From an uncultured Chthonomonas sp. (lineage in GTDB: Bacteria > Armatimonadota > Chthonomonadetes > Chthonomonadales > CAJBBX01): 64,000 nt of DNA. Positions 1-64,000 of the stretch are shown here, piece after piece. The stretch is taken from positions 1-64,000 of the forward strand of contig CAISJD010000109.1 of NCBI GenBank assembly GCA_903885605.1. The letters are read 5' to 3'. The notes under the pieces were generated by a model. That model ran no database searches, was not told the DNA's origin, and saw only the letters and a program-made list of their open reading frames with translations. The translations under genes and the position numbers were made by a program. Within the stretch, counting starts at the first letter, position 1; every line of letters starts with the position of its first letter.

Positions 1-128
1 GCAGCCTCCAGCATGCAGCGCGCCATGTCGCTCCGAACCGAACTGAGGTCGCCGTACATCCTGTCCTCAGGGTCGCCGATCCGCGATGACATTTGACCGA
101 ACAACGACCGCAAAGATACACTGACCAT
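1..128 (-). CDS. 5' end of an unknown gene, cut by the window edge
   Basis: An open frame of 42 codons runs off the left edge. It starts at an ATG (128-126) preceded on the minus strand by a strong purine-rich GGAGAGGAG ribosome-binding site. The visible protein begins MVSVSLRSLFGQM and is rich in charged residues. I recognise no family. The gene is divergent from groES. Its leader contains a perfect 12-bp inverted repeat whose 3' arm ends right at the start codon, so translation may be controlled by RNA folding. The gene call rests on the RBS, the promoter-like sequence at 207-235 and the absence of stops. Confidence 0.55.
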   Translation of the reverse strand, partial: MVSVSLRSLFGQMSSRIGDPEDRMYGDLSSVRSDMARCMLEA

Positions 129-189
129 CAGAGTGCTCCTCTCCTTCTGGATTGTCCCAACAACCCCTACGAAGAGCAGGAGCACTCTG
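129..189 (-). promoter_or_regulatory. Inverted repeat in the leader of the unknown gene
   Basis: CAGAGTGCTCCT at 129-140 and AGGAGCACTCTG at 178-189 are perfect 12-bp inverted arms separated by 37 nt. In the minus-strand RNA the second arm overlaps the Shine-Dalgarno region and ends directly before the AUG. The core GAGTGCT/AGCACTC resembles CIRCE half-sites but in inside-out orientation. It could be a translational hairpin or a degenerate repressor site. Confidence 0.5.
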
Positions 190-206
190 GTCTGTTACAC
201 ACTCCA

Positions 207-235
207 ATCATGCACTACCACGATTTGCTTGTAAA
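207..235 (-). promoter_or_regulatory. Candidate sigma70-type promoter for the unknown minus gene
   Basis: On the minus strand TTTACA (235-230), a 17-nt spacer and CATGAT (212-207) approximate the -35/-10 consensus. Transcription would start near 200 and give a leader of about 70 nt that contains both arms of the inverted repeat. Seen by eye only. Confidence 0.35.
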
Positions 236-330
236 ACTCGGACCGAGTCGGGAGTAACGACCCTCCGACGGAGCAGTGCCGTGGTTCTGCGGCCGGTCCG
301 CGCCTGCGACCAACGTCGGCGCGGTCGCTC

Positions 331-360
331 TTGACTCGCTGCGACCGGCCGGAGTATCAT
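331..360 (+). promoter_or_regulatory. groES-groEL promoter
   Basis: TTGACT (331-336), an 18-nt spacer and TATCAT (355-360) form a good sigma70-type promoter. The start site would be near 367, inside the CIRCE operator, which is the usual arrangement for HrcA-controlled chaperonin operons. Confidence 0.75.
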
Positions 361-362
361 GG

Positions 363-389
363 TTAGCACTCAGGTGGTGAGAGTGCTAA
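363..389 (+). promoter_or_regulatory. CIRCE operator (HrcA binding site)
   Basis: TTAGCACTC (363-371), a 9-nt spacer and GAGTGCTAA (381-389) match the CIRCE consensus with no mismatch. It lies directly downstream of the -10 box, so bound HrcA would block initiation. It implies an hrcA gene elsewhere; none is in this window. Confidence 0.95.
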
Positions 390-435
390 TCACCGCCGGT
401 CACTCAGCGTATGGAACTCGGGAGGTTGAACGACT

Positions 436-723
436 ATGGCATTGCGACCGCTTGGCACAAAGATCGTCGTCGAGCCTGCGGCGGAAGAAGAGAAGACCGC
501 AGGCGGCATCGTTCTTCCCGACACGGCGAAGAAGAAGTCCCAGGAAGGCACCGTCATCGCAGTCGGTACCGGCCGGACGCTTGATGACGGCACCAAGGTG
601 CCCGTCGCCGTTGCAGTCGGACAGACGGTGATCTACTCGAAGTATGGCGGCACCGAGATCGCGCTCCAGGGCAAGGACTACATCGTCCTGGACGAGGATC
701 AGGTCTACGCGATCAAGGAGTAG
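436..723 (+). CDS. groES: Co-chaperonin GroES (Hsp10)
   Basis: This 95-residue protein is the heptameric lid of the GroEL folding chamber in the cytoplasm. It starts [15 protein letters not shown] and has the Hsp10 pattern throughout: a mobile-loop region with [11 protein letters not shown] near residues 24-34, the GTVIAVG strand, and a C-terminal [13 protein letters not shown] segment. Length is normal. A GGGAGG ribosome-binding site lies 10 nt before the ATG. It is the first gene of a two-gene operon, 65 nt ahead of groEL, under a CIRCE-controlled promoter, so heat induction through HrcA is expected. Confidence 0.97.
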
Positions 724-779
724 CGCTCCTGGAGCTTGAGCGGCCCCTGACGCAGGGCGCCGCATCTGATACGGAGTAG

Positions 780-2408
<1,629 letters not shown>

Positions 2409-2433
2409 ACCCACGCCTGACCGCTGTACCGCA

Positions 2434-2467
2434 ACGAGCCCCCGGCGCCGCTTGGCCGGGGGCTCGT
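2434..2467. terminator. Bidirectional hairpin terminator between groEL and the FGE-domain gene
   Basis: ACGAGCCCCCGGC (2434-2446) and GCCGGGGGCTCGT (2455-2467) form a perfect 13-bp stem with an 8-nt loop. It lies between convergent genes. No clear T-tract follows on either strand, so it may not act as a classical intrinsic terminator. Confidence 0.7.
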
Positions 2468-2491
2468 GGCATGTGGGTCGCCTCACCGAAG

Positions 2492-4417
2492 CTACCGGGC
2501 GCAGCGGAAGCCTATGGGCAGGTAGTAGTAGAGTTGCGGGCCCATGCTGGGCCGCCTATCCATGCTGTCCAGCGGCACTGCGTGGCCCATCTCCCGGCGC
2601 ATCCGGCCCGGGCCGCGCCATACCGCGTAGCCGTCGGGCAGCGAGGCCTGGAAGCCCGGGCGGCTGGTGGGTAGCGTGACGGCGTCGGCCTCGTAGTCCC
2701 ATCCCACGCTCAGCTTCAGCCGCGCCACTGGTCCCACGTTGCTCAGGAGATCGCTCAGGCTGGACCACATCACGAGGTCGTCCGTCGTCGGCCCGAACAT
2801 GGCACGCCGGTAGAGGCGCGACATCGGAGGCAGCAGTCCACCGGTCGAGGAGCCCACGTCCAGCGGGCGCGGGCCGAACGTCTGGGTGCGTGCCGGTTCG
2901 AGGCCGAACTGCAGGGCGATCGTCCGCCGGTTCAGCGGGCGCCACGACGGCGGCGCGACGAGCTCAGCGGCATTCAGGATCATGTCCTCGGCGCCCTCGG
3001 GCGACTTGTCGAAGCCGCGCGCGCCGCATGGCAGCGTCAGCAGCGGGTCTCGCCAGGCCTGCGCGAGCGCCTCGAAGGCCCGTATGGCCTCGTCATGCGA
3101 CCATTGCGCGGCTTCCCGGGCCGCCGGCGTCCGGGTGATCCACGGCAGCGCATAGGGCGAGGGATGCAGGCTCCGGTCGAGGCCGGGGTTGGCGCGAAGG
3201 TAGGCCTCATGGGCGCGGCAGAGCTTCTGCCACGCGGCGTCCCGGTCGCGGAGGTAGGCTCGCACCCAGTCGGGCTGCTGCGCCGGTCCACTCGGACCCA
3301 GGGCCGCCCGGCACCACTCGTAGGGCGTTGGAAGGCGCTTGCCGTGGGCACGGGCATAGCCCTGGGCGCCGGGGAGCGGCACGCCGAGGACGGGCAGGTC
3401 GGCGATCTCATCGGGGAAGGGCTCCGCGTCCGATCCCCAGGTGAGCGGGCGGTGGCGGGTGCGGAAGGCCAGCGAACGGCGGCTCTCGGCGGGCAAGGCG
3501 AGCCAGTAGCGGAGGTACTCGCGGTTGGACACCTCGTGGGTGTCGATGCGGTAGGGCGCCAGGCAGGCGGTCGCCGCGCCCATCAGGTCGGGTTGCTGTG
3601 CAGCGATCTCGGAGGGAACACTCGTTAGGCCGCCTTCGACCGCCACCATCGGGCCATCGGCGTCGGTCGGCTCAGCGATGGGCGCCGCGGTCACGCAGTT
3701 GGTGGCGTCGCCCAGCGCCTCGAAGTCGCGGATGTCGGCCGACCGAAGTTGTGCGTCGATGGCGCAGAGGAGGCCGACGACGTGCCCCTCGCCGGACTGC
3801 ACCGCGTCGCCGATCGATGGGGCTGCGTTCCCCTCATCCCACGTCGCGGACCATCGCGGCGCGCCGGGTTCGTCGCGCGTGGCCGCTGCCTTCAGGTTGA
3901 TGGGAACGGTTCGCGGCTCAGGACCGCCGGCGCAAACGGCCTCGCATGCCGACGGGACGGTCCCTGCCGGAACCAGCATCGGCCGGACTGCCGGCCAGTG
4001 CGCGCCCGTGCACCTGAGTAGGCTCCAGCCCGTCCGCACCGGTCCGCCGGCGACGGTGCGGGCCAGGGCCTTGCGTTCACCGGGCCTGCCGGACCCGAAG
4101 CCGACCTCGATGCTCTGCTTCCCGCCCTCCTCGGCGCGCCCGGCCACCGTCACCGTGCGGGAGAGGAGCTCCGATGGGGCGAGGAGGAAGCCGTCGCAAC
4201 GGATGACGAGCGCGGCGCCCGTCCGGGTGATGCTGACCGCACCGTCGTCGGTCGTGGTCACGACGCGGAGGCCGACGACCGCCTGCTGTGCGCTTCCCGT
4301 GTGCTCAGAGGGCCACCCAGGGACCGGAGCCGCCTGGCGCCGTGCGCCTGCAGCAACGCAGGCAACGGCTATCGTGGCCGCGAGGCAGATGCGTCCCAAG
4401 GCCCGTGCCATACCCAT
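2492..4417 (-). CDS. Exported protein: degenerate trypsin-like region plus FGE/sulfatase-modifying domain
   Basis: This 641-residue protein starts with a signal peptide (about residues 1-24). Residues about 262-641 resemble the formylglycine-generating enzyme (SUMF1) fold: a YRIDTHEVSNREYLRYW start, GKRLPTPYEWCRAA in the middle and a terminal PIGFRCAR. Residues about 48-220 look like a trypsin/S1C protease fold in outline, with GFLLAPSELL where a catalytic His is expected and GDAVQSGEG where GDSGG is expected. It would therefore be catalytically dead. A GGAGG site 6 nt upstream supports the start. No sulfatase is visible nearby, so FGE activity is unproven; many FGE-like domains bind or modify other targets. 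Confidence 0.75.
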   Translation of the reverse strand: MGMARALGRICLAATIAVACVAAGARRQAAPVPGWPSEHTGSAQQAVVGLRVVTTTDDGAVSITRTGAALVIRCDGFLLAPSELLSRTVTVAGRAEEGGKQSIEVGFGSGRPGERKALARTVAGGPVRTGWSLLRCTGAHWPAVRPMLVPAGTVPSACEAVCAGGPEPRTVPINLKAAATRDEPGAPRWSATWDEGNAAPSIGDAVQSGEGHVVGLLCAIDAQLRSADIRDFEALGDATNCVTAAPIAEPTDADGPMVAVEGGLTSVPSEIAAQQPDLMGAATACLAPYRIDTHEVSNREYLRYWLALPAESRRSLAFRTRHRPLTWGSDAEPFPDEIADLPVLGVPLPGAQGYARAHGKRLPTPYEWCRAALGPSGPAQQPDWVRAYLRDRDAAWQKLCRAHEAYLRANPGLDRSLHPSPYALPWITRTPAAREAAQWSHDEAIRAFEALAQAWRDPLLTLPCGARGFDKSPEGAEDMILNAAELVAPPSWRPLNRRTIALQFGLEPARTQTFGPRPLDVGSSTGGLLPPMSRLYRRAMFGPTTDDLVMWSSLSDLLSNVGPVARLKLSVGWDYEADAVTLPTSRPGFQASLPDGYAVWRGPGRMRREMGHAVPLDSMDRRPSMGPQLYYYLPIGFRCAR

Positions 4418-4898
4418 TAGCGTCCTCCATGAGTGGGACGCGGTGAGTGGCGGGCCGGGTTACACGCCGGGCAGGGCGCCGGTGTCGGGCGCAACGGGAG
4501 GCGCCGGCGCCGCGGTGCGCCATATCTCCCACCGCTCACGCCTGTGCCACTGGCACTTGAAGCGCCTCGGACACGAGAACCAGAGCGAACTCCACATCCT
4601 GACCCTCAGCCGCGATCCGCGCGACTTGAGGGCCGTGCGTCGCTTAAGCACCGCTGCACGCTGCTGTGCGGCTCATCGGTTGCCTCCAGACTGAACAGGA
4701 ACCACCAGAATCGGCCCTGCGAGTGCAAGACCCACCGCTCAATAGCCAAGGGTATCACATCGTAAACCAGTTGTCAACAGACCATCGCGCCCCATCGGCA
4801 GGAGCGAGTGGCCATGGCGCACTCGCGACCCCTGCGGGGTACGCTTACGCCCGGACGCCGCCGTGGCGGACCTCTCACCCGGTAGTCAGGAGCCCGTC
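4418..4898. other. Divergent intergenic region, no gene recognised
   Basis: These 481 nt separate the FGE-domain gene (minus) from the MBL gene (plus). I see one candidate minus promoter at 4749-4777 and a short hairpin GTGCC-ACT-GGCAC at 4544-4556, but no tRNA, riboswitch or convincing small gene. The minus-strand leader would be about 325 nt, unusually long. I found no plus-strand promoter I would defend. Confidence 0.5.
4749..4777 (-). promoter_or_regulatory. Candidate promoter for the FGE-domain gene
   Basis: On the minus strand TTGACA (4777-4772) is followed by a 17-nt spacer and TACCCT (4754-4749). The -35 is perfect and the -10 is moderate. A start near 4742 would give a 325-nt leader. 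Confidence 0.45.
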
Positions 4899-5525
4899 AT
4901 GCGTGTTCATGTCTTCAGTGTCGGTCCGATGGAGAACAACACCTACGTCATTGAGGACGAGGCCACGAGCGCCGCCGCGGTCATCGACCCGGCCTTCGGT
5001 AGCGAGGCCGTGCTCGCCTTCGTGCAGTCGCGCGAGCTTCGGCTTGAGTGGGTGCTGAACACGCACGCACACCTCGACCACGTGGTCATGAACGCCGACT
5101 TCGTCAACGCGACCGCCGCCGTCCTGGCGATCCACCCGGAGGAGTTGCCCCTGTTGCGGGCCACGCGTGAGCAGGCGGCCTGGTTCGGCGTGGAGCCGCC
5201 CGAGTACGTCGAGCCGGGGCGGCTACTGGCCGACGGCGACGAGGTCCGCGTGGGTGATTCGGTCCTCGAGGTCGCCCACACGCCGGGGCACTCGGCCGGG
5301 AGCGTCTGTTTCCTCGCGCCGGGCGTGGCCATCGTGGGTGATGTCCTCTTCGCGGGCTCCATCGGCCGCACGGACCTGCCCGGCGGCGATATGGATACCC
5401 TCCTGGCGAGCATCCGGACGAGGCTGTATACTCTCGATCCGGCGACGCGCGTGCTGCCGGGACACGGCCCAGAGACCACCGTGCTCCAGGAGATGCTGCA
5501 CAACCCATTCGTCGGCGCGGCCTGA
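4899..5525 (+). CDS. MBL-fold metallo-hydrolase (glyoxalase II-like)
   Basis: This 208-residue cytoplasmic protein has a full binuclear zinc signature: THAHLDHV (HxHxDH), TPGHSAGS for the third-His loop, GDVLFAGSIGRTD for the bridging Asp and LPGHGPETT for the last His. It resembles small glyoxalase II-like hydrolases that cleave thioesters such as hydroxyacylglutathione, but the real substrate cannot be read from sequence. I chose the ATG at 4899 rather than an in-frame ATG at 4863, because AGGAG precedes it and homology starts at MRVHVFSVGPMENNTYV. It is 13 nt upstream of a GlcG/HbpS-like gene, probably in one transcript. Confidence 0.88.
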   Translation: MRVHVFSVGPMENNTYVIEDEATSAAAVIDPAFGSEAVLAFVQSRELRLEWVLNTHAHLDHVVMNADFVNATAAVLAIHPEELPLLRATREQAAWFGVEPPEYVEPGRLLADGDEVRVGDSVLEVAHTPGHSAGSVCFLAPGVAIVGDVLFAGSIGRTDLPGGDMDTLLASIRTRLYTLDPATRVLPGHGPETTVLQEMLHNPFVGAA

Positions 5526-5538
5526 GAGGAGAGGGACT

Positions 5539-5985
5539 ATGGCGCTGATTGAGGCGGGACTGGTCCGGCTGACGCTGGAGGGGGCGCAGGTAGCATTGGC
5601 GGCGGCGATGGAGCGAGCCGGCGCGATCGGCGTCGATATGGACGTGGCGGTGACGGACTCGGCGGGCATCCTTCTGGCCTTCGCACGAATGGACGGAGCC
5701 AAGCTGACGAGCGTTGAGATCGCCATCAACAAGGCTTTCACCGCCGCCTGTACCCGCAAGGGCACACACGAGTATGCAAGCGTGGCCGGTTGCGGCGGGG
5801 GAGCGTTCGGTATCCATGCCAGTCATGGCGGGCGCTTCAGCATCTTCGGCGGCGGTGTTCCGATCATCGTGGGCGGGCAGTGCATCGGGGCGGTGGGCTG
5901 CAGCAGCGGCTCGGCGGAGCAGGACCGCGATGTGGCCGAGGCCGGCGTCGGCGCACTCCTGGCGGCCCTGGGCGAGACCGCCTGA
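5539..5985 (+). CDS. GlcG/HbpS-family protein
   Basis: This 148-residue protein matches the GlcG/HbpS (PF03928) pattern: AVTDSAGILLAFARMDGA in the first half, then SVEIAINKAFTAAC and a glycine-rich GGGVPIIVGGQCIGAVGCSSG segment near the end. HbpS in Streptomyces binds haem, while GlcG neighbours glycolate genes; neither role is shown here. The start follows GAGAGGAGAGGG. It has no signal peptide. The stop codon directly abuts the stop of the convergent membrane protein gene with no spacer. Confidence 0.85.
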   Translation: MALIEAGLVRLTLEGAQVALAAAMERAGAIGVDMDVAVTDSAGILLAFARMDGAKLTSVEIAINKAFTAACTRKGTHEYASVAGCGGGAFGIHASHGGRFSIFGGGVPIIVGGQCIGAVGCSSGSAEQDRDVAEAGVGALLAALGETA

Positions 5986-7914
5986 CTACAGGCCGCCGAT
6001 GCCCGATTCCGGCGGCAGGTGCCAGCCGAAGATCATATCCAGCACGGTCCTCGCGAACCCGGTGGCGAATTCACCCAGCACGAGGCCGATGAAGAAGGGG
6101 AGCGCGCGCTGGTAGGTCTTGAGGCCGCCGTACCGGAGGATGAGCACCTTCGCCAGCCAGCTCACGAATATGGGAAGCCACAGCCTGAAGAGCCCGAAGC
6201 TCCCGGCCACCAGATAGCCCGCCGGGTGGAACGGCCACCAGACGAACCGTGTGCGCATGCCCGCTAGGAAGACCGTGAAGAGCGTGCCGAAGGCGTAGGC
6301 CATGATGGAGCCCGGGTCGGCCTGCTGCGGCGACGTGAGCCAGCCGTCCAGCTTCGACCAGGGCTCGTTGCCGAACGCCCACATGGCCGGCCCGCGGAAC
6401 TTCGCGCTCTCCAGCCCCACCACGTAGGTGCTGTGCAGGTAGGCCCAGAACGCCGCGACGGCCCCGACGCCCGTTGCCAGCACGATGGCAATCGTCAGCG
6501 CGGGCAGATGCGTGTTGGTCTTCCTCCCGAGGCGCAGGGCGTCCACGTGCGTCTGCATGGGGAACTGGCGATGGGTCCGGGAGAGGAAGAAGAAGAGGGT
6601 CATCACGGTCAGGTCGCCGCGCGTCCATGCGGCCGTGCCGGAGACCCGCTGTAGCACCTGATCGGCGCCCACCTGGTAGAGCTCGAACGTCGGCAGGCCG
6701 AGCTCGGCCCGCATTCGCGCCACCACAATGACGATGACAAAGAGGATGCCCAGGTAGAGCGCCGCGGTGGCGGGGCGCATGCCCGCCGTCACGGCGAACG
6801 TCAGCATCCCCACCGTTCCAGCCAGCGCGCCGAAGACCGCCATGCGGTAGCTCATGGCTTCTGGCTCGTGCCCGGGGCTCGTCTTCGGCGGGTGGAGCGC
6901 CTCGCGCCACGCGGCGGCCAGATGGCTCCGGGCGGCCCAGAGGATAGCCAGGAAGACGCCCAGGATTGCTCCGACGCCCTGCTGCTGCACGTAGGGGAAC
7001 TTGCCCCAGTCGGTGTAGCCCATCATGGCCGCGCCGACCATCTCCACCCGGCTGAGAAGCATGAAGAACCAGCACGAGAAGCCCAGCTGAGTGGGTAGCA
7101 GGAAGGCCAGGCCGTAGGCGAAGGGGAAGCTGGAGATGGGCAGAGGGCCGGCGGCGTTCCATGGGTAGGTCTGGGCCGTGTAGATCTGCACGCCGATCGG
7201 CAGCCCGGGAACCGACGGGACCAGGGCATGGATGAGGTTGATGATCTGCCCGGTCGCCCCGATCCCCGCGCCGATCCAGAAGACGGGAGAGCCCGTGAGG
7301 CTACCCGGCTGCGTGATGATCTGGATCGGGATTTCGGCGATGGGATAGTTCAGCCGCTCGGCGTCCCACTGCTTGCGAAGCAGCGACGAGAGGCAGAGCA
7401 TGGTCCACGCCACCATCATGACGAAGAGCGTCCACCATCCCAGCGGCGCCAGCCAGGGCCGGATGTGATCCCACGTGTAGAGCGTGTTGCTTCCCTGGTA
7501 GAGGGCATCGATGACGCCCCTGTCCGACACGACCAGGTGTGGGGCGATGTGCGGTACGATCTTGTCCGCCCAGCCCGTCTCCGGCGTGCTGTGTCGGAAG
7601 ACGTAGGTGAGCGTGGTGAAAAGGATCTGGAGTTGGTCGTGCCCGGCCAGGTTGCTGGCCACGGCCGCAATGATGTAGGCGCCGACCAGTTCAGCCTGGC
7701 TGAGGACCCACGCTGGGCGCAGCCGTCGGAGCAGGGCGTTGATGCCCATGAGGACCAGCAGCAGCGTGACGCAGTTGAAGAAGATGGCCTGGGTAGTGGC
7801 ATTGTCCGAGTACCGGACGTACTCGATCTCGGTGATCCACCAGGCATTGGCCGGGATGAGGAGCGCGCAGAGCAGGACCACGCGGAGCGTGAGAGGGGAT
7901 CGGCGGTCGCCCAT
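5986..7914 (-). CDS. Large polytopic membrane protein (DUF6785-like)
   Basis: This protein of about 642 residues has roughly a dozen hydrophobic segments, starting LTLRVVLLCALLIPANAWWI. It resembles the DUF6784/DUF6785 proteins I associate with Armatimonadota and related phyla; function is unknown and transport is only a guess. The start is uncertain: the ATG at 7914 has AGGA close upstream, while an ATG at 7935 lies 5 nt after the previous stop but has no RBS. It is adjacent to, and probably cotranscribed with, the lamin-tail-like gene. The C-terminus abuts the GlcG/HbpS gene tail to tail. Confidence 0.7.
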   Translation of the reverse strand: MGDRRSPLTLRVVLLCALLIPANAWWITEIEYVRYSDNATTQAIFFNCVTLLLVLMGINALLRRLRPAWVLSQAELVGAYIIAAVASNLAGHDQLQILFTTLTYVFRHSTPETGWADKIVPHIAPHLVVSDRGVIDALYQGSNTLYTWDHIRPWLAPLGWWTLFVMMVAWTMLCLSSLLRKQWDAERLNYPIAEIPIQIITQPGSLTGSPVFWIGAGIGATGQIINLIHALVPSVPGLPIGVQIYTAQTYPWNAAGPLPISSFPFAYGLAFLLPTQLGFSCWFFMLLSRVEMVGAAMMGYTDWGKFPYVQQQGVGAILGVFLAILWAARSHLAAAWREALHPPKTSPGHEPEAMSYRMAVFGALAGTVGMLTFAVTAGMRPATAALYLGILFVIVIVVARMRAELGLPTFELYQVGADQVLQRVSGTAAWTRGDLTVMTLFFFLSRTHRQFPMQTHVDALRLGRKTNTHLPALTIAIVLATGVGAVAAFWAYLHSTYVVGLESAKFRGPAMWAFGNEPWSKLDGWLTSPQQADPGSIMAYAFGTLFTVFLAGMRTRFVWWPFHPAGYLVAGSFGLFRLWLPIFVSWLAKVLILRYGGLKTYQRALPFFIGLVLGEFATGFARTVLDMIFGWHLPPESGIGGL

Positions 7915-7940
7915 GGGTCCTGCAGGAGGCGCCATGCGGG

Positions 7941-8330
7941 CTACATCCGCGCCGCGACTGCCTGCTCGAGCGGCGCCGAATGGACCCTTCGCACGGATAC
8001 CGGTTGCAGGAGGTAGACGCGGTCGGCGCCCTTCCACGCCGTGTGCCCCTTGCCCCAGAAGACCAGATAGGCGTACTTGCCGTCGGTGGTGGGCCGCCAC
8101 TCGTTGACGCCCTGACCGGTGAACAGGACGATTCGCACGTAGGGCTTCACCGGGACGTCATCGGTGAAGACGTACATGGCGCGTCGGTTGGGATCGGCGT
8201 CCTCGTCCATGTAGGAGCCGTCGCAGACCGCCCAGCCCCGCAGCGAGAGGGTGTTGAGCCCGTGGTTCTGCAGCACCACGTACTCGCCGGCGGGGTCGGC
8301 GCAAAGATGGATATCTTCGATCCTCAGCAT
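7941..8330 (-). CDS. Small protein resembling a lamin-tail domain
   Basis: This 129-residue protein begins MLRIEDIHLCADPAGEYVVL, followed by NHGLNTLSLRGWAVCD. That pattern (EYxxLxN, then xLxGWxxxD) is typical of the lamin-tail (LTD) immunoglobulin-like fold, found in bacteria mainly in secreted or membrane-linked proteins. No signal peptide is visible, which is unusual. The ATG at 8330 sits 8 nt after GGGGAG; a GTG at 8339 is less likely. It lies between nrdJ and the DUF6785-like membrane protein on the same strand. Role unknown. Confidence 0.65.
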   Translation of the reverse strand: MLRIEDIHLCADPAGEYVVLQNHGLNTLSLRGWAVCDGSYMDEDADPNRRAMYVFTDDVPVKPYVRIVLFTGQGVNEWRPTTDGKYAYLVFWGKGHTAWKGADRVYLLQPVSVRRVHSAPLEQAVAARM

Positions 8331-8350
8331 GCCTAGCACTCCCCATGTTG

Positions 8351-8387
8351 GCCGCGCCGGGTCCCCTGGACGGCGACCCGGCGCGGC
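8351..8387 (-). terminator. Hairpin after nrdJ
   Basis: GCCGCGCCGGGTC (8351-8363) and GACCCGGCGCGGC (8375-8387) form a perfect 13-bp stem with an 11-nt loop just downstream of the nrdJ stop. No T-tract follows. Confidence 0.65.
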
Positions 8388-8402
8388 AGAGTAAGTAGGG
8401 CG

Positions 8403-11189
8403 TTAGGAGCAGCCGAACACGGAGCCGCAGTTCAGGCACTTGTAGCAGGCCCCGTTACGAACCATCAGCGCGCCGCACTCCGCACAAGCGGGTGCGTCGG
8501 CCTGCAGTTGGAAAATCTCTCGTTCACGCGCGGTGTAGGCCGACGCCGCTCCATCGGACCGACCGGCCGCCACGGCGCTCGGCGCCGGCTCGTGCGCTGC
8601 CTCGGCTCCGTTGAGCGACCGCGTGTCCGTCGGCGGCTGCGCGTCCCTGGGAAGGTACTTCTGGCCCAGCCAGCGGAAGATGTAGTCCGGGATCGACTTG
8701 GCGAAGCGGATATCCGGGTTCGGCGTCATGCCGGAGGGCTCGAACCGCATATGCGCGAACTTGCCCACCAGGGTCTCCAGCGGCACGCCGTACTGCAGCG
8801 CCAGGGAGGCCATCGTGGCGATGGTATCCATGAGGCCGGAGATGGTTGAACCCTCCTTGCTCATGGTGAGGAAGATCTCGCCGGGTGAGCCGTCCTCGTA
8901 CATGCCCACGGTGATATAGCCCTCGTGGCCCGCGATGCTGAACTTGTGGGTGATGGCTTTGCGCTCGTCGGGCAGCTTCAGGCGTACCGGGCGCAGCTCG
9001 GGCGCAATGGGTGCATCCTCTGCCTTGCCCTTCTCCTGCTCCTGCGGCTTGGTGTTCAGCGGCTGGGTGCGCTTGGAGCCGTCGCGGTAGATGGCGATGG
9101 CCTTGATGCCCAGGCGCCAACCCTCCACGTAGACCTCCATGATGTCCTCGGCCGTGGCGCTGTTGGGCATGTTAACGGTCTTGGAGATCGCGCCGCTGAT
9201 GAAGGGCTGCACGGCGGCCATCATGCGGACGTGGCCCATGTAGTGGATGGATCGCTGCCCGTTGGCGGGTGTGAAGGCGCAGTCGAAGACCGAGAGGTGC
9301 TCGTCCTTGAGGAAGGGCGCGCCCTCGATGGTGTCGTTGGCGTCGATGTAGGCGATGATGTCCTTGACCTGCCTGGCCGTGTAGCCCAGCCGGTTCAGCG
9401 CCTCGGGCACGGTGTTGTTCACGATCTTCATCACGCCGCCGCCCACGAGGCTCTTGTACTTCACGATGGCGATGTCCGGCTCGACGCCGGTGGTATCGCA
9501 GTCCATCATGAAGCCGATGGTGCCGGTCGGCGCCAGGACGGTGGCCTGGGCGTTCCGGTAGCCGTAGACGGAACCTAGCTCGATGGCCGTGTCCCACGAG
9601 GCTCGGGCGCCCGCGATGATCTCGGCGGGAGCCAGCCTGGCGTCGATGGCCTCTATGGCCTGCCTGTGCATTCGCATGACATCGAGGAACGGCTCGCGGT
9701 TCGGCGCGTAGCCCTCGAAGGGGCCGCCGTGGTCGCGGGCGATGACGGCGCTCTGGTGGTACGCCTCGCCGGTCATGACGGCGGTGATGGCGGCCGCGAT
9801 GGCCCGGCCCTCGTCGCTGTCGTATGCCACGCCGCGGGACATGAGCAGGGCGCCGAGGTTGGCATAGCCCAGGCCCAGCGGGCGGTACTTCAGGCTGTTG
9901 GCCCAGATAGCCGGCGTGGGGTAGCTGGCGCAACCGACGATGATCTCCTGCGCGGTCAGCATCACTCGGCAGGCGTGCTTGAATGCCTCCACATCGACGT
10001 CGCCGCCCTCGCGCCGGAACTTCATCAGGTTCAGCGAGGCCAGGTTGCAGGCGCTGTCGTTCAGGAACATGTACTCGGAGCAGGGGTTGCTGGCGTGGAT
10101 GCGGTCCGAGACCTTGCAGGTGTGCCACTTGTTGATGGTGGTGTCGTACTGCATGCCGGGGTCGCCGCAGACCCACGCGCTGTCGGCAATGAGGCGCATG
10201 ACCGACTCGGCGGAGCAGGTCTCGGCGGGCAGGCCCTCGAGCACCGTGCGCGTCGTCCAGTCCTTGCCGTCGAGGTAGGCGGCCATGAACTCGTCTGTGA
10301 CGCGCACGGAGTGGTTGGCGTTCTGGTAGTTCACCGAGTCGTAGGCGCCGCCGGCCGCGTTGAAGTTGCCGTCGTAGCCGGCGTCGATGAGCGCCCAGGC
10401 CTTGCGCTCCTCGTCTGCCTTACAGGTAATGAACTGCCGGATGTCCGGGTGGTCCACGTTCAGGATCACCATCTTGGCCGCGCGCCGCGTCTTGCCGCCG
10501 GACTTGATCACGCCGGCGAAGGCGTCGTAGCCTCGCATGAAGGAGACCGGTCCCGAAGCCGTGCCGCCGCCCTGCAGCCTCTCATGGGAGGAGCGGAGCG
10601 TGGAGAAGTTCGTGCCAGTGCCGGAGCCGAACTTAAAGAGCATGCCCTCGGTCCGCGCCAGGGTCAGGATGCTGTCCATGGTGTCGTCGACCGAGTTGAT
10701 GAAGCAGGCCGAACACTGCGGCTGCGGCTGGTCGGGCAGGCCGACATTGAACCAGACCGGCGAGTTGAAGGCCGCCTTCTGGTGGAGCAGCAGGTGGGTC
10801 AGCTCGTCGCGGAAGGACGCCGCATCGTCCGCCGTGGCGAAGTAGCCGTTCTTATCGCCCCACTCGGCGATGGTGTAGGAGACGCGGCGGATGAGCTGGC
10901 GCACCGAGGTCTCGCGTTCGGGCGTATCTGTGTGCCCGCGGAAGTACTTGGAGGCGACCACGTTGATCGCGAGCTGGGTCCAGCCGGCCGGCGCCTCGAT
11001 ATCAGTCTGCTTGAAGACGACCTGGCCGCGGTCGCCGTTGATCACGGCGCTGCGCGAGGCCCACTCAACGCTGTCCCATACATCCTCAGTGGCTCGGGTG
11101 AAGTAGCGCGGAACCTCCAGGCCCCGTACCTCGCCGGTCTGGGTCTGTGCGCCGCCGTCCGTGCTTGCCTTGCCTTTGGGTCCCGGCAT
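8403..11189 (-). CDS. nrdJ: Adenosylcobalamin-dependent ribonucleotide reductase (class II)
   Basis: This 928-residue enzyme reduces ribonucleotides to deoxyribonucleotides with a B12-derived radical, independent of oxygen. Visible signatures are NSPVWFNVG with QCSACFINSVDD near residues 142-167, GSGTGTNFSTLR near 188, NPCSEYMF near 368 (active-site Asn, Cys and Glu), and PTGTIGFMMDCDTTGVEPD. The C-terminus has a glycine-rich TSCPD-like domain and a zinc ribbon with CAEC and CYKCLNC, normal for NrdJ of this length. An AGAGGA site precedes the ATG. It follows nrdR by 60 nt, so NrdR control is expected. It implies that the cell makes or imports cobalamin. Confidence 0.97.
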   Translation of the reverse strand: MPGPKGKASTDGGAQTQTGEVRGLEVPRYFTRATEDVWDSVEWASRSAVINGDRGQVVFKQTDIEAPAGWTQLAINVVASKYFRGHTDTPERETSVRQLIRRVSYTIAEWGDKNGYFATADDAASFRDELTHLLLHQKAAFNSPVWFNVGLPDQPQPQCSACFINSVDDTMDSILTLARTEGMLFKFGSGTGTNFSTLRSSHERLQGGGTASGPVSFMRGYDAFAGVIKSGGKTRRAAKMVILNVDHPDIRQFITCKADEERKAWALIDAGYDGNFNAAGGAYDSVNYQNANHSVRVTDEFMAAYLDGKDWTTRTVLEGLPAETCSAESVMRLIADSAWVCGDPGMQYDTTINKWHTCKVSDRIHASNPCSEYMFLNDSACNLASLNLMKFRREGGDVDVEAFKHACRVMLTAQEIIVGCASYPTPAIWANSLKYRPLGLGYANLGALLMSRGVAYDSDEGRAIAAAITAVMTGEAYHQSAVIARDHGGPFEGYAPNREPFLDVMRMHRQAIEAIDARLAPAEIIAGARASWDTAIELGSVYGYRNAQATVLAPTGTIGFMMDCDTTGVEPDIAIVKYKSLVGGGVMKIVNNTVPEALNRLGYTARQVKDIIAYIDANDTIEGAPFLKDEHLSVFDCAFTPANGQRSIHYMGHVRMMAAVQPFISGAISKTVNMPNSATAEDIMEVYVEGWRLGIKAIAIYRDGSKRTQPLNTKPQEQEKGKAEDAPIAPELRPVRLKLPDERKAITHKFSIAGHEGYITVGMYEDGSPGEIFLTMSKEGSTISGLMDTIATMASLALQYGVPLETLVGKFAHMRFEPSGMTPNPDIRFAKSIPDYIFRWLGQKYLPRDAQPPTDTRSLNGAEAAHEPAPSAVAAGRSDGAASAYTAREREIFQLQADAPACAECGALMVRNGACYKCLNCGSVFGCS

Positions 11190-11249
11190 CTAGTCTCGAT
11201 CCTCTCTATTCGTTGGCGGCGCCGCGAGCGCACGCGGCTGCCGAACGGG

Positions 11250-11717
11250 TCAGGTCTCTGTGCGGCTCTTGCGCCGCAGCATATTGACTATCTCTCTAAA
11301 CTGCGTGGCGTCCTCGAACTGCCTGTAGACGGACGCGAAGCGCACGTAGGCCACCTGGTCGATCTGCCGCAGGCGGGCCATGACCAGATCGCCTACGTCC
11401 TGCGACGTCACCTCACGCTCCAGCCGGTTGTAGAGCATCCGCTCGATGTCGTCTGCCGTAGACTCCATCTGCTCCGCCGTGACCTGACGCCCGGTGCAGG
11501 CGATGCGCAGGCCCTTGAGGATCTTCTCCCGGCTGAAGGGCTCGCGGCGGCCATCCCGCTTGACGACCAGAAGCGACTGCTCCTCGATCTGCTCGAAGGT
11601 CGTGAACCGCCTGCCGCACTGCTTACATTCCCGCCTGCGCCGGACGGTCACGCCGTCGGGCGCCTCGCGCGAGTCGAGTACACGGTCCTCTTTGTCGCCG
11701 CAGAAGGGGCATCGCAT
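11250..11717 (-). CDS. nrdR: Transcriptional repressor NrdR
   Basis: This 155-residue repressor controls ribonucleotide reductase genes by sensing ATP/dATP. Residues 1-45 form a zinc ribbon with CPFC (3-6) and CKQC (31-34); the rest is an ATP-cone starting near VVKRDGRREPFSREKILKGL. It is full length. It lies upstream of nrdJ on the same strand, which fits autoregulation and control of the B12-dependent reductase. It is divergent from the GH106 gene, with a consensus promoter at 11763-11791. Confidence 0.97.
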   Translation of the reverse strand: MRCPFCGDKEDRVLDSREAPDGVTVRRRRECKQCGRRFTTFEQIEEQSLLVVKRDGRREPFSREKILKGLRIACTGRQVTAEQMESTADDIERMLYNRLEREVTSQDVGDLVMARLRQIDQVAYVRFASVYRQFEDATQFREIVNMLRRKSRTET

Positions 11718-11762
11718 GGTCTGTCTCGGAGTGCCAGTCTACCATATGTTGGGGCTGCGATG

Positions 11763-11791
11763 ATGATATCACCCTACATGTGCTGTGTCAA
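11763..11791 (-). promoter_or_regulatory. nrdR-nrdJ promoter
   Basis: On the minus strand TTGACA (11791-11786), a 17-nt spacer and TATCAT (11768-11763) make a near-perfect sigma70-type promoter about 45 nt ahead of the nrdR start. I looked for paired NrdR boxes here and did not find convincing ones. Confidence 0.75.
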
Positions 11792-11909
11792 GGGTGCCTT
11801 GGCGCCTATGCCCGGAACGTCGTAGGCTGCGATGCCGGTTGCAGGACTTCGGCCCCGGGTCGTGGAAGCATACGGCCATTGACCGCCCATGCTGCACTGG
11901 AGCACTGCC

Positions 11910-14900
11910 ATGCGTTTCGTCGGATCCCTTGCCCTGCTTTTCGCGCTCTGCCCCATCGCCACCAACGCCGGACCTACGGCCGCCGGCCTGGCGCGAGGCT
12001 TCCAGACGCCGCCTGAGTCGGCGCGCCCCTGGGTCTACTGGTTCTGGTTGAACGGGAACATCACCCGCGAGGGCATCACCGCAGACCTGGAGGCCATGAA
12101 GCGCGTCGGGATCGGCGGCGTGCTGATCATGGAGGTCGACCAGGGCGCGCCGCTGGGCCCGGTCGCCTTTGCCGGCGAGCAGTGGCGGTCGCTCTTCCGG
12201 CACGTGGTGTCCGAGGCCGCTCGGCTGGGCCTGAAGGTCAACATGAACAACGACGCGGGCTGGTGCGGCAGCGGCGGCCCCTGGATCACGCCCGACCTGG
12301 CCATGCAGCGCCTCGTCTGGACCGAGACGGCTGTGGAAGGCCCCTCTCAGGTCGATATGGCGCTCCCCAGGCCGGCGGCCGCGGCGGGCTACTACCGGGA
12401 CGTGGCGGCGCTGGCCTACCCCACGCCGACCGATCCCGGGCGGATCGCAGGCGTCGGCGCTCGGGCCGTGGCCGACGTCATCGGCGTGTCACTGCCGGTC
12501 CTGACGGACATCCCGGCCGCGCCGGCGGCACGCGTGGTACCTGTGGGCGCTGTCGTGGATCTGACGCGGCGCATGGACGGCGACGGCCGCCTGCGGTGGG
12601 ATGCTCCACCGGGACGCTGGACCATCCTCCGGCTGGGCCATACGCCCACGGGCGCCAACAACGCCCCGTCGCCCGAGTCGGGCAGGGGTTTGGAGTGCGA
12701 TAAGCTGAGCAAGGACGCTACTCGCGCCATGTTTAAGGGCCTGATGGGCAAGCTGGTGGCCGATGTGGGGCCGTTGGCCGGGAAGGCCTTGGTATCGACG
12801 CACATCGACAGCTGGGAGGTGGGCGTCCAGAACTGGACCCCGAAGATGCGCGATGAGTTCAGGTCCCGCCGCGGCTACGACCCGCTGGCATGGCTGCCGG
12901 TCATCACCGGCCGCACGGTGGACGGGGCGGAGCAGTCCGAACGGTTCCTGTGGGACTGGCGGCAGACGATCTCCGAACTGGTGCTGGATAACTATGCCGG
13001 GGCGTTCCGCACACTGGCCCACGAACACGGTATCGGCCTAAGCATCGAGGCGTACAACACCTGCCCGACCGACGAGATGGCCTACGCCGGCCGGGCCGAT
13101 GAACCCATGGGCGAGTTCTGGTCCTGGGGCAGGTACGGTGCGGCCTACAGTGTGCGCGAGATGGCCTCGGCGGGGCACGTCTACGGCAAGCCCATCGTCG
13201 GCGCGGAGGCCTTTACGGCCGCCGACGGCGAGGCGTGGCTGGGGCATCCGGGCAACATCAAGGAGCTCGGCGATTGGGCCTTCTGCGAGGGCATCAATCG
13301 CTTCGTCTTCCACCGCTACGCGCTGCAGCCCTGGCGCGACGTGCGCCCCGGCATGTCCATGGGCCCGTGGGGGCTCCACTATGAGCGGACCCAGACATGG
13401 TGGGAGCAGTCGTCGGCCTGGCATCGCTACCTCTCCCGATGCCAGTACCTCCTGCAGCAGGGGCTCTTCGTGGCGGACACCTGTCTGCTCGGGCCCGAGG
13501 GCTCCCCGCAATCGGTCAACGGCCAGGCGTCGCTGGCATCGCTGGAGCGCCCGCCGTACAACTTCGATGTCTGCCCGCCCGACGCGCTCCTGACGCGAAT
13601 GTCGGTGCGCGGCGGCCGCCTGGTGATGCCTGACGGTATGAGCTACCGCCTCCTGGCCCTGCCTCGCGTGGAGGCTATCACGCCCGGGCTCCTGCGCAAG
13701 GTGCGCGACCTCGTCCGGGCAGGCGCCACTGTGGCGGGGCCCAGGCCGCGGAAGTCGCCCGGCCTGAGCGGCTTTCCGGGTTGCGATGCGGAGGTGCGCC
13801 GCATGGCGGCGGAGCTATGGGGCTCGGGTCCAACGCCGGCGGGCATCGCCGAGCGGCCGGTGGGCAAGGGGCGCGTCATTTGGGGTTCGGCGTTCCTGCC
13901 GTCTCAGCCCGCCGGTGTGGAGCCGCGGTTGACGGACGCGCAGTGGATCTGGTACCCCGAGGGGCGCCCGGAAGCCTCCGCTCCGCCCGCTCGCCGGTTC
14001 TTCGCGCGCCGGTTCGACCTCCCTGACCGGTCCGACGTGCGTAGCGCGAGGCTGGCGATCACGGCGGACAACGCGTTCCAGGTCTGGCTGAACGGGCGGC
14101 CGGCAGGGGCAGGCGACGCCTTCAACCGCGTGTTCGTGGTGGATGTGGCGGGGCTCCTGGCAAACGGCGCGAATACGCTGGCAGTCGCGGCGGCCAACAC
14201 CACCGACTTGCCGAACCCGGCGGGCCTGATCGCATCGCTAGAGATTCGCCTCCGATCCGGCAAGGTGCAGGCCATCCGGTCCGACCGCTCGTGGCGCTCG
14301 GCGTCGGTTGCCCCGGTCGGCTGGCCGACGCCTGCGCTCTCCGGGCCCGGCTGGTCTGACGCCCTGGAGTTGGGGCCGCTGGGCATGGCGCCGTGGGGCG
14401 ATGTGGAGGCGGGATCCACCAGCTCAAACCTCTACCCCGACCTGGGGCTCATCACCCGGCTGTACCGGCGCATGGGCCTGGCGCCCGACTTTGAGAGTCG
14501 GACCGCGAATGGACCGGCCGGCTTCCGGTACATCCACAAGGTGATCGGCGGAAACGACGTCTACTTCGTCTCCAACAAGGAACCGCGCGTCGTCGAGGCG
14601 GTCTGCTCATTCCGGCCGGAGGGGAAGCGGCCGGAGCTATGGTGGCCCGAGACCGGTCGCCTTCAGCGGCCGGCGGTGTACGACCTGGCGTCGGACGGGA
14701 CCCTCCGCATACCGGTTCGCCTGGGGCCTGCCGGGTCGGTCTTTGTGGTCTTTCCCGCAGGCGGGAGGGCCGAGCTGAACCGGATCGTGCGCGTGGGTCG
14801 GGCCGGAGCGCAAGTGATGTCGGCGGAGTTGCCGCCGGCCGCTTCCGTGTCCGCCGTCAACGGCTCGGCTCCCTCGCGGAGCTTCACGGTCGCGGTCTGG

Positions 14901-16070
14901 GCCAGGCCCGGTGCGCCCACGACGCTCGTCCGCGAGGCCGACCGCGGCATCAGCGGCCAGGGCGAGCCGCGCAACGATGCGCTCTACCCCGCGCCCGGCC
15001 ATGAGGCGTTCGGCGACTGGGGTAGCGCAGGCGTCGGCCTGGCCGTCGGGAACAACGGCGTCTGCGTCTTCGAGCACGGCGCCGATCACTTCGCTCCGGT
15101 GCTGGTTTGGCCGGCCCGCCTCGACGGCTGGACCCACATAGCCCTGGTCTACCGGTCCGGCGTCCCGGCGTTGTACCTGAACGGGAGGATGGTGCACGTC
15201 GGCCTGCGGAGCGCCCTGGTGGCCCGCTCGGCCCTGGGCGTGGCTCACGGCAGGGCGGTTGCCCCATTTGCGGGCGAACTCGGCCCGTTCCGCCAGGCGG
15301 GCCGTTCGCTGACGGACGCAGAGGTTGCGCAGTGGGCCCGTTCCATGCCGCGCCCCAGGGACAGGGCGCCCGATGCCGCGATCAGGGTCACGCGCGATGC
15401 GAAGGGCAGGCTGGTGGCCGATGCCGCCAGTCCCGGCGCCTACACGATGCACGGCGCCGACGGCAGCGTGCGGCGCCTGGTCGTGCCCGCCCTTCCGCCG
15501 GCACAGACGCTCCGGGGCCCGTGGCAGGTGACCTTCGCCGGGGGCTGGGGCGCCCCGGAGCGGATCACCCTCCCGGCGCTGGTCTCGCTGGACCGGCATG
15601 CCGACCCGAGGGTACGCCACTACTCGGGCGTGGCGTCGTACACCACCACCGTTACCGTGCCCGCCGGGTTTCCGGCCGCAGGGCGCCGCGTCGAGCTCGA
15701 CCTGGGCGTGGTGGCCGTCATGGCCGATGTGACGCTGAACGGCCGCAGGCTCGGGACCCTCTGGCACGCGCCCTACAGGCTGGATGTTACGAGCGCGCTC
15801 AGGCCGGGCGACAACGTGCTCAAGGTCGATGTGGCCACGCTCTGGGTGAACCGGCAGATCGGCGATGAGACGCTCCCTGAGGATAGCGACCGGACCCCGA
15901 GCGGCACCCTTCGCTCGTGGCCTGCATGGCTTCAGCAGGGCAAGCCGAGCCCCACGGGCCGCTTCACGTTCACCAGCTGGCGCCTCTGGCGCAAGCACTC
16001 GCCGCTGGTGGAGTCGGGGCTGGTCGGGCCGGTGAAGCTGGAGGTAGTGCAGAGGGTGGTCGGTCCGTAA
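11910..16070 (+). CDS. Secreted GH106-type alpha-L-rhamnosidase, multidomain
   Basis: This 1386-residue exported enzyme starts with a signal peptide (MRFVGSLALLFALCPIATNA). PWVYWFWLNGNITREGI followed by DLEAMKRVGIGGVLIMEV and LKVNMNNDAGWCGSGGPWI match the N-terminal GH106 pattern of alpha-L-rhamnosidases, which remove rhamnose from pectin side chains or algal and plant glycosides. Near residues 670-780 there is a galactose-binding-like module (FQVWLNGRPAGAGDAF). Near residues 990-1130 there is a LamG/concanavalin-like module (FTVAVWARPG, GWTHIALVYRSG). The end carries the GH2-like ADVTLNGRRLGTLWHAPYRL domain. I chose the ATG at 11910 (GGAG 8 nt upstream) over one at 11889. It is the first of three genes with GH78 and a URO-D-like gene. 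Confidence 0.88.
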   Translation: MRFVGSLALLFALCPIATNAGPTAAGLARGFQTPPESARPWVYWFWLNGNITREGITADLEAMKRVGIGGVLIMEVDQGAPLGPVAFAGEQWRSLFRHVVSEAARLGLKVNMNNDAGWCGSGGPWITPDLAMQRLVWTETAVEGPSQVDMALPRPAAAAGYYRDVAALAYPTPTDPGRIAGVGARAVADVIGVSLPVLTDIPAAPAARVVPVGAVVDLTRRMDGDGRLRWDAPPGRWTILRLGHTPTGANNAPSPESGRGLECDKLSKDATRAMFKGLMGKLVADVGPLAGKALVSTHIDSWEVGVQNWTPKMRDEFRSRRGYDPLAWLPVITGRTVDGAEQSERFLWDWRQTISELVLDNYAGAFRTLAHEHGIGLSIEAYNTCPTDEMAYAGRADEPMGEFWSWGRYGAAYSVREMASAGHVYGKPIVGAEAFTAADGEAWLGHPGNIKELGDWAFCEGINRFVFHRYALQPWRDVRPGMSMGPWGLHYERTQTWWEQSSAWHRYLSRCQYLLQQGLFVADTCLLGPEGSPQSVNGQASLASLERPPYNFDVCPPDALLTRMSVRGGRLVMPDGMSYRLLALPRVEAITPGLLRKVRDLVRAGATVAGPRPRKSPGLSGFPGCDAEVRRMAAELWGSGPTPAGIAERPVGKGRVIWGSAFLPSQPAGVEPRLTDAQWIWYPEGRPEASAPPARRFFARRFDLPDRSDVRSARLAITADNAFQVWLNGRPAGAGDAFNRVFVVDVAGLLANGANTLAVAAANTTDLPNPAGLIASLEIRLRSGKVQAIRSDRSWRSASVAPVGWPTPALSGPGWSDALELGPLGMAPWGDVEAGSTSSNLYPDLGLITRLYRRMGLAPDFESRTANGPAGFRYIHKVIGGNDVYFVSNKEPRVVEAVCSFRPEGKRPELWWPETGRLQRPAVYDLASDGTLRIPVRLGPAGSVFVVFPAGGRAELNRIVRVGRAGAQVMSAELPPAASVSAVNGSAPSRSFTVAVWARPGAPTTLVREADRGISGQGEPRNDALYPAPGHEAFGDWGSAGVGLAVGNNGVCVFEHGADHFAPVLVWPARLDGWTHIALVYRSGVPALYLNGRMVHVGLRSALVARSALGVAHGRAVAPFAGELGPFRQAGRSLTDAEVAQWARSMPRPRDRAPDAAIRVTRDAKGRLVADAASPGAYTMHGADGSVRRLVVPALPPAQTLRGPWQVTFAGGWGAPERITLPALVSLDRHADPRVRHYSGVASYTTTVTVPAGFPAAGRRVELDLGVVAVMADVTLNGRRLGTLWHAPYRLDVTSALRPGDNVLKVDVATLWVNRQIGDETLPEDSDRTPSGTLRSWPAWLQQGKPSPTGRFTFTSWRLWRKHSPLVESGLVGPVKLEVVQRVVGP

Positions 16071-16082
16071 GCCCCGCACCGG

Positions 16083-16102
16083 CGGCAGGAATGCGCCTGC
16101 CG
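16083..16102 (+). other. Small intergenic hairpin between GH106 and GH78 genes
   Basis: CGGCAGG (16083-16089) and CCTGCCG (16096-16102) form a 7-bp stem. It has no T-tract, so it is more likely an mRNA-processing or stability element within the operon than a terminator. Confidence 0.35.
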
Positions 16103-16156
16103 TCGGGCGAACCTTAGGCGGCCGATCAGGCACACTCAGGATGGAGGCCCAGCACC

Positions 16157-17815
16157 ATGGTTCCACGCGCCGGCGAGCCCGACCCGCGCATTCGCTCATT
16201 CGTTCAGCCCGCTCGCGTCGTATGGACGTCGGGCGCAGGCGTTGCCGACCCCGAGGCGCTCCTCGCCGGTGGCTCCGTCGGCACTGTGGAGGGGCCTGCC
16301 GCCCCGCCGCGCGTCTGCACGCTGACGCCTGCCGCCGATTGCGATGCGCCGGCGCTGCTGCTCGACTTCGGCTGTGAGCTGCACGGCGGCATCCGGATCG
16401 ACGCGCCCGGCGGGCCCGTCCAGCGGCCCCTGCGCGTCCGGGTACGCTTCGGAGAGTCCGCTTCCGAGGCCATGGGCGGCCCCAACCAGGACCATACCGT
16501 CCACGACCTGGAGATCGGCGTGCCGTGGATGGGACATCAGGAGATCGGCAACACGGGCTTCCGCTTCGTGCGCATCGACCTGCTGGAGGCCGAGGCTCCC
16601 CTGAGGCTCAGCGGCGTCCGGGCCATCTTCCTGCGGCGCGACCTGCCCTACATCGGCTCCTTCGAGTGCAACGATGAGCTGCTGAACCGCATCTGGCGCA
16701 CCGGTGCGTACACCGTCCACCTGAATATGCAGGACTTCCTATGGGACGGCATCAAGCGGGACCGCCTGGTCTGGATGGGCGATATGCACCCCGAGACGCG
16801 CGTTGTCTCCACGGTCTTCGGCGGCGTCGATGTGGTGCCGCGCAGCATGGAGTACGTGCGCGACCGGACGCCCCTGCCGGGCTGGATGAACGGCATCTCC
16901 TCCTACTCGCTCTGGTGGATCATCTGCCACCTGGACTGGTACCGTTACACCGGCGACCTGGAGACCTTGCGCGCCCAGGCCGACTACCTGGCGCCGCTGG
17001 TGGACCAGATAGCCGCCCTGGTCGCCGAGGACGGCCAGGAGGCGCTGTCCGGCGTGCGGTTCCTGGAGTGGCCCACCAGCCGCGATCCGCTGGCGATCGA
17101 CGCGGGGCTACAGGCCCTCACGGCCCTGGCGCTGGAGGCGGGAGCCTCGCTCTGCCGCCTGGTGGGTTCGTATGAGACCGCCGCTCGCGCCGAAGACGCC
17201 GCCCGCCGCGCCTTCGCGGTGCGCCGCCCCGCTACGCCCAGCAAGCAGGCCAATGCGCTGCTCGTGATGGCAGGCATGGCGGACGCCGTCGAGACCAACC
17301 GGAGCATCCTCGCCGTCGACCCGGATCGGGGCGTCTCCACCTTCTACGGCTACTACATCCTCGAGGCCCGGGCCATGGCGGGCGACTTCGCCGGCTGCCT
17401 GGAGCTGATCCGAAGCTTCTGGGGCGGTATGCTGGCGATGGGCGCCACCACCTTCTGGGAGGACTTCAACCTGGACTGGACCGAAGGCGCGGCCGGCATC
17501 TCCGACCTCGTCCCGCCCGGCATGAAGGACATCCACGGCGACTTTGGCGACTTCTGCTACCAGGGCCTGCGCCACAGCCTCTGCCACGGCTGGGCCGCCG
17601 GTCCCACGGCGTGGCTGACCGAGTACGTGCTGGGCCTCGCGCCCGCCGATCCGGGCTTCGCAACCCTCAGCGTGCGGCCCAACCTGGGCGGGCTGGAGTG
17701 GGCCCGCGGCTCCATTCCCACACCCATGGGCGTCGTGCGGGTCGAGCACCGGATCGACGCCGACGGCCAACTGCGCACCGACCTGGACCTGCCGCCCGGC
17801 ATGCGGGTGGCCTGA
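16157..17815 (+). CDS. GH78-family alpha-L-rhamnosidase-like enzyme
   Basis: This 552-residue protein has the GH78 layout: an N-terminal beta domain, then an (alpha/alpha)6 barrel starting near SFECNDELLNRIWRTGAYTV. The motif DGIKRDRLVWMGDMHPE matches the catalytic DxxxRDRxxWxGD region, and FWEDFNLDW near residue 435 is where the second catalytic carboxylate is expected. A C-terminal beta domain (LSVRPNLGGLEWARGSIPTPMG) closes it. There is no signal peptide, so it may act in the cytoplasm on imported oligosaccharides. GGAGG precedes the start. It sits between a secreted GH106 enzyme and a URO-D-like gene 10 nt downstream. Confidence 0.9.
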   Translation: MVPRAGEPDPRIRSFVQPARVVWTSGAGVADPEALLAGGSVGTVEGPAAPPRVCTLTPAADCDAPALLLDFGCELHGGIRIDAPGGPVQRPLRVRVRFGESASEAMGGPNQDHTVHDLEIGVPWMGHQEIGNTGFRFVRIDLLEAEAPLRLSGVRAIFLRRDLPYIGSFECNDELLNRIWRTGAYTVHLNMQDFLWDGIKRDRLVWMGDMHPETRVVSTVFGGVDVVPRSMEYVRDRTPLPGWMNGISSYSLWWIICHLDWYRYTGDLETLRAQADYLAPLVDQIAALVAEDGQEALSGVRFLEWPTSRDPLAIDAGLQALTALALEAGASLCRLVGSYETAARAEDAARRAFAVRRPATPSKQANALLVMAGMADAVETNRSILAVDPDRGVSTFYGYYILEARAMAGDFAGCLELIRSFWGGMLAMGATTFWEDFNLDWTEGAAGISDLVPPGMKDIHGDFGDFCYQGLRHSLCHGWAAGPTAWLTEYVLGLAPADPGFATLSVRPNLGGLEWARGSIPTPMGVVRVEHRIDADGQLRTDLDLPPGMRVA

Positions 17816-17825
17816 GGAGTACGCC

Positions 17826-18923
17826 ATGACTGAGCGAGAGCGGTTCCACGCCTGTATGCGCTACGAAGCCGTGGACAAGGCGCCCCACTGGACCTGGGGC
17901 GGCTGGCCCGAGACCATGGAGCGGTGGCAGCGCGAGGGCTTCGACGGGGCCACCATGGACGTGCGCCAGGGCGCGGACCGGGTCAACTGGGTGGGGCACT
18001 GGTTCTTCCCCAACCCTCCCTTCGAGCACCAGGTGCTGGAGGAGGACGAGACGCACATCCTCTACGTGAACCACGAGGGCATCCTCATGCGGGAGATGAA
18101 GGGGAACCCCTACAGCTCCATGCCCCAGTTCGTGAAGTTCCCGGCCGAGACGCGCGAGGAGTTCCGACGCTTCTGGTCGGAGAGGATGAAGCCCGACCTC
18201 GCCGCCCGGCTGGGGCCGGACTGGAGGGGCGTCCTGCATGGGCTGCAGGCCGATACGGCTCCGCTGGTGGTCATCTCGGACCGGTGGGGCGGCTTCTTCG
18301 GCCCGCTGCGGAACCTGGTGGGCGTCGAGCGGCTCTGCATGCTCTTCTACGATGATCCGGCCTTCATCGAGGAGATGATGGATGCCAACGCGGACTTCAT
18401 CATCGCCGTGATGGGCCAGGTGCTGGACGAGATCCACGTGGATGCCTTCGCCTTCTGGGAGGACATGGCCTACAAGACCGGTCCGCTCCTCACGCCCAAG
18501 CTGGCGCGCAGGTTCATGCTGCCCCGGTACCGGCGCGTGGTGGAGTTCCTGCGCGGCAGGGGAGTGGAGTGGATCGGCCTGGACAGCGACGGGCGCATCG
18601 ACTCGCTCATTCCTGTATGGGTCGATGCGGGGCTCAACTTCCTCTATCCGTTCGAGGTGCAGTCGGGCATGGATGTCCTGCAGGTGCGCCGCGAGTATGG
18701 CCGCGACCTGCGCCTCTGGGGCGGGGTGGACAAGCGCGCCATGGCCGAGGGGCCGGCGGCCATCGACGCCGAACTCGAGCGCGTCCGGCCGATCATCGAG
18801 GAGGGCGGATACATCCCGATGGCCGACCACTCCTGCCCGCCGGACATCTCGTGGCCCTGCTACGTCTACCACATGGCGCGGCTCCGGCAGGTCTGCTTCG
18901 AGGCCGGAGGCGGCCGCGCATAG
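17826..18923 (+). CDS. URO-D-like protein (uroporphyrinogen decarboxylase superfamily)
   Basis: This 365-residue protein begins MTERERFHACMRYEAVDKAPHW, the usual opening of URO-D superfamily members found next to glycan genes, and continues with DAFAFWEDMAYKTGPLLTPK and FYPFEVQSG-like barrel segments. Classical HemE substrate-binding Arg patterns are not obvious. Family members include haem-pathway decarboxylases and corrinoid methyltransferases (MtaA, CmuA). With two rhamnosidase genes directly upstream (10-nt gap, GAGGAG overlapping the previous stop), a role with methylated sugars or their methyl groups is possible but inferred. ADHSCPPD near the end could bind metal. Confidence 0.8.
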   Translation: MTERERFHACMRYEAVDKAPHWTWGGWPETMERWQREGFDGATMDVRQGADRVNWVGHWFFPNPPFEHQVLEEDETHILYVNHEGILMREMKGNPYSSMPQFVKFPAETREEFRRFWSERMKPDLAARLGPDWRGVLHGLQADTAPLVVISDRWGGFFGPLRNLVGVERLCMLFYDDPAFIEEMMDANADFIIAVMGQVLDEIHVDAFAFWEDMAYKTGPLLTPKLARRFMLPRYRRVVEFLRGRGVEWIGLDSDGRIDSLIPVWVDAGLNFLYPFEVQSGMDVLQVRREYGRDLRLWGGVDKRAMAEGPAAIDAELERVRPIIEEGGYIPMADHSCPPDISWPCYVYHMARLRQVCFEAGGGRA

Positions 18924-18929
18924 GCATCC

Positions 18930-18958
18930 GCCCCGGCGCCGACGGCAGGCGCCGGGGC
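18930..18958. terminator. Bidirectional hairpin between convergent genes
   Basis: GCCCCGGCGCC (18930-18940) and GGCGCCGGGGC (18948-18958) form a perfect 11-bp stem with a 7-nt loop between the URO-D-like gene and the NYN gene. Confidence 0.7.
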
Positions 18959-18971
18959 AGATATGCCGGCC

Positions 18972-20300
18972 TTAGTTGCCCCAGGTCTCCGCTTGCAGGA
19001 TGTAGCTCGCCGCCAGCGCCACCTGATCCTCGGTGGGATTGTCGAAGAGGAGCAGCGCGGAGGCCTCCGGCGTGAAGCGCGTGCCCGGCGCGTCGATGCG
19101 TATGCCGCGCAGGTAGGTCACGTGCATGCGGTCCAGCGCCTCGTCGGCATCGCAGGCGACGCCGGCCTGGTCGGTGGTGATGTCCTCGATGAAGGACTGG
19201 ATGCCCGCCCGCTTGAAGCAGCGGCCGATGTTGAGTGTGTAGGTGATCTTCTGAAGGGCCGGGCGCGAGACCTGGATGCCGTTCATGTCGGCGTAGAGGG
19301 CCATGGCGTCGGTCATCTGCATCACCGTCAGGCCGGCGTCGTCCCGCCCCTCGATCTCGGCCCAGAGCGCGCGCACCAGCCGCTCCCGGTCGATCCACGG
19401 CACCATCGGCACGCGCTTGTTCTGCAGCACGCCGCGGTAGTACTGCGCCAGGGTGGCCGCCGAAGCCGCCGGCGCCGCCTGCTTGCGCTGGTCCGTCGGC
19501 GCCGCCGCGCTGGAACTGCTGGGAACCGGGGCCAGCGCTTCGATGACGACATCCATCCCCTGCATGCCCGCGATGCGGACGAGCCCATGCTCCTCGGCGG
19601 CTTCGACGAAGCTCTTGAAGGTGCGGAAGCCCAGGTTCTTCGCCTCAAAGGTGGGCTGGATACGGCGCATCATCTGGGCGGTGTTGGCTCCCGTGCAGGT
19701 GAGGCCCTGGTTGGCGACGCTCTCCAGTGCGCGGAGGAGCGTCTCGCGGGCGCGGTCCATTTCGTCCATCACGGCCGGGGCCTCGGGCTCCGCGGTTTCG
19801 GTCGCATCGCTGGTCTCGTCGGACCGCGGAAGCAGGTCGTCGTAGTACCAGTAGGCGTCGCAGAGGCGGGCCAGGGAGCCGCTGATGCTGCCCTTGAGGC
19901 CGATACCGATAAGCTGCTTCGTATATCGCTTGAGTTTCTGGACGAGAGGCACGTAGTCGCGGTCGCCGGAGCCGACGATCACCACGTCCGGTCCGGCCGG
20001 CAGCAGGGCCATCTCCATGGCGTCCAGGGCGAGCTGCATATCGGCGGTGTTCTTGCCCTTGGCGTCGGTGGAGAGGAGCGCCATTTCGACGCCCGCCTTC
20101 ATCAGGTCCCGCTTGGTGCTCTGGAGATAGGGCCGCGTAAAGTCGCCGTAGGCTCGCGCGACGACCATGCGTCCCTCGGTTCGGGCTCTGGCAATAATAA
20201 GATTAACATCAAAATCAAGTCCTTGCTGCATGGCATGAATACACAGGTTCTCAACGTCCAGGTAAACAGCCACGCGTCCATCGCCAAGTTCGACGGGCAT
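18972..20300 (-). CDS. NYN-domain protein with OST-HTH/LOTUS RNA-binding domain
   Basis: This 442-residue protein begins with a NYN/DUF88 (LabA-like) PIN-fold domain: VAVYLDVENLCI near residue 10, a central ADMQLALDAMEMAL segment and VIVGSGDRDYVPLV near residue 95, which supply the acidic residues of a metal-dependent RNase site. Residues about 180-265 match an OST-HTH/LOTUS winged helix (RETLLRALESVANQGLTC, NLGFRTFKSFVEAAEEHGLV). A C-terminal helical region of about 150 residues is unassigned. NYN plus LOTUS suggests an RNA-targeted nuclease. AGGAG 6 nt upstream fixes the ATG at 20300; longer in-frame starts run into the divergent flavoprotein gene. It is transcribed away from that gene. Confidence 0.85.
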   Translation of the reverse strand: MPVELGDGRVAVYLDVENLCIHAMQQGLDFDVNLIIARARTEGRMVVARAYGDFTRPYLQSTKRDLMKAGVEMALLSTDAKGKNTADMQLALDAMEMALLPAGPDVVIVGSGDRDYVPLVQKLKRYTKQLIGIGLKGSISGSLARLCDAYWYYDDLLPRSDETSDATETAEPEAPAVMDEMDRARETLLRALESVANQGLTCTGANTAQMMRRIQPTFEAKNLGFRTFKSFVEAAEEHGLVRIAGMQGMDVVIEALAPVPSSSSAAAPTDQRKQAAPAASAATLAQYYRGVLQNKRVPMVPWIDRERLVRALWAEIEGRDDAGLTVMQMTDAMALYADMNGIQVSRPALQKITYTLNIGRCFKRAGIQSFIEDITTDQAGVACDADEALDRMHVTYLRGIRIDAPGTRFTPEASALLLFDNPTEDQVALAASYILQAETWGN

Positions 20301-20343
20301 AGGGTCTCCTTTGGCGGCTTGAGAGCCGCTCGGTTGTCGGCTG

Positions 20344-20361
20344 CCTCCGCCGGCGCGGAGG
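20344..20361. other. Hairpin in the divergent NYN/flavoprotein intergenic region
   Basis: CCTCCGC (20344-20350) and GCGGAGG (20355-20361) form a 7-bp stem with a CGGC loop. It could be an operator palindrome or a leader structure. TAGAAT lies 3' of it on the plus strand, but a matching -35 is missing. Confidence 0.3.
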
Positions 20362-20430
20362 AATAGGGCCGGTCCCTGTAGAATGGCATAACGACGGCCG
20401 AAGGATGGCCGAACCCCGAATGGAGGCAGT

Positions 20431-21702
20431 ATGCCGGAGCCAACGGTACTGGTGATCGGTGGCGGACCGGCGGGCCTGCTGGCGGCGGGCCGGTCGGCCC
20501 ACTGCGGCGCACGTACACTACTGCTGGAAAAGGGGCCCAAGACCGGGCGCAAGCTTCGGATGACGGGCAAGGGCCGCTGCAACATCACGAACACGACGAC
20601 CCCGCGGGGCTTCGTCGATGCCTTCGGGCCCAAGGGGCGCTTCCTCTACGGCCCGCTGAGCCGCTTCTTTCGCGACGATATCCTGGGCATCCTCGCGTCG
20701 CGCGGCGTGGAGGTGAAGGCTGAGCGCGGCGGGCGCATCTTCCCGGCGTCGGACAGCGCACTGGAGGTGGCCGCCGCCCTGGAGGAGTGGGCAGCCGAGG
20801 CGGGCGCGCAGTTGCGGCGCCTTGCGTGCGTGGACCGGATCGTGGTCGACGAGCAGGGCGTGGCAGGCGTGGGGCTGGGCGACCAGGTGATCCCCGGCCG
20901 CGCGGCCATCATCTGCACGGGCGGGGCATCCTACCCCGGCACGGGTTCCGCGGGCGACGGCTACCGGCTTGCCGGCGGGGTGGGCCATACCATTGTGGCG
21001 CCCACTCCGGCGCTCTCGGCGGTCATCACGATGGAGCCCTGGGTCGGGCGCCTCTCCGGCTTGGCGTTGCGCAACGTGGAGGTCTCCATCGGTTCGCCGC
21101 CGGCCGACGGCGTCTTCCGGCCCGTGGCGTCGCGGTTCGGCGAGATGCTCTTCACGCATGAGGGTCTATCGGGTCCCGTGGTCCTCACCCTGAGCCGCGA
21201 GGCTCCCGCGCTGCTTCGCAAGGGCGGCGCCCAGATGCGGATCGATCTGAAGCCCGCGCTGACGCCCGAGCAACTCCACACGCGCTTCATCCGCGACTGG
21301 CGCAAGCCGCAGCACTTCAAGAACTACTTGAAGGAGCTTCTGCCGCTCTCTATGCTCGACGTCTTCCCGGAGCTCGTGGCCATCCCGCCGTCGCTGCCTG
21401 TACACCAGATCACCGCCGAGATGCGTAACCGGCTGGTGGCCGCGCTGAAGGGGCTACCGGTCAACATCCGACGCATGGCCGCGCTGGAGCACGCCATCGT
21501 CACGGCCGGCGGCGTGGCCCTGGGCGAGGTGGATTCGAAGACCATGATGTCCCGCAAGGTGGCCGGCCTGTACTTTGCCGGCGAGGTGCTGGACCTGGAT
21601 GCCGAGACCGGCGGCTACAACCTGCAGGCGGCCTTCTCCACGGGTTGGGTGGCCGGGTCCTGCGCCGCCGAGCGCGTGCTGTCGCTGGGGTCCGAGGAGT
21701 GA
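20431..21702 (+). CDS. HI0933/YhiN-type FAD-dependent oxidoreductase
   Basis: This 423-residue flavoprotein opens with the dinucleotide-binding motif VIGGGPAGLLAAGRSA and the family-specific KTGRKLRMTGKGRCNITN. It has GGASYPGTGSAGDGY near residue 165 and ends in GEVLDLDAETGGYNLQAAFSTG, the FAD-binding signature of HI0933-like proteins. The substrate of this widespread family is unknown. GGAGG precedes the ATG. The next gene (URO-D-like) starts 5 nt after the stop with its RBS inside this gene, so the two are cotranscribed. Confidence 0.9.
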   Translation: MPEPTVLVIGGGPAGLLAAGRSAHCGARTLLLEKGPKTGRKLRMTGKGRCNITNTTTPRGFVDAFGPKGRFLYGPLSRFFRDDILGILASRGVEVKAERGGRIFPASDSALEVAAALEEWAAEAGAQLRRLACVDRIVVDEQGVAGVGLGDQVIPGRAAIICTGGASYPGTGSAGDGYRLAGGVGHTIVAPTPALSAVITMEPWVGRLSGLALRNVEVSIGSPPADGVFRPVASRFGEMLFTHEGLSGPVVLTLSREAPALLRKGGAQMRIDLKPALTPEQLHTRFIRDWRKPQHFKNYLKELLPLSMLDVFPELVAIPPSLPVHQITAEMRNRLVAALKGLPVNIRRMAALEHAIVTAGGVALGEVDSKTMMSRKVAGLYFAGEVLDLDAETGGYNLQAAFSTGWVAGSCAAERVLSLGSEE

Positions 21703-21707
21703 GCACT

Positions 21708-22658
21708 ATGGAGAGCCGGGAGATCGTGCTGCGCGCCATCGAGTTCCGCGACCCGCCGCGCCTGCCGATCAACTACTGCAACCGCGACTTCGAGTGCTCC
21801 GACGTGCTGGCCAACGGCGCCGGCGCCGATGCCTCGTTCCGCCCCACCCAGCCGGGCATGACCGAGTGGGGCTACATCTGGGGCAGCCTGGACCAGACCA
21901 TGGGTCAGCCGCACGGGCACCCGCTGGCAGACGCCGCACGCATCGCCGACTACCGCCGTCCGGTGGGGACCGACCCCTCGCGCTACGCCCATCTGCCGGG
22001 CTGGATCGCCGAGAACCGGAGCAAGTTCCTGCGCGCCTCCGTGGGGATCAGCGGGTTCAACCAGGCGACCTTCCTGCGTGGGTTCGAGACCTTTCTGGAG
22101 GACCTCTACACCGACCCGGCGCGGGCCGACGCTGTCCTGGACATGGTCTTCGACTTCGAGAACGAGCTGATCGAGCGCTACTGCGCCCTGGACGTCGACT
22201 GCGTCGTCTTCGGCGACGACTGGGGCACGCAGAACGGACTGATCATCTCGCCTGCCAAGTGGAGGAAGGTCTTCAAGCCCCGTTACGCCGAGCAGTTCGC
22301 CGCGATCCGGGCTTCAGGCAAGAAGGTCTGGTTCCACTGCTGCGGCAACATCCGCGACGTGGTCGGCGACTTCATCGATATCGGCGTGGACGTGCTGGAG
22401 CTGCTGCAGCCGGACGTCTTCGGCGTCGAGTGGCTGGCGCGGGAGTTCGGCGGCAAGGTCTGCTTCTGCTGTTCCGTGGACCACCAGCGCCGGGCCGTGC
22501 AGGGCACGGAGCAGGAGATCAAGGAGTACGCCCGCAAGCTCAGGGACGAGCTGGGGCGGTTCAACGGCGGCCTCATCGGCTACGTGGAGGACTACCGCTC
22601 GCTGGGCATGACCGAAGAGAACTATCAGTGGATACGCCAGGCGTTCCACAGCCTGTAG
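21708..22658 (+). CDS. URO-D-like protein (methyltransferase-type relative)
   Basis: This 316-residue URO-D superfamily protein starts MESREIVLRAIEFRDPPRLP. It carries VWFHCCGNIRDVVGDFIDIG near residue 206 and GGKVCFCCSVDHQRR near 247; the HxCG motif is common in corrinoid-type methyltransferase relatives and could bind zinc. It is shorter than HemE and unlikely to be the haem enzyme. The ATG at 21708 follows GAGGAG within the upstream gene's tail. The operon continues with a Tat-exported Gfo/Idh/MocA protein and a HEAT-repeat protein. Confidence 0.8.
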   Translation: MESREIVLRAIEFRDPPRLPINYCNRDFECSDVLANGAGADASFRPTQPGMTEWGYIWGSLDQTMGQPHGHPLADAARIADYRRPVGTDPSRYAHLPGWIAENRSKFLRASVGISGFNQATFLRGFETFLEDLYTDPARADAVLDMVFDFENELIERYCALDVDCVVFGDDWGTQNGLIISPAKWRKVFKPRYAEQFAAIRASGKKVWFHCCGNIRDVVGDFIDIGVDVLELLQPDVFGVEWLAREFGGKVCFCCSVDHQRRAVQGTEQEIKEYARKLRDELGRFNGGLIGYVEDYRSLGMTEENYQWIRQAFHSL

Positions 22659-22659
22659 G

Positions 22660-22674
22660 GGGGCGTGTCGCCCC
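22660..22674 (+). other. Short intergenic hairpin
   Basis: GGGGCG-TGT-CGCCCC sits between the URO-D-like gene and the Gfo/Idh/MocA gene. It is too short and lacks a T-tract for a confident terminator; it may set relative expression within the operon. Confidence 0.35.
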
Positions 22675-22696
22675 GGTGCAACCGAAAGGACGAACC

Positions 22697-24025
22697 ATGA
22701 TCGACCCAAGAAGCCAAGAGCCGCCGGACGGCCTCTCGCGCCGCGGCCTCTTCCAGGCGGCGGCTGCCGGAGCCGCGGCCGTCTTCATGCCCACCGTGGT
22801 GCCTGCCTCCGCCCTGGGGCGCGGCGGCGCCGTGGCTCCCAGCAACCGGATCGTCATGGGCCACATCGGCGTCGGCGGACAGGGCATGCAGCATGTCGTG
22901 GGTGGCGTCTGGACCCAGACCGGCGGCATGACGGGGCGCGACGACGTCCATGTGGTGGCGGTCTGCGACGTGAACCGCCAGCGCCTGGAGAACGCCCGCG
23001 ACCAGGTGAACCAGCGCTACGGAGACAAGGGCTGCTCCACCTACCGCGACTTCCGCTCGCTACTAGCACGGCCCGACATCGACGCGGTCCTCATCGCCAC
23101 GGGCGAGCGCTGGCACCCGCTGATCTCGATGTATGCCGCCCGGGCGGGAAAGGACATCTACTGCGAGAAGCCGCTGTCGGTCACCATCGAGGAGGCGCTG
23201 GCCGTGCGGCGGGTTGTCGACCGGCATGGCGTCATCTTCCAGATGGGGACCCAGCAGCGCTCGAGCCATGCCTTCCGGCACGCCTGCGAGTTGGTCCGCA
23301 ACGGCCACATCGGCACGCTGCGCGAGGTGGTCATCGGCGTCGGCGGCCCGGCGGGATACAAGGACTGCCACCTGCCCGAGGAGCCCGTGCCGGAGTACCT
23401 GGACTACGACATGTGGCTGGGCCCCGCGCCGTGGCATCCCTACAACTCGAGCCTCGTGAACGGATGGATGGCCTGGCGCGACTTCAGCGGCGGCGAGATG
23501 ACCAACTGGGGCGCCCACCACTTCGACATCGGCCAGTGGGGCATCGGCATGGACAACAGCGGGCCTGTTGAGGTCCGCCCGCCCGACGGCAAGGAGATCA
23601 ATGTCCTCACCTACCGCTACGCGAACGGCGTCATTATGACGAGGGACACGGATCGCACCTACCGCGAGTCGCCCGACGGCAACGGCGTGATCTTTGTGGG
23701 CACCAAGGGGAAGGTCGCCGTCTGGCGCTACGACCTGAAGACCTGGCCCGAAAACCTGAAGAAGCATGTCACCGGGCCCGGCGAGGTCCGGCTCCACTCC
23801 TCGGACAACCACCATTCGGACTTCCTCGACTCGGTGCGAACGCGCCGGCAACCCAATTGCCCGGCCTCCGTGGGGGCTCGCTCCATCACCGTGGGGCATC
23901 TGGGCAACATAGCCTACGAGCTGAACAGGCCGATCCAGTGGGACCCGCAGTCGGAGCGGTTCGTTAACGATCCCGAGGCCACCCGGCTGATGTCGCGGCC
24001 CATGCGCGCGCCCTGGCGCCTGTAG
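22697..24025 (+). CDS. Tat-exported Gfo/Idh/MocA-family oxidoreductase
   Basis: This 442-residue NAD(P)-dependent sugar oxidoreductase has a twin-arginine signal (LSRRGLFQAAAAGAAAVF, residues about 13-30), so it is folded with cofactor and exported. A Rossmann segment follows (MGHIGVGGQGMQHV, then VVAVCDVNRQR), then GKDIYCEKPLSVTIEEA, the usual catalytic Lys-Pro motif, and GGEMTNWGAHHFDIGQWG in the second domain. Substrates of this exported clade are unknown; oxidation of glycans or sugars outside the cytoplasm is likely. AAAGGA precedes the ATG. It is in an operon with the upstream URO-D-like gene and the downstream HEAT-repeat gene. Confidence 0.9.
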   Translation: MIDPRSQEPPDGLSRRGLFQAAAAGAAAVFMPTVVPASALGRGGAVAPSNRIVMGHIGVGGQGMQHVVGGVWTQTGGMTGRDDVHVVAVCDVNRQRLENARDQVNQRYGDKGCSTYRDFRSLLARPDIDAVLIATGERWHPLISMYAARAGKDIYCEKPLSVTIEEALAVRRVVDRHGVIFQMGTQQRSSHAFRHACELVRNGHIGTLREVVIGVGGPAGYKDCHLPEEPVPEYLDYDMWLGPAPWHPYNSSLVNGWMAWRDFSGGEMTNWGAHHFDIGQWGIGMDNSGPVEVRPPDGKEINVLTYRYANGVIMTRDTDRTYRESPDGNGVIFVGTKGKVAVWRYDLKTWPENLKKHVTGPGEVRLHSSDNHHSDFLDSVRTRRQPNCPASVGARSITVGHLGNIAYELNRPIQWDPQSERFVNDPEATRLMSRPMRAPWRL

Positions 24026-24034
24026 GAGGCAACC

Positions 24035-26584
24035 ATGAAACCCATCGCGCTCGTAGTGGCCGCGGCCTGCCTCGCCTGTGGGCTCACGTCCATCGCCCAG
24101 ACCTCTGCTCCCGCGCCGCCGCCGCCGCTGCCTCTGCCTGAGGCCGTGGCGCAGCTGAAGGAGTGGCGTTTCCGTGCGGACCGCTCGCTACTGGACGGCA
24201 TCGCAGCCCGCGTGACCGAGGCGCGCGCCACCGCGGCCTCGCGCCGAGAGGCCGCCGCGCTGCTGGCCTCGGTGCTTCGTTCGCCTGCCGCCTTCGACGC
24301 CAAGCAGTTCGTCTGCCGCCAGCTCGTGCTCGTGGGCGCCGGCGCCGAGGTGCCGTCGCTGGCGCCGCTGCTCTCTGACAGCCGGCTGGCCGAGTACGCC
24401 CTGCAGGTGCTGCTGCACGTGCCCGGCGATGCCTCGACGTCGGCCCTGATCCGCGCCGCGCAGGTGGCGGGCCCGGCACGGCTCGGCGCCATCGCGGTCC
24501 TGGGCCAGCGGCGTGACCGGCGCGCGCTGCCGACGCTGACGGCCATCATGTCCGGCGGCGACGCGCAGGCAGCCTGGAGCGCCGCGGCCTCGCTGGCGAA
24601 TATCGGCGGGCCTGACGCCTGCTCGGCGGTGCAGAGCGCCTACCGGCAGGCTCCTCCCGCCTGGCGACGCGTCATGGCCGAGCGCTTGCTCGCCTGCGCC
24701 GAGGATTGCCTCACACGGGGCGATATGGGGCTCTGTCGGGCCATCCTGTCGCGCCTCGAGGCCGACCCGGCCGCTTCGGCGTTGCGCCCCGCGTTGCTGC
24801 TCTTCGCCGTTCGTGCCATGCCCGAAGCCGCCGGTCCGAGGCTGGTGTCCGCCCTGCGCCAGGAGGGCTCCCGCGCCCAGCGCGCGGCGGCGCAGGCCCT
24901 GCTGTCGCTTCCGGGCGCTACGGCCGGCACGCTCCTGTCGGCGGAGCTACCCAAGCTCGGGCCCAAGGGCCGCGCCTTGGCGCTCTACGCCCTGGCCGAG
25001 GTCAACGGCTCGGCGGCCGCGTCGGCGGTGGCGACCCTGTTGCGCGACCCGGTGCCATCGGTGCGGCAGGCCGCGGCAAGGACGCTGGGCGCCATCGGCG
25101 GCGCCAAGGCCGTGGCGCCCCTCCTCGACGTGGCCGCGGCAGGCGGCGCCGAGGCGGGCTCGGCCCGGACGGCCCTGGGTTCTATGCGCAGCAGCGACGT
25201 GGAGCCGGGCCTGCTCGCCGCTATGCAGACCGGGGCTCCGGCGCGCCGCGCGGCGGCCCTGGGAGTACTGGGCGACCGCCGCTCGCCGGCCGTCAAGCCC
25301 CGCCTGCTGGCCGCTGCCGCATCGAAGGACGCACCTGTGCGCCAGGCCGCGTTGCGGATCATCCGCCAGATCGGCGAGCCCTCGCTGGCGCCGAACCTGG
25401 TCACCCTCATGCTCGCCGGCCCGGCGGGATCGCGCGATGAGATTGCTGCGGCCCTGGCCGATGTGGCCCGCCGGGGCCAGACCGAGGCCGAGCGCACCGG
25501 CACGCTGGAGGCCGCCGCCGCCGGGGCCAAGGGGCAGGAGCTGGCCGACCTGCTGGGTGTGCTGGCCGATGTGGGCGGGCCGGGCGCCCTGAAGGCCCTT
25601 CGTGCCGGCCTCAGGAACCCCGCGCCAGAGGTGCGGCGCGTGGCCTTGACCCGGCTGGCCGACTGGCCCTCCGATGAGCCCATGTCCGAACTGCTGGCCG
25701 AGGCCAACGGGGCCGAAGCCCAGCGCGACCGGACCGTGGCCCTGCGCGGCTACATCCGCATGATCGGCATGGATGTCGGCCGCAAGCCCGAGGCCACCGT
25801 GCAGCTCTACCGCAACGCGGCCAACCTGGCGCGCACCCCCGCCGACCGGCGCATGGTGCTATCGGGGCTGGGCGGCTTGCCGAGCCCCATCGCCCTGGGA
25901 ATGGCCTCTGAGATGGTGTCGGACCCCGAGCTCCGCGCCGAGGCCGAGCTGGCTCTGGTCTCCATCGGGCGCGCCACGGCAGGAGCCTGGCGGTCCGAGA
26001 CGCGGGCCTGCATGGCTGCCCTGGCGACATCCGCCGGCGACGATGCCGTCAAGGCCAAGGCAGCCGCCATCGTCGAGCTGATCGACCGGTTCGGCGACTT
26101 CATCACGGCCTGGAAGGTCTCTCCCGCCTACACCAAGGAGGGCGTCACCTTCCCGGCCATCTTCGACGAGCCGTTCGCGCCGGAGACGCCGGGCGCCGCG
26201 GATCGCGTGCCGTGGCGCGTGATGCCTGCGGGCGGCCCGGTCGACCAGCCCTGGCTGATGGACCTGCTGGCCGTGCTGGGAGGCGAGCAGCGCGTGGCCT
26301 ACGTGGTGACCCGCGTGCGGAGCGACCGGGAGCAGCCTCTCGTGCTGCAGGTCGGCAGCGACGACGGGCCCAAGGTCTGGTGGAACGGCGAGGTGGTCCT
26401 GTCGCACAACCAGCCCCGCGCCTGCGCCCCCGACCAGGACCGTGCCACCGTGACCGCGCGGCAGGGCTGGAACACGCTCATGGTGAAGGTGCCGCAGAAC
26501 GTCATGGGCTGGGGCGTCTGCGTCCGGGCCGCAACGCCCGACGGCGCCGCCGCGCAGGGGTTGACGTTCGCGGTGCCGGAGTAG
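24035..26584 (+). CDS. Secreted HEAT-repeat protein
   Basis: This 849-residue protein has a signal peptide (MKPIALVVAAACLACGLTSIAQT). Most of it is alanine- and leucine-rich helical repeats, for example SVRQAAARTLGAIGGAKAVA and VRQAALRIIRQIGEPSLAP, typical of HEAT/PBS-lyase-like scaffolds. The last 130 residues are different: VGSDDGPKVWWNGEVVLSHN and QGWNTLMVKVPQNVMGWG resemble the beta-sandwich that often ends secreted carbohydrate-related proteins. It is probably a protein- or glycan-binding scaffold. GGAGG precedes the ATG, 9 nt after the Gfo/Idh/MocA stop. A heptanucleotide repeat and a hairpin follow. Confidence 0.8.
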   Translation: MKPIALVVAAACLACGLTSIAQTSAPAPPPPLPLPEAVAQLKEWRFRADRSLLDGIAARVTEARATAASRREAAALLASVLRSPAAFDAKQFVCRQLVLVGAGAEVPSLAPLLSDSRLAEYALQVLLHVPGDASTSALIRAAQVAGPARLGAIAVLGQRRDRRALPTLTAIMSGGDAQAAWSAAASLANIGGPDACSAVQSAYRQAPPAWRRVMAERLLACAEDCLTRGDMGLCRAILSRLEADPAASALRPALLLFAVRAMPEAAGPRLVSALRQEGSRAQRAAAQALLSLPGATAGTLLSAELPKLGPKGRALALYALAEVNGSAAASAVATLLRDPVPSVRQAAARTLGAIGGAKAVAPLLDVAAAGGAEAGSARTALGSMRSSDVEPGLLAAMQTGAPARRAAALGVLGDRRSPAVKPRLLAAAASKDAPVRQAALRIIRQIGEPSLAPNLVTLMLAGPAGSRDEIAAALADVARRGQTEAERTGTLEAAAAGAKGQELADLLGVLADVGGPGALKALRAGLRNPAPEVRRVALTRLADWPSDEPMSELLAEANGAEAQRDRTVALRGYIRMIGMDVGRKPEATVQLYRNAANLARTPADRRMVLSGLGGLPSPIALGMASEMVSDPELRAEAELALVSIGRATAGAWRSETRACMAALATSAGDDAVKAKAAAIVELIDRFGDFITAWKVSPAYTKEGVTFPAIFDEPFAPETPGAADRVPWRVMPAGGPVDQPWLMDLLAVLGGEQRVAYVVTRVRSDREQPLVLQVGSDDGPKVWWNGEVVLSHNQPRACAPDQDRATVTARQGWNTLMVKVPQNVMGWGVCVRAATPDGAAAQGLTFAVPE

Positions 26585-26596
26585 GGCGCGTCGGGA

Positions 26597-26641
26597 GTCT
26601 AAAGTCTAAAGTCTAAAGTCTAAAGTCTAAAGTCTAAAGTC
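26597..26641. repeat. Heptanucleotide tandem repeat (GTCTAAA)6
   Basis: Six exact copies of the 7-mer GTCTAAA run from 26597 to 26638, followed by a partial GTC. The repeat is AT-rich in a very GC-rich window and lies 12 nt after the HEAT-protein stop. Seven is not a multiple of three, so copy-number change would shift frame only if it lay in a gene; here it is intergenic. Confidence 0.95.
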
Positions 26642-26664
26642 GCAAGTGTGAAGGCGGATGGCAG

Positions 26665-26699
26665 GGGCGGCGGCGCGGCCTTGGGCTGGGCCGCCGCCC
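26665..26699. terminator. Bidirectional hairpin after the HEAT-repeat gene
   Basis: GGGCGGCGGC (26665-26674) and GCCGCCGCCC (26690-26699) form a perfect 10-bp stem, followed on the plus strand by TTGTT. It separates the convergent HEAT-repeat and HD-domain genes. Confidence 0.7.
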
Positions 26700-26702
26700 T
26701 TG

Positions 26703-27338
26703 TTAGGTGGCCTTGATCCAGCCATTCCGCTGGGCGTCGGATACAAGCCACCGGGCAAAGGCCCAGAGGTCGGGCGAGCCGTCCTCTATGACGCAGTTGC
26801 GGGCCAGGACGCGGTCAGCTGTGATGCCGTGGGTGCGCCAGCTGTGGCCCTCCGTGCAGTGGTTCAGCATCATCGGCTGCAGGCGGTCGAGCGCGTTGGC
26901 GTAGCGCGACTCCGGCGTGTCTCGGGCTTCAAACTCGTCCCACAGCGCCCGCAGCTCGGCGCCGGTCTCGGCCGGGAGTAGGCCGAAGAGGCGCGTGGCG
27001 GCCGCCTGCTCCTTCTCCTCCTTCAGGGCCATGCCCGCGTCGTCATAGCAGAACGTGTCACCGCAATCGGCCTCGACGATGTCGTGGCAGAGGAGCATCT
27101 TCACGCTGCGGAGGATGTCCGTGCCCGGGTCCGCCGCGTGGGGAGCCAGGATGAGCGCCATCAAGGCCACATGCCAGGAGTGCTCGGCGGAGTTCTCGTG
27201 CCGCGAGGCATCGGCAATGAGCGTGCGGCGCAGGACCGTCTTCAGGCGGTCGACCTCGATGACGAAGGCGAGGGCCTTGCGGAGGTCGGGCGAGATGGGC
27301 GCATCGGCGAGGTCGGCGGGTCGGTTCGTGTCGCTCAC
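26703..27338 (-). CDS. HD-domain hydrolase (YfbR/HDDC2-like)
   Basis: This protein of about 211 residues has the HD_3 metal-binding pattern RHENSAEHSWHVALMA and LLCHDIVEADCGDTFCYD, then LDRLQPMMLNH. Relatives such as YfbR are 5'-deoxynucleotidases, so a dNMP phosphatase is plausible. I chose a GTG at 27338 with AAAGG 7 nt upstream; an in-frame GTG at 27398 has no RBS. The gene diverges from the glycosidase at 27435. Confidence 0.82.
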   Translation of the reverse strand: MSDTNRPADLADAPISPDLRKALAFVIEVDRLKTVLRRTLIADASRHENSAEHSWHVALMALILAPHAADPGTDILRSVKMLLCHDIVEADCGDTFCYDDAGMALKEEKEQAAATRLFGLLPAETGAELRALWDEFEARDTPESRYANALDRLQPMMLNHCTEGHSWRTHGITADRVLARNCVIEDGSPDLWAFARWLVSDAQRNGWIKAT

Positions 27339-27434
27339 GGGCTGGCCTTTCACGCATGGGTTCGGAGGAGTCGGCGCCCCCTTCGCAGAATACCGCACTG
27401 GCGGCGACCATGGCGGGCCGCGCAGGAGGTGGCG

Positions 27435-30188
27435 ATGAGGAGCGTGATAGCCCTGGCGGCCCTGGCGGCGGCTTTGCCGGTGCGGTCTGGGGCGGCGCAG
27501 CCCCCAATCTGGAAGGCGACGCTGGCTCAGAACGGTGCGGTGACGCTCTCACGGCATGGGCGCGCCCTGGGCACGCTGGAGCCGGGCCTCTTCGAGGCAG
27601 TCTGGCGCGGCGCTACGCTGGGTGGCGGCAGGCCGGGCGCGGCGGCGCAAGGACGGCGGCGAAGCGGGACGATCACGGCGCCGGGCGGCGGTGTGGTCGA
27701 TGTGGCCGTGACGATCGCTGAGGCCACCGAGCACGGCCTGGCGCTGCGCTACCGGATGACGCCGCGCACGGGCATGAAGCTCAACAGCCTGCACGTCGGC
27801 ATGGGGATACCCGTTGCATGGGCTCGTGGTGGATCCTGGGTGGCCGACGGCAAGGCGGGGCTCTTCCCGGCCGAGCTGCGGGACGTGCAGTTCCGCTCCG
27901 GCCCCGTGACGCGCCTGGACCTGACGGGCCCCGACGGCTCCGCGCTCACGTTTGCCTTCCCCGAGCCGACGGCGGCGTTGCTGCAGGACGACCGGCAGTG
28001 GGGCGGCGCCTTCAGCCTGCGCATCGGCCCGCAGATCTCCGGCGACGATGTTTGGCCCGCCGGCAAGGCGCTGGAACTCGCCTTCCGCATTGAGGCCGAG
28101 GGAGGGTTCGGTATGGAAGAGGACGCACCCGTCACGCTGCAGGTCGGCAAGGAGTGGGCGCCGCTGGAGGCGACACTCGACATCGAGGCCGGTTCGGCGC
28201 TGGACTTCTCGAGCATCGTCCCCTGGCACGCGCCGGCCGGCAAGCTGGGCCGCGTGGTGGCAGGTCCCGGCGGCTCGTTCGCCTTCGCGTCGGAGCCGAA
28301 GAAGCCCGTGCGCTTCTACGGCGTCAACCTCTGCTTCTCGGCGCAGTACCTGAGCCATGAGGAGGCCGATCGGCTAGCGGTGCGGCTGCGACGGTTGGGC
28401 TACAACGCCCTGCGCATCCACCACTACGAGTCCATGCTCGTGGACCGGAGCGGCGGCAACAGCGTCACGCCGAACCCGGCCATGCTCGACCAGCTTGACT
28501 ACCTCTTCGCCGCGCTGAAGAAGCAGGGGATCTACGTCACCACGGACCTCTACGTCTCGCGGCCTGTCTTCGCGGCCGAGGTCTGGCCCGGCGAGGTCGG
28601 CGACGTGGGCATGGACGAGTTCAAGATGGCCGTGCCCGTCAACGAGCGGGCCTATGCCAACTTCATGGCCTTTTCACGCGCCCTTCTGACCCATGTGAAC
28701 CCCTACACCGGCATGAAGTGGGGCGATGATCCGACGCTGGCGTGGCTCAGCCTGATCAACGAGGGGAACCCCGGCAACTTCATCTCGGGCCTCTCGGAGC
28801 GCTGCCTCAATGACTATCGAGCCGCCTACCGGACCTCGCTTGCCGCCAATGGCCTGGCCGCCGGAACCGACCTGCCGAAGGAGGGCCCGCTCCTGAACGC
28901 CTTCTTGGCGGACAACCAGCGCGCCTTCTACCGCCGCGCGAAGGCCGACCTGCGCGACACGCTTGGCTGCAAGGCGATGCTCACCAACCTGAACGCCTGG
29001 ACCAACCCGCAGGCAATGCAGGCCGTCCGGTCGGAGTTCGACTATGTGGACGACCACTTCTACGTCGACCACCCCGAGTTCATTGAGCGGCCCTGGTCGC
29101 TCCCCAGCAAGTGCGCCAACACCAGCCCTGTGGCGGCAGGCGTGCCGGGCGGGCGCGGTTGCGCCTTTGTCCGCGTGCTGGAGAAGCCCTTCACCTGCAG
29201 CGAGTTCAATTACTCGGGGCCGGGCAAGTATCGGGGCGTGGGCGGCATCCTCACCGGCGCCCTGGGCGCGGTGCAGGACTGGTCCATCATCTGGCGCTTC
29301 GCCTACGCGCACAACCGCGAGGCGGTGACCGCGCCGAGGCCCGCGGGCTACTTCGATCTGGCATCGGACCCGCTGAACCTGGCCGCCGACCGTGCCTCGG
29401 TCTGCCTCTTCCGTCGGGGCGACCTCAAGCCCTCGCGCGCGACGGTGGCAGTTCGGACCGTCGCCAAACCCCGGTCCAGCCGGGGCGTCGTGCCGCCTTG
29501 GGACGCCCTGGCGTGGGTGGCGAAGGTGGGCGCGACCTTCGGCCCGGCCGCCGCCGGCGCGGCGGTCCTTGATGCGGAGGCCGCCGACGGCGCCGACGGC
29601 CCGGCCTTCGCGGCAGGTGCCTCGGAGCGCATCCTCCGGGACCTGCGGAGCCAAGACCGCCTGTCGGCCGCCAACCGCACCGATCTGGGGCGCACGCTCC
29701 TGCAGTCGGAGAGCGGCGAACTGACCATCGACGGACAGCGGGACGCGCTTACCATTGACACGCCGCGCACGGCCGGCGGGTTCACCAATCCCGGTGAGAC
29801 GCTCTCCACGGCCGATGTGAAGGTGAAGGTGATGGATGCCCCCGCCACGGTCTGGGTCTCCAGCGTCGATGGCCAGCCCATTCGCCGAAGCCGCCGGCTG
29901 CTGGTGACGCACCTGACCGACCTGCAGAACCAGGGCGTGCGCTATGCCGACACGGCCCGGCGCGTGCTGCTGGAGTGGGGTGGCCTGCCGCACCTGGTGC
30001 GGGCGGGCCGCGCCGAGCTGAGCGTGCGCGTGGCCGACCCGGCCAGGGCAAAGGTCTGGGAGCTGGCGCAGAGCGGCAAGAGGCTGGGCGTGGTGCCGCA
30101 CACCGTGCGCGGCGGAACCGTGGTCGTGGCCCTGAACACCGTCGCGGGGGGCAGGGCGCGGACGCTCTACGAGATCGGCGAGAAGTAG
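27435..30188 (+). CDS. Secreted clan GH-A type glycoside hydrolase
   Basis: This 917-residue protein has a signal peptide (MRSVIALAALAAALPVRSGAA). An N-terminal beta domain (about residues 22-290) precedes a TIM barrel starting at KPVRFYGVNLCFSAQYLSHE and RLGYNALRIHHYES. WLSLINEGNPGNF holds the expected acid/base Glu (preceded by Asn) and FTCSEFNYSGPGKYRG the expected nucleophile Glu, as in GH5/GH42-like families. The C-terminus is a beta domain ending in VALNTVAGGRARTLYEIG. The exact family and substrate cannot be assigned by eye. CAGGAGG precedes the ATG. It stands alone, with hairpins on both sides. Confidence 0.78.
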   Translation: MRSVIALAALAAALPVRSGAAQPPIWKATLAQNGAVTLSRHGRALGTLEPGLFEAVWRGATLGGGRPGAAAQGRRRSGTITAPGGGVVDVAVTIAEATEHGLALRYRMTPRTGMKLNSLHVGMGIPVAWARGGSWVADGKAGLFPAELRDVQFRSGPVTRLDLTGPDGSALTFAFPEPTAALLQDDRQWGGAFSLRIGPQISGDDVWPAGKALELAFRIEAEGGFGMEEDAPVTLQVGKEWAPLEATLDIEAGSALDFSSIVPWHAPAGKLGRVVAGPGGSFAFASEPKKPVRFYGVNLCFSAQYLSHEEADRLAVRLRRLGYNALRIHHYESMLVDRSGGNSVTPNPAMLDQLDYLFAALKKQGIYVTTDLYVSRPVFAAEVWPGEVGDVGMDEFKMAVPVNERAYANFMAFSRALLTHVNPYTGMKWGDDPTLAWLSLINEGNPGNFISGLSERCLNDYRAAYRTSLAANGLAAGTDLPKEGPLLNAFLADNQRAFYRRAKADLRDTLGCKAMLTNLNAWTNPQAMQAVRSEFDYVDDHFYVDHPEFIERPWSLPSKCANTSPVAAGVPGGRGCAFVRVLEKPFTCSEFNYSGPGKYRGVGGILTGALGAVQDWSIIWRFAYAHNREAVTAPRPAGYFDLASDPLNLAADRASVCLFRRGDLKPSRATVAVRTVAKPRSSRGVVPPWDALAWVAKVGATFGPAAAGAAVLDAEAADGADGPAFAAGASERILRDLRSQDRLSAANRTDLGRTLLQSESGELTIDGQRDALTIDTPRTAGGFTNPGETLSTADVKVKVMDAPATVWVSSVDGQPIRRSRRLLVTHLTDLQNQGVRYADTARRVLLEWGGLPHLVRAGRAELSVRVADPARAKVWELAQSGKRLGVVPHTVRGGTVVVALNTVAGGRARTLYEIGEK

Positions 30189-30197
30189 GGGATCGAA

Positions 30198-30222
30198 GGG
30201 GGGCGGCGCCGAACCGCCCCCT
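30198..30222. terminator. Bidirectional hairpin between glycosidase and esterase genes
   Basis: A G-rich arm (30198-30206, ending GGGGGCGG) pairs with CCGCCCCCT (30214-30222) around a 7-nt loop. It lies between convergent genes. Confidence 0.65.
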
Positions 30223-30236
30223 CGACGGCTCGGCGC

Positions 30237-31196
30237 TTAGAGGCCGCCCATGAACTGGTAGATCGTGTCGTTAATGCCCGGCAGGCCCTCGTGGCCGAAG
30301 TCCGGGTAGATCACCAGCGACTTCTTCGAGCCGATCTTGTTGTACGCCGCGAACTGGGACGAGGGCGGGCAGACGGTATCCATCAGCCCGATGCCCAGCA
30401 GCACTTCGGCGCGGATGCGCGGCGCCAGGTGCTGGTTGTCGATGTACCCCAGCCGCGTGAAGATGGCCGCCTCGCGCTCGTGCCTCGGGTCGAACCGGCG
30501 GAAGTAGTCCTTCAGCTCCTGGTAGGCCGCCACGGCCAGGTCGATCTCCCAGACGCGCTGGTAATCGCAGAGGAAGGGGAAGACCGGCGCGGCGAGCTTG
30601 ATGCGTGGCTCCAGCGCGGAGCAGGCGAGGGTGAGGCCGCCGCCCTGCGACCCGCCGGTGACGCCGACGCGGGCGCCGTCGACCTGCGGCATCGCCATGA
30701 CGAGGCCCGTGAGCTGGGCGCAATCCAGGAAGATATGCCGGAAGAGCAGGTCGTCGGGCTTGCCGTCGAGGCCGCGGATGATGTGCCCGTTCAGCGTGTT
30801 GCCCGGTACGCCGCCCACGTCCTCGGAGAGGCCGCCCTGGCCGCGGCAGTCCAGCGCTGCCACGGTATAGCCGCGGGCCACGTAGGCCAGCTTGTCGGAC
30901 CAGTCGCCGCTATCGCCGGAGTAGCCATGGAACATGACCACGGCCGGGTGCGGCTCGTCGCAGCCCTTCGGGTGGAGCAGCTTGGCGTGGATGCGCGCGC
31001 CGCGGACACCCGTGAAGGTCATGTCGAAGCAATCGGCGCACGGGGCCGAGAAGGCGCTCGGAGTGAGCGTGACGCACGGGTCCGTCGCGCGCATCTCAGC
31101 GAGTGCGGCGTCCCAGTAGGCGTCGAAGTCGTCAGGGCGTGGATTGACGCCGCAGTACCGGTGGAGATCGGCAAGCGGCATGTCGAACAGAGGCAT
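30237..31196 (-). CDS. CE7 acetyl esterase (acetylxylan esterase / cephalosporin-C deacetylase family)
   Basis: This 319-residue alpha/beta hydrolase opens MPLFDMPLADLHRY, typical of the CE7 family, which removes acetyl groups from xylo-oligosaccharides and other small acetylated sugars. RGQGG near residue 130 forms the oxyanion/loop motif, GVTGGSQGGGLTLA near residue 190 holds the nucleophilic Ser, GLMDTVCPPSS holds the Asp, and YPDFGHEGLPG the His. There is no signal peptide, so it acts in the cytoplasm on imported acetylated oligosaccharides. GGAG 8 nt upstream supports the ATG at 31196. Confidence 0.93.
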   Translation of the reverse strand: MPLFDMPLADLHRYCGVNPRPDDFDAYWDAALAEMRATDPCVTLTPSAFSAPCADCFDMTFTGVRGARIHAKLLHPKGCDEPHPAVVMFHGYSGDSGDWSDKLAYVARGYTVAALDCRGQGGLSEDVGGVPGNTLNGHIIRGLDGKPDDLLFRHIFLDCAQLTGLVMAMPQVDGARVGVTGGSQGGGLTLACSALEPRIKLAAPVFPFLCDYQRVWEIDLAVAAYQELKDYFRRFDPRHEREAAIFTRLGYIDNQHLAPRIRAEVLLGIGLMDTVCPPSSQFAAYNKIGSKKSLVIYPDFGHEGLPGINDTIYQFMGGL

Positions 31197-31302
31197 CGGG
31201 TGCTCCAGGATGCGAGATGCCCACCGGCGCTGCGGCGGGTCCCTCACTATTCCACACGGCGCCCAGCGCCTCCTGCCGCGATCGGCGGCTCGGTGCGGGC
31301 GG

Positions 31303-31503
31303 CTATGCCACCTCTTGCAGGATGCCGTCGGGACCGACGAGCCACTTGCCGGTCGAGTAGACCTCTCGGGCGCTACGCAGGATGCCGGCGTAGCGCTCGC
31401 ACTGCTCGCAGAGCTTGACCGCGTCGCCCTTGTGGTCGCAGACGCCGCCCTGCCCGCACGGCCGTGTAGACCTCAGTTCTTCCAGCCAGATGATGTCGTC
31501 CAT
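31303..31503 (-). CDS. Small cysteine-rich protein, 66 aa
   Basis: This short protein starts MDDIIWLEELRSTRPCGQ. It has four cysteines in two pairs (CGQGGVC and CEQC, plus a nearby His), which could bind zinc or a metal cluster. GAGGAG directly upstream of the ATG at 31503 supports it as a real gene. I recognise no family. It lies 106 nt upstream of the CE7 esterase on the same strand and diverges from the Spy-like gene. Confidence 0.6.
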   Translation of the reverse strand: MDDIIWLEELRSTRPCGQGGVCDHKGDAVKLCEQCERYAGILRSAREVYSTGKWLVGPDGILQEVA

Positions 31504-31671
31504 GGTTCTCCTCGCTTGGCCCGCAGGCCGGCCGACGTCTTCGTCGAAGTGTGTATTCAGGCTAACATACTCCATGGTGGCGGTTGGCGTTCCTGAAAGG
31601 CGCGCCGAACACGGAAGCTAATGGAGCGTCTATGGGGCTGTAGCCGTATGGCAATCGCCAGGAGGGAACCC

Positions 31672-32202
31672 ATGAGGAACGTCACACGATGCATCGCGGC
31701 CCTTGCGTTGGCGCTGGCCCCCGTGGTCGGCGTGGCGCAGGCGCCGAAGGCCGGCCGTAAGGCTGATCCGCCGCCTGTGAGGCAGAGGGTGCAGCAGAAG
31801 CTGCAGGAGGCCCCGGGGCGCGGCGGTTTGGCGGCCCGGATCGGTGAGCTGAAGCTGACGCCGGAGCAGAAGGAGCGCCTGCAGGACATCCGCGCCAAGG
31901 CCACGGAGAAGGTCGAGGCCATTCGCGGCGAGAAGGAGCTGACGCCCCTGCAGCGGCGGACCCGCGCCGCCGTAGCCCGGGCCGACGCCATGGCCGAGGC
32001 GCAGAAGGTGCTGACGCCGGAGCAGCAGAAGAAGGTCCGCTCCGCCATCGCACGACGGCGCGGCGTGCCGGCGCAGGCGAGCCAGCGGCTCCAGGGCAGG
32101 CCCGGAGCGCCCGGGGTTGCCCGGCGTTGGATGCAGGCGCCGCCCGCGGGTGCGCGGCCGTGGCTCAGGGAGAGGATCAGGGAGCGGCGCGGCTGGTTCT
32201 GA
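31672..32202 (+). CDS. Spy/CpxP-like exported protein with LTxxQ motifs
   Basis: This 176-residue protein has a signal peptide (MRNVTRCIAALALALAPVVGVAQA) and a basic helical body. LKLTPEQKERLQDIRAKA and KVLTPEQQKKVRSAIA are two LTPEQ motifs typical of the Spy/CpxP periplasmic chaperone family, where they form the helical cradle. The tail is rich in Arg, Pro and Trp, which is unusual. AGGAGGG precedes the ATG. Its TGA stop is fused with the stop of the convergent FAD oxidoreductase in a TGATCA palindrome. Confidence 0.72.
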   Translation: MRNVTRCIAALALALAPVVGVAQAPKAGRKADPPPVRQRVQQKLQEAPGRGGLAARIGELKLTPEQKERLQDIRAKATEKVEAIRGEKELTPLQRRTRAAVARADAMAEAQKVLTPEQQKKVRSAIARRRGVPAQASQRLQGRPGAPGVARRWMQAPPAGARPWLRERIRERRGWF

Positions 32203-33870
32203 TCAGCAGGGATCGGGCCGGAGGCGCCCCATGACGCAGCCTCCGGCCCAAGCTGACTTCCTCTTCGGTTGGGGCTTCCAGGCCAGCACCTGGCCCGCGG
32301 CTTCAAGCCGGGTGCGCAGGGCGGCGTACGGCACGTCCTGCACCATGCACTTCCGCTCCAGCGCTTCCACGGCGGCCAGCGCCGCGCTCTGGGCCATGAT
32401 CATGAAGACCGGCTCCATGCGGATCGAGCCGTATGCGATGTGGCTGGCCGAAAGGCAGACCGGCACCAGCAGGTTGCCGCACTCGCCGCGCCGGGGCGTG
32501 ATGGAGCGGTACGAGACCGGGTAGGGCGTGGAGACGCCCACCTGCACGTCGCCCTCGTTTCGAACGGCGCCGTCCACCACGGTGCGCCGGCAGTTGTGCG
32601 AATCCATGCCGTAGGCGCCGAGCCCGATGCTGTCCTCGGGAGCGCGCTTCAGCGTGCAGTCCGCCTCGGTCGCCACGTAGTCCGAGACCATGCGCCGCGC
32701 CTCGCGGATGTAGAGCTGGTGCGGCCAGCCGCCGGTGCTCTGGAACTCGTCGCGGCAGAGCCCCCAGAGCGACATCTGCGCGCGCGCCTCATCGGGCACG
32801 GCCGGGTCGTTGCAGAGGAACCAGAACCAGCCCATCTGGTACCGCACGTGGGCCTGGAAGATGCGTTCCCGCTCGGGGAAGCCCGCCGCGGGCCACCGGT
32901 GGTTCATGCCGATCCAGTCGGTGGAGAGCGCTCCGTGGTTGTTCTTGTCCACCTTGTCGCCCCGGATCGGGTCGAACTTGCCGAAGAGGAACTTCCAGTC
33001 GAGCTTCAGGTAGCGGGCCAGCAGCTCGTAGTCGTCGCGCCGGTAGCCGCGGGGCTTGGGGAAGGGGAGGCGGTTCGCGAGGCTCCGGGTGAGGCACATG
33101 CGGAAGTTGTAGGCCTGCACGCGCTTGTCGCCCGTGCCGCGTGGCTCCAGCGGCGCCGGGTCGATGCCCGGCAGGAGCCCGGACGCGGGGTCGCCGGGGC
33201 GCACGTAGGGGTCGACGTCGAACTCGAACTGGTGCTTGTCGCGGAGTTGGACGCCGTTCAGCGTCTCGCCATAGGTGGAGTTCGCCTCGCGTCCCACGGT
33301 GAACGTGACGCCGGCCCGGGCCATCAGGTCGCCCTCGTAGCTGCAGTCGATGTAGACGCCTGCGCGCACCGTGAGGCCCGAGGTGGTGGTGAGCGCGGCG
33401 ATGCGGCCCCCCTGCATCCGCACGGAGCGGACGTACTGGCCGTTCCGCACCTCGACGCCCGCATCGGCGGCCATCTTCGCCAGCGTCTCGGCGGCGACGT
33501 GGGGTTCGAAGTTCCACTCCTCGGCCACGCCGTAGCGGGCGCCGCAGGCCCGGTAGAACTCGCGGGAGATGCCGCCGATGCCGGCCTTGTTGCCGAAGTC
33601 GGTGCAGCTGAGCCCGCCCGTGGTGAGGCCGCCGATCTGCTGCGCGGGGTTCAGCACCACGACGCGCTTGCCCGAGCGCGATGCCTGGACTGCCGCTGCG
33701 ATGCCTGCCGCGTTGCCGCCGTAGACGCAGATGTCGGCCTCGACCGTCTGCACGGCGCGTGGCGCGGGTGCGTAGTAGGTGGGCTTGCCGTCGGCGTTGG
33801 CGGTCATGGCGGCACCTCCAAGGGCCAGGGCGGCCGGCACGAAGCCGGCCACCCAGCGCCTGTGCGTCAC
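32203..33870 (-). CDS. Exported FAD-dependent oxidoreductase
   Basis: This 555-residue protein belongs to the FAD_oxidored type: signal peptide (about residues 1-27), then ADICVYGGNAAGIAAAVQAS as FAD-binding motif, QQIGGLTTGGLSCTDFGN, DCSYEGDLMARAGVTFTVGR, and CLSASHIAYGSIRMEP near the end. Such proteins are common beside glycoside hydrolases in glycan-degrading bacteria; substrates are unknown. The GTG start overlaps the TGA of the upstream GH38 gene by 4 nt, so translation is coupled. GAGGA lies 9 nt before the start. Confidence 0.85.
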   Translation of the reverse strand: MTHRRWVAGFVPAALALGGAAMTANADGKPTYYAPAPRAVQTVEADICVYGGNAAGIAAAVQASRSGKRVVVLNPAQQIGGLTTGGLSCTDFGNKAGIGGISREFYRACGARYGVAEEWNFEPHVAAETLAKMAADAGVEVRNGQYVRSVRMQGGRIAALTTTSGLTVRAGVYIDCSYEGDLMARAGVTFTVGREANSTYGETLNGVQLRDKHQFEFDVDPYVRPGDPASGLLPGIDPAPLEPRGTGDKRVQAYNFRMCLTRSLANRLPFPKPRGYRRDDYELLARYLKLDWKFLFGKFDPIRGDKVDKNNHGALSTDWIGMNHRWPAAGFPERERIFQAHVRYQMGWFWFLCNDPAVPDEARAQMSLWGLCRDEFQSTGGWPHQLYIREARRMVSDYVATEADCTLKRAPEDSIGLGAYGMDSHNCRRTVVDGAVRNEGDVQVGVSTPYPVSYRSITPRRGECGNLLVPVCLSASHIAYGSIRMEPVFMIMAQSAALAAVEALERKCMVQDVPYAALRTRLEAAGQVLAWKPQPKRKSAWAGGCVMGRLRPDPC

Positions 33871-36866
33871 GGGACGATCCTCAGGGTCTCCACCGCGAAG
33901 GGACCGAGCGGCAGGGCCAGCGCGCCGCCCGGCGCGTCGAGCCGCTGCTCGTCGTCCTCCACGAGGCTGGTCCGCCAGACCTCGGTCGGCGCCGCCCCAA
34001 GCGTGATGGTGGCGGTGCAGGAGGCCCCCGCCGACTCATGCATCCGAACGATCAGGCCCCGGCCATCCTCGGCGCGCTTCACGGCGTCGACGATGACGTT
34101 GCGCGGCGCCACGCTCAGGAGTGGCCGGTTGGCCGAGCCCGCCTGTCCGGCCTGCATGGGCACGGCGATGGGCGCCATATTGAACGCGGCCGCCACGTGG
34201 ACCAGTCCGGCATCCACGGCGTCGCCGCCATGGGCGTAGAGGCCGTAGCGGAAGGTCTGCTCGGCGCGGTCGGCCGTTGGGTCGGGGTAGCCGGGGCTAC
34301 GCAGCAGGTTCAGGTCCAGCGTGGAGCCGTCCAGCCGGTGCCCGTACTTGCAGTCATTCAGGAGGGCCACGCCGGCGCCCCGGTCGCTCAGGTCGACCCA
34401 GCGCTGGGCGCAGACCTCGAACCGGGCGGCGTCCCAGGTGGTGTTGGTGTGCGTGGGCCGCTTGATGGAGCCGAACTGGATCTCGCAGGTCGCCTCCGGC
34501 GTGACCACGGTGGTGGGGAACTGCGCGCGGAGCATCTTGCCGGTCTCGCGCCAATCGACCCAGGTGTCGAACTCCAGCACCGGCGAGCCCTCGGTGAGGA
34601 ACGCCTTCTGCACCATGCGCGAGGCGCCGTAGGCCAGCTCCATGCGGAAGCCCGCCGCGGGACCGTCGGTGAAGGGCTCGCAGCTCACCAGCTCGAAGGC
34701 GCCGGCGGGCTGGGCCTGGTAGTCGAAGGGCATGTCCCAGGCGTCGCCCTGGTCGTGGTAGACGGCGAGGTGGTTCGCCTGCCGCCCCGGCGCGATCGTC
34801 TCTAGCCCCACAGCGGCGTTCACGAGGCTCACCAGCCGCCCCTGGCCGTCGAACCGGGCGCGCACGAGGCCGTTGTCGAGGCAGCCATCGGCCACCTTGG
34901 GCGGCGTGGGCCGCGGCGCGGCGTCCAGGTCGACTACGGTGCAGGCCAGGGCGGGCAGGTCGGCGTGGAGCCAGCCTCCGTCAGCCAGGCGGCTCCAGCC
35001 CGAGCGCGAGGTGGCGCCGGCGTTCATAACGAGGGCGGGGCGGGTGGCCGAACCTGCGTCGGTCGCTGCCGCCAGCGCCTCAAGCGCCGACCCGGTGATC
35101 GCCTTCGCGTGGGCCAGCAGGTCGGCGTAGCGCACCAGCGACTCGGCGTAGACGCGGCCGATGGACGAGCCCGGCAGGATGTCGTGGAACTGGTAGAGCA
35201 GCGTCTCCTTCCAGATTTCCTCGATCTCCGAGGCCGGGTAGGCGGCGCCGGACGCCTGTGCCAGCGCGCAGGCGAACTCGGCCTCCTGCAGCGCCTGCTC
35301 CATGCGCCGGTTGTACTGCTTGTTCCGGGCCTGGGTTGTGTAGGTGCCCTGGTGCCGCTCCAGGTAGAGCTCGCCGGCCCAGCCGCGCAGCCGGTCGCTC
35401 TGTTGCAGGATGCGCTCGAAGAAGGCCTGCGAGGGCTCCTGCACCACGGGCGAGAGGCCTGCCAGGTCCTTCTCGCGCAGTAGCCGCTCCAGGTGCTCCT
35501 CGCCGGGCCCGCCGCCGCCGTCGCCGATGCCGAAGAGGACGAGGCACTCGTCGGAGACGGCCTTGTCGTGGAACTCGCGCTCGGCCTTGGCGATGGCCCG
35601 CGGCGCGGCGGAGGAGTTGTAGGTATCCTCCGGCGGCGTATGCGCGAGCACCTCCGAGCCGTCGATGCCCTTCCAGCGGAAGGTGTGGTGCGGCATCCGG
35701 TTGACCGTGTTCCAGGAGAGCTTCTGGGTCATGAACCAGTCGCAGCCGGCCTTGCGGAGTAGCTGCGGCAGTGCGCCGGAGTAGCCGAAGACATCGGGGA
35801 GCCAGAGGCCCTTCACATCGATGCCGAACTCCTCGCGGTAGAAGCGCTTGCCGTATAGGATTTGCCGGGCCAGCGATTCGCCGCTGGGCACGTTGGCGTC
35901 GGCCTCCACCCACATGCAGCCCTGCACTTCCCAGCGTCCGTCGGCCACGCGCTGCTTGATGCGCTCGTAGAGGCCGGGGTGCATCCGCTTCACCCAGTCG
36001 TAGAGCTGCGGCTGGCTGGCGCCGAAGACGAAGTCGGGGTATCGGTCCATGAGCTCGAGGACGGTGGCGAAGGTTCGGGCGCCCTTGCGGTAGGTCTCTC
36101 GGAGGGGCCAGAGCCAGGCCAGGTCGATGTGCGCGTGGCCGATGGCGGAGAGGGTGAGGGAGGCGTCGCCTCCCCGCTTGGCTAACTCCGGGGCGAGGAT
36201 GGCGCGCGCCTCAGCGGCGTTGGCCTCGGTGAGGTCCAGCATCACGCCGGCGGCGCGGTCCAGGGCGTCCCAGATGCGGTGGCGCCGGGCAGAGCCCTCG
36301 GGCAGCTGGAGCATCAGCTCGCCCAGGACCTCGCAGTCGTAGCTGAGGGCGCGGAGGTTGGGGTTGACGGTGACGATGCGCGCCTCGCGCACCGTCCCGT
36401 TGTCGCGCAGTTCGCCGAAGAGGTCATTGCAGCCGGCGTCGACCCAGAGGTCGACGGCCTCGCCGCCCGCGGCGCAGTCGGTCACCGGCACGACGCGCTT
36501 GCCCGGGTTGCCCAGGCTGTGGTCGTAGCCGGAGCTGACGTTGGTGAGGCCCAGCCGCGGCTCGCCCAGGGCGTCGACGACCAGGCCCTCGCCGCTCACG
36601 TCGATGAGCAGCGCCACCGGCTGACCCGCGCATTCGGCCGGCACGTTCACGGTGAAGTGGAACCAGGCGCAGTCGAAAAGGCCGCCCCATTTGTCGCCGG
36701 GCTTCAGCGACAGCCGGTCGCCCGAGGTCCGCTCGGCGAAGGGCACCGGCTCGGCGGTGTGCCACGCCTCGATGTCGAGCTGCGCGGCGGTGACGTAGAC
36801 GGCGTCGGCGATGCGGCGGGCCAGGTGCTCGAGGTCGCGGCGGCGCTGGTCGCGGATGTAGGGCAT
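33867..36866 (-). CDS. GH38 alpha-mannosidase
   Basis: This 999-residue enzyme has the GH38 zinc and catalytic motifs: IGHAHIDLAWLWPLRET near residue 255, LWLPDVFGYSGALPQLL near residue 370 with the nucleophilic Asp, and a Gly-rich GIGDGGGGPGEEHLERL near residue 470 as in bacterial GH38. A helical middle domain and large beta domains complete it. There is no signal peptide, so it likely trims mannosides in the cytoplasm. The ATG at 36866 has GGGAG upstream. It is translationally coupled to the following FAD oxidoreductase through a GTGA overlap. Confidence 0.92.
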   Translation of the reverse strand: MPYIRDQRRRDLEHLARRIADAVYVTAAQLDIEAWHTAEPVPFAERTSGDRLSLKPGDKWGGLFDCAWFHFTVNVPAECAGQPVALLIDVSGEGLVVDALGEPRLGLTNVSSGYDHSLGNPGKRVVPVTDCAAGGEAVDLWVDAGCNDLFGELRDNGTVREARIVTVNPNLRALSYDCEVLGELMLQLPEGSARRHRIWDALDRAAGVMLDLTEANAAEARAILAPELAKRGGDASLTLSAIGHAHIDLAWLWPLRETYRKGARTFATVLELMDRYPDFVFGASQPQLYDWVKRMHPGLYERIKQRVADGRWEVQGCMWVEADANVPSGESLARQILYGKRFYREEFGIDVKGLWLPDVFGYSGALPQLLRKAGCDWFMTQKLSWNTVNRMPHHTFRWKGIDGSEVLAHTPPEDTYNSSAAPRAIAKAEREFHDKAVSDECLVLFGIGDGGGGPGEEHLERLLREKDLAGLSPVVQEPSQAFFERILQQSDRLRGWAGELYLERHQGTYTTQARNKQYNRRMEQALQEAEFACALAQASGAAYPASEIEEIWKETLLYQFHDILPGSSIGRVYAESLVRYADLLAHAKAITGSALEALAAATDAGSATRPALVMNAGATSRSGWSRLADGGWLHADLPALACTVVDLDAAPRPTPPKVADGCLDNGLVRARFDGQGRLVSLVNAAVGLETIAPGRQANHLAVYHDQGDAWDMPFDYQAQPAGAFELVSCEPFTDGPAAGFRMELAYGASRMVQKAFLTEGSPVLEFDTWVDWRETGKMLRAQFPTTVVTPEATCEIQFGSIKRPTHTNTTWDAARFEVCAQRWVDLSDRGAGVALLNDCKYGHRLDGSTLDLNLLRSPGYPDPTADRAEQTFRYGLYAHGGDAVDAGLVHVAAAFNMAPIAVPMQAGQAGSANRPLLSVAPRNVIVDAVKRAEDGRGLIVRMHESAGASCTATITLGAAPTEVWRTSLVEDDEQRLDAPGGALALPLGPFAVETLRIVP

Positions 36867-37111
36867 GGTAGGGAACTCCCGGAGTATCGGCGTTGCAGGT
36901 GGCGGATAGGACCGCTGCACCGGCCCCTAAGTTGGCCGCGAGGGATCCGAACTCCTGCCGGCACACGCCATCCCGCCGCCGCCATCGACAACACCGTCAA
37001 CGGTGCCAAGTGCCGACGTTGCCGGCCGGGTAGCCGGAGTTGTCGGCGTGAAGCGACCCCCGGGCGTGAGGCGCTCACCCAGGAGTGGTAGTTTCCTAGG
37101 GCAGGAGCCTG

Positions 37112-40100
37112 TCACTCTTGGCCCGGTTGATCGCGGAGGCCTATCCGCAGGGCCAGGCTGGCCGGGCCGATCTCGGCGCGGGTGTCGCCTTCGGCGGCCT
37201 CGCCGAACGCCAGCCTGTCCGCCAGCGTCTCGTTCGCCACATAGCCCGCCCAGGCCTCCAGGGCCGCGCGTAGCTCGGGCGACTCGGTGGAGACGGTCAG
37301 CGTGATGCGGTCCGTTATGCTGAGGCCGCTCTCCTTGCGGAGCTGCTGGATGTGCCGCACGGCATCGCGCGCCCAGCCTTCGGCGAGCAGGTCCGGCGTC
37401 AGCTCGGTGTCGAGGAGGAGCTTGATGCCCGCCTCGTCCGTGGCTGCCAGGCTGGCGGGGATCTCGGGCTTGATCTGGAGCAGGTCGAGGCCCACCTCGT
37501 GCTCCTCGCCCGCGACGGTGATGCGCGCCGGTTCGCCTGCATCGCGGAGCCTGACCAGCTGCTCGTGCGAAAGGCCCCGAATGGCCTCGGCGGCGGCGTT
37601 GGCGCCGGCGCGGAAGCGGGGGCCCAGCGCCCGGAACTCCGGCGCTGCCTTCAGCGTCTCGATGCCCTCCAGCGTGGGCTGGATGTCGATCCGCTTCACG
37701 TTAAGCTCGCGCAGCAGCTCGCCCTCGAAGCGCCGGAGCGCCTGCGCCCAGGTCTCGTCGCCGGTGACCGCCACGATCCTCGCCAGCGGCTGCCGAACGC
37801 GCAACTGCCGCTCGTTGCGCAGGGCGAGGACTGCCGAGATGGCCGATGCCATGACGTGCATCTGCTGCGAGAGCGCCTCATCGATGAGCGCCTCGTCGGC
37901 CTCGGGATAGGCGGCCAGGTGCACGCTTTGGGGCGCCGTCGGGTCCTGCGCCGAGACGATGGCGCGCCAGATGTGGTCGGTGACGAACGGGATCACCGGC
38001 GCCAGGGCGCGGCAGAAGACCGTCAGGCACTCGTAGAGCGTCTGGTATGCGGCCAGCTTGTCCTGGTCGCTCCCGGCCTTGGCGCGCCAGAAGCGGCGGC
38101 GGTTGAAGCGCACGTAGGTGTTGGAGAGGTCCTCCACGAAGGCCTCGGCCTGGCGCACCAGGGCCGCCACGTCGTACTCGGGCAGCCTCTCGCCGGCGGT
38201 GCGGACCATGCGGTGGAGCTCGGAGAGGATCCAGCGGTCCACGTCGGGCCGGTCGGCGTAGGGCACCTGCGGGGCGGCGGGGTCGAAGCCATCGGCGCGG
38301 GCGTAGTTGCTGAAGAAGGCGTAGGTGTTCCAGAGCGTGCTGAGCACCTTTCGCTGCACGTGCTCGCCGGGCGTGTAGCCGAAGTTCAGGTTGTTGGCCG
38401 GCGCCTGGCGGCAGTACATCCACCGCATGGTGTCGCAGCCCATCTTCTCTGCGGCATCCTCGAACCAGATGGCGTTGCCGGCCGACTTGTGCATCTCGGC
38501 GCCATGCTCGTCCTTCACCAGCGCGTGGCCGAGGAGGGTGCGGAAGGGCGGGATGCCCTCCATCATGGTGCTCATGGCCAGCAGGGCGTAGAACCAATTG
38601 CGGAACTGGCCGGGGAAGCACTCGGTCACCAGGTCGGCGGGGACCCACTCGGCCCAGGTCTCGCGGTCCGTGTTGTACTTCGTGGTGGAGTAGGGGACGA
38701 TGCCCGCGTCGAGCCACGGGTTGCCCACGTCCTTCACCCGGTGCATCACGCCGCCGCAGGCGCACCGCAGCGTCACTTCGTCGACCCAGGGGCGGTGCGG
38801 GCTGTGGCCGTCGAATGCCTCCCAGCCCTCGGCGGCGCGCTGCTGGAGCTCATCCTTGCTGCCCATCACATCGAAGGCGCGGCACTCGTCGCAGACCCAG
38901 AAGGGGAGCGCGAGGCCCCAGTAGCGCTTCTTGGAGATCATCCAGTCGCGCATATTGTCGAGCCAGTCGAGTTCCTGCGACATGCCCCACTCGGGGATCC
39001 ACTTGATCTGCCGCACGACCTCCTTGATGCGGTCGCGCCACTTCATGTCGATGAACCACTCCTCCACGTTGCGGAAGAGGAGGGCCGTCTTGCAGCGCCA
39101 GCAGTGTGGGTAGTTGTGCGTGTAGGGGAAGACGCGGAAGAGGAGCCCCTTGCCCGTGAGCGACTCGAAGACCGTTGGAGCCACCTCGCGTGCGGCGCGG
39201 CCGGTGAGCGGGCCGTAGCCGGGGATGTAGACGCCCGACTCGTCGATGGGCGCCAGGACGGTGAGGCCCAACTCGCGCGATAGCTCGAAGTCCTCCCGGC
39301 CGCAGCCCGGCGCGATGTGGACGATGCCGGTGCCCTCGGCGTCGGAGACCATCTCCCAGGCGATGACGCGGTGCTGCATGCGGGTCTCGGACTGGGCGTC
39401 CAGCTCGTCGAAGGGGCCGTCATACGTCAGGCCCACGAGGTCGGCGCCCTTGCACCGCTTGCCCTCGACGACCCGCGAGGCCAGCTTCAGCGGCCCGATG
39501 CTGCCCGCCGAGAGCCAGCATAGGTCGCCGTCGCGATCCACGGCGACATACTCCAGCTCGGGGTGCACGGCGCAGGCGACGTTGGCCGGGAGCGTCCAGG
39601 GCGTGGTGGTCCATACGAGCAGCCGCTCGCCGGGCTTCTCGCGCAGCGGGAGGGCCACGATGACCGAGTCCTCGGTCACTTCCTGGTAGCTCTCGTGCAT
39701 CTCGTGCTGGGAGATGCCTGTGCCGCAGCGGGGGCACCAGGGCATGCTGTCGCGGCCACGGTAGATGAGCCCCTCGTTGTGGCACTTCTTCAGGAAGGCC
39801 CAGATGGTGTAGTTGTTCTCGTCGGACATCGTATAGTAGCTGTCTGACCAGTCCATCCAGTAGCCCAGCCGCACGGACTGTTCGCTCTGAATCGCGGCGA
39901 ACCGGGACGCGCGCTGCTTGCACCGATCGACGAAGTTGCCGATGCCGTAGGTCTCGATGTCGCGCTTGGTCTGGAAGCCCAGCTCCTTCTCGACCTCGAC
40001 CTCGACCCAGAGGCCCTGGCAGTCGAAGCCGTTCTGGTAGCGGAGCCTGTGGCCCTTCATGGCGTGGAAGCGCTGGTAGCAGTCCTTGTAGGTCCGCCCC

Positions 40101-40279
40101 CAGGCGTGGTGGACGCCCATGGGGTTGTTGGCGGTAATCGGCCCGTCGAGGAAGGACCAGATGGGCCCAGAGGCGTTCTGTGCGCGCAACTTGCCGAACG
40201 TGCCGTCCTCCTCCCAGAAGCGGAGGACGTCATGCTCGAGCTCAACGAACGAAACCTGGGGGTCGACTTCCCTGAACAC
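37112..40279 (-). CDS. ileS: Isoleucyl-tRNA synthetase (IleS-like class I ligase)
   Basis: This 1055-residue enzyme is of full IleS length and attaches isoleucine to its tRNA. It shows NPMGVHHAWGRTYKD near residue 52 as the HIGH-type motif, the Trp-rich WTTTPWTLPANVACAVHPE editing (CP1) region near 235, zinc-type CPRCGTG, and GAEMHKSAGN near residue 596 where KMSKS is expected. The first Lys of KMSKS is thus Glu. The C-terminus has an anticodon-binding domain and a DUF5915-like tail. The GTG start has AGGAG 8 nt upstream. I see no second ileS here, so this may be the housekeeping enzyme or a divergent paralogue. Confidence 0.88.
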   Translation of the reverse strand: MFREVDPQVSFVELEHDVLRFWEEDGTFGKLRAQNASGPIWSFLDGPITANNPMGVHHAWGRTYKDCYQRFHAMKGHRLRYQNGFDCQGLWVEVEVEKELGFQTKRDIETYGIGNFVDRCKQRASRFAAIQSEQSVRLGYWMDWSDSYYTMSDENNYTIWAFLKKCHNEGLIYRGRDSMPWCPRCGTGISQHEMHESYQEVTEDSVIVALPLREKPGERLLVWTTTPWTLPANVACAVHPELEYVAVDRDGDLCWLSAGSIGPLKLASRVVEGKRCKGADLVGLTYDGPFDELDAQSETRMQHRVIAWEMVSDAEGTGIVHIAPGCGREDFELSRELGLTVLAPIDESGVYIPGYGPLTGRAAREVAPTVFESLTGKGLLFRVFPYTHNYPHCWRCKTALLFRNVEEWFIDMKWRDRIKEVVRQIKWIPEWGMSQELDWLDNMRDWMISKKRYWGLALPFWVCDECRAFDVMGSKDELQQRAAEGWEAFDGHSPHRPWVDEVTLRCACGGVMHRVKDVGNPWLDAGIVPYSTTKYNTDRETWAEWVPADLVTECFPGQFRNWFYALLAMSTMMEGIPPFRTLLGHALVKDEHGAEMHKSAGNAIWFEDAAEKMGCDTMRWMYCRQAPANNLNFGYTPGEHVQRKVLSTLWNTYAFFSNYARADGFDPAAPQVPYADRPDVDRWILSELHRMVRTAGERLPEYDVAALVRQAEAFVEDLSNTYVRFNRRRFWRAKAGSDQDKLAAYQTLYECLTVFCRALAPVIPFVTDHIWRAIVSAQDPTAPQSVHLAAYPEADEALIDEALSQQMHVMASAISAVLALRNERQLRVRQPLARIVAVTGDETWAQALRRFEGELLRELNVKRIDIQPTLEGIETLKAAPEFRALGPRFRAGANAAAEAIRGLSHEQLVRLRDAGEPARITVAGEEHEVGLDLLQIKPEIPASLAATDEAGIKLLLDTELTPDLLAEGWARDAVRHIQQLRKESGLSITDRITLTVSTESPELRAALEAWAGYVANETLADRLAFGEAAEGDTRAEIGPASLALRIGLRDQPGQE

Positions 40280-40462
40280 GGGCGGAGCTCCTGGATGGCG
40301 GATATGCGCCCCACGGGCGCGCGGTCAAATAGTGTACCAGCCGCCCGGAATCGCACTTGAGCGGCCATCTGCTGTCTGATCGCCGCGGGTCCCCAGGTGC
40401 CCACCACAATCGACGCGCTGCACGCGCTGATCAGGCAGTTGCATAGGTCCGACGACGCCGAC

Positions 40463-41221
40463 TCAGAAACGATAAGCCGCGCCGACCGTGGCATAGTTCA
40501 ACCACGCGAACGAGTAGACGCGTTCGTTGTCTGCGCCGCCCTCGAGTGTTCTGAAGCCAACCACGGCCGTCCAGTCTGCCGCAACGTCGCGGGCGAACTG
40601 GATGCCGATGTCGAACGCCCGTCCCTGTGGAGCGGCCAACCCATCGAAGTCCAGCAGCAGGCGCGAGCGGTCATCCAAGGCGTATGAACCCGCAACGTGG
40701 ATCAACGGCGCAAACCCGACGTTGGCATCTGACGCGGCAACTGCTCCCTGCCGCAAGGCTACGCGGGCGTCTCGGATCTTGAGTGTGACCCCTGCCCGCC
40801 ACTCTGATCGCGAGTCGTTGTGGAAACGGTAGCGGTACGTGGCTCGGTACGAGTTGAACCGGTAGGTTCCGGTGGTCTTTGTACCGGCTGCGAAGTCGGC
40901 CCCCGCAAAGCTCACAGTGCGGTCCAGCGTCCCACTCCCTCGAATCTCCAGCGGCGCGATCAGGAAGCGCCAGCCGCTGCGCCGGTCGACATCGGCCTCA
41001 AGCGTCATGCGCATGTGCGCATAGGGTCCGGCCCCCTGCAGGCGAGCCATCGAGAAGCGGGTACCGGTGTCGCCGGGGATACGCTCGTCGTTGCGCTCCT
41101 GCCACACAGCACCTGTCTCCAAGGTGAGGCGGTAAGGGCCGTCCGTGGCCACTGCGGACCACGGGCATACCGTTAGCAGGGCCAGACTGGCGGCGGCTGA
41201 AGCAGTCTTGCGCGCAAGCAT
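40463..41221 (-). CDS. Predicted outer-membrane beta-barrel protein
   Basis: This 252-residue protein has a signal peptide (MLARKTASAAASLALLTVCPWSAVA) and alternating short beta strands such as YRLTLETGAVWQE, RFNSYRATYRYRFHND and YATVGAAYRF. It ends in aromatic Phe, the classical beta-signal for outer-membrane insertion. No closer family is recognised. AGGAGA 9 nt upstream supports the ATG at 41221. It lies upstream of ileS on the same strand with a 183-nt gap, and downstream of the HAD gene. Confidence 0.7.
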   Translation of the reverse strand: MLARKTASAAASLALLTVCPWSAVATDGPYRLTLETGAVWQERNDERIPGDTGTRFSMARLQGAGPYAHMRMTLEADVDRRSGWRFLIAPLEIRGSGTLDRTVSFAGADFAAGTKTTGTYRFNSYRATYRYRFHNDSRSEWRAGVTLKIRDARVALRQGAVAASDANVGFAPLIHVAGSYALDDRSRLLLDFDGLAAPQGRAFDIGIQFARDVAADWTAVVGFRTLEGGADNERVYSFAWLNYATVGAAYRF

Positions 41222-41317
41222 GCTCTGGTGTCTCCTCATCGTTGTGGTGCCGCAGTTGCAGTCGGTTTTAGGACGGACTGGATCGTCGCTGCGCATGACG
41301 TCGTCGAGCCCGGTGCC

Positions 41318-42145
41318 CTACGGGAAGAGCCAGCCCATCAGCGCGTCGAGGTCGCCGAAGTCGGGGATGATGGCGTCGGCTCCGGCTCCGGCCAGCCGGT
41401 TGCGCTTCCACTCGTCGCGGGCGCCGGGGTTCTTCTCGTCGCTGGCGACGCCTACGGCCAGGCCGCCCACCCGCTTGCTCTCCTCGATCTCCACGAAGCC
41501 GTCGCCGAAGGCCACAAGTTCCGGGCCCTGCAGTCCGTTCTCGCTCAGCAGGCGATCGATGATCGCCGCCTTGGAGCAGTTGACGTCGGCGTCGATGGCC
41601 CCGTAGATGTGCGGTGCGAAGTAGTGGTCAAGCCGCACGGCGCCGGCTTCTTCGAGGACGTTCGGCAGGTCGGTGCCGCTGGCCACGAGCAGACTGATCC
41701 CCCGGGCCTGGAGCGCGTCCAGGAAGGGCCGCGAGCCCCGCAGCAGCATCGTGTCCGGCTCGATGGCGCCTGCCTTGAGGCCTGCCACGCGGTGTTCGAT
41801 GCGCACCCAGAGGCGCCGCAGGTACTCCTGCTTGTACTCCAGGGGCTCGATGGGCGAACCGCCGCGCTCCGCGATGGCCTCGGCCAGGGCGATGCACTGG
41901 AAGATCGTCTGCTTGCCGGTGAGGCGATCGACGAAGTCGCGGACGACGGTCTCGGCCTCGGCCGGGGCCTCCGCGTGGGGCGCTTTCAGGAACTCCTCGA
42001 CGAAATAGGGGATCATCACGCCCTGCCACCCCTCGCGGACCAAGGAAAGTGTGCCGTCGAAGTCGAATAGTGCGAAGCGGACGCGGCCGCGCTCCGCGTC
42101 GGGGTTCAGGACTTCGAGGGTGGGGGTTGTCTGGGCGTCGGACAT
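41318..42145 (-). CDS. HAD-superfamily hydrolase
   Basis: This 275-residue protein has the HAD motifs: FALFDFDGTLSLVREGW near residue 25 (nucleophile DxDGT), LLVASGTDLPNVLEEAG near 150, and VAFGDGFVEIEESKRVGGLAVGVASDE near 215 (motif IV acidic pair). It has a helical cap and resembles small phosphoglycolate- or sugar-phosphate phosphatases. The RBS (AGGAG) is about 14 nt from the ATG, longer than usual. Confidence 0.85.
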   Translation of the reverse strand: MSDAQTTPTLEVLNPDAERGRVRFALFDFDGTLSLVREGWQGVMIPYFVEEFLKAPHAEAPAEAETVVRDFVDRLTGKQTIFQCIALAEAIAERGGSPIEPLEYKQEYLRRLWVRIEHRVAGLKAGAIEPDTMLLRGSRPFLDALQARGISLLVASGTDLPNVLEEAGAVRLDHYFAPHIYGAIDADVNCSKAAIIDRLLSENGLQGPELVAFGDGFVEIEESKRVGGLAVGVASDEKNPGARDEWKRNRLAGAGADAIIPDFGDLDALMGWLFP

Positions 42146-42459
42146 AATCGTTGGTCAGCTCCTGTCGTGTGGCTCGGCGTGGGCCGGTCGGTACTATGGT
42201 ACCCTGCACGCCTTCGGCCGCTCGGGGCAGGGATTTCACCGGTGGCTTTACATGTGCGCCGGTAGAGCTTGACCAGAGTCGCCACAACAGGCTAGACTTG
42301 AGGAGTCGCGAGTCTCTTGACGTCTTGGGTCCGATGGTCGGACTTCTGTTGATCCCGCTGCAAGGAACGATTTCCGTCCCGCTGGTCCCGGGCGGCGCCC
42401 CAAGTGTGTCCTGGAACCCGCTGCGGATGGACCAGTCTGTGATAGGAGGTGAATCGCGA
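42146..42459 (+). other. Divergent intergenic region and leader of the first prepilin module
   Basis: This 314-nt region has a plus-strand promoter at 42269-42298, a palindrome GGTAC-TATG-GTACC at 42190-42203, and a hairpin GTCCGA-TGG-TCGGAC at 42329-42343 in the roughly 155-nt leader before the small membrane protein. No gene is recognised. Confidence 0.5.
42269..42298 (+). promoter_or_regulatory. Promoter of the first small-protein/prepilin module
   Basis: TTGACC (42269-42274), an 18-nt spacer and TAGACT (42293-42298). The start would be near 42305. Confidence 0.55.
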
Positions 42460-42720
42460 GTGAAGCAGAATGTAAACCCGGTCGTAGCCGTGATAGCGGC
42501 CATCGTGGTGTTCGCCATCGTCGGCCTCTTCATGTGGCAGCGATCGACGAGCACCGGCCTCTCCAAGGATCAGGAGGAGAAGTTCCTCAAGCCGTTGGTC
42601 CTCGGCGGGCCGGGGCAGCAGCAGAAGAGCGTTGTGCCCCCGCCGCCGCCGAGCGGCGCAGGTGGGCCGCTCCTGTTGGGTCCGGGCGGCGTCACCGCCC
42701 CGCCTGTCCCCGGACGCTAG
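42460..42720 (+). CDS. Small single-pass membrane protein, prepilin partner (copy A)
   Basis: This 86-residue protein starts at a GTG with a very strong AGGAGGT site upstream. It reads MKQNVNPVVAVIAAIVVFAI, giving one transmembrane helix near residues 8-26, a linker with KDQEEKF, and a Pro/Gly-rich tail with five prolines. A second protein at 48620 shares the MKQ-x-V-x-P-V start, single helix, QEE(K)F segment and PPPPPG-like tail. Both lie directly before a prepilin gene (72 nt here). No family recognised; a role in export, assembly or anchoring of that pilin is inferred. Confidence 0.75.
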   Translation: MKQNVNPVVAVIAAIVVFAIVGLFMWQRSTSTGLSKDQEEKFLKPLVLGGPGQQQKSVVPPPPPSGAGGPLLLGPGGVTAPPVPGR

Positions 42721-42792
42721 TGTGTCTCGGCGCAATGGGGCGCCGTGATGTCGTGCTGGATCGTCGTACCAACTCGTAAGGAGAAACCAGAC

Positions 42793-43506
42793 ATGACGCG
42801 ACGTGGCTTCACCCTGATCGAACTGCTCGTGGTAATCGCGATTATCGCGATCCTGGCAGCGATCCTCTTCCCGGTCTTCGCCCGCGCCCGCGAGCAGGCC
42901 CGTGCGACCAGCTGCCTCTCGAACACGAAGCAGATCGCCCTGGCATTCAACATGTACCAGACCGACCATGACGGCGCCTATCCGTCCGTCTACGATGACA
43001 GTCTGGGCTACCCCGCCGGCCGCATCATCTGGGCCGACAAGATCAGCCCCTACGTCAAGAACCGCCAGATCTTCGCCTGCACGGGCGGCCCGACCAACGT
43101 CGACGTCAACACCGTCGCCGCCGGCACCTGGCCGAACAACCTGCAGGGCACCCGCTACTCCATGAACATGGTTCACGGCTGGCACTGGCCCGAGGGCAAC
43201 GTCAAGAACGGCTCCGCCCTCGACTATCCCGTCCGCGACTCCCAGTTCCGCCATCCCGCCGAGACCTCTCTGATCCAGGAGAGCTCCAACGCGTGGTGGT
43301 GCCACTGGCTCTGGCATCCGGGCTGGAACGCCTACCAGACCACCGCTACCGGCGAGACCATCCTGGTCGGCGTCCTGGGCGAGACCATCTACCCGCGCCA
43401 CTTCAACAACACCAACATGGCGTTTGTTGACGGCCACGCGAAGGCCCGCAACACCTCCTCCCTGCTGAAGGACCACCGCTGGTGCACCACCGACTACGAG
43501 GACTAG
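42793..43506 (+). CDS. Prepilin-like protein with H-X9-DG motif (copy A)
   Basis: This 237-residue protein has a type IV prepilin leader MTRRG, cleaved before Phe, then [20 protein letters not shown] with Glu at position 5. The body is a globular domain. The motif [12 protein letters not shown] near residue 218 is exactly the H-X9-DG signature of the processing-associated family common in Planctomycetes, Verrucomicrobia and Armatimonadota. It would be processed by a prepilin peptidase, not present here, and form a pseudopilus or surface fibre. AAGGAG precedes the ATG. It is paired with the small membrane protein upstream. Confidence 0.92.
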
Positions 43507-43536
43507 TCCTCTAGTCGGCGCTGCCAACAGCCCCAC

Positions 43537-43564
43537 GACGGGGGCGCCTCCGGGCGCCCCCGTC
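43537..43564. terminator. Hairpin terminator after prepilin copy A
   Basis: GACGGGGGCGC (43537-43547) and GCGCCCCCGTC (43554-43564) form a perfect 11-bp stem with a 6-nt loop between convergent genes. Confidence 0.75.
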
Positions 43565-43570
43565 GCTGCG

Positions 43571-44536
43571 TCAGGCCAGTGCGCCGCTCCTCCACGTCTC
43601 GACGGCCGCGCAGATCAGGTCCACGCAGCGAGCGGCTCCGGTGAGGCTCATCCGGTACGAGGCCTCGTGGATGCCCTCCGACGGCAGGGCGATGGAAAGC
43701 GCGTGGGCGATGGGGGTGAAGAGGATCGTCTGGCTACCCGACTTGGCGCCGGTGAGGTGATGTGGCACGCCCTTGGCGGCCACCGCGTCCGACATGCGGA
43801 TGCCGAAGTTCGGATCGATGAGGTTCCGACCTTCGTAGACGCGGATGGCCGGCAGGTCGAGCCTCGCCTCGCCCAGGTTCTTCGAGCCCGGCACGTCGGC
43901 GTTGACCACCAGCGCAAGCTGTGGCGCCTCGCGCTGGAGTAGCGTGACCGCCTTCCGCGCCACGTCCATGGCGCACTCCTCGGCCATTACGTAGAGTAGC
44001 GCCACGTCGGTCCGGTTCAGGCGTATGGCCGCCTCGGCCATGCAGGCGTCGGTGATGCGCGGGTCCAGGGCCTTGCCGACGATGTCGTCGCCTGTGATCG
44101 TGGTAGCCGTCCGGAACGTGAAACCGGTCCGGTAGGGACGTACACGGGCGCCATCTAGCCGGATGCGGACCTCGTCGCCATCTGCATCAAGGTACGCTGC
44201 CGCCGGGAAGGCCTCATCGGCCGACTGAGCCAGCCAGTCGAAGCCCTGCATCTGCGCCTGGGCATAGGTCGCCGCCTCGGTGCCCCAGATGCGCGTATGG
44301 TAGCCGCCCTCGGCGTGGGGCCCGTAGGCGCAGCCGCCGATCTCATCGACGTGGGCAACCAGCAGCGTCCTGACGCCCTTCAGACCTGAGAGCCCCAGCG
44401 TGAAGAGGCTGTAGCCGTCCGGCTCGTGGCGCTCGTCCCAGCCATCCAGCCGCCGCCGCAGCACGCTCAGCACCGGGCCGCAAGCCGTGGCTACCGACGG
44501 CGCCTCCGTCAACTCCTTCAGGAAATCGTGGTCCAT
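43571..44536 (-). CDS. M42-type metallopeptidase-like protein
   Basis: This 321-residue protein shows the M42 aminopeptidase layout: LLVAHVDEIGGCAYG near residue 60 (first metal His/Asp), IVGKALDPRITDACMA near 155 (bridging Asp; the usual ALDDR has become ALDPR), VMAEECAMDV near 190 (Glu pair) and VVNADVPG near 215. Related proteins were also called endo-glucanases in old annotation. GGAGAAG precedes the ATG. It lies 15 nt downstream of an SDR gene in a three-gene minus-strand operon. Confidence 0.78.
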   Translation of the reverse strand: MDHDFLKELTEAPSVATACGPVLSVLRRRLDGWDERHEPDGYSLFTLGLSGLKGVRTLLVAHVDEIGGCAYGPHAEGGYHTRIWGTEAATYAQAQMQGFDWLAQSADEAFPAAAYLDADGDEVRIRLDGARVRPYRTGFTFRTATTITGDDIVGKALDPRITDACMAEAAIRLNRTDVALLYVMAEECAMDVARKAVTLLQREAPQLALVVNADVPGSKNLGEARLDLPAIRVYEGRNLIDPNFGIRMSDAVAAKGVPHHLTGAKSGSQTILFTPIAHALSIALPSEGIHEASYRMSLTGAARCVDLICAAVETWRSGALA

Positions 44537-44551
44537 GCTTCTCCTCGGGAC

Positions 44552-45346
44552 CTATGCAGGCGGGTTGGCCGGCACACCGCAGGCCAGGAAGCCGCCGTCA
44601 ACCGCCAGTGTCTCACCGGTGACGTAGCTCGCTGCCGGCGACGCCAGGTAGATGGCCGCCCCCACCAGCTCCTCGGCATCGCCGAAGCGAGCCATGGGCG
44701 TGTGGTTCCGGAACCAGTTGCCGCGTGGCGTGCCCTCGATCAGCGCCCGGTTCAGCGGAGTGGGGAAGACCCCCGGCGCGATGGCGTTGACGCGGATGCC
44801 CTGCTGCGCCCACTCTACCGCCAGCACCCGCGTCAGCTCCATCACGCCCGCCTTGCCGGCGCAGTAGCCCGCCACCCACGCCAGTCCGACCGTGGAAGCC
44901 AGGCTGGCGATGTTCACGATGGCCCCACCGCCCTCCTGGTCCTTCATCACCCGCGCGGCCGCCTGGCAGGCGAGGAAGGTGCCCGTCAGGTTCACGCGGA
45001 GTACACGGTCCCAATCGTCGAGGCTCATCTCCAGGGCCGGCGCCTTGTGCGTGATGCCCGCCGCGCAGACGAGGATGTCGAGCCGGTCGGCCTCGTCGCG
45101 TACGCGAGCCACGGCCGCCTCGACGGACGCCGGGTCCGCCACGTCGAGCCCAAACGCGTCGCTGCCGGGTGAGAGGGCCTGAAGCTCGGCGCGGGTGTCG
45201 GCCACCTTGCCGGGGTCACGCGACCCGGCGAAGACCCTGGCTCCCGCGCGGGCCATGCCCACGGCGATTGCCCTGCCCAGCCCGCTGGTGCCGCCGGTGA
45301 TGAGGGCGGTGCGGCCGGATATATCGAACCCCTGGTGGATGGTCAC
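44552..45346 (-). CDS. Short-chain dehydrogenase/reductase
   Basis: This 264-residue SDR has the cofactor motif TALITGGTSGLGRAIAVGMA, LVCAAGITHKAP (NNAG-like), NIASLASTVG with the catalytic Ser, and YCAGKAG with Tyr and Lys. It ends in SYVTGETLAVDGGFLACG. It probably oxidises a sugar or sugar acid released by the pectate-lyase-fold protein upstream, by context only. The GTG start overlaps that gene's TGA by 4 nt, and AAAGGGG lies 8 nt upstream, so the two are translationally coupled. Confidence 0.92.
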   Translation of the reverse strand: MTIHQGFDISGRTALITGGTSGLGRAIAVGMARAGARVFAGSRDPGKVADTRAELQALSPGSDAFGLDVADPASVEAAVARVRDEADRLDILVCAAGITHKAPALEMSLDDWDRVLRVNLTGTFLACQAAARVMKDQEGGGAIVNIASLASTVGLAWVAGYCAGKAGVMELTRVLAVEWAQQGIRVNAIAPGVFPTPLNRALIEGTPRGNWFRNHTPMARFGDAEELVGAAIYLASPAASYVTGETLAVDGGFLACGVPANPPA

Positions 45347-47157
45347 GGTCTTGTCCCCTTTCGCGCCGGCTTCCAGTTTCCCGTGTTCGCGTCGAACGTT
45401 CTGGCGCCGGAGCCCTTCGCGGCCCGCACCTGCACGCCGTATACGGCCACGCCGAGGACGCGCGGATCGCTGGAGCCCTTGATCACCTTGCGCGGCTCCC
45501 AGCCGGTGCAGCGTAGCTCCAGCGCGGCGGCGGCGGCGGTCGGCATGAACGTGGCGCTCCAGAGGCGGGCGCCGGGCTTGTCGAAGGCGATCAGCTTCTG
45601 CTTGCCCAGGTAGATGCCCGAGCCGGGGCCCACCGCGTGGACGGGCACGTCGGCATGGACGCGCAGCTGAACGGCGGCTCCGGGCGTCACGGGCAGCTTC
45701 AGTACGCTGCGCGGCATCGACCAGCGCTGCGTCAGCGCCTTGCCATGGATGGTCAGTGCCTCGCGCCCGTGCCAGAACTTCACGTATCTGCCGTCGCCCG
45801 GCGTTCCGATGGCCACGTCGTAGTTCCGCAGGGCCTCGGGCGTCCAGCGGAGCGTGTCGGCGCTGTTCGCGGACATCACGGTGCGGAAGCCTGCGTGGTT
45901 TTCCACGTTCAGGCCTTCCGGCGCCTGGTTGCCGGTGATGAGGACCGACTGCGCCGCCGCCCCGACGCGCGCGTTAAGCCCTGCCTGCAGGAAGGTGCAT
46001 CCCTGCAGGATCGCCGAGCCCTGCGGCAGGTCGATGGCCGGCGCGCCGCGCTGGTTCACGTCCCAGTTGACGAAGTTGCAGGAGCTGGCGGTGAACTGGG
46101 CGTCCTTGCTCCGCAGCAGCACGCACCGGTCGATGGGCCCCCAGAAGGAGCAGTTCACGAGGCTCACCTTGCCCCGGGCCTTGGGGCCGATCTCAAGGCA
46201 GACCGAGTCGGTGCTGCTCCAGCGGCCGACGAACTCGCCGTTGGTGATGAGCAGGCCCGGGTCCTGCGCCGATTCCACCAGTACGGCGCGTCGGCAGCTA
46301 TCGGCGCCCAGGCCCAGGAAGTTGCCGTTCGTCGGTCCGCTCTTGTACTCGCTGAACTTGTAGCCCACGCCGTAGCCGAAGCAGAACGTGTTGTGGATGT
46401 AGTGCCAGTCGGTCCGGCCCAGCTCAAAGGCGACGCCCCTGGTGTTGACCCACTTGCAGTAGGGGTCGTCCGGGTTGTAGAGCACGCCGAAGGGCCAGAA
46501 GTGGATGTTCTCGATGTGCCCGATGTCGTAGCACTGGTCCACGAAGATGCCCCGCGCGATGGGGTATCCCGTCACGTTGCGCACGATGTGGCGGTGGGCC
46601 AGCACCAGCCGGATGCCCTCGTAGGGGTTCACCAGGCAGCAGTCGCGGATGCCGACGTTCTCGGTGCCCTCCGACGCGATGCAGGGCGGGTAGGGCACGG
46701 GCGGCACGTCCTGCTGCTTCCACTCGGGGTAGAAGACCACGAAGCCCGCAACCGAGGAGCAGCTACCGGCGAGGCGGATGAAGGGTGCGCTGTCGGGCTT
46801 GCCGCGCCCGGCGTAGGCCAGCAGCACCGATCCGGTGAGGGTCTGCACGTCTGCCTTGGAGACCGTGGGCGGCACGCGGTAGACGCCCTGCAGCGTCACG
46901 TTGGCGGGAACGCTGAGCGTGCCGCGCATGGCGTACTTGCCGGCGGGCGCCTCCACGATGCCCCCGCCCTGCTTGCCCATCTCATCGAGCGCTTGCTGGA
47001 AGGCTCCGGTGCAGTCCGTCGCGCCGTCGCCCACGGCGCCGTACCGCAGCACCGAGACCGACGAGGCAGGTGTCGGGCCTGTCTGTGCCGACGTCCATTC
47101 GGGCGCCGGCGCGCCAAGGAGCAGGAAGGCGGCTACCGCCCGTAGCCATCGATGCAT
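45343..47157 (-). CDS. Secreted pectate-lyase-superfamily (right-handed beta-helix) protein
   Basis: This 604-residue protein has a signal peptide (MHRWLRAVAAFLLLGAPAP). VLRYGAVGDGATDCTGAFQQALDE then GGGIVEAPAGKYAMRGTLSV is the typical N-terminus of Pectate_lyase_3/GH28-like helix proteins. Many short repeated strands follow (HRHIVRNVTGYPI, VSLVNCSFWGPIDRC). The last 130 residues look like a beta-sandwich. Substrate probably pectin or another acidic glycan, but catalytic residues cannot be confirmed by eye. It is first in an operon with SDR and M42 genes, divergent from a GntR-LacI regulator. Confidence 0.82.
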   Translation of the reverse strand: MHRWLRAVAAFLLLGAPAPEWTSAQTGPTPASSVSVLRYGAVGDGATDCTGAFQQALDEMGKQGGGIVEAPAGKYAMRGTLSVPANVTLQGVYRVPPTVSKADVQTLTGSVLLAYAGRGKPDSAPFIRLAGSCSSVAGFVVFYPEWKQQDVPPVPYPPCIASEGTENVGIRDCCLVNPYEGIRLVLAHRHIVRNVTGYPIARGIFVDQCYDIGHIENIHFWPFGVLYNPDDPYCKWVNTRGVAFELGRTDWHYIHNTFCFGYGVGYKFSEYKSGPTNGNFLGLGADSCRRAVLVESAQDPGLLITNGEFVGRWSSTDSVCLEIGPKARGKVSLVNCSFWGPIDRCVLLRSKDAQFTASSCNFVNWDVNQRGAPAIDLPQGSAILQGCTFLQAGLNARVGAAAQSVLITGNQAPEGLNVENHAGFRTVMSANSADTLRWTPEALRNYDVAIGTPGDGRYVKFWHGREALTIHGKALTQRWSMPRSVLKLPVTPGAAVQLRVHADVPVHAVGPGSGIYLGKQKLIAFDKPGARLWSATFMPTAAAAALELRCTGWEPRKVIKGSSDPRVLGVAVYGVQVRAAKGSGARTFDANTGNWKPARKGTRP

Positions 47158-47187
47158 GGGTGAGACCCCCTACGCTCGTGATGGTCC

Positions 47188-47193
47188 ATTTTA
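47188..47193 (-). promoter_or_regulatory. Candidate -10 box of the pectate-lyase operon
   Basis: TAAAAT on the minus strand lies about 30 nt before the start codon. A good -35 is not seen, so an activator or an altered sigma contact is possible. Confidence 0.35.
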
Positions 47194-47265
47194 GCCCGTG
47201 GAGCCGCCACTTGCCTCACGCCCCGATCCGGCGCCAACCTGTAAAGCCAATTTGCCGCAGACCGC

Positions 47266-47294
47266 TTGACACTATCGCACCGTGCCGCTAGAAT
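47266..47294 (+). promoter_or_regulatory. Promoter of the GntR-LacI regulator with a spacer palindrome
   Basis: TTGACA (47266-47271), a 17-nt spacer and TAGAAT (47289-47294) form an excellent sigma70-type promoter. The spacer holds a palindrome GCAC-C-GTGC (47277-47285), which is a candidate operator for autoregulation. The region also controls the divergent pectate-lyase operon. Confidence 0.75.
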
Positions 47295-47348
47295 GGGTGC
47301 AGTCCGGCGGGCGCAGTGCGGCTCCCCCGACGCAGATAACCGATCCCT

Positions 47349-48509
47349 ATGGCACCAGTACCGCTGTACGAGCGCATCCGCGACCGCATCAGATCGGACT
47401 TCCTGAACGGCCAGTCCGGCGATGGCGTTCGTCTGCCCGCGGAGAGGGAGCTTCAGGCGCTCTACGGCGCAAGCCGCCCCACCATCGCCAAGGCCCTGGC
47501 CGCGCTATCCGCCGAGGGACTGGTCGCCAAGAGCCAGGGGCGCGGTTCTTTCGCCATCAACCGCGATGGCCCCGAGCCCACGCAGGGCCCCACGCGGCGC
47601 ATCGGCTACGTGGCCTCCATCGCCGGCGCCGACCTGATCCAGCGCACCTTCGCCGGCATCTGTCGCGCCGCGTGGCGCCGCGGGTTCCGTGCCCAGTTGG
47701 GTGCAGCCCAGAATTCGTTGCGCGGCGAACGCGAGGCCGCGCTGGACCTGATCGACTCCGGCGCTCGGGGGCTCATCATCGGCCCATGCTTCCGCGCCGT
47801 GAGCGAAGTCGAGGCCGATTACCTGACGCGGGGCGACCTGGGTGTGCCCGTGGTCCTCGTGGATACGGGTCTGCCTGCCCATGGCGGCGCGCAGGTGGTG
47901 TTCGACAACCGGAGGCTGGGTCGCTCGGTCTATGCGTCGCTCCTGGCGCGCGGGCACCGGCGCATCGGCATCTTCACCTGCGGCTCCGACTGGCTCCACT
48001 GGCCGCTGCTTGAGCGCATGCGTGGCTACCGCGACGCCGCCGCCGAGCATGGCGCCGGCATCGATCCCGACCTCGTCCTCGGCGTCCCCTTGGGCGCGGA
48101 TCGTGAGGTCATCCCGACAGCCCTGGATCGCTGGCTGGCGCTTGCCGAGCCGCCCACCGCCATCATCGCCATGGAGGACAGGGCCGCCCTTGATGTCGTC
48201 GACGGCCTCCAGCACCGCGGCGTACACGTCCCGGACGACGTTCGCGTGGTCGGCTACGACAACCTCGACGCCGCCCGCAGGTTCCGCCCCGCCATTGCCA
48301 CGACGAACCCCGATTTCGTCTGGATGGGCGAAATGGCCTGCGATATCCTGCTCGATGGGCTGCAGGAGGGCAATCTCCCGCAGCGTACCCATGTGCTGGA
48401 TGTGCCGTTGCTCTCCCGCAGGGCCTCGGACCATCCCACAGCCCAGCGTGGCGCCGCCCGGGCGCACGCAGCGGGCGACGGCGAACCGGCAGGCGCCACA
48501 GCGACCTGA
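47349..48509 (+). CDS. GntR-LacI chimeric transcriptional regulator (AraR-like layout)
   Basis: This 386-residue regulator has an N-terminal GntR winged helix (LYERIRDRIRSDFLNG, then LPAERELQALYGASRPTIAKAL and GLVAKSQGRGSFAI, residues about 5-72) fused to a LacI/periplasmic-binding-protein ligand domain (IGYVASIAG at 85 to PDDVRVVGYDNLDAARRF near 305). The same fusion is known from AraR of Bacillus, which senses arabinose. It probably senses a sugar and controls the divergent pectate-lyase/SDR/M42 operon. No clear RBS precedes the ATG. Confidence 0.9.
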   Translation: MAPVPLYERIRDRIRSDFLNGQSGDGVRLPAERELQALYGASRPTIAKALAALSAEGLVAKSQGRGSFAINRDGPEPTQGPTRRIGYVASIAGADLIQRTFAGICRAAWRRGFRAQLGAAQNSLRGEREAALDLIDSGARGLIIGPCFRAVSEVEADYLTRGDLGVPVVLVDTGLPAHGGAQVVFDNRRLGRSVYASLLARGHRRIGIFTCGSDWLHWPLLERMRGYRDAAAEHGAGIDPDLVLGVPLGADREVIPTALDRWLALAEPPTAIIAMEDRAALDVVDGLQHRGVHVPDDVRVVGYDNLDAARRFRPAIATTNPDFVWMGEMACDILLDGLQEGNLPQRTHVLDVPLLSRRASDHPTAQRGAARAHAAGDGEPAGATAT

Positions 48510-48619
48510 CCTGCCGGAGTTCGGCCGTCGTCTCGGCGGCCCGCACGGCGGCTCTGTCGTCGTGCCGATCAGTACCAGTGCGCTTGCCGGGTGAGCGCCT
48601 GACCAGGAGGGAGCGGAAC

Positions 48620-48883
48620 ATGAAGCAGCAGGTGTCGCCTGTTGCGGCGGCCATCGTGATCGTGGTGGTGATTGTGATCGCGGGGGCGGCCTGGATGAAG
48701 TTCGGCAATCAGGGCCCGGGCTCCAGGGCCGGCGAGCAGCCGCCCGGCATGCCTGCCAGCGTGCAGGAGGAGTTCGCTCGCCGTGGAGCCGCCATGACGG
48801 GCGCCAAGCCCACCAGCGGCGGCGGACCGCAGCTGAACCCGGCAGGCGGGAACCTGATCCCGCCTCCTCCGCCGGGCGGCTAA
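48620..48883 (+). CDS. Small single-pass membrane protein, prepilin partner (copy B)
   Basis: This 87-residue protein begins MKQQVSPVAAAIVIVVVIVI, with one transmembrane helix at about residues 7-27, then PASVQEEFARRG and a Pro/Gly-rich tail with five prolines. It shares its start, helix position, QEE-F segment and tail with the protein at 42460. It is followed 86 nt later by a prepilin gene. AGGAGGG precedes the ATG at 48620, which I prefer over an upstream in-frame ATG. It lies 110 nt after the regulator gene and may share its transcript. Confidence 0.75.
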   Translation: MKQQVSPVAAAIVIVVVIVIAGAAWMKFGNQGPGSRAGEQPPGMPASVQEEFARRGAAMTGAKPTSGGGPQLNPAGGNLIPPPPPGG

Positions 48884-48969
48884 CCGCGTGACCCAAGTCG
48901 GGGGTGTACCAACTCAGTCGAGCGCTCGGCGTGCTCGCCGCATCTCGACCATCTGAAAGGGGTTTCCGA

Positions 48970-49776
48970 ATGAGGCGTAACGGCTTTACTCTGATCGAGC
49001 TGTTGGTGGTCATTGCGATCATCGCCATTCTGGCGGCGATCCTCTTCCCGGTCTTCGCCCAGGCTCGTGAGCAGGCGCGCACCATCTCCTGCCTCTCGAA
49101 CGTGAAGCAGATCGGCCTCTCCGTGATGATGTACTCCCAGGACTATGACGAGCTCTTCCCCATGGGCACCTACCCGTACCCGCGCAACTGGGAAGTCAAC
49201 ATGGACATCCCCTCCGGCGGCACGCCGGGCGGACAGCAGGAGCTGGACTGCGGCCTGCAGGGCAACGCGTGGGTCGGCTTCAACCCCGGTGACGGCGGCG
49301 CCAACTACACCAATTGCGCGTACGGCGGCACCTTCTACCGCACGCTCATGGCGGTCCAGTGCGGCCCCTACACCAAGAACAAGAACATCTGGTACTGCCC
49401 GTCGGACAAGTACCGCATCCCGAGCGCCGACAACATGGCAAGGGGCCTGCAGTCGTACCAGTGGTTCCCGAACTGGGTCTACAACTTTGCCGGCTCCGGC
49501 TTCCCGCTCTGCGGCCCGGATATGAGCACCATGAACCCCAGCGCGAAGTCCGACTACGCCTCGTCGCGCATGCTCTTCGTTGAGCGCGGCGTTTTCGGTT
49601 GGGACGGCCCGGATGCCTTCGGCAGCACGGCCCCGAACACCACCTACAACCATAGCCGCGGCTACAACTGCGCCTACTTCGACGGCCATGCCAAGCTCGT
49701 CAACTTCGGACGCAAGGGCATGACGCTCCCGGCCTCCTACTGGAGCCCCGGCACCTGCGGCAACCCGACGTTCTAG
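48970..49776 (+). CDS. Prepilin-like protein with H-X9-DG motif (copy B)
   Basis: This 268-residue protein starts MRRNG then [20 protein letters not shown], almost identical to copy A in the leader and helix. [12 protein letters not shown] near residue 236 is the H-X9-DG motif. The middle differs from copy A and contains several cysteines, so the two exposed domains may bind different partners. AAAGGGG precedes the ATG 8 nt upstream. It is probably cotranscribed with the small membrane protein at 48620, and is followed by two hairpins. Confidence 0.92.
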
Positions 49777-49788
49777 GGACGGAGCGAT

Positions 49789-49819
49789 GCGGACCCGCTG
49801 ACACCCGGCACGGGTCCGC
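49789..49819 (+). terminator. First hairpin after prepilin copy B
   Basis: GCGGACCCG (49789-49797) and CGGGTCCGC (49811-49819) form a perfect 9-bp stem with a 13-nt loop. Confidence 0.6.
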
Positions 49820-49831
49820 TACGTAGAAGGA

Positions 49832-49872
49832 GGGTCGGTGGGGATTGCGTACGCAACCTCCACCGGCCCTTT
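49832..49872 (+). terminator. Second, longer hairpin after prepilin copy B
   Basis: Bases 49832-49843 pair with 49857-49869 over about 12 positions with two G-U wobbles. They enclose the palindrome TTGCGTACGCAA (49845-49856). TTT follows the stem. This looks like an intrinsic terminator protecting the next gene. Confidence 0.65.
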
Positions 49873-49895
49873 GCCGTACCTGCCAGGAGGAACCC

Positions 49896-50477
49896 ATGCC
49901 CGTTGAGCGCGCCGCCGTTGAGATGGTTGAGGCGTCCGCCCGCAGGATTGAGGGCGATGGCGCACCCACGCTGGAAGAGGGGTGGCTGCGCGCGGAGGGC
50001 GTCCGGCTCGATATGTCTGCCGGCTTCCGCCTGAGGGTCGATCAGCTCCGGCTACGGATAACCATCATCGAGGTGGAGCTCAACCGCGCGCTGGAGACCA
50101 TGGACCTTGGGCCCGTGCGCAACGCCTCGGCGGCGATCCTCACCGGGCGCGTGCGTCTCACGGGGCGCTACAAGCTCGTGGGAGGCCTGGCAGCGCCCTT
50201 CACGCTGGTGGCGGGGCTGGAGCCGCGGGCAGGCCTCAACGTCGCGCTGGACGTGCAGGAGCTGAGCGTTGTGGGAGTGCCTAACCCGGCCATCATCGCC
50301 CGCGCGGTGGAGGACCGGCTCAACGCCCGCGTTGCAGAGGCGCTGGCCCAGGCGGAGCTGCCCTTCCCTGCGCGGCTCGAGGCGATCACGCTGGAGCCGG
50401 GCCGGGTTACGATCGGTCTGGCGGGGAGCCTGGACCTGTGGCGTCCGAACCCGGCGCAGCGTCGGATCGGCGAATGA
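49896..50477 (+). CDS. LmeA/DUF2993-like protein
   Basis: This 193-residue protein lacks a signal peptide. Alternating strands such as LRVDQLRLRITIIEVELNRA, ILTGRVRLTGRYKLVGGLA and VALDVQELSVVGVPNP, and the ending PARLEAITLEPGRVTIGLAG, resemble LmeA-family (DUF2993) proteins linked to envelope lipids. The match is moderate. AGGAGG precedes the ATG at 49896. Its 3' end overlaps the convergent lgt gene by 71 bp. Confidence 0.55.
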   Translation: MPVERAAVEMVEASARRIEGDGAPTLEEGWLRAEGVRLDMSAGFRLRVDQLRLRITIIEVELNRALETMDLGPVRNASAAILTGRVRLTGRYKLVGGLAAPFTLVAGLEPRAGLNVALDVQELSVVGVPNPAIIARAVEDRLNARVAEALAQAELPFPARLEAITLEPGRVTIGLAGSLDLWRPNPAQRRIGE

Positions 50478-51249
50478 GCGCGATCAGCACACCGAGCAGG
50501 ATCGGCGTGATCACCAGCGAGAAGACCTGCGCGTCGGTTAGCTGCCAGCGGAACACCTCGGCCGTGGCGCCCTTGCGGAGGCCCTCCACGAGGAAGCGGT
50601 AGACCGCGTAGAAGAGCAGGTAGCCGACGAACAGAACGCCCCGCTTGTGCGGCCGCTTCAGTCCGGCGTCCAGCGCGGCGAACGCAGCCAGGCTGGCCAG
50701 GGCCGAGTAGATCTGTGTGGGATGCGACGGCGGCGTAAGCGCGGTGGCATGTCCATCGGCATGGAAGCGCACGGCCCAGGGCAGGTTGCACACGGCCCCG
50801 TAGCAGCACCCGTTCAAGAAGCAGCCGATTCGCCCGATGGCGTACGCCACGGCGAACCCGGCCGAGGCCATATCCGCCACATCCAGGAACGAGAGGCCGT
50901 GCCGCCTGCAGTAGTAGGCGCAGTAGCCGAAGCCGAAGATGGGCGCCCCGATGAACGAGAGGCCGCCGTTCCATATCTGGAACGCCGCCACGGGATTGTG
51001 GCTGTAGAAGCTCCAGTTCAGGGCCACGTACAGCACGCGCGTGCCGATGATCCCGGCCACCAAGCCGACCAGCGAGGCGTCGAACACCTGTTCCGGCGTG
51101 ATGCCCGGCGGCGCGCCCTCGGGGCGAGCGGCCTGCGCCCGGCGGGCGGCGCCCATGACACACCAGAGGGCGACCAGGAAGCCGCACATCACCAGCACGC
51201 CGTAGGACCGCAAGGTGATTGGACCGGCGTGGAACAGGACCGGGTGCAT
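50407..51249 (-). CDS. lgt: Prolipoprotein diacylglyceryl transferase
   Basis: This 280-residue inner-membrane enzyme attaches diacylglycerol to the lipobox cysteine of prolipoproteins. It has seven hydrophobic segments, LSFIGAPIFGFGYCAYYC, and the Lgt signature GRIGCFLNGCCYG near residue 140, with two extra Cys in place of the common Asn-Phe. HPTQIYSAL and YRFLVEGLRKG are also family motifs. It follows lspA by 5 nt in the same operon. Length is normal. The C-terminal 20 codons overlap the LmeA-like gene on the other strand. Confidence 0.95.
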   Translation of the reverse strand: MHPVLFHAGPITLRSYGVLVMCGFLVALWCVMGAARRAQAARPEGAPPGITPEQVFDASLVGLVAGIIGTRVLYVALNWSFYSHNPVAAFQIWNGGLSFIGAPIFGFGYCAYYCRRHGLSFLDVADMASAGFAVAYAIGRIGCFLNGCCYGAVCNLPWAVRFHADGHATALTPPSHPTQIYSALASLAAFAALDAGLKRPHKRGVLFVGYLLFYAVYRFLVEGLRKGATAEVFRWQLTDAQVFSLVITPILLGVLIALIRRSDAAPGSDATGPGSPPDRS

Positions 51250-51254
51250 GGCGC

Positions 51255-51773
51255 CTAGCCCGACCCAGCCGGCGGGTCGGCGCCCTCACCAGGTTGCGCG
51301 ACGATTGCAGGCGCTTCCGGCGCCGGCTCGGGCGCCGGGGGGCGCAGGACGACACGCCACGCCAGCACGATCACCGCCACGGTGATGGCCGAGTCCGCGA
51401 CGTTGAAGACCGGGATGACGCGAACATCGAAGAAGTCGCGAACGTAGCCCAGCCAGCCGCGGTCGATGCCGTTGCCCACGGCGCCGCCAAGTGCGAGGGC
51501 GAGCGCGGCGCTGACCCAGAGGTCCCGCTTCTGCTGCCTGTGGAAGGCGACCGCGAGGATCACGACGGCCACGCAAGCGATGGCGGCAAAGACCCACGGA
51601 TGCGCCGAGAAGAGGCTGAATGCGCTCCGGTCATTCTGCGTGGGGTTGATCGAGACGGCCGCCCCGAGCACCGGGTGCGATCCCGGGGTGAGGTTCGACA
51701 TGACGGCCCACTTGGTCAGCTGGTCGCTGGCGATCACCAGGATCGCGGTCAAGTAGAAGAAGGCCGTGCGCAT
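51255..51773 (-). CDS. lspA: Signal peptidase II (lipoprotein)
   Basis: This 172-residue membrane aspartic protease cleaves prolipoprotein signal peptides after Lgt. Hydrophobic segments, SDQLTKWAV, GAVGNGIDRGWLGYVRDFFDV and VFNVADSAITVAV carry the conserved residues, including the two catalytic Asp. The ATG at 51773 overlaps the upstream gene's TGA in TGATG, and AGGAG lies just upstream. The tail is Pro/Ala-rich. It is followed by lgt, so the two act in sequence. Confidence 0.95.
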   Translation of the reverse strand: MRTAFFYLTAILVIASDQLTKWAVMSNLTPGSHPVLGAAVSINPTQNDRSAFSLFSAHPWVFAAIACVAVVILAVAFHRQQKRDLWVSAALALALGGAVGNGIDRGWLGYVRDFFDVRVIPVFNVADSAITVAVIVLAWRVVLRPPAPEPAPEAPAIVAQPGEGADPPAGSG

Positions 51774-52135
51774 CAGGACTCCTGCCGGGCCTGGCAGGTG
51801 ATGCAGAAGCTGGTGTAGGGTACGGTCTCCAGCCTGGCCTGGGCGATGGCCTTGCCGCAATCCTCACATAGGCCATACTTGCCCTGTTCGATCCGCGCAA
51901 GGGCGCGCTGCACCTTGTGGAGCAGCTCCTCGACGTTCTCTGTGAGCGTCTCGCTCATCTCGCGCTCGAACATCTCGGTAGCCATGTCGGCGGGGTGGTT
52001 GGGATCGAAGTCACCCATCTGCCCCGAGCCGTCATCGGCGCCGTCGCGGACGTGGTTCAGCTCGGCCAGCAAGCGAACCCGCAGGTCGCTCAGGCGTTGT
52101 CGCAGCGAATTGGTGTCCATCATCTCTGTGGTCAT
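51773..52135 (-). CDS. DksA/TraR-family zinc-finger protein
   Basis: This 120-residue protein has a coiled N-terminal region (LRQRLSDLRVRLLAELNHVRDG), an acidic middle, and the C4 zinc finger CEDCGKAI...CITC typical of DksA/TraR (GKYGLCEDCGKAIAQARLE, then CITC). DksA binds the RNA polymerase secondary channel and tunes growth-rate control; shorter relatives have varied roles. The start at 52135 is the best of several ATGs, with a weak RBS. It heads an operon with lspA and lgt. Confidence 0.85.
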   Translation of the reverse strand: MTTEMMDTNSLRQRLSDLRVRLLAELNHVRDGADDGSGQMGDFDPNHPADMATEMFEREMSETLTENVEELLHKVQRALARIEQGKYGLCEDCGKAIAQARLETVPYTSFCITCQARQES

Positions 52136-52179
52136 GGCAGGTTCCCGCAAAGTGGATATGGGACGGCCGAGCAACTACC

Positions 52180-52185
52180 ATTATA
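52180..52185 (-). promoter_or_regulatory. -10 box of the dksA-like/lspA/lgt operon
   Basis: TATAAT on the minus strand, about 45 nt before the start codon. No good -35 is visible at 16-18 nt. Confidence 0.45.
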
Positions 52186-52289
52186 GCGCGGCTCATCCGT
52201 GCAGGAGTTCCCCCGATCGGGGACGAAATGGACTACCGGTGAGCGCGTCCTGTCCTTTCCTCGCTGGGCGCGGCAAAGGAGGGCTAGCT

Positions 52290-55200
52290 GTGAGGTGTGT
52301 GGCGCTTGCGTGGGCCCCCTTCCTGGCGGCATGGTGTATTGCGGCGCAGGCCGGGCCGGGCGACGCCGAGATGGTGAATGTGGCCCTCAGCGCCTACGGA
52401 GCCACGGCCCGGGCCTCCTCGCAGTTCGGACCCGACTACGCCGCCGACCGCGCGCTCGACGGCCGGTGGGCCCGCCGCGAAACCGACAAGTGGAACAGCC
52501 GCTCCAACGCCACGCCTCACTGGCTCGTGGTCGACCTGGGCGCGCAGCGCAAGGTCGGCCGCGTCGTGATCCGCCACGAAGGCGTTCTGCCCGGCGGCGA
52601 GGGCTTCAACACCGCGGCCTACGAGCTACAGGTCGGAGCCGGGCCGCAGGGGCCATGGTCGCCGCTGGCGCCGGCCGTGCGGGGCAACCGCCGGTCAGTG
52701 ACGGAGCACGCCGTCACTCCGCGTCCGGTGCGCTGGCTTCGGCTCTGGATCACCCAGGGCGAGCCCGGCGGGAACGAATTTGCGCGCATCCTGGAGGTCG
52801 AGGCCTACGTCAGCGAAGCCGACCTCGACGCGCCCCTGGCGCGCGCCTACGCTCCCGCCCGCTGGCGTGCGGCTCCTGGCGGCGGGCTGGAGCAGGCTGT
52901 CTGCGTCGAAGGCGCCGGGCCCGGCCTCTCGCCGCCCGCCCGCCGGGCGCGTCTGTCCATCGACGGCCGCGACGTGGCGCTGGAGCGCTACACGCCCGAC
53001 GGCCCATTCGTCGGCTGGCTTCCCGCCGCCGAGGCGCCCCGGTCCGTCACGGCCGCGTTGCGGCCTCAGGCAGGTGCCGGCGGGCCGCTTGGCCTGACGT
53101 TTGGCTTGCCCGGCAGCCGCGACCTGCAGGGGCTCGGTTTCCCGGCCCGCTTCGCCCAGGGGCGGGCGCTGGCGATCTGCTCCAGCCATCAGGACATCGC
53201 GTGGATGGACACCCCCGCCCGATGCATCCGCCAGCGCGATGAGCAGGTGATCACCCCGGCCCTGGAGCTCCTGCGCCGCGACCCGTCCGCCCGCTTCGTC
53301 ATGGAAGACACATTGGCCCTGATGGAGTACCTGGAGCGCCATCCCGACCGGAAGCCCGAGGTGCTGGCCCTGACCCGCTCCCGCAGGCTTGAGTGGGGCG
53401 CCACCTACAACCAGCCCTACGAGGGCCTACTCAGCGGCGAGATGCTGGCACGGCAGCTCTACTACGGCCGCCGCTGGCTGCAGAAGGCCCTGCCGGGCTG
53501 CGACGCCCGGGCGGCCTGGAGCCCGGACGTGCCGGGGCGCACGCTGCAGATGCCCCAGGTCCTCGCCAAGGCCGGTGCGCCCTACCTGATGCTCAGCCGG
53601 CAGGAGCCCGGCTTCTTCCGCTGGCGTAGCCCCGACGGTAGCTCCGTGCTGGCCTACTCGCCGGGGCACTACGGCACGGCGTGGGATCGCCTCTCCGGTC
53701 CCGCGCCCGAGGTCGCCCGGCGCGTGGCGCAGGATGCCGCCGCCGTCGATGCCGCACAGGCCGCGGCCGGCCTGCCCCCGCTGCTGGGCTACATCGTCTC
53801 CGTAGATGCCTCCGGCCCTCGCGACTTCGGCGATCTGGTCCGCCAGTGGCCGCGGGTCGATGCCGGCGGCGCTGCGACGGGGCTGCCGGCAGTCCCCACC
53901 TTCGCCACCGCCACGGCTGAGGAGATGATGGATCAGGTCGCCGCCGCGCACCCGCAGCTCCGGACCATCCAGGGCGAGCGGCCCAACGTCTGGCTCTACA
54001 TCCATGGTCCGACGCACCACGAGGCCATCAGCGCCGGGCGCGACGCGGCTCGGCTGCTGCCGGCGGCTGAGGCCTTCTCCGCCCTGGCCGGCCTCCGCTT
54101 GGGCTCGGCGGCGCCCTACCCGGCGAAGGCCCTGGATGCCGCCTGGCGCGCCCTGCTCTACCCCGACCACGGCTGGGGCGGCTACTACGGGGAGATCACC
54201 GATGACCTCTTCCGCGCTAAGCTCACCCAGGCGCGCGACGCGGGGCGCCGCCTCCTTGGCGATGCCACGCGGCGCCTGGCCGAACGGGTTCCGGCGGCGC
54301 CCGGCGTTGGCGTTCCGCTGGCGGTCTTCAACACCCAGCCGTGGCGCCGCTCGGGCCTGCTTGAGGCCACCGTCTCGCTTCCCCGCGGCGCCGCCCGCGG
54401 CCTGGAAGTGCGGCAGCCCGGCCACGCGCCCATGCCCGCGCAACTGCTTCGCGGCACGCGGTGGCCGGACGGCTCGCTGAAGCGCGCCACGGTGGCGGCT
54501 GCCGTCGCCTCGGTCCCGTCGCTGGGCTACACCTCGGTGCGCCTCTCGCCGGCACGGCCGGCCACCACCGGCGGCCATGCGGTCGGATCGATGCCTACCG
54601 AGCTGCTGAGCCCCCACTACCGCGTCCGCCTGGCGCCCGGCGGCATCCGCGAGGTGGTGGACCTCGGCACAGGCAAGAGCCTGTTCGACACGCGCAAGTG
54701 GCTGGCGGGCGAGCTCTTCACCATGCAGTCCGAGGGTAACGGAGCCGGTGAGTTCGACAAGGTGCAGCAGCCCACCATGGAGCAGTTCGACCGCGCCTCG
54801 ACGCACCGCCCGGTCTGGCGCGTTGTGGCGGACGGTCCGCTCTTCACGGCGGTTGAGTGGGACATGCCCCGTAGCGCAGAGCAGCTGCGCCACGCCTCCT
54901 TCAGCCAGAGGTTGACGCTCTACAAGGCCCTGAAGCGCATCGACCTGGAGACGCGCATCCGGGGCTGGGACGGCACCCCGTACCGCGAGTTTCGGCTGGC
55001 CTTTCCGACGCCCGCCCGGCGCGCCCGCGTCGCCTACCACGTGCCCATGGGGGTCTGCGAGGTGGGCAAGGGCGAGATTGCCGGAGCCGCGGGCGAGCGC
55101 TACACGCAGCCCTGCGCCGAGGTGCGCCCGCGCGATGTGCAGGAGTGGATCGCCGCGTTCGGCGACGGTTCCAGTGTGGCGCTGACGAGCGACGTGGCCG

Positions 55201-55739
55201 TCTGGGACTGGGCCGACCCCACGCCGAACCCGGCCGCCGGCGCCCTCCTGCAGCCCATCTTGCTCGCCTCGCGCCGGAGCTGCCATGGCCTGGGCAACTG
55301 GTACCTGCAGCCGGGCGACCACAGCTTCCGGTTCAGCATCACCTCGGCGGCCGGCGATTGGCGAGCCACTCGACGCGCCGCGTCCGATGCCGGGGCCCCG
55401 TTCGTGTCCGCCGCCGCTCAAGGCCGCCGCGGCGACCTGCCGCCGGAGATGAGCCTCTGCTCGGCCTCGGGCCGAAACGTCGATATTACCGCCGTGAAGC
55501 GCGCCGAGGAGGGCTCGGACCTGGCGGTGCGGCTCTGCGAGATGGAAGGCGTCGGCGGCACGGTCCGGCTGGAGCTGTCCGAGCCCGTCTCCGAGGCCCG
55601 CTCCGCCAACCTGATCGAGTACCCGGGCGGCCCGTTACGCCACGCGGCAGCCTGCGTCGAAGCGCCCGTGGGCGCCTATGCTATCGAGACCCTCTTGGTG
55701 CGGCCGCGCAAACCGGCCGCGCCCCGTCGAACGCCCTAG
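52290..55739 (+). CDS. Exported GH38-like enzyme with N-terminal F5/8C (CBM32-like) domain
   Basis: This 1149-residue protein starts at a GTG with GGAGG 7 nt upstream and has a signal peptide (MRCVALAWAPFLAAWCIAAQA). Residues about 25-175 form an F5/8-type-C/CBM32-like domain (ATARASSQFGPDYAADRALD, then HWLVVDLGAQRKVGRVVIRH). The GH38-like part begins near ICSSHQDIAWMDTP with the expected zinc His/Asp, followed by AAWSPDVPGRTLQMPQVLAKAG with the putative nucleophile Asp. Large C-terminal beta domains follow. It would cleave alpha-mannosides outside the cytoplasm, unlike the cytoplasmic GH38 at 33867. A URO-D-like gene follows after 11 nt. Confidence 0.82.
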   Translation: MRCVALAWAPFLAAWCIAAQAGPGDAEMVNVALSAYGATARASSQFGPDYAADRALDGRWARRETDKWNSRSNATPHWLVVDLGAQRKVGRVVIRHEGVLPGGEGFNTAAYELQVGAGPQGPWSPLAPAVRGNRRSVTEHAVTPRPVRWLRLWITQGEPGGNEFARILEVEAYVSEADLDAPLARAYAPARWRAAPGGGLEQAVCVEGAGPGLSPPARRARLSIDGRDVALERYTPDGPFVGWLPAAEAPRSVTAALRPQAGAGGPLGLTFGLPGSRDLQGLGFPARFAQGRALAICSSHQDIAWMDTPARCIRQRDEQVITPALELLRRDPSARFVMEDTLALMEYLERHPDRKPEVLALTRSRRLEWGATYNQPYEGLLSGEMLARQLYYGRRWLQKALPGCDARAAWSPDVPGRTLQMPQVLAKAGAPYLMLSRQEPGFFRWRSPDGSSVLAYSPGHYGTAWDRLSGPAPEVARRVAQDAAAVDAAQAAAGLPPLLGYIVSVDASGPRDFGDLVRQWPRVDAGGAATGLPAVPTFATATAEEMMDQVAAAHPQLRTIQGERPNVWLYIHGPTHHEAISAGRDAARLLPAAEAFSALAGLRLGSAAPYPAKALDAAWRALLYPDHGWGGYYGEITDDLFRAKLTQARDAGRRLLGDATRRLAERVPAAPGVGVPLAVFNTQPWRRSGLLEATVSLPRGAARGLEVRQPGHAPMPAQLLRGTRWPDGSLKRATVAAAVASVPSLGYTSVRLSPARPATTGGHAVGSMPTELLSPHYRVRLAPGGIREVVDLGTGKSLFDTRKWLAGELFTMQSEGNGAGEFDKVQQPTMEQFDRASTHRPVWRVVADGPLFTAVEWDMPRSAEQLRHASFSQRLTLYKALKRIDLETRIRGWDGTPYREFRLAFPTPARRARVAYHVPMGVCEVGKGEIAGAAGERYTQPCAEVRPRDVQEWIAAFGDGSSVALTSDVAVWDWADPTPNPAAGALLQPILLASRRSCHGLGNWYLQPGDHSFRFSITSAAGDWRATRRAASDAGAPFVSAAAQGRRGDLPPEMSLCSASGRNVDITAVKRAEEGSDLAVRLCEMEGVGGTVRLELSEPVSEARSANLIEYPGGPLRHAAACVEAPVGAYAIETLLVRPRKPAAPRRTP

Positions 55740-55750
55740 GAGAAGAACCA

Positions 55751-57175
55751 ATGCCGCAGGACATGGAAGCCCTCTACCAGACCCGCCTGGCTCGCTATAC
55801 CACGGCTATGCGCAACGAGATGCCGGACATGGCGCCCATCCGACCCTTCGTGGCCGAGTTCACCGCGGCCTACTGCGGCATGACCTGCCAGGAGGTCACG
55901 CACGACTACCGCAAGGCCTTCACGGCGGCGCGCCGATGCGCGGCGGAGTTCGACTGGGACGCCGTGGTATCGAACATGGTCTATGTCTGGACCGGCCTCA
56001 CCGAGGCCATCGGCCTCCGATACTATGGCGTCCCCGGCATCGACGTGCCCGCGAACACAGGCTTCCAGTACCGCGAGCCCGGCGAGGAAGGCGCCCACAT
56101 GAAGGCCGACGAGTATGACGCCCTCATCGCCGACCCCACGGGCTTCCTCTACAACGTCTGGCTTCCCCGCGTGACGCGCTCGGTGGCCGGACCCGGATCG
56201 CCGTCATCCACCGCCGGGACGCTGGCCCTCGTGAAGGGTTCCATGGCGATGATGCAGTACTTCACCGCCTTCGGCGACCAGAACGCCGCGCTACGCTCCG
56301 AGAGCGGCACGGTGAGCGCCATCGCCGGCATCCTCAAGGCGCCGCTGGATATCCTGGGCGACAAGCTCCGCGGCTACATGGGCCTCACCATGGACCTGCT
56401 GACCCAGCCGGAGAAGGTTCGGCGCGCCTGCGAAGCGTTGGCGCCGCACCTGCTCGCGGTGGCCGTCGGCAGCGCCGACCCGACCAAGCAGACGCCCGTG
56501 GGCTTCTGGATGCACCGCGGCTGTGTGCCCTTCGTCACGCCGCAGCAGTTCGAGACCGTCTACTGGCCCACGCTCAAGCCCATCATCGAGGAGCTATGGG
56601 CGCGTGGCATCCAGACCCTCTTCTATGCCGAGGGCAAGTGGGACCACCATCTGGCGCGCTTCCGCGAACTGCCGGCCGGCAGCCTCGTCATGCACGTCGA
56701 CCAGAGCGACATCTTCGCCGTCCACCGCGCCGTGGGCGACCGCTTCTGCCTCAGCGGCGGCATCCCGAACGTGCTGCTCAGCTATGGGAAGCCCGAGGAG
56801 GTCCACGAGTTCACTCGCAAGGTACTGGCCGAGGTCGGTGCCGACGGAGGCTATATCGTCGATGCCGGCGCCATCATGCAGAACGACACGCGCACGGAGA
56901 ACCTGCGGGCCATGACGCAGGCCGCCCGCGACTTCGGCGGCTACTCGCGGGGCCACTCGCGCCTGCAGCCTTCGAAGCCCTCCGGCATGGAGCCCGGCTC
57001 GGCCATTGGCCGCCTGCCCGCGCCGAGCCTGGCCCCCGGCCTCTGCGCCGACTATGCCGCGGCCACCGTGGGCCGGGAGCCGACGCAAGGTGATGCGGAC
57101 CTGGATCGGGCCATCTGGTCGGATGTCGAGGGATTGGCCTACACGTTCATCTGGCAAGTGCTGCTCTCGTTCTGA
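55751..57175 (+). CDS. URO-D-like protein, long form
   Basis: This 474-residue protein is longer than usual URO-D members. DILGDKLRGYMGLTMDLLTQ and CVPFVTPQQFETVYWPTLKP, then ELPAGSLVMHVDQSDIFAVH and FCLSGGIPNVLLSYGKPEEV are URO-D-type barrel segments. No obvious Cys/His zinc motif is present, unlike the copy at 21708. Extra sequence at both ends (about 80 residues each) is unassigned. AGGAG precedes the ATG. It is cotranscribed with the GH38-like enzyme upstream. Confidence 0.78.
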   Translation: MPQDMEALYQTRLARYTTAMRNEMPDMAPIRPFVAEFTAAYCGMTCQEVTHDYRKAFTAARRCAAEFDWDAVVSNMVYVWTGLTEAIGLRYYGVPGIDVPANTGFQYREPGEEGAHMKADEYDALIADPTGFLYNVWLPRVTRSVAGPGSPSSTAGTLALVKGSMAMMQYFTAFGDQNAALRSESGTVSAIAGILKAPLDILGDKLRGYMGLTMDLLTQPEKVRRACEALAPHLLAVAVGSADPTKQTPVGFWMHRGCVPFVTPQQFETVYWPTLKPIIEELWARGIQTLFYAEGKWDHHLARFRELPAGSLVMHVDQSDIFAVHRAVGDRFCLSGGIPNVLLSYGKPEEVHEFTRKVLAEVGADGGYIVDAGAIMQNDTRTENLRAMTQAARDFGGYSRGHSRLQPSKPSGMEPGSAIGRLPAPSLAPGLCADYAAATVGREPTQGDADLDRAIWSDVEGLAYTFIWQVLLSF

Positions 57176-57276
57176 GGCCTGCTCTCCCGGGCCGCCGCTG
57201 GGCCCGTCAGGTAGACTCTCAGGCCGGCGGGCGTCGGGTTGGGTAGCGGCGGCGCGGGGAAGGGTGGTATCAGGGC

Positions 57277-58269
57277 ATGGTGCGCGTAGCGGTGGTGGGT
57301 CTCGGTCCAATCGGCAACAGGCATTCGGACATGTACCGGCTGTCGCCCCTTGCCGAGCTGGTGGGTGTCTGTGATAGGCTGCAGGATCGGCGCGAGGCGG
57401 GCGCCCGGCGGCTCGGCGTGCCCGGCTTCGCCTCGGTGGAGGAGATGTGCTCCGCGCTGGCGCCGGACATCGTCAGCGTCGCTACCGGCGGAGTTGAGTA
57501 CGGGAGCGACCACTTCGAGCCCACCATGCAGGCCCTGGAGGCCGGCTGCCACGTCCTCTGTGAGAAGCCGATTTGCAACACCATCCCGGAGGCCGAACAG
57601 ATGGTGCGCCGCGCCCGAGAGCTTCGGCGTTGCTTCGGTGTCGATATGAACCACCGGTTCACGCCGGCGGCGCGCGTGGCCAAGCGATGGCAGGACGAGG
57701 GCCGGCTGGGCCACCTGCTTTTCGTGAACATGGCGATGTGGATCTACAACCCAACGGAGAGCTCGCCCTACTTCCAGCTGAAGGCCCTGCATCCTCATAC
57801 GGTGGACATCATGCGTTACTTCTGCGGGGACGTCGAGGCGGTGCAGTGCTTCGCTACCAAGGCGCCCGGCCGTTCGCTCTGGTCTACCGCGCAGTTCAAC
57901 ATGCGGTTCGTGAACGGGGCCGTGGGCTCCCTGACCGGCAGCTACGACATCCAGCGCGGCCATCCCATGGAACGGTGCGAGGTCGCAGGTACCGCGGGGC
58001 GCCTGGTGATTGATGACATGTACCGGGAGGCCACCCTCTACCCGGCGGGCGACATGGAGAAGCGGGTGTACACTAATCCGGTATTCGGCGGGATGGAGAG
58101 CTTTGTGGATACGTTCCGCAACCGCCTTCACCGGTTTGTGGAGCAGGTGGACGAGGGCGCCGATCCCGATGAGATCGACGGTAGCGGCGCCGACGGCCTG
58201 GCGGCCCAGAGGGTGCTCGCCGCCGCCATCGAATCGCTTGATACCGAGCGTGTGGTCCGGGTCGCCTGA
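57277..58269 (+). CDS. Cytoplasmic Gfo/Idh/MocA-family oxidoreductase
   Basis: This 330-residue protein starts MVRVAVVGLGPIGNRHSDMY, a Rossmann motif without signal peptide. AGCHVLCEKPICNTIPEAEQ carries the catalytic Lys-Pro, and MNHRFTPAARVAKRWQDEGRLG with ALHPHTVDIMRYFCG is typical of the second domain. It likely oxidises or reduces a sugar or inositol-like compound with NAD(P). The RBS is weak. It lies 101 nt after the URO-D-like gene. Confidence 0.92.
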   Translation: MVRVAVVGLGPIGNRHSDMYRLSPLAELVGVCDRLQDRREAGARRLGVPGFASVEEMCSALAPDIVSVATGGVEYGSDHFEPTMQALEAGCHVLCEKPICNTIPEAEQMVRRARELRRCFGVDMNHRFTPAARVAKRWQDEGRLGHLLFVNMAMWIYNPTESSPYFQLKALHPHTVDIMRYFCGDVEAVQCFATKAPGRSLWSTAQFNMRFVNGAVGSLTGSYDIQRGHPMERCEVAGTAGRLVIDDMYREATLYPAGDMEKRVYTNPVFGGMESFVDTFRNRLHRFVEQVDEGADPDEIDGSGADGLAAQRVLAAAIESLDTERVVRVA

Positions 58270-58314
58270 CCCGGGGACGCCCGCTGTCGTGCCGCCCTGG
58301 AGGAGACGCTGCAT

Positions 58315-59553
58315 ATGGGACTCTGGCCCTTCAACCGCAATCGCAGGAAGCTGCCCTTTGAGGACCTGGGTGCATTAGGCGCGGACGCCGCGAACCCGGG
58401 CGGGCCCGGCAGGAGGGCCAAGTCCGGGGCAAGGGCCGACGACGTCGAGCTCACCACATGGGACCATCCCGAACGGGCCCAGCGCCTACGGGCTTTCATC
58501 GCCCTCTGGTTCGTGGTAGCCGCCGCCGTCACGGGGTACTTCCTCTACCAGCGTGCCCTTGAACTGGCGGACCCCAACCGCAACCTGACCAACGTCCTGG
58601 GCTCCGTCGGCGGCCAGACCAGCGCAGTGCTGCGCGACGCGGACGTCATCAAGATCCTTAACACCAAGTACAAGCTCCAGCCGCGGTTCCTCTCCGCGCT
58701 CTCGCTGCCGATGGTCGAGACACCGCCGTCGGGCCAGGACTTCCTCTGGCCGTCGAACCCCTATGGCGTGGCCATCTACAGGCGCGGGGTCAAGCGGCCG
58801 ATGGTGGCGTCGCAGGTGCTCTTCACGTCGCCACTGGTGGTCTTCTCGCGCCCCGAGGTCACGCAGGCGCTCTACGCGCGGGGAATGGTGGGTGTCGGCA
58901 GCGGGGGCAACTACCGCGTCGATATGCGTGCCCTCGCGAACCTGATCGCCGGCAACCGGCCGTGGAGCGATCTGGGCGTCAGCCGGTACCGCGGCCCGAT
59001 CTCGCTGGGCACCACCCTGCCCGACCAGACGAACCTCGGAATGATCCACGCCGGGCTCTGTGCGAACATCCTGCTGGGCGGCCGTGTGAAGACCACCGCT
59101 GACGTGGGGGCTGTGAAGTCACGTCTCCGCCTGGTTTTCCAGGGAGGCAACCTGATCGGCGAGAACTCCGAGGACACGGTCCCGGACTTCATGACGGCGC
59201 GGAACGTGCGGCAGCCACTGATGATGGGGTATGAGAGCGAGGCGCTCGACTTCAAGCTGTCGCTTCAGCGGCTGCCCCAGCCAAATGCCAGGATCGGCGA
59301 CGTGCTGTACCCGAACCCCACGGTCTGGCGTACGCACCCCTTCATTGCGATCAACCTGCGGGGCAAGAAGCTGATGGAGGCCCTGGCGGACCCGGCGATC
59401 CGCGATATCGCCTGGGAGCGTTACGGCTTGCGGCCGGTCTCCGGGACCAGCAACGCCTCTGTGATCACCGCCATGCATGTTCCGAGCCAGATCGACGGGA
59501 TCATCGCGCTACCTGATATCAGCATCGTGGGCGCCCTTCTGGAAGGCCTGTAG
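58315..59553 (+). CDS. Membrane-anchored binding-protein-like protein
   Basis: This 412-residue protein has a basic cytoplasmic N-terminus (about 60 residues), one transmembrane helix (AFIALWFVVAAAVTGYFLY) and an extracytoplasmic domain of about 320 residues. QVLFTSPLVVFSRPEVTQAL and ISLGTTLPDQTNLGMIHAGL resemble the two-lobe type 2 periplasmic-binding fold (substrate-binding domain) in outline. No permease or ATPase is nearby. Start supported by GGAGGAG. Function unknown. Confidence 0.6.
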   Translation: MGLWPFNRNRRKLPFEDLGALGADAANPGGPGRRAKSGARADDVELTTWDHPERAQRLRAFIALWFVVAAAVTGYFLYQRALELADPNRNLTNVLGSVGGQTSAVLRDADVIKILNTKYKLQPRFLSALSLPMVETPPSGQDFLWPSNPYGVAIYRRGVKRPMVASQVLFTSPLVVFSRPEVTQALYARGMVGVGSGGNYRVDMRALANLIAGNRPWSDLGVSRYRGPISLGTTLPDQTNLGMIHAGLCANILLGGRVKTTADVGAVKSRLRLVFQGGNLIGENSEDTVPDFMTARNVRQPLMMGYESEALDFKLSLQRLPQPNARIGDVLYPNPTVWRTHPFIAINLRGKKLMEALADPAIRDIAWERYGLRPVSGTSNASVITAMHVPSQIDGIIALPDISIVGALLEGL

Positions 59554-59563
59554 CCCAGAACTG

Positions 59564-59577
59564 AGGGGCTCGCCCCT
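59564..59577. terminator. Short hairpin between convergent genes
   Basis: AGGGG-CTCG-CCCCT at 59564-59577, with TT on the plus side. Weak but correctly placed between the binding-protein-like gene and the barrel gene. Confidence 0.45.
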
Positions 59578-59637
59578 TCGGCATGTCGCCTGGGAGCGGG
59601 CCCCTATCGCATGATGCCTGCCGGACCGGCCTATGGC

Positions 59638-60651
59638 TTACAGGCTACGGCGTACCTGGAAGGCATGCGTCGTCGTGCCGCCCATGCCGGGCATGTCGAG
59701 CGTGTTCTTACCGGAGAAGGCATAGCCCACATCCCAACCGTGGGTCTTCACGCCGACCCCGCCCGTCAGCTTGCCCTCGTAGGCGCCCATTCGGAGCGCG
59801 ACGACGCCGAGGCGACGCTCAAGGCCGACCATGGTGCCGCGGCGGGCCGTCTTGGTGCCGGCGCCCACGATGGCGATGTCCTCATGGTCGATGAGGAGCG
59901 TGGTGTTCTCGTTCTCCCAGAGGGCCAGTCCGACGCGGATCGCCGTTGAGTGGAACAGGTTGACGTTGTCGGCCAGGCCGAGGGCCGTGGCGCGCTGCAC
60001 GACGCGCTCCATGTAGTTGTCGTACGTCGCGCCGATGCTGGAGTTGGCCGACAGCTTGTAGGTCAGTCCGATGCGGCCGCCGGGCACCTTCGGGCGGCTG
60101 CTCAACTCGGTCACCGTGCCGAGGCCGGTGGCGCTGAACTTGGACTGCGTGCTCAGGTACGCCGTACCCACGCCGACCGCCAACCGGTTGTTGACGCGCC
60201 ACGCGTACTCGATAGAGACATCATCCTCGCTGGCCTCAAGGTTCAGCGGTGTCGACCCAACGCGCATGGTGCCTTTGGCCTTGGCGATGGTCCCGACGAC
60301 TTTGAACCGCTGGTTCGTGCCGATGGTGCCGCCCATACCCACGAAGTACCTGTTGACATCGGGGAGCGACTCGAACGGCGAGACGGTGTAGTGCCCCTCG
60401 ACCGCGTAGCCGGGAAGGCTGACCAGGGCGGCGGGGTTGGCATGCCACGTGTCGCGGTCATCGCCGACGCACGCGTTGCCCAGCGCCATGTGTCGGATGT
60501 CGACGACGCCGGACGAGCCCCACGGATGGAGTGCCGCATAGTTCTCCGACGGAATGGGGAGGCCGGGTGGGACGGAGGCTCCGGAAACTCCGGGCAGGAG
60601 CGCCGCTGCCACCAGCGACATGGCCCACGGTACTCGGGTACGGCTGCGCAT
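59638..60651 (-). CDS. Predicted outer-membrane barrel, OmpP1/FadL-like
   Basis: This 337-residue protein has a signal peptide (MRSRTRVPWAMSLVAAALLPGVSGA), then ALGNACVGDDRDTWHANPAALVSL, which resembles the start of OmpP1/FadL/PorV-type barrels. Alternating strands follow (GTAYLSTQSKFSATGL, TTLLIDHEDIAIVGAG, WDVGYAFSGKN). It does not end in Phe, but in RRSL. It may transport hydrophobic compounds or act in protein export like PorV. AAAGG precedes the ATG at 60651. Strong TATAAT lies upstream. Confidence 0.72.
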   Translation of the reverse strand: MRSRTRVPWAMSLVAAALLPGVSGASVPPGLPIPSENYAALHPWGSSGVVDIRHMALGNACVGDDRDTWHANPAALVSLPGYAVEGHYTVSPFESLPDVNRYFVGMGGTIGTNQRFKVVGTIAKAKGTMRVGSTPLNLEASEDDVSIEYAWRVNNRLAVGVGTAYLSTQSKFSATGLGTVTELSSRPKVPGGRIGLTYKLSANSSIGATYDNYMERVVQRATALGLADNVNLFHSTAIRVGLALWENENTTLLIDHEDIAIVGAGTKTARRGTMVGLERRLGVVALRMGAYEGKLTGGVGVKTHGWDVGYAFSGKNTLDMPGMGGTTTHAFQVRRSL

Positions 60652-60741
60652 GGGTGTTTCGCCTTTCCAAGTAGGGTGCTTGTGTTGCCCGCCGGCTCTC
60701 GGAGCCGACACCGGCGCCGTCCAGCGTGCGCACCGTCCGGC

Positions 60742-60747
60742 ATTATA
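60742..60747 (-). promoter_or_regulatory. -10 box of the barrel gene
   Basis: TATAAT on the minus strand about 90 nt ahead of the start. No good -35 is seen. A CGGCTC-TCG-GAGCCG hairpin lies in the leader. Confidence 0.45.
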
Positions 60748-60767
60748 TCTGCTGGAGGGTCACCGTG

Positions 60768-62414
60768 CTACTGCTGCGTTCGCCGTCGGGGCGAGGCGCC
60801 GTCGAGTGCGCGCAGCAGGGCCCTTCGTGAGGCCAGCAAAGCCTCCGGCTTGCGGCTCCAATCGAACCAGGTCGTCGCCACCGGAGCGCAGAGCGACCGC
60901 GCGCGCTGCTTACCCAGGCGGCGCTCGGCCATGGCGAGGAGGTCGTAGTCCTGGGTGCCGTCGCGGATCGCCTTGAGCCGCAGCGACTGGGCCGGCGACT
61001 TCATGCCGACATCGATGCCAGGGTAGAGCAGCATGCCCTCGCCATTGAAGAAGAGGTAGCTGATCGGGTTGAGCCATGGGTCCTCGGTATGGCTCCACTC
61101 GACGGCGCACCAGTAGAGCAGGCCCGTGCACCCCTCAGCCCAGCTCTGCCAAAGCGCCACGCGGTAGTTCAGCAGCGGATGGTCCAGCAACCAGAACGGC
61201 GTCGGCCGCGCGCCCTGCGCCAGCGCGGTATAGCTCCAGACCTGCTTGCCCCTGGCGATCTGCTCGGCGATGGGCGCCGGATCCCACTCTGCCCAGAGCG
61301 GGCACCAGATGTCGACGTTCGGCTCAAGGCTGCCCCATTCGGGCTTCTCTGGCCTCGGCTGCTCCGTCAGCAGCAGCCTGACCCTCGGGTCGGCGCGGCG
61401 CAGGATCTTCGAGACGGCGCGGACCCGGTCATAGTCGGACCTGCTCGCAGGCTCATCGACAGGGTAGGCATAGGCCTGGTCGGCCCAGCCATTCTGCTGC
61501 AGCATCGCCATGTAGGCCCGCACGAACCGGACTGAACGCTCCTGGCCGGCGCCCCACGGGTCGGGGCCGGGGATCGGAAGCTGCATGGCGCTGCCGGGCA
61601 GGATGCCCATGAAATCCCGCACGGCGTCTGCGGCGGCCTCAGCCCTGGCGGTTCCGTCCGCTGCGGCTCCGCAATAGGAGTCGACGGGCCGGTTCGGGGC
61701 GAGCCGGTTGTGCATCAGCACCCGCTCGCAGAGGCGCTCAATATCCCGCGACGCCGGAGTGTACCGCTTGATACCGGCATAGAGGCTGGCCCGCGCCATG
61801 GACCCGAAGTCGCTCTGGATGGTCGGGCCGTCGGGTAGCCGGACAGGGAAGACCTCCACCTCAAACTCCGACCGCAGGGGAGCGGCGTCGCGCAGGCTTA
61901 CGGTCACCGCACCCCTGTAGAGCCCGGCAGGCGCCTGTGGAGGCGTCTTCAGCTCGACGTAGAAGATAGCCCTGGCGCCCTCGCGCACCGGCGCGGGCAG
62001 TGCGTGGAACCGCGTGGCCCCGGGGCTTCGTTCCTGTGGTGTGATAGCGGTCGGGATCAGCGCGTCCGGCCAGGGCCCGGGCTTGTACGGCGACCTCGGC
62101 GAGGGCTTACTCACGGTGATCCAGTGCTCGCGGTAGCAGGCCGGCTCGCCCAGCCCGGCGCCGCCCGGGCCGACGGGCGCATCGACGCTTACTCCGGTGA
62201 CGACGATCGGTCCGCCACGGGCATCAACCACCGCCTGCAGGGCTACCCACTCGGCCTGCCCGGCGGCAAACCGGGCGCAGTGCGGCGCAGGGGAGGCGTC
62301 TCCGGGGATCGGACGGTAGAGTGCGTGCGTCACCGTGAGGCGGGGATGCGGAGCGCCGCAGCCGAGGCCGCCCAACAGGAAGAAGGCGGCCAACGGTGCG
62401 AGATAACGCCACAT
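60768..62414 (-). CDS. DUF4091 (GH123-like) lipoprotein
   Basis: This 548-residue protein has a lipoprotein-like start MWRYLAPLAAFFLLGGLGCG; the lipobox is imperfect (Gly rather than Leu at -3). The body, with an N-terminal beta domain, YAYPVDEPASRSDYDRV with its Asp-Glu pair and VDIWCPLWAEWDP, matches DUF4091/GH123-like proteins, which cleave N-acetylgalactosaminides by substrate-assisted catalysis. YLFFNGEGMLLYPGID and RLKAIRDGTQDYDLL are family hallmarks. GGAGG precedes the ATG at 62414 but lies in a strong hairpin (62422-62468). Confidence 0.85.
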   Translation of the reverse strand: MWRYLAPLAAFFLLGGLGCGAPHPRLTVTHALYRPIPGDASPAPHCARFAAGQAEWVALQAVVDARGGPIVVTGVSVDAPVGPGGAGLGEPACYREHWITVSKPSPRSPYKPGPWPDALIPTAITPQERSPGATRFHALPAPVREGARAIFYVELKTPPQAPAGLYRGAVTVSLRDAAPLRSEFEVEVFPVRLPDGPTIQSDFGSMARASLYAGIKRYTPASRDIERLCERVLMHNRLAPNRPVDSYCGAAADGTARAEAAADAVRDFMGILPGSAMQLPIPGPDPWGAGQERSVRFVRAYMAMLQQNGWADQAYAYPVDEPASRSDYDRVRAVSKILRRADPRVRLLLTEQPRPEKPEWGSLEPNVDIWCPLWAEWDPAPIAEQIARGKQVWSYTALAQGARPTPFWLLDHPLLNYRVALWQSWAEGCTGLLYWCAVEWSHTEDPWLNPISYLFFNGEGMLLYPGIDVGMKSPAQSLRLKAIRDGTQDYDLLAMAERRLGKQRARSLCAPVATTWFDWSRKPEALLASRRALLRALDGASPRRRTQQ

Positions 62415-62421
62415 GGGGTGA

Positions 62422-62468
62422 CCTCCGGCGCCGGCGCTCCCGTCGCCTGGGGCGCGGGGCGCCGGAGG
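62422..62468 (-). other. Hairpin covering the RBS of the DUF4091 gene
   Basis: CCTCCGGCGCC (62422-62432) and GGCGCCGGAGG (62458-62468) form a perfect 11-bp stem with a 25-nt loop in the 63-nt gap. The GGAGG Shine-Dalgarno of the downstream gene is one arm, so it would be hidden in the RNA. It may also end transcripts of the 62-aa gene. Confidence 0.6.
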
Positions 62469-62477
62469 CATGGGGCG

Positions 62478-62666
62478 TCAGCCTGCCGCAGCAGGGGGCT
62501 CGGCCGCGAAGACCACGTTGTGGTGCTTGTCCGCGATCTTGCCCAGGTGGGCGGCGGAGAGGACGCAGTAGTCGCCGTCCGTGCTCACCACGTAGTAGGT
62601 CGCTCCGCCCCTTTGCGCCAGGGTGAGTGCGATCTGTCGCGCTTCGTCGAGGGAATACCGCTCCAT
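62478..62666 (-). CDS. Small hypothetical protein, 62 aa
   Basis: This acidic/neutral protein starts MERYSLDEARQIALTLAQRG and continues ATYYVVSTDGDYCVL. It has no signal peptide. A very strong CAGGAGGAG site, a perfect promoter upstream and codon use like its neighbours support it as a real gene. I recognise no family. It is the first gene of an operon with the DUF4091 lipoprotein. Confidence 0.7.
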   Translation of the reverse strand: MERYSLDEARQIALTLAQRGGATYYVVSTDGDYCVLSAAHLGKIADKHHNVVFAAEPPAAAG

Positions 62667-62691
62667 TGCAGCTCCTCCTGCGTGGATTGTG

Positions 62692-62725
62692 CGGTGCTAC
62701 ACTGCACCGTGTGATCATGCTACAC
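62692..62725 (-). promoter_or_regulatory. Operator-like repeats at the small-protein promoter
   Basis: CGGTGC-TACACT-GCACCG (62692-62709) is a perfect 6-bp inverted repeat just downstream of the -10 box. TGCTACAC occurs twice as a direct repeat, at 62695-62702 and 62718-62725, the second overlapping the -10 region. This is a plausible repressor site; the regulator is unknown. Confidence 0.45.
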
Positions 62726-62745
62726 CCGTGCGCGCCTGCTGTCAA
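62717..62745 (-). promoter_or_regulatory. Promoter of the 62-aa gene
   Basis: On the minus strand TTGACA (62745-62740), a 17-nt spacer and TAGCAT (62722-62717). The start would be near 62710. Confidence 0.7.
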
Positions 62746-62773
62746 GCGGCGCGAAGGCTAGCCGGGCCAACGT

Positions 62774-62783
62774 GTGCTATACT
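62774..62783 (+). promoter_or_regulatory. Extended -10 promoter of rpmH
   Basis: GTGCTATACT: TATACT at 62778-62783 is preceded by TG one base upstream, an extended -10 element. The -35 is poor. The start near 62790 gives a leader of about 24 nt. Confidence 0.55.
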
Positions 62784-62813
62784 GACACCCACTGAGTATC
62801 GGAGGTCGGCAGA

Positions 62814-62948
62814 GTGAAGAGAACCTACCAGCCCAAGAACCGGCGCCACAAGCGGGTGCACGGGTTCCGGCAGCGGATGCATACCAAGGATGGCCGCAAC
62901 GTGCTGCGCGCGCGCCGCCTTAAGGGCCGCGAGCGGCTCACCGTCTAG
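62814..62948 (+). CDS. rpmH: Ribosomal protein bL34
   Basis: This 44-residue, very basic protein of the large ribosomal subunit reads [18 protein letters not shown] and then [19 protein letters not shown], the bL34 pattern in full. It starts at a GTG with GGAGG 8 nt upstream. It heads the conserved rpmH-rnpA-yidD cluster. In many bacteria dnaA lies just upstream; here the divergent 62-aa gene takes that place. Confidence 0.97.
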
Positions 62949-62966
62949 AGCCACGGAAGCAGGCCG

Positions 62967-63323
62967 GTGCTGCCGCGTGAGCAGCGGCTTCTGCTCCAAC
63001 GGGATTTTGCCAACGCTTACGCCAGACGCAGGTCCTTCGCGTTGCCTCTCGCCGTGTTGTACGTTCGAGGCGGCCGCGAGGGGCCTTCGCGTTTTGGCTT
63101 TGTCGCGGGTAAGAAGGTGGGCAAGGCAGCCTGCCGCAACCGGGCAAGGCGCCGGTTGCGAGAGGCTTGCCGGGCGTTGCTTCCATCGGTCAAGCAGGGC
63201 TTTGACTTTGTCGTCGTGGCCCGGTCCGGGTCGGCAGGAGCCACGTACTGGCAACTGCTTGCGGCGCTGGACCAGCTCCTGGGCATGGCGCACGCGAAAA
63301 CCGAAGCCCCTCGCGAACCGTAG
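62967..63323 (+). CDS. rnpA: Ribonuclease P protein component
   Basis: This 118-residue basic protein assists the RNase P RNA in maturing tRNA 5' ends. It has the family signature RNRARRRLREACR near residue 57 and a FGFVAGKKVGKA strand before it. The GTG start is placed by homology; the RBS is weak. It lies 18 nt after rpmH. Confidence 0.95.
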   Translation: MLPREQRLLLQRDFANAYARRRSFALPLAVLYVRGGREGPSRFGFVAGKKVGKAACRNRARRRLREACRALLPSVKQGFDFVVVARSGSAGATYWQLLAALDQLLGMAHAKTEAPREP

Positions 63324-63337
63324 GCTAGGTTATGTGT

Positions 63338-63544
63338 ATGCGGTCAGCCGCCCTGTGGCTCATACGTCTCTATCAACGGAGCGCACGGTGGCGTCCCCCG
63401 GTCTGCCGGTTCACCCCCACCTGTTCCGAGTATGCGGCTCAGGCCATTGAGCGCTACGGCCTCCTCAAGGGGATAGCCCTTGGGCTCTGGCGCATTCTAC
63501 GATGTAATCCGTTCCATTCCGGCGGCGATGATCCTGTGCGTTAG
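63338..63544 (+). CDS. yidD: Membrane protein insertion efficiency factor YidD
   Basis: This 68-residue protein has the YidD signature: [11 protein letters not shown], then [19 protein letters not shown] and RCNPFHSGG(DD). It is thought to help YidC insert membrane proteins. I prefer the ATG at 63338 (AGG 8 nt upstream) over one at 63332. It lies 14 nt after rnpA. Confidence 0.95.
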
Positions 63545-63589
63545 CGCGGGCCTGACGCCGCCTTTGCCTCTCTGGAGCATAGAAGCCTC

Positions 63590-64000
63590 ATGATCCTGGC
63601 ATCTTGCCGGACGATCGCCCAGATCGCCGCGCTCTGCGCTGCGGTGGCCTTCTCCTCCCTGGCTGTGGCCCAGCAGCCCGGCCAGGCGAACCTCGATGCA
63701 CAGCTCACCGAGCTGGACCGTGTCATCGAGGCGAACAAGGGCAAGAACCTTCAGAGAACCACCGAGGCGATGTTCGAGCGCGCCGGGATTCTGGAGAAGC
63801 AGAACGCCAAGGAGGATGTCCGGCAAACCTACGACGGCATCGTCCGTGAGAACCGGGGCAAGGACAACGAGCAGGCCGCCGAGGCCCTCTATCGTCAGGG
63901 CGCCTTCATCCTGGAGGCCAAGGGCGAGACCGAGACCGGCAGGCGAGCCGCCATGGACGCTGCCCACACCACGTGGGTCCAGCTCCGGAATGACTACCCG
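63590..64000 (+). CDS. Exported protein at the yidC position, truncated by the window edge
   Basis: 137 codons are open to the right edge. A signal peptide (MILASCRTIAQIAALCAAVAFSSLAVA) is followed by helical, charged segments such as ERAGILEKQNAKEDVRQTYD and EQAAEALYRQGAFILEAKGE, which look like tetratricopeptide-type helical pairs. yidC normally follows yidD. This may be a YidC with a repeat-containing N-terminal extension, or a separate protein inserted before yidC. GGAG lies about 12 nt before the ATG. Confidence 0.65.
   Translation, partial: MILASCRTIAQIAALCAAVAFSSLAVAQQPGQANLDAQLTELDRVIEANKGKNLQRTTEAMFERAGILEKQNAKEDVRQTYDGIVRENRGKDNEQAAEALYRQGAFILEAKGETETGRRAAMDAAHTTWVQLRNDYP

Follow-up and report, generated by a model that had tools for sequence, protein, structure and literature searches.

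Nearly all bacterial proteins with an OST-HTH (LOTUS) domain consist of a DUF88/NYN nuclease domain and one or two OST-HTH domains, an architecture called stereotypic for bacteria by Anantharaman et al. 2010 (PMC2848206). These LabA-like LK-nuclease fusions carry an N-terminal NYN domain with conserved acidic residues, lack conserved gene neighbours and were proposed to be stand-alone RNA-degrading enzymes. The partner domains named in the accessible text are S1/cold-shock, Zn-knuckle and DUF2384, with ROQ not among these. In animals, NYN and LOTUS domains likewise share a chain in MARF1 (limkain b1), which has eight LOTUS domains (PMC6294520). A different arrangement is found in Regnase-1 and Roquin (REGE-1 and RLE-1 in C. 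elegans, PMC9371910), where the NYN/PIN nuclease and the ROQ reader are two proteins that act on the same hairpin-bearing mRNAs (PMC9371910, PMC5031192). Roquin is an immune regulator in animals, and its ROQ domain is the portion that grasps RNA hairpins. An evolutionary study of Roquin treats the protein within metazoans, at least in the part accessible to us.

Here, we analyze a gene in a 64,000-nucleotide stretch of DNA (hereafter the window) from an uncultured Chthonomonas sp. of the Armatimonadota. The initial annotation had titled this gene an NYN nuclease fused to a LOTUS domain. As that fusion is not new in bacteria, having been described since 2010, the title alone describes an ordinary member of a known family. 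The new part is a conserved C-terminal domain, predicted to adopt the ROQ fold, which is extra relative to the bacterial DUF88/NYN-OST-HTH proteins and which we did not find reported outside Roquins. A literature search, with most subscription journals and bioRxiv outside its coverage, gave no report of a bacterial ROQ domain in titles or the opening lines of abstracts among the matches listed.

Architecture and surroundings of the gene

The gene occupies positions 18972-20300, where the initial annotation had placed it, and runs on the minus strand, which that annotation had left unstated. Its product comprises three domains and two linkers, with the following coordinates in the window:

18972..20300, minus strand: NYN-LOTUS-ROQ-like gene, 442 amino acids, stop codon included (ATG at 20300, stop at 18972)
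20306..20312, minus strand: ribosome-binding site AAAGGAG, 5 nt upstream of the ATG, read from the sequence
19827..20279, minus strand: NYN (PIN-like) nuclease domain, residues 8-158, from Pfam and structure, with acidic residues D15, D87, D113 and D115
19770..19826, minus strand: linker 1, residues 159-177, of low model confidence and under relaxed selection (dN/dS 0.21-0.35)
19530..19769, minus strand: LOTUS / OST-HTH winged helix, residues 178-257, from family profile and structure
19461..19529, minus strand: linker 2, residues 258-280, of low model confidence (dN/dS 0.13-0.30)
18975..19460, minus strand: ROQ-fold domain, residues 281-442, from predicted structure and family profile

The gene is present as a single copy within its own genome, its start codon falls at the same place in relatives, and the loci L032 and L033 show 97% and 96% identity. 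We rejected a plus-strand open reading frame at 18963-20366 as an antisense shadow of the minus-strand gene, which is GC-rich.

The NYN domain is recognized directly by Pfam (PF01936, residues 9-151, E 5.3e-26, 92.3 bits against a cut-off of 24.2). In a full-length AF2 model, built on a 6-row alignment with a mean pLDDT of 75.3, its best structural match is VPA0982 (PDB 2qip, Z 19.7), a Vibrio NYN protein that is also matched by profile (E 5.3e-11) and represents the closest solved nuclease structure, although the solved chain is the NYN domain only (165 residues). MARF1 NYN structures rank second and third (Z 17.8 for 5yaa, and 17.0), so that the MARF1-type resemblance suggested earlier is real and extends to the NYN-LOTUS combination. 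The two proteins nonetheless differ: the window protein has one LOTUS domain instead of eight and no RRM (no Pfam match at E<=1), and carries the ROQ-like tail instead.

Putative catalytic residues were compared in 20 of the 24 ROQ-bearing loci described below. D15, the Asp of the YLDVEN motif, is present in 19 of 20, the exception being a gap in a sequence truncated by the end of its contig. All 20 retain D87 and D113, and 18 retain D115. With D15, D87 and D113 conserved in 19-20 of 20 relatives, an active nuclease is expected, and we consider it probable that the protein is an active RNase, an activity that is inferred and not shown.

The LOTUS domain falls below threshold in the single protein (PF12872, E 0.088, 13.1 bits against 23.8; E 0.0066 for the cut-out stretch) and becomes clear at the level of the family and of structure. 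Of the 28 stretches cut out of aligned family members, 20 are matched by PF12872 at E<=0.1, the strongest at 4e-10, and an OST-HTH match appears in 13 of 18 aligned family proteins at E<=1. Against the PDB, the LOTUS family profile finds the NMR structures 2kzv (7.5e-8) and 2kpm (7e-4); the latter is the structure given for bacterial OST-HTH in Anantharaman et al. 2010 (PMC2848206). Residues 173-257 of the AF2 model match LOTUS domains of the animal germ-line kind, those of TDRD7 and TDRD5 (Z 9.3-9.9). Structure prediction, which had been proposed as a means of refuting the LOTUS assignment, thus finds the fold present, and the NYN-LOTUS fusion is borne out.

The direct neighbours of the gene encode a URO-D-like enzyme and an HI0933-like flavoprotein. 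Two URO-D-like genes of the uroporphyrinogen decarboxylase superfamily flank the region (17826-18923 and 21717-22655, E 7e-11 and 9e-14); such genes may be methyltransferases, not haem enzymes. Across families, we found no conserved neighbour in 20 further regions, one plasmid region and the window, using crude ORF calls. This absence, together with the window's own neighbours, agrees with a stand-alone enzyme and resembles the lack of conserved neighbourhood in the bacterial NYN-OST-HTH proteins (PMC2848206). Branched-chain permease genes lie upstream of the NYN-LOTUS-ROQ gene in family f15 only, in at most five loci. In the same family, six loci (L068:9154-10065, and also L067, L069, L070, L071 and L079) have, directly 3' of the NYN-LOTUS-ROQ gene and in the same orientation, a gene of about 300 amino acids without a Pfam match, a possible operon partner.

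A predicted ROQ fold at the C-terminus

No Pfam family matched residues 281-442 in scans of the window protein and of family members. We modelled this region alone with AF2 and obtained a pLDDT of 87.7 and a pTM of 0.83, from an input of no more than 4 rows, which amount to about 2 distinct sequences; the other four models average 58-79. The model consists of one helix, a winged helix of three helices and two strands, and three more helices. This is the element order reported for ROQ, in which an extra N-terminal helix precedes a winged helix-turn-helix and a second helix-turn-helix (PMC4346627).

Structural searches with this model return Roquin ahead of everything else. In VIA-align, ranks 1-13 are 13 Roquin entries at Z 15.9-16.8 (rmsd 2.9-3.5, 145-150 residues aligned, identity 11-13%), followed at rank 14 by a winged helix of Cullin-1 (Z 7.6, 73 residues). 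In Foldseek, ranks 1-26 are Roquin chains (E 6e-5 to 8e-3, probability 1.00), and the first non-Roquin chain has an E of 0.12. The full-length model, which comes from a different alignment, places Roquin at ranks 4-16 (Z 15.6-16.6). Roquin was probably part of the data on which AF2 was trained.

The family profile of the domain ranks Roquin-1 and Roquin-2 first among 177,635 PDB sequences. The E-value is 0.014 with 10 rows and 3.2e-4 with 21 rows (next match 0.55), and it stays at 2.5e-4 with 17 rows when the window's own family f1 is left out (next match 0.10). Five residues (L292, R305, C361, F362 and L418) are invariant across the 21 aligned members, and the C361-F362 pair aligns with Roquin C254-F255. 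Matches to Centrin, CDKL5 and RsbS in the PDB profile searches were dismissed, being weak (E >=0.039) and without a structural counterpart near the score of ROQ. We likewise set aside the OST-HTH-associated (OHA) domain, known from plant MNU proteins (PMC9181182), as the identity of the C-terminus, since the Pfam scans gave no such match.

These data can also be read as a general tandem of winged-helix and helix-turn-helix units of independent origin, whose likeness to ROQ is accidental. The low identity is compatible with such an origin, and so is the behaviour of the subgroups: searched apart, A7 (12 rows) has no PDB match and A8 (9 rows) no Roquin match, and the sequence signal therefore depends on the two being merged. 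The Pfam ROQ model PF21206 is also silent, with nothing above cut-off in 291 Armatimonadota genomes, and no family member is matched by the ROQ models in Pfam. However, the Z gap exceeds 8 (15.9 against 7.6) in an alignment that takes in nearly all 150 residues of the ROQ domain, which is hard to reconcile with coincidence, the merged profile finds the same family that the structures find, and the overall ROQ fold was called new, with no other PDB example at the time, in the accessible part of the Roquin structure paper (PMC4346627). We therefore regard a chance likeness as very unlikely and hold the domain assignment, including the ROQ fold of the C-terminus, with high confidence. Common descent with the ROQ domain of Roquin is likely, although this question is not closed.

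The window protein does not belong to the Roquin protein family, as it has no RING, HEPN or CCCH finger (Pfam, E<=1). Its likeness to Roquin-1 and Roquin-2 (RC3H1/2) lies in the whole fold of a predicted model and in the Cys-Phe pair, and it differs in carrying a nuclease on the same chain and in its RNA-contact residues. The Roquin ROQ domain binds hairpin RNA and needs Lys220, Lys239, Lys259 and Arg260, with Tyr250 required for hexaloops (PMC5603727); a Y250A/K259A/R260A mutant of Roquin also appears in PMC9371910. We placed these sites by their offset from the Cys-Phe pair, with Roquin numbering set by counting from Tyr250 and Lys239; positions 256-260 are approximate because the wing has gaps, and K220 lies outside the printed alignment and was not placed. 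The window protein has R at 239, N at 250, G at 259 and I at 260. Over the 21 rows, the 239 site is K or R in 3, the 250 site aromatic in 11, and the 259 and 260 sites R in 6 and 2 respectively. K239, Y250, K259 and R260 are thus mostly not kept, and 20 of 21 rows have a net negative charge in this domain (-5 in the window, range -17 to +1). Given this charge and the loss of most contact residues, the domain does not seem to reproduce the Roquin RNA surface.

The initial annotation had suggested that the last 150 residues or so hold another RNA-binding unit. A further unit is indeed there, as the predicted ROQ fold, whereas its binding to RNA is inference only and poorly supported at the level of residues. 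The same charge and contact-site data could point to a module for protein-protein contact or dimerization, leaving the choice of RNA to LOTUS and NYN alone, and the two helix-turn-helix units of the Roquin fold are a common scaffold (PMC4346627). Against this, the companion domains are RNA modules, and the best-conserved stretch (C361-F362 and the preceding helix) corresponds to the lining of the RNA site in Roquin, where Phe255 takes part through its main chain (PMC5603727). A pure contact role is in our view rather unlikely, but a serious alternative. That the ROQ-fold domain itself binds RNA is a tentative inference that we would not press, with no RNA target shown; it may read RNA in another way than Roquin does, or serve as a contact module.

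Distribution and selection in Armatimonadota

A profile search for the ROQ-like domain gave one match each in 24 of 291 Armatimonadota genomes, spanning seven family labels (f1, f9, f14, f15, f17, f19 and f38). NYN accompanies it in 23 of the 24 loci, and the remaining one, L048, starts at the edge of its contig. L053 has the NYN domain in a neighbouring frame, and that of L051 is incomplete, cut off by the contig end. Of the 24 loci, 22 have LOTUS, with two copies in L039 and L050, and the domain order NYN-LOTUS-ROQ is fixed across Armatimonadota.

Several variants of the architecture were also observed. L057 and L058 encode NYN-ROQ proteins with a long acidic linker and no detectable LOTUS, a natural LOTUS-less form. 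In another Armatimonadota family (L013, L014 and L015), NYN-LOTUS is followed by long, low-complexity charged tails that replace the ROQ-like domain and contain RRR-type motifs. At L009 (G097), one in-frame TGA interrupts an NYN-LOTUS gene.

Measured against two relatives of the genus, dN/dS was 0.009 and 0 for NYN, 0.036 and 0.024 for LOTUS, and 0.047 and 0.043 for the ROQ-like domain, compared with 0.13-0.35 for the linkers. All three domains are under purifying selection, and because their dN/dS lies far below that of the linkers, the gene is not a product of chance. Distances in NYN and in the ROQ-like domain are correlated over 21 of the 24 loci (r 0.944, 0 of 2000 permutations), a value inflated by relatedness.

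Outside Armatimonadota, 398 genomes of the phylum of G291 (Clostridia) gave one partial match to the ROQ-like profile (48 positions, E 9e-4), about what chance would yield. A search of 397 relatives returned the same 24 genomes; about 106 of them should fall outside the phylum, which is represented by 291 genomes, and their kinship is not given. The searches therefore cover two phyla and a sample, and are no survey of bacteria.

We found no viral relatives of the full protein or of its C-terminus, no viral fold match at E<=0.001 and no PHROG match for the C-terminus. With tblastn, 6 phage and 120 plasmid records were matched, none with 80% coverage, and all 6 phage matches and the best 20 of the 120 plasmid matches stop at or before residue 248, short of the C-terminal domain. 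One plasmid record (Eleftheria) had no match to the ROQ-like profile. On these grounds, we rejected a phage or plasmid origin.

The patchy occurrence in 24 of 291 genomes would fit an anti-phage or abortive-infection nuclease as an alternative to a housekeeping RNA-decay enzyme. The PADLOC NYN model PDLC01154 gives a weak match (E 4.4e-4 over 67 of 310 positions; 3.9e-7 for L042), so a defence role is not excluded. We consider it unlikely, however: the direct neighbours are URO-D-like and HI0933-like genes and none is conserved across families (neighbours were not scanned for defence genes), and an NYN dN/dS of at most 0.009, together with the correlated NYN and ROQ distances, looks long-held and not fast-exchanging.

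Proposed activity and the origin of ROQ

The reading that we favour, with some reservation, is a stand-alone bacterial RNase in which an NYN nuclease is combined with LOTUS and ROQ-fold modules that choose its substrate. Computation shows the NYN domain, with the acidic residues that it carries, as well as LOTUS, a predicted ROQ fold, the domain order and purifying selection; nuclease activity and RNA binding are inferred. In this scheme, the N-terminal NYN endonuclease would cut RNA through the acidic cluster of D15, D87, D113 and D115, and flexible linkers would join it to the two substrate-choosing modules. LOTUS, by inference, may bind structured or G-rich RNA; LOTUS and G-quadruplex RNA are the subject of Ding et al. 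2020 (as cited in PMC9181182). The ROQ-fold domain, again by inference, may help to select a hairpin or duplex RNA or may position the protein. Together, the two modules would bring NYN to structured RNA, and one chain would hold what animals divide between an NYN/PIN nuclease, namely Regnase or MARF1, and Roquin as the reader of hairpins; the likeness to the Regnase-1/Roquin pair is functional only.

A bolder proposal, which we offer as no more than possible, is that the ROQ domain of Roquin has a bacterial branch, with a hairpin-reading ROQ, LOTUS and a nuclease united in one Armatimonadota chain. ROQ would then, like LOTUS, be of bacterial descent or have been transferred between bacteria and animals, and would not be an animal invention. 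A bacterial ROQ fold fused to NYN would give a first clue to the origin of ROQ and would tie Roquin-type RNA recognition to a nuclease in a single polypeptide. The question of what bacterial NYN-LOTUS nucleases cut also becomes testable, since the ROQ part points to a class of substrate, namely hairpins or duplexes. If the proposal is true, the NYN-LOTUS-ROQ proteins of Armatimonadota would represent a single-protein form of the Regnase/MARF1-Roquin logic of mRNA decay.
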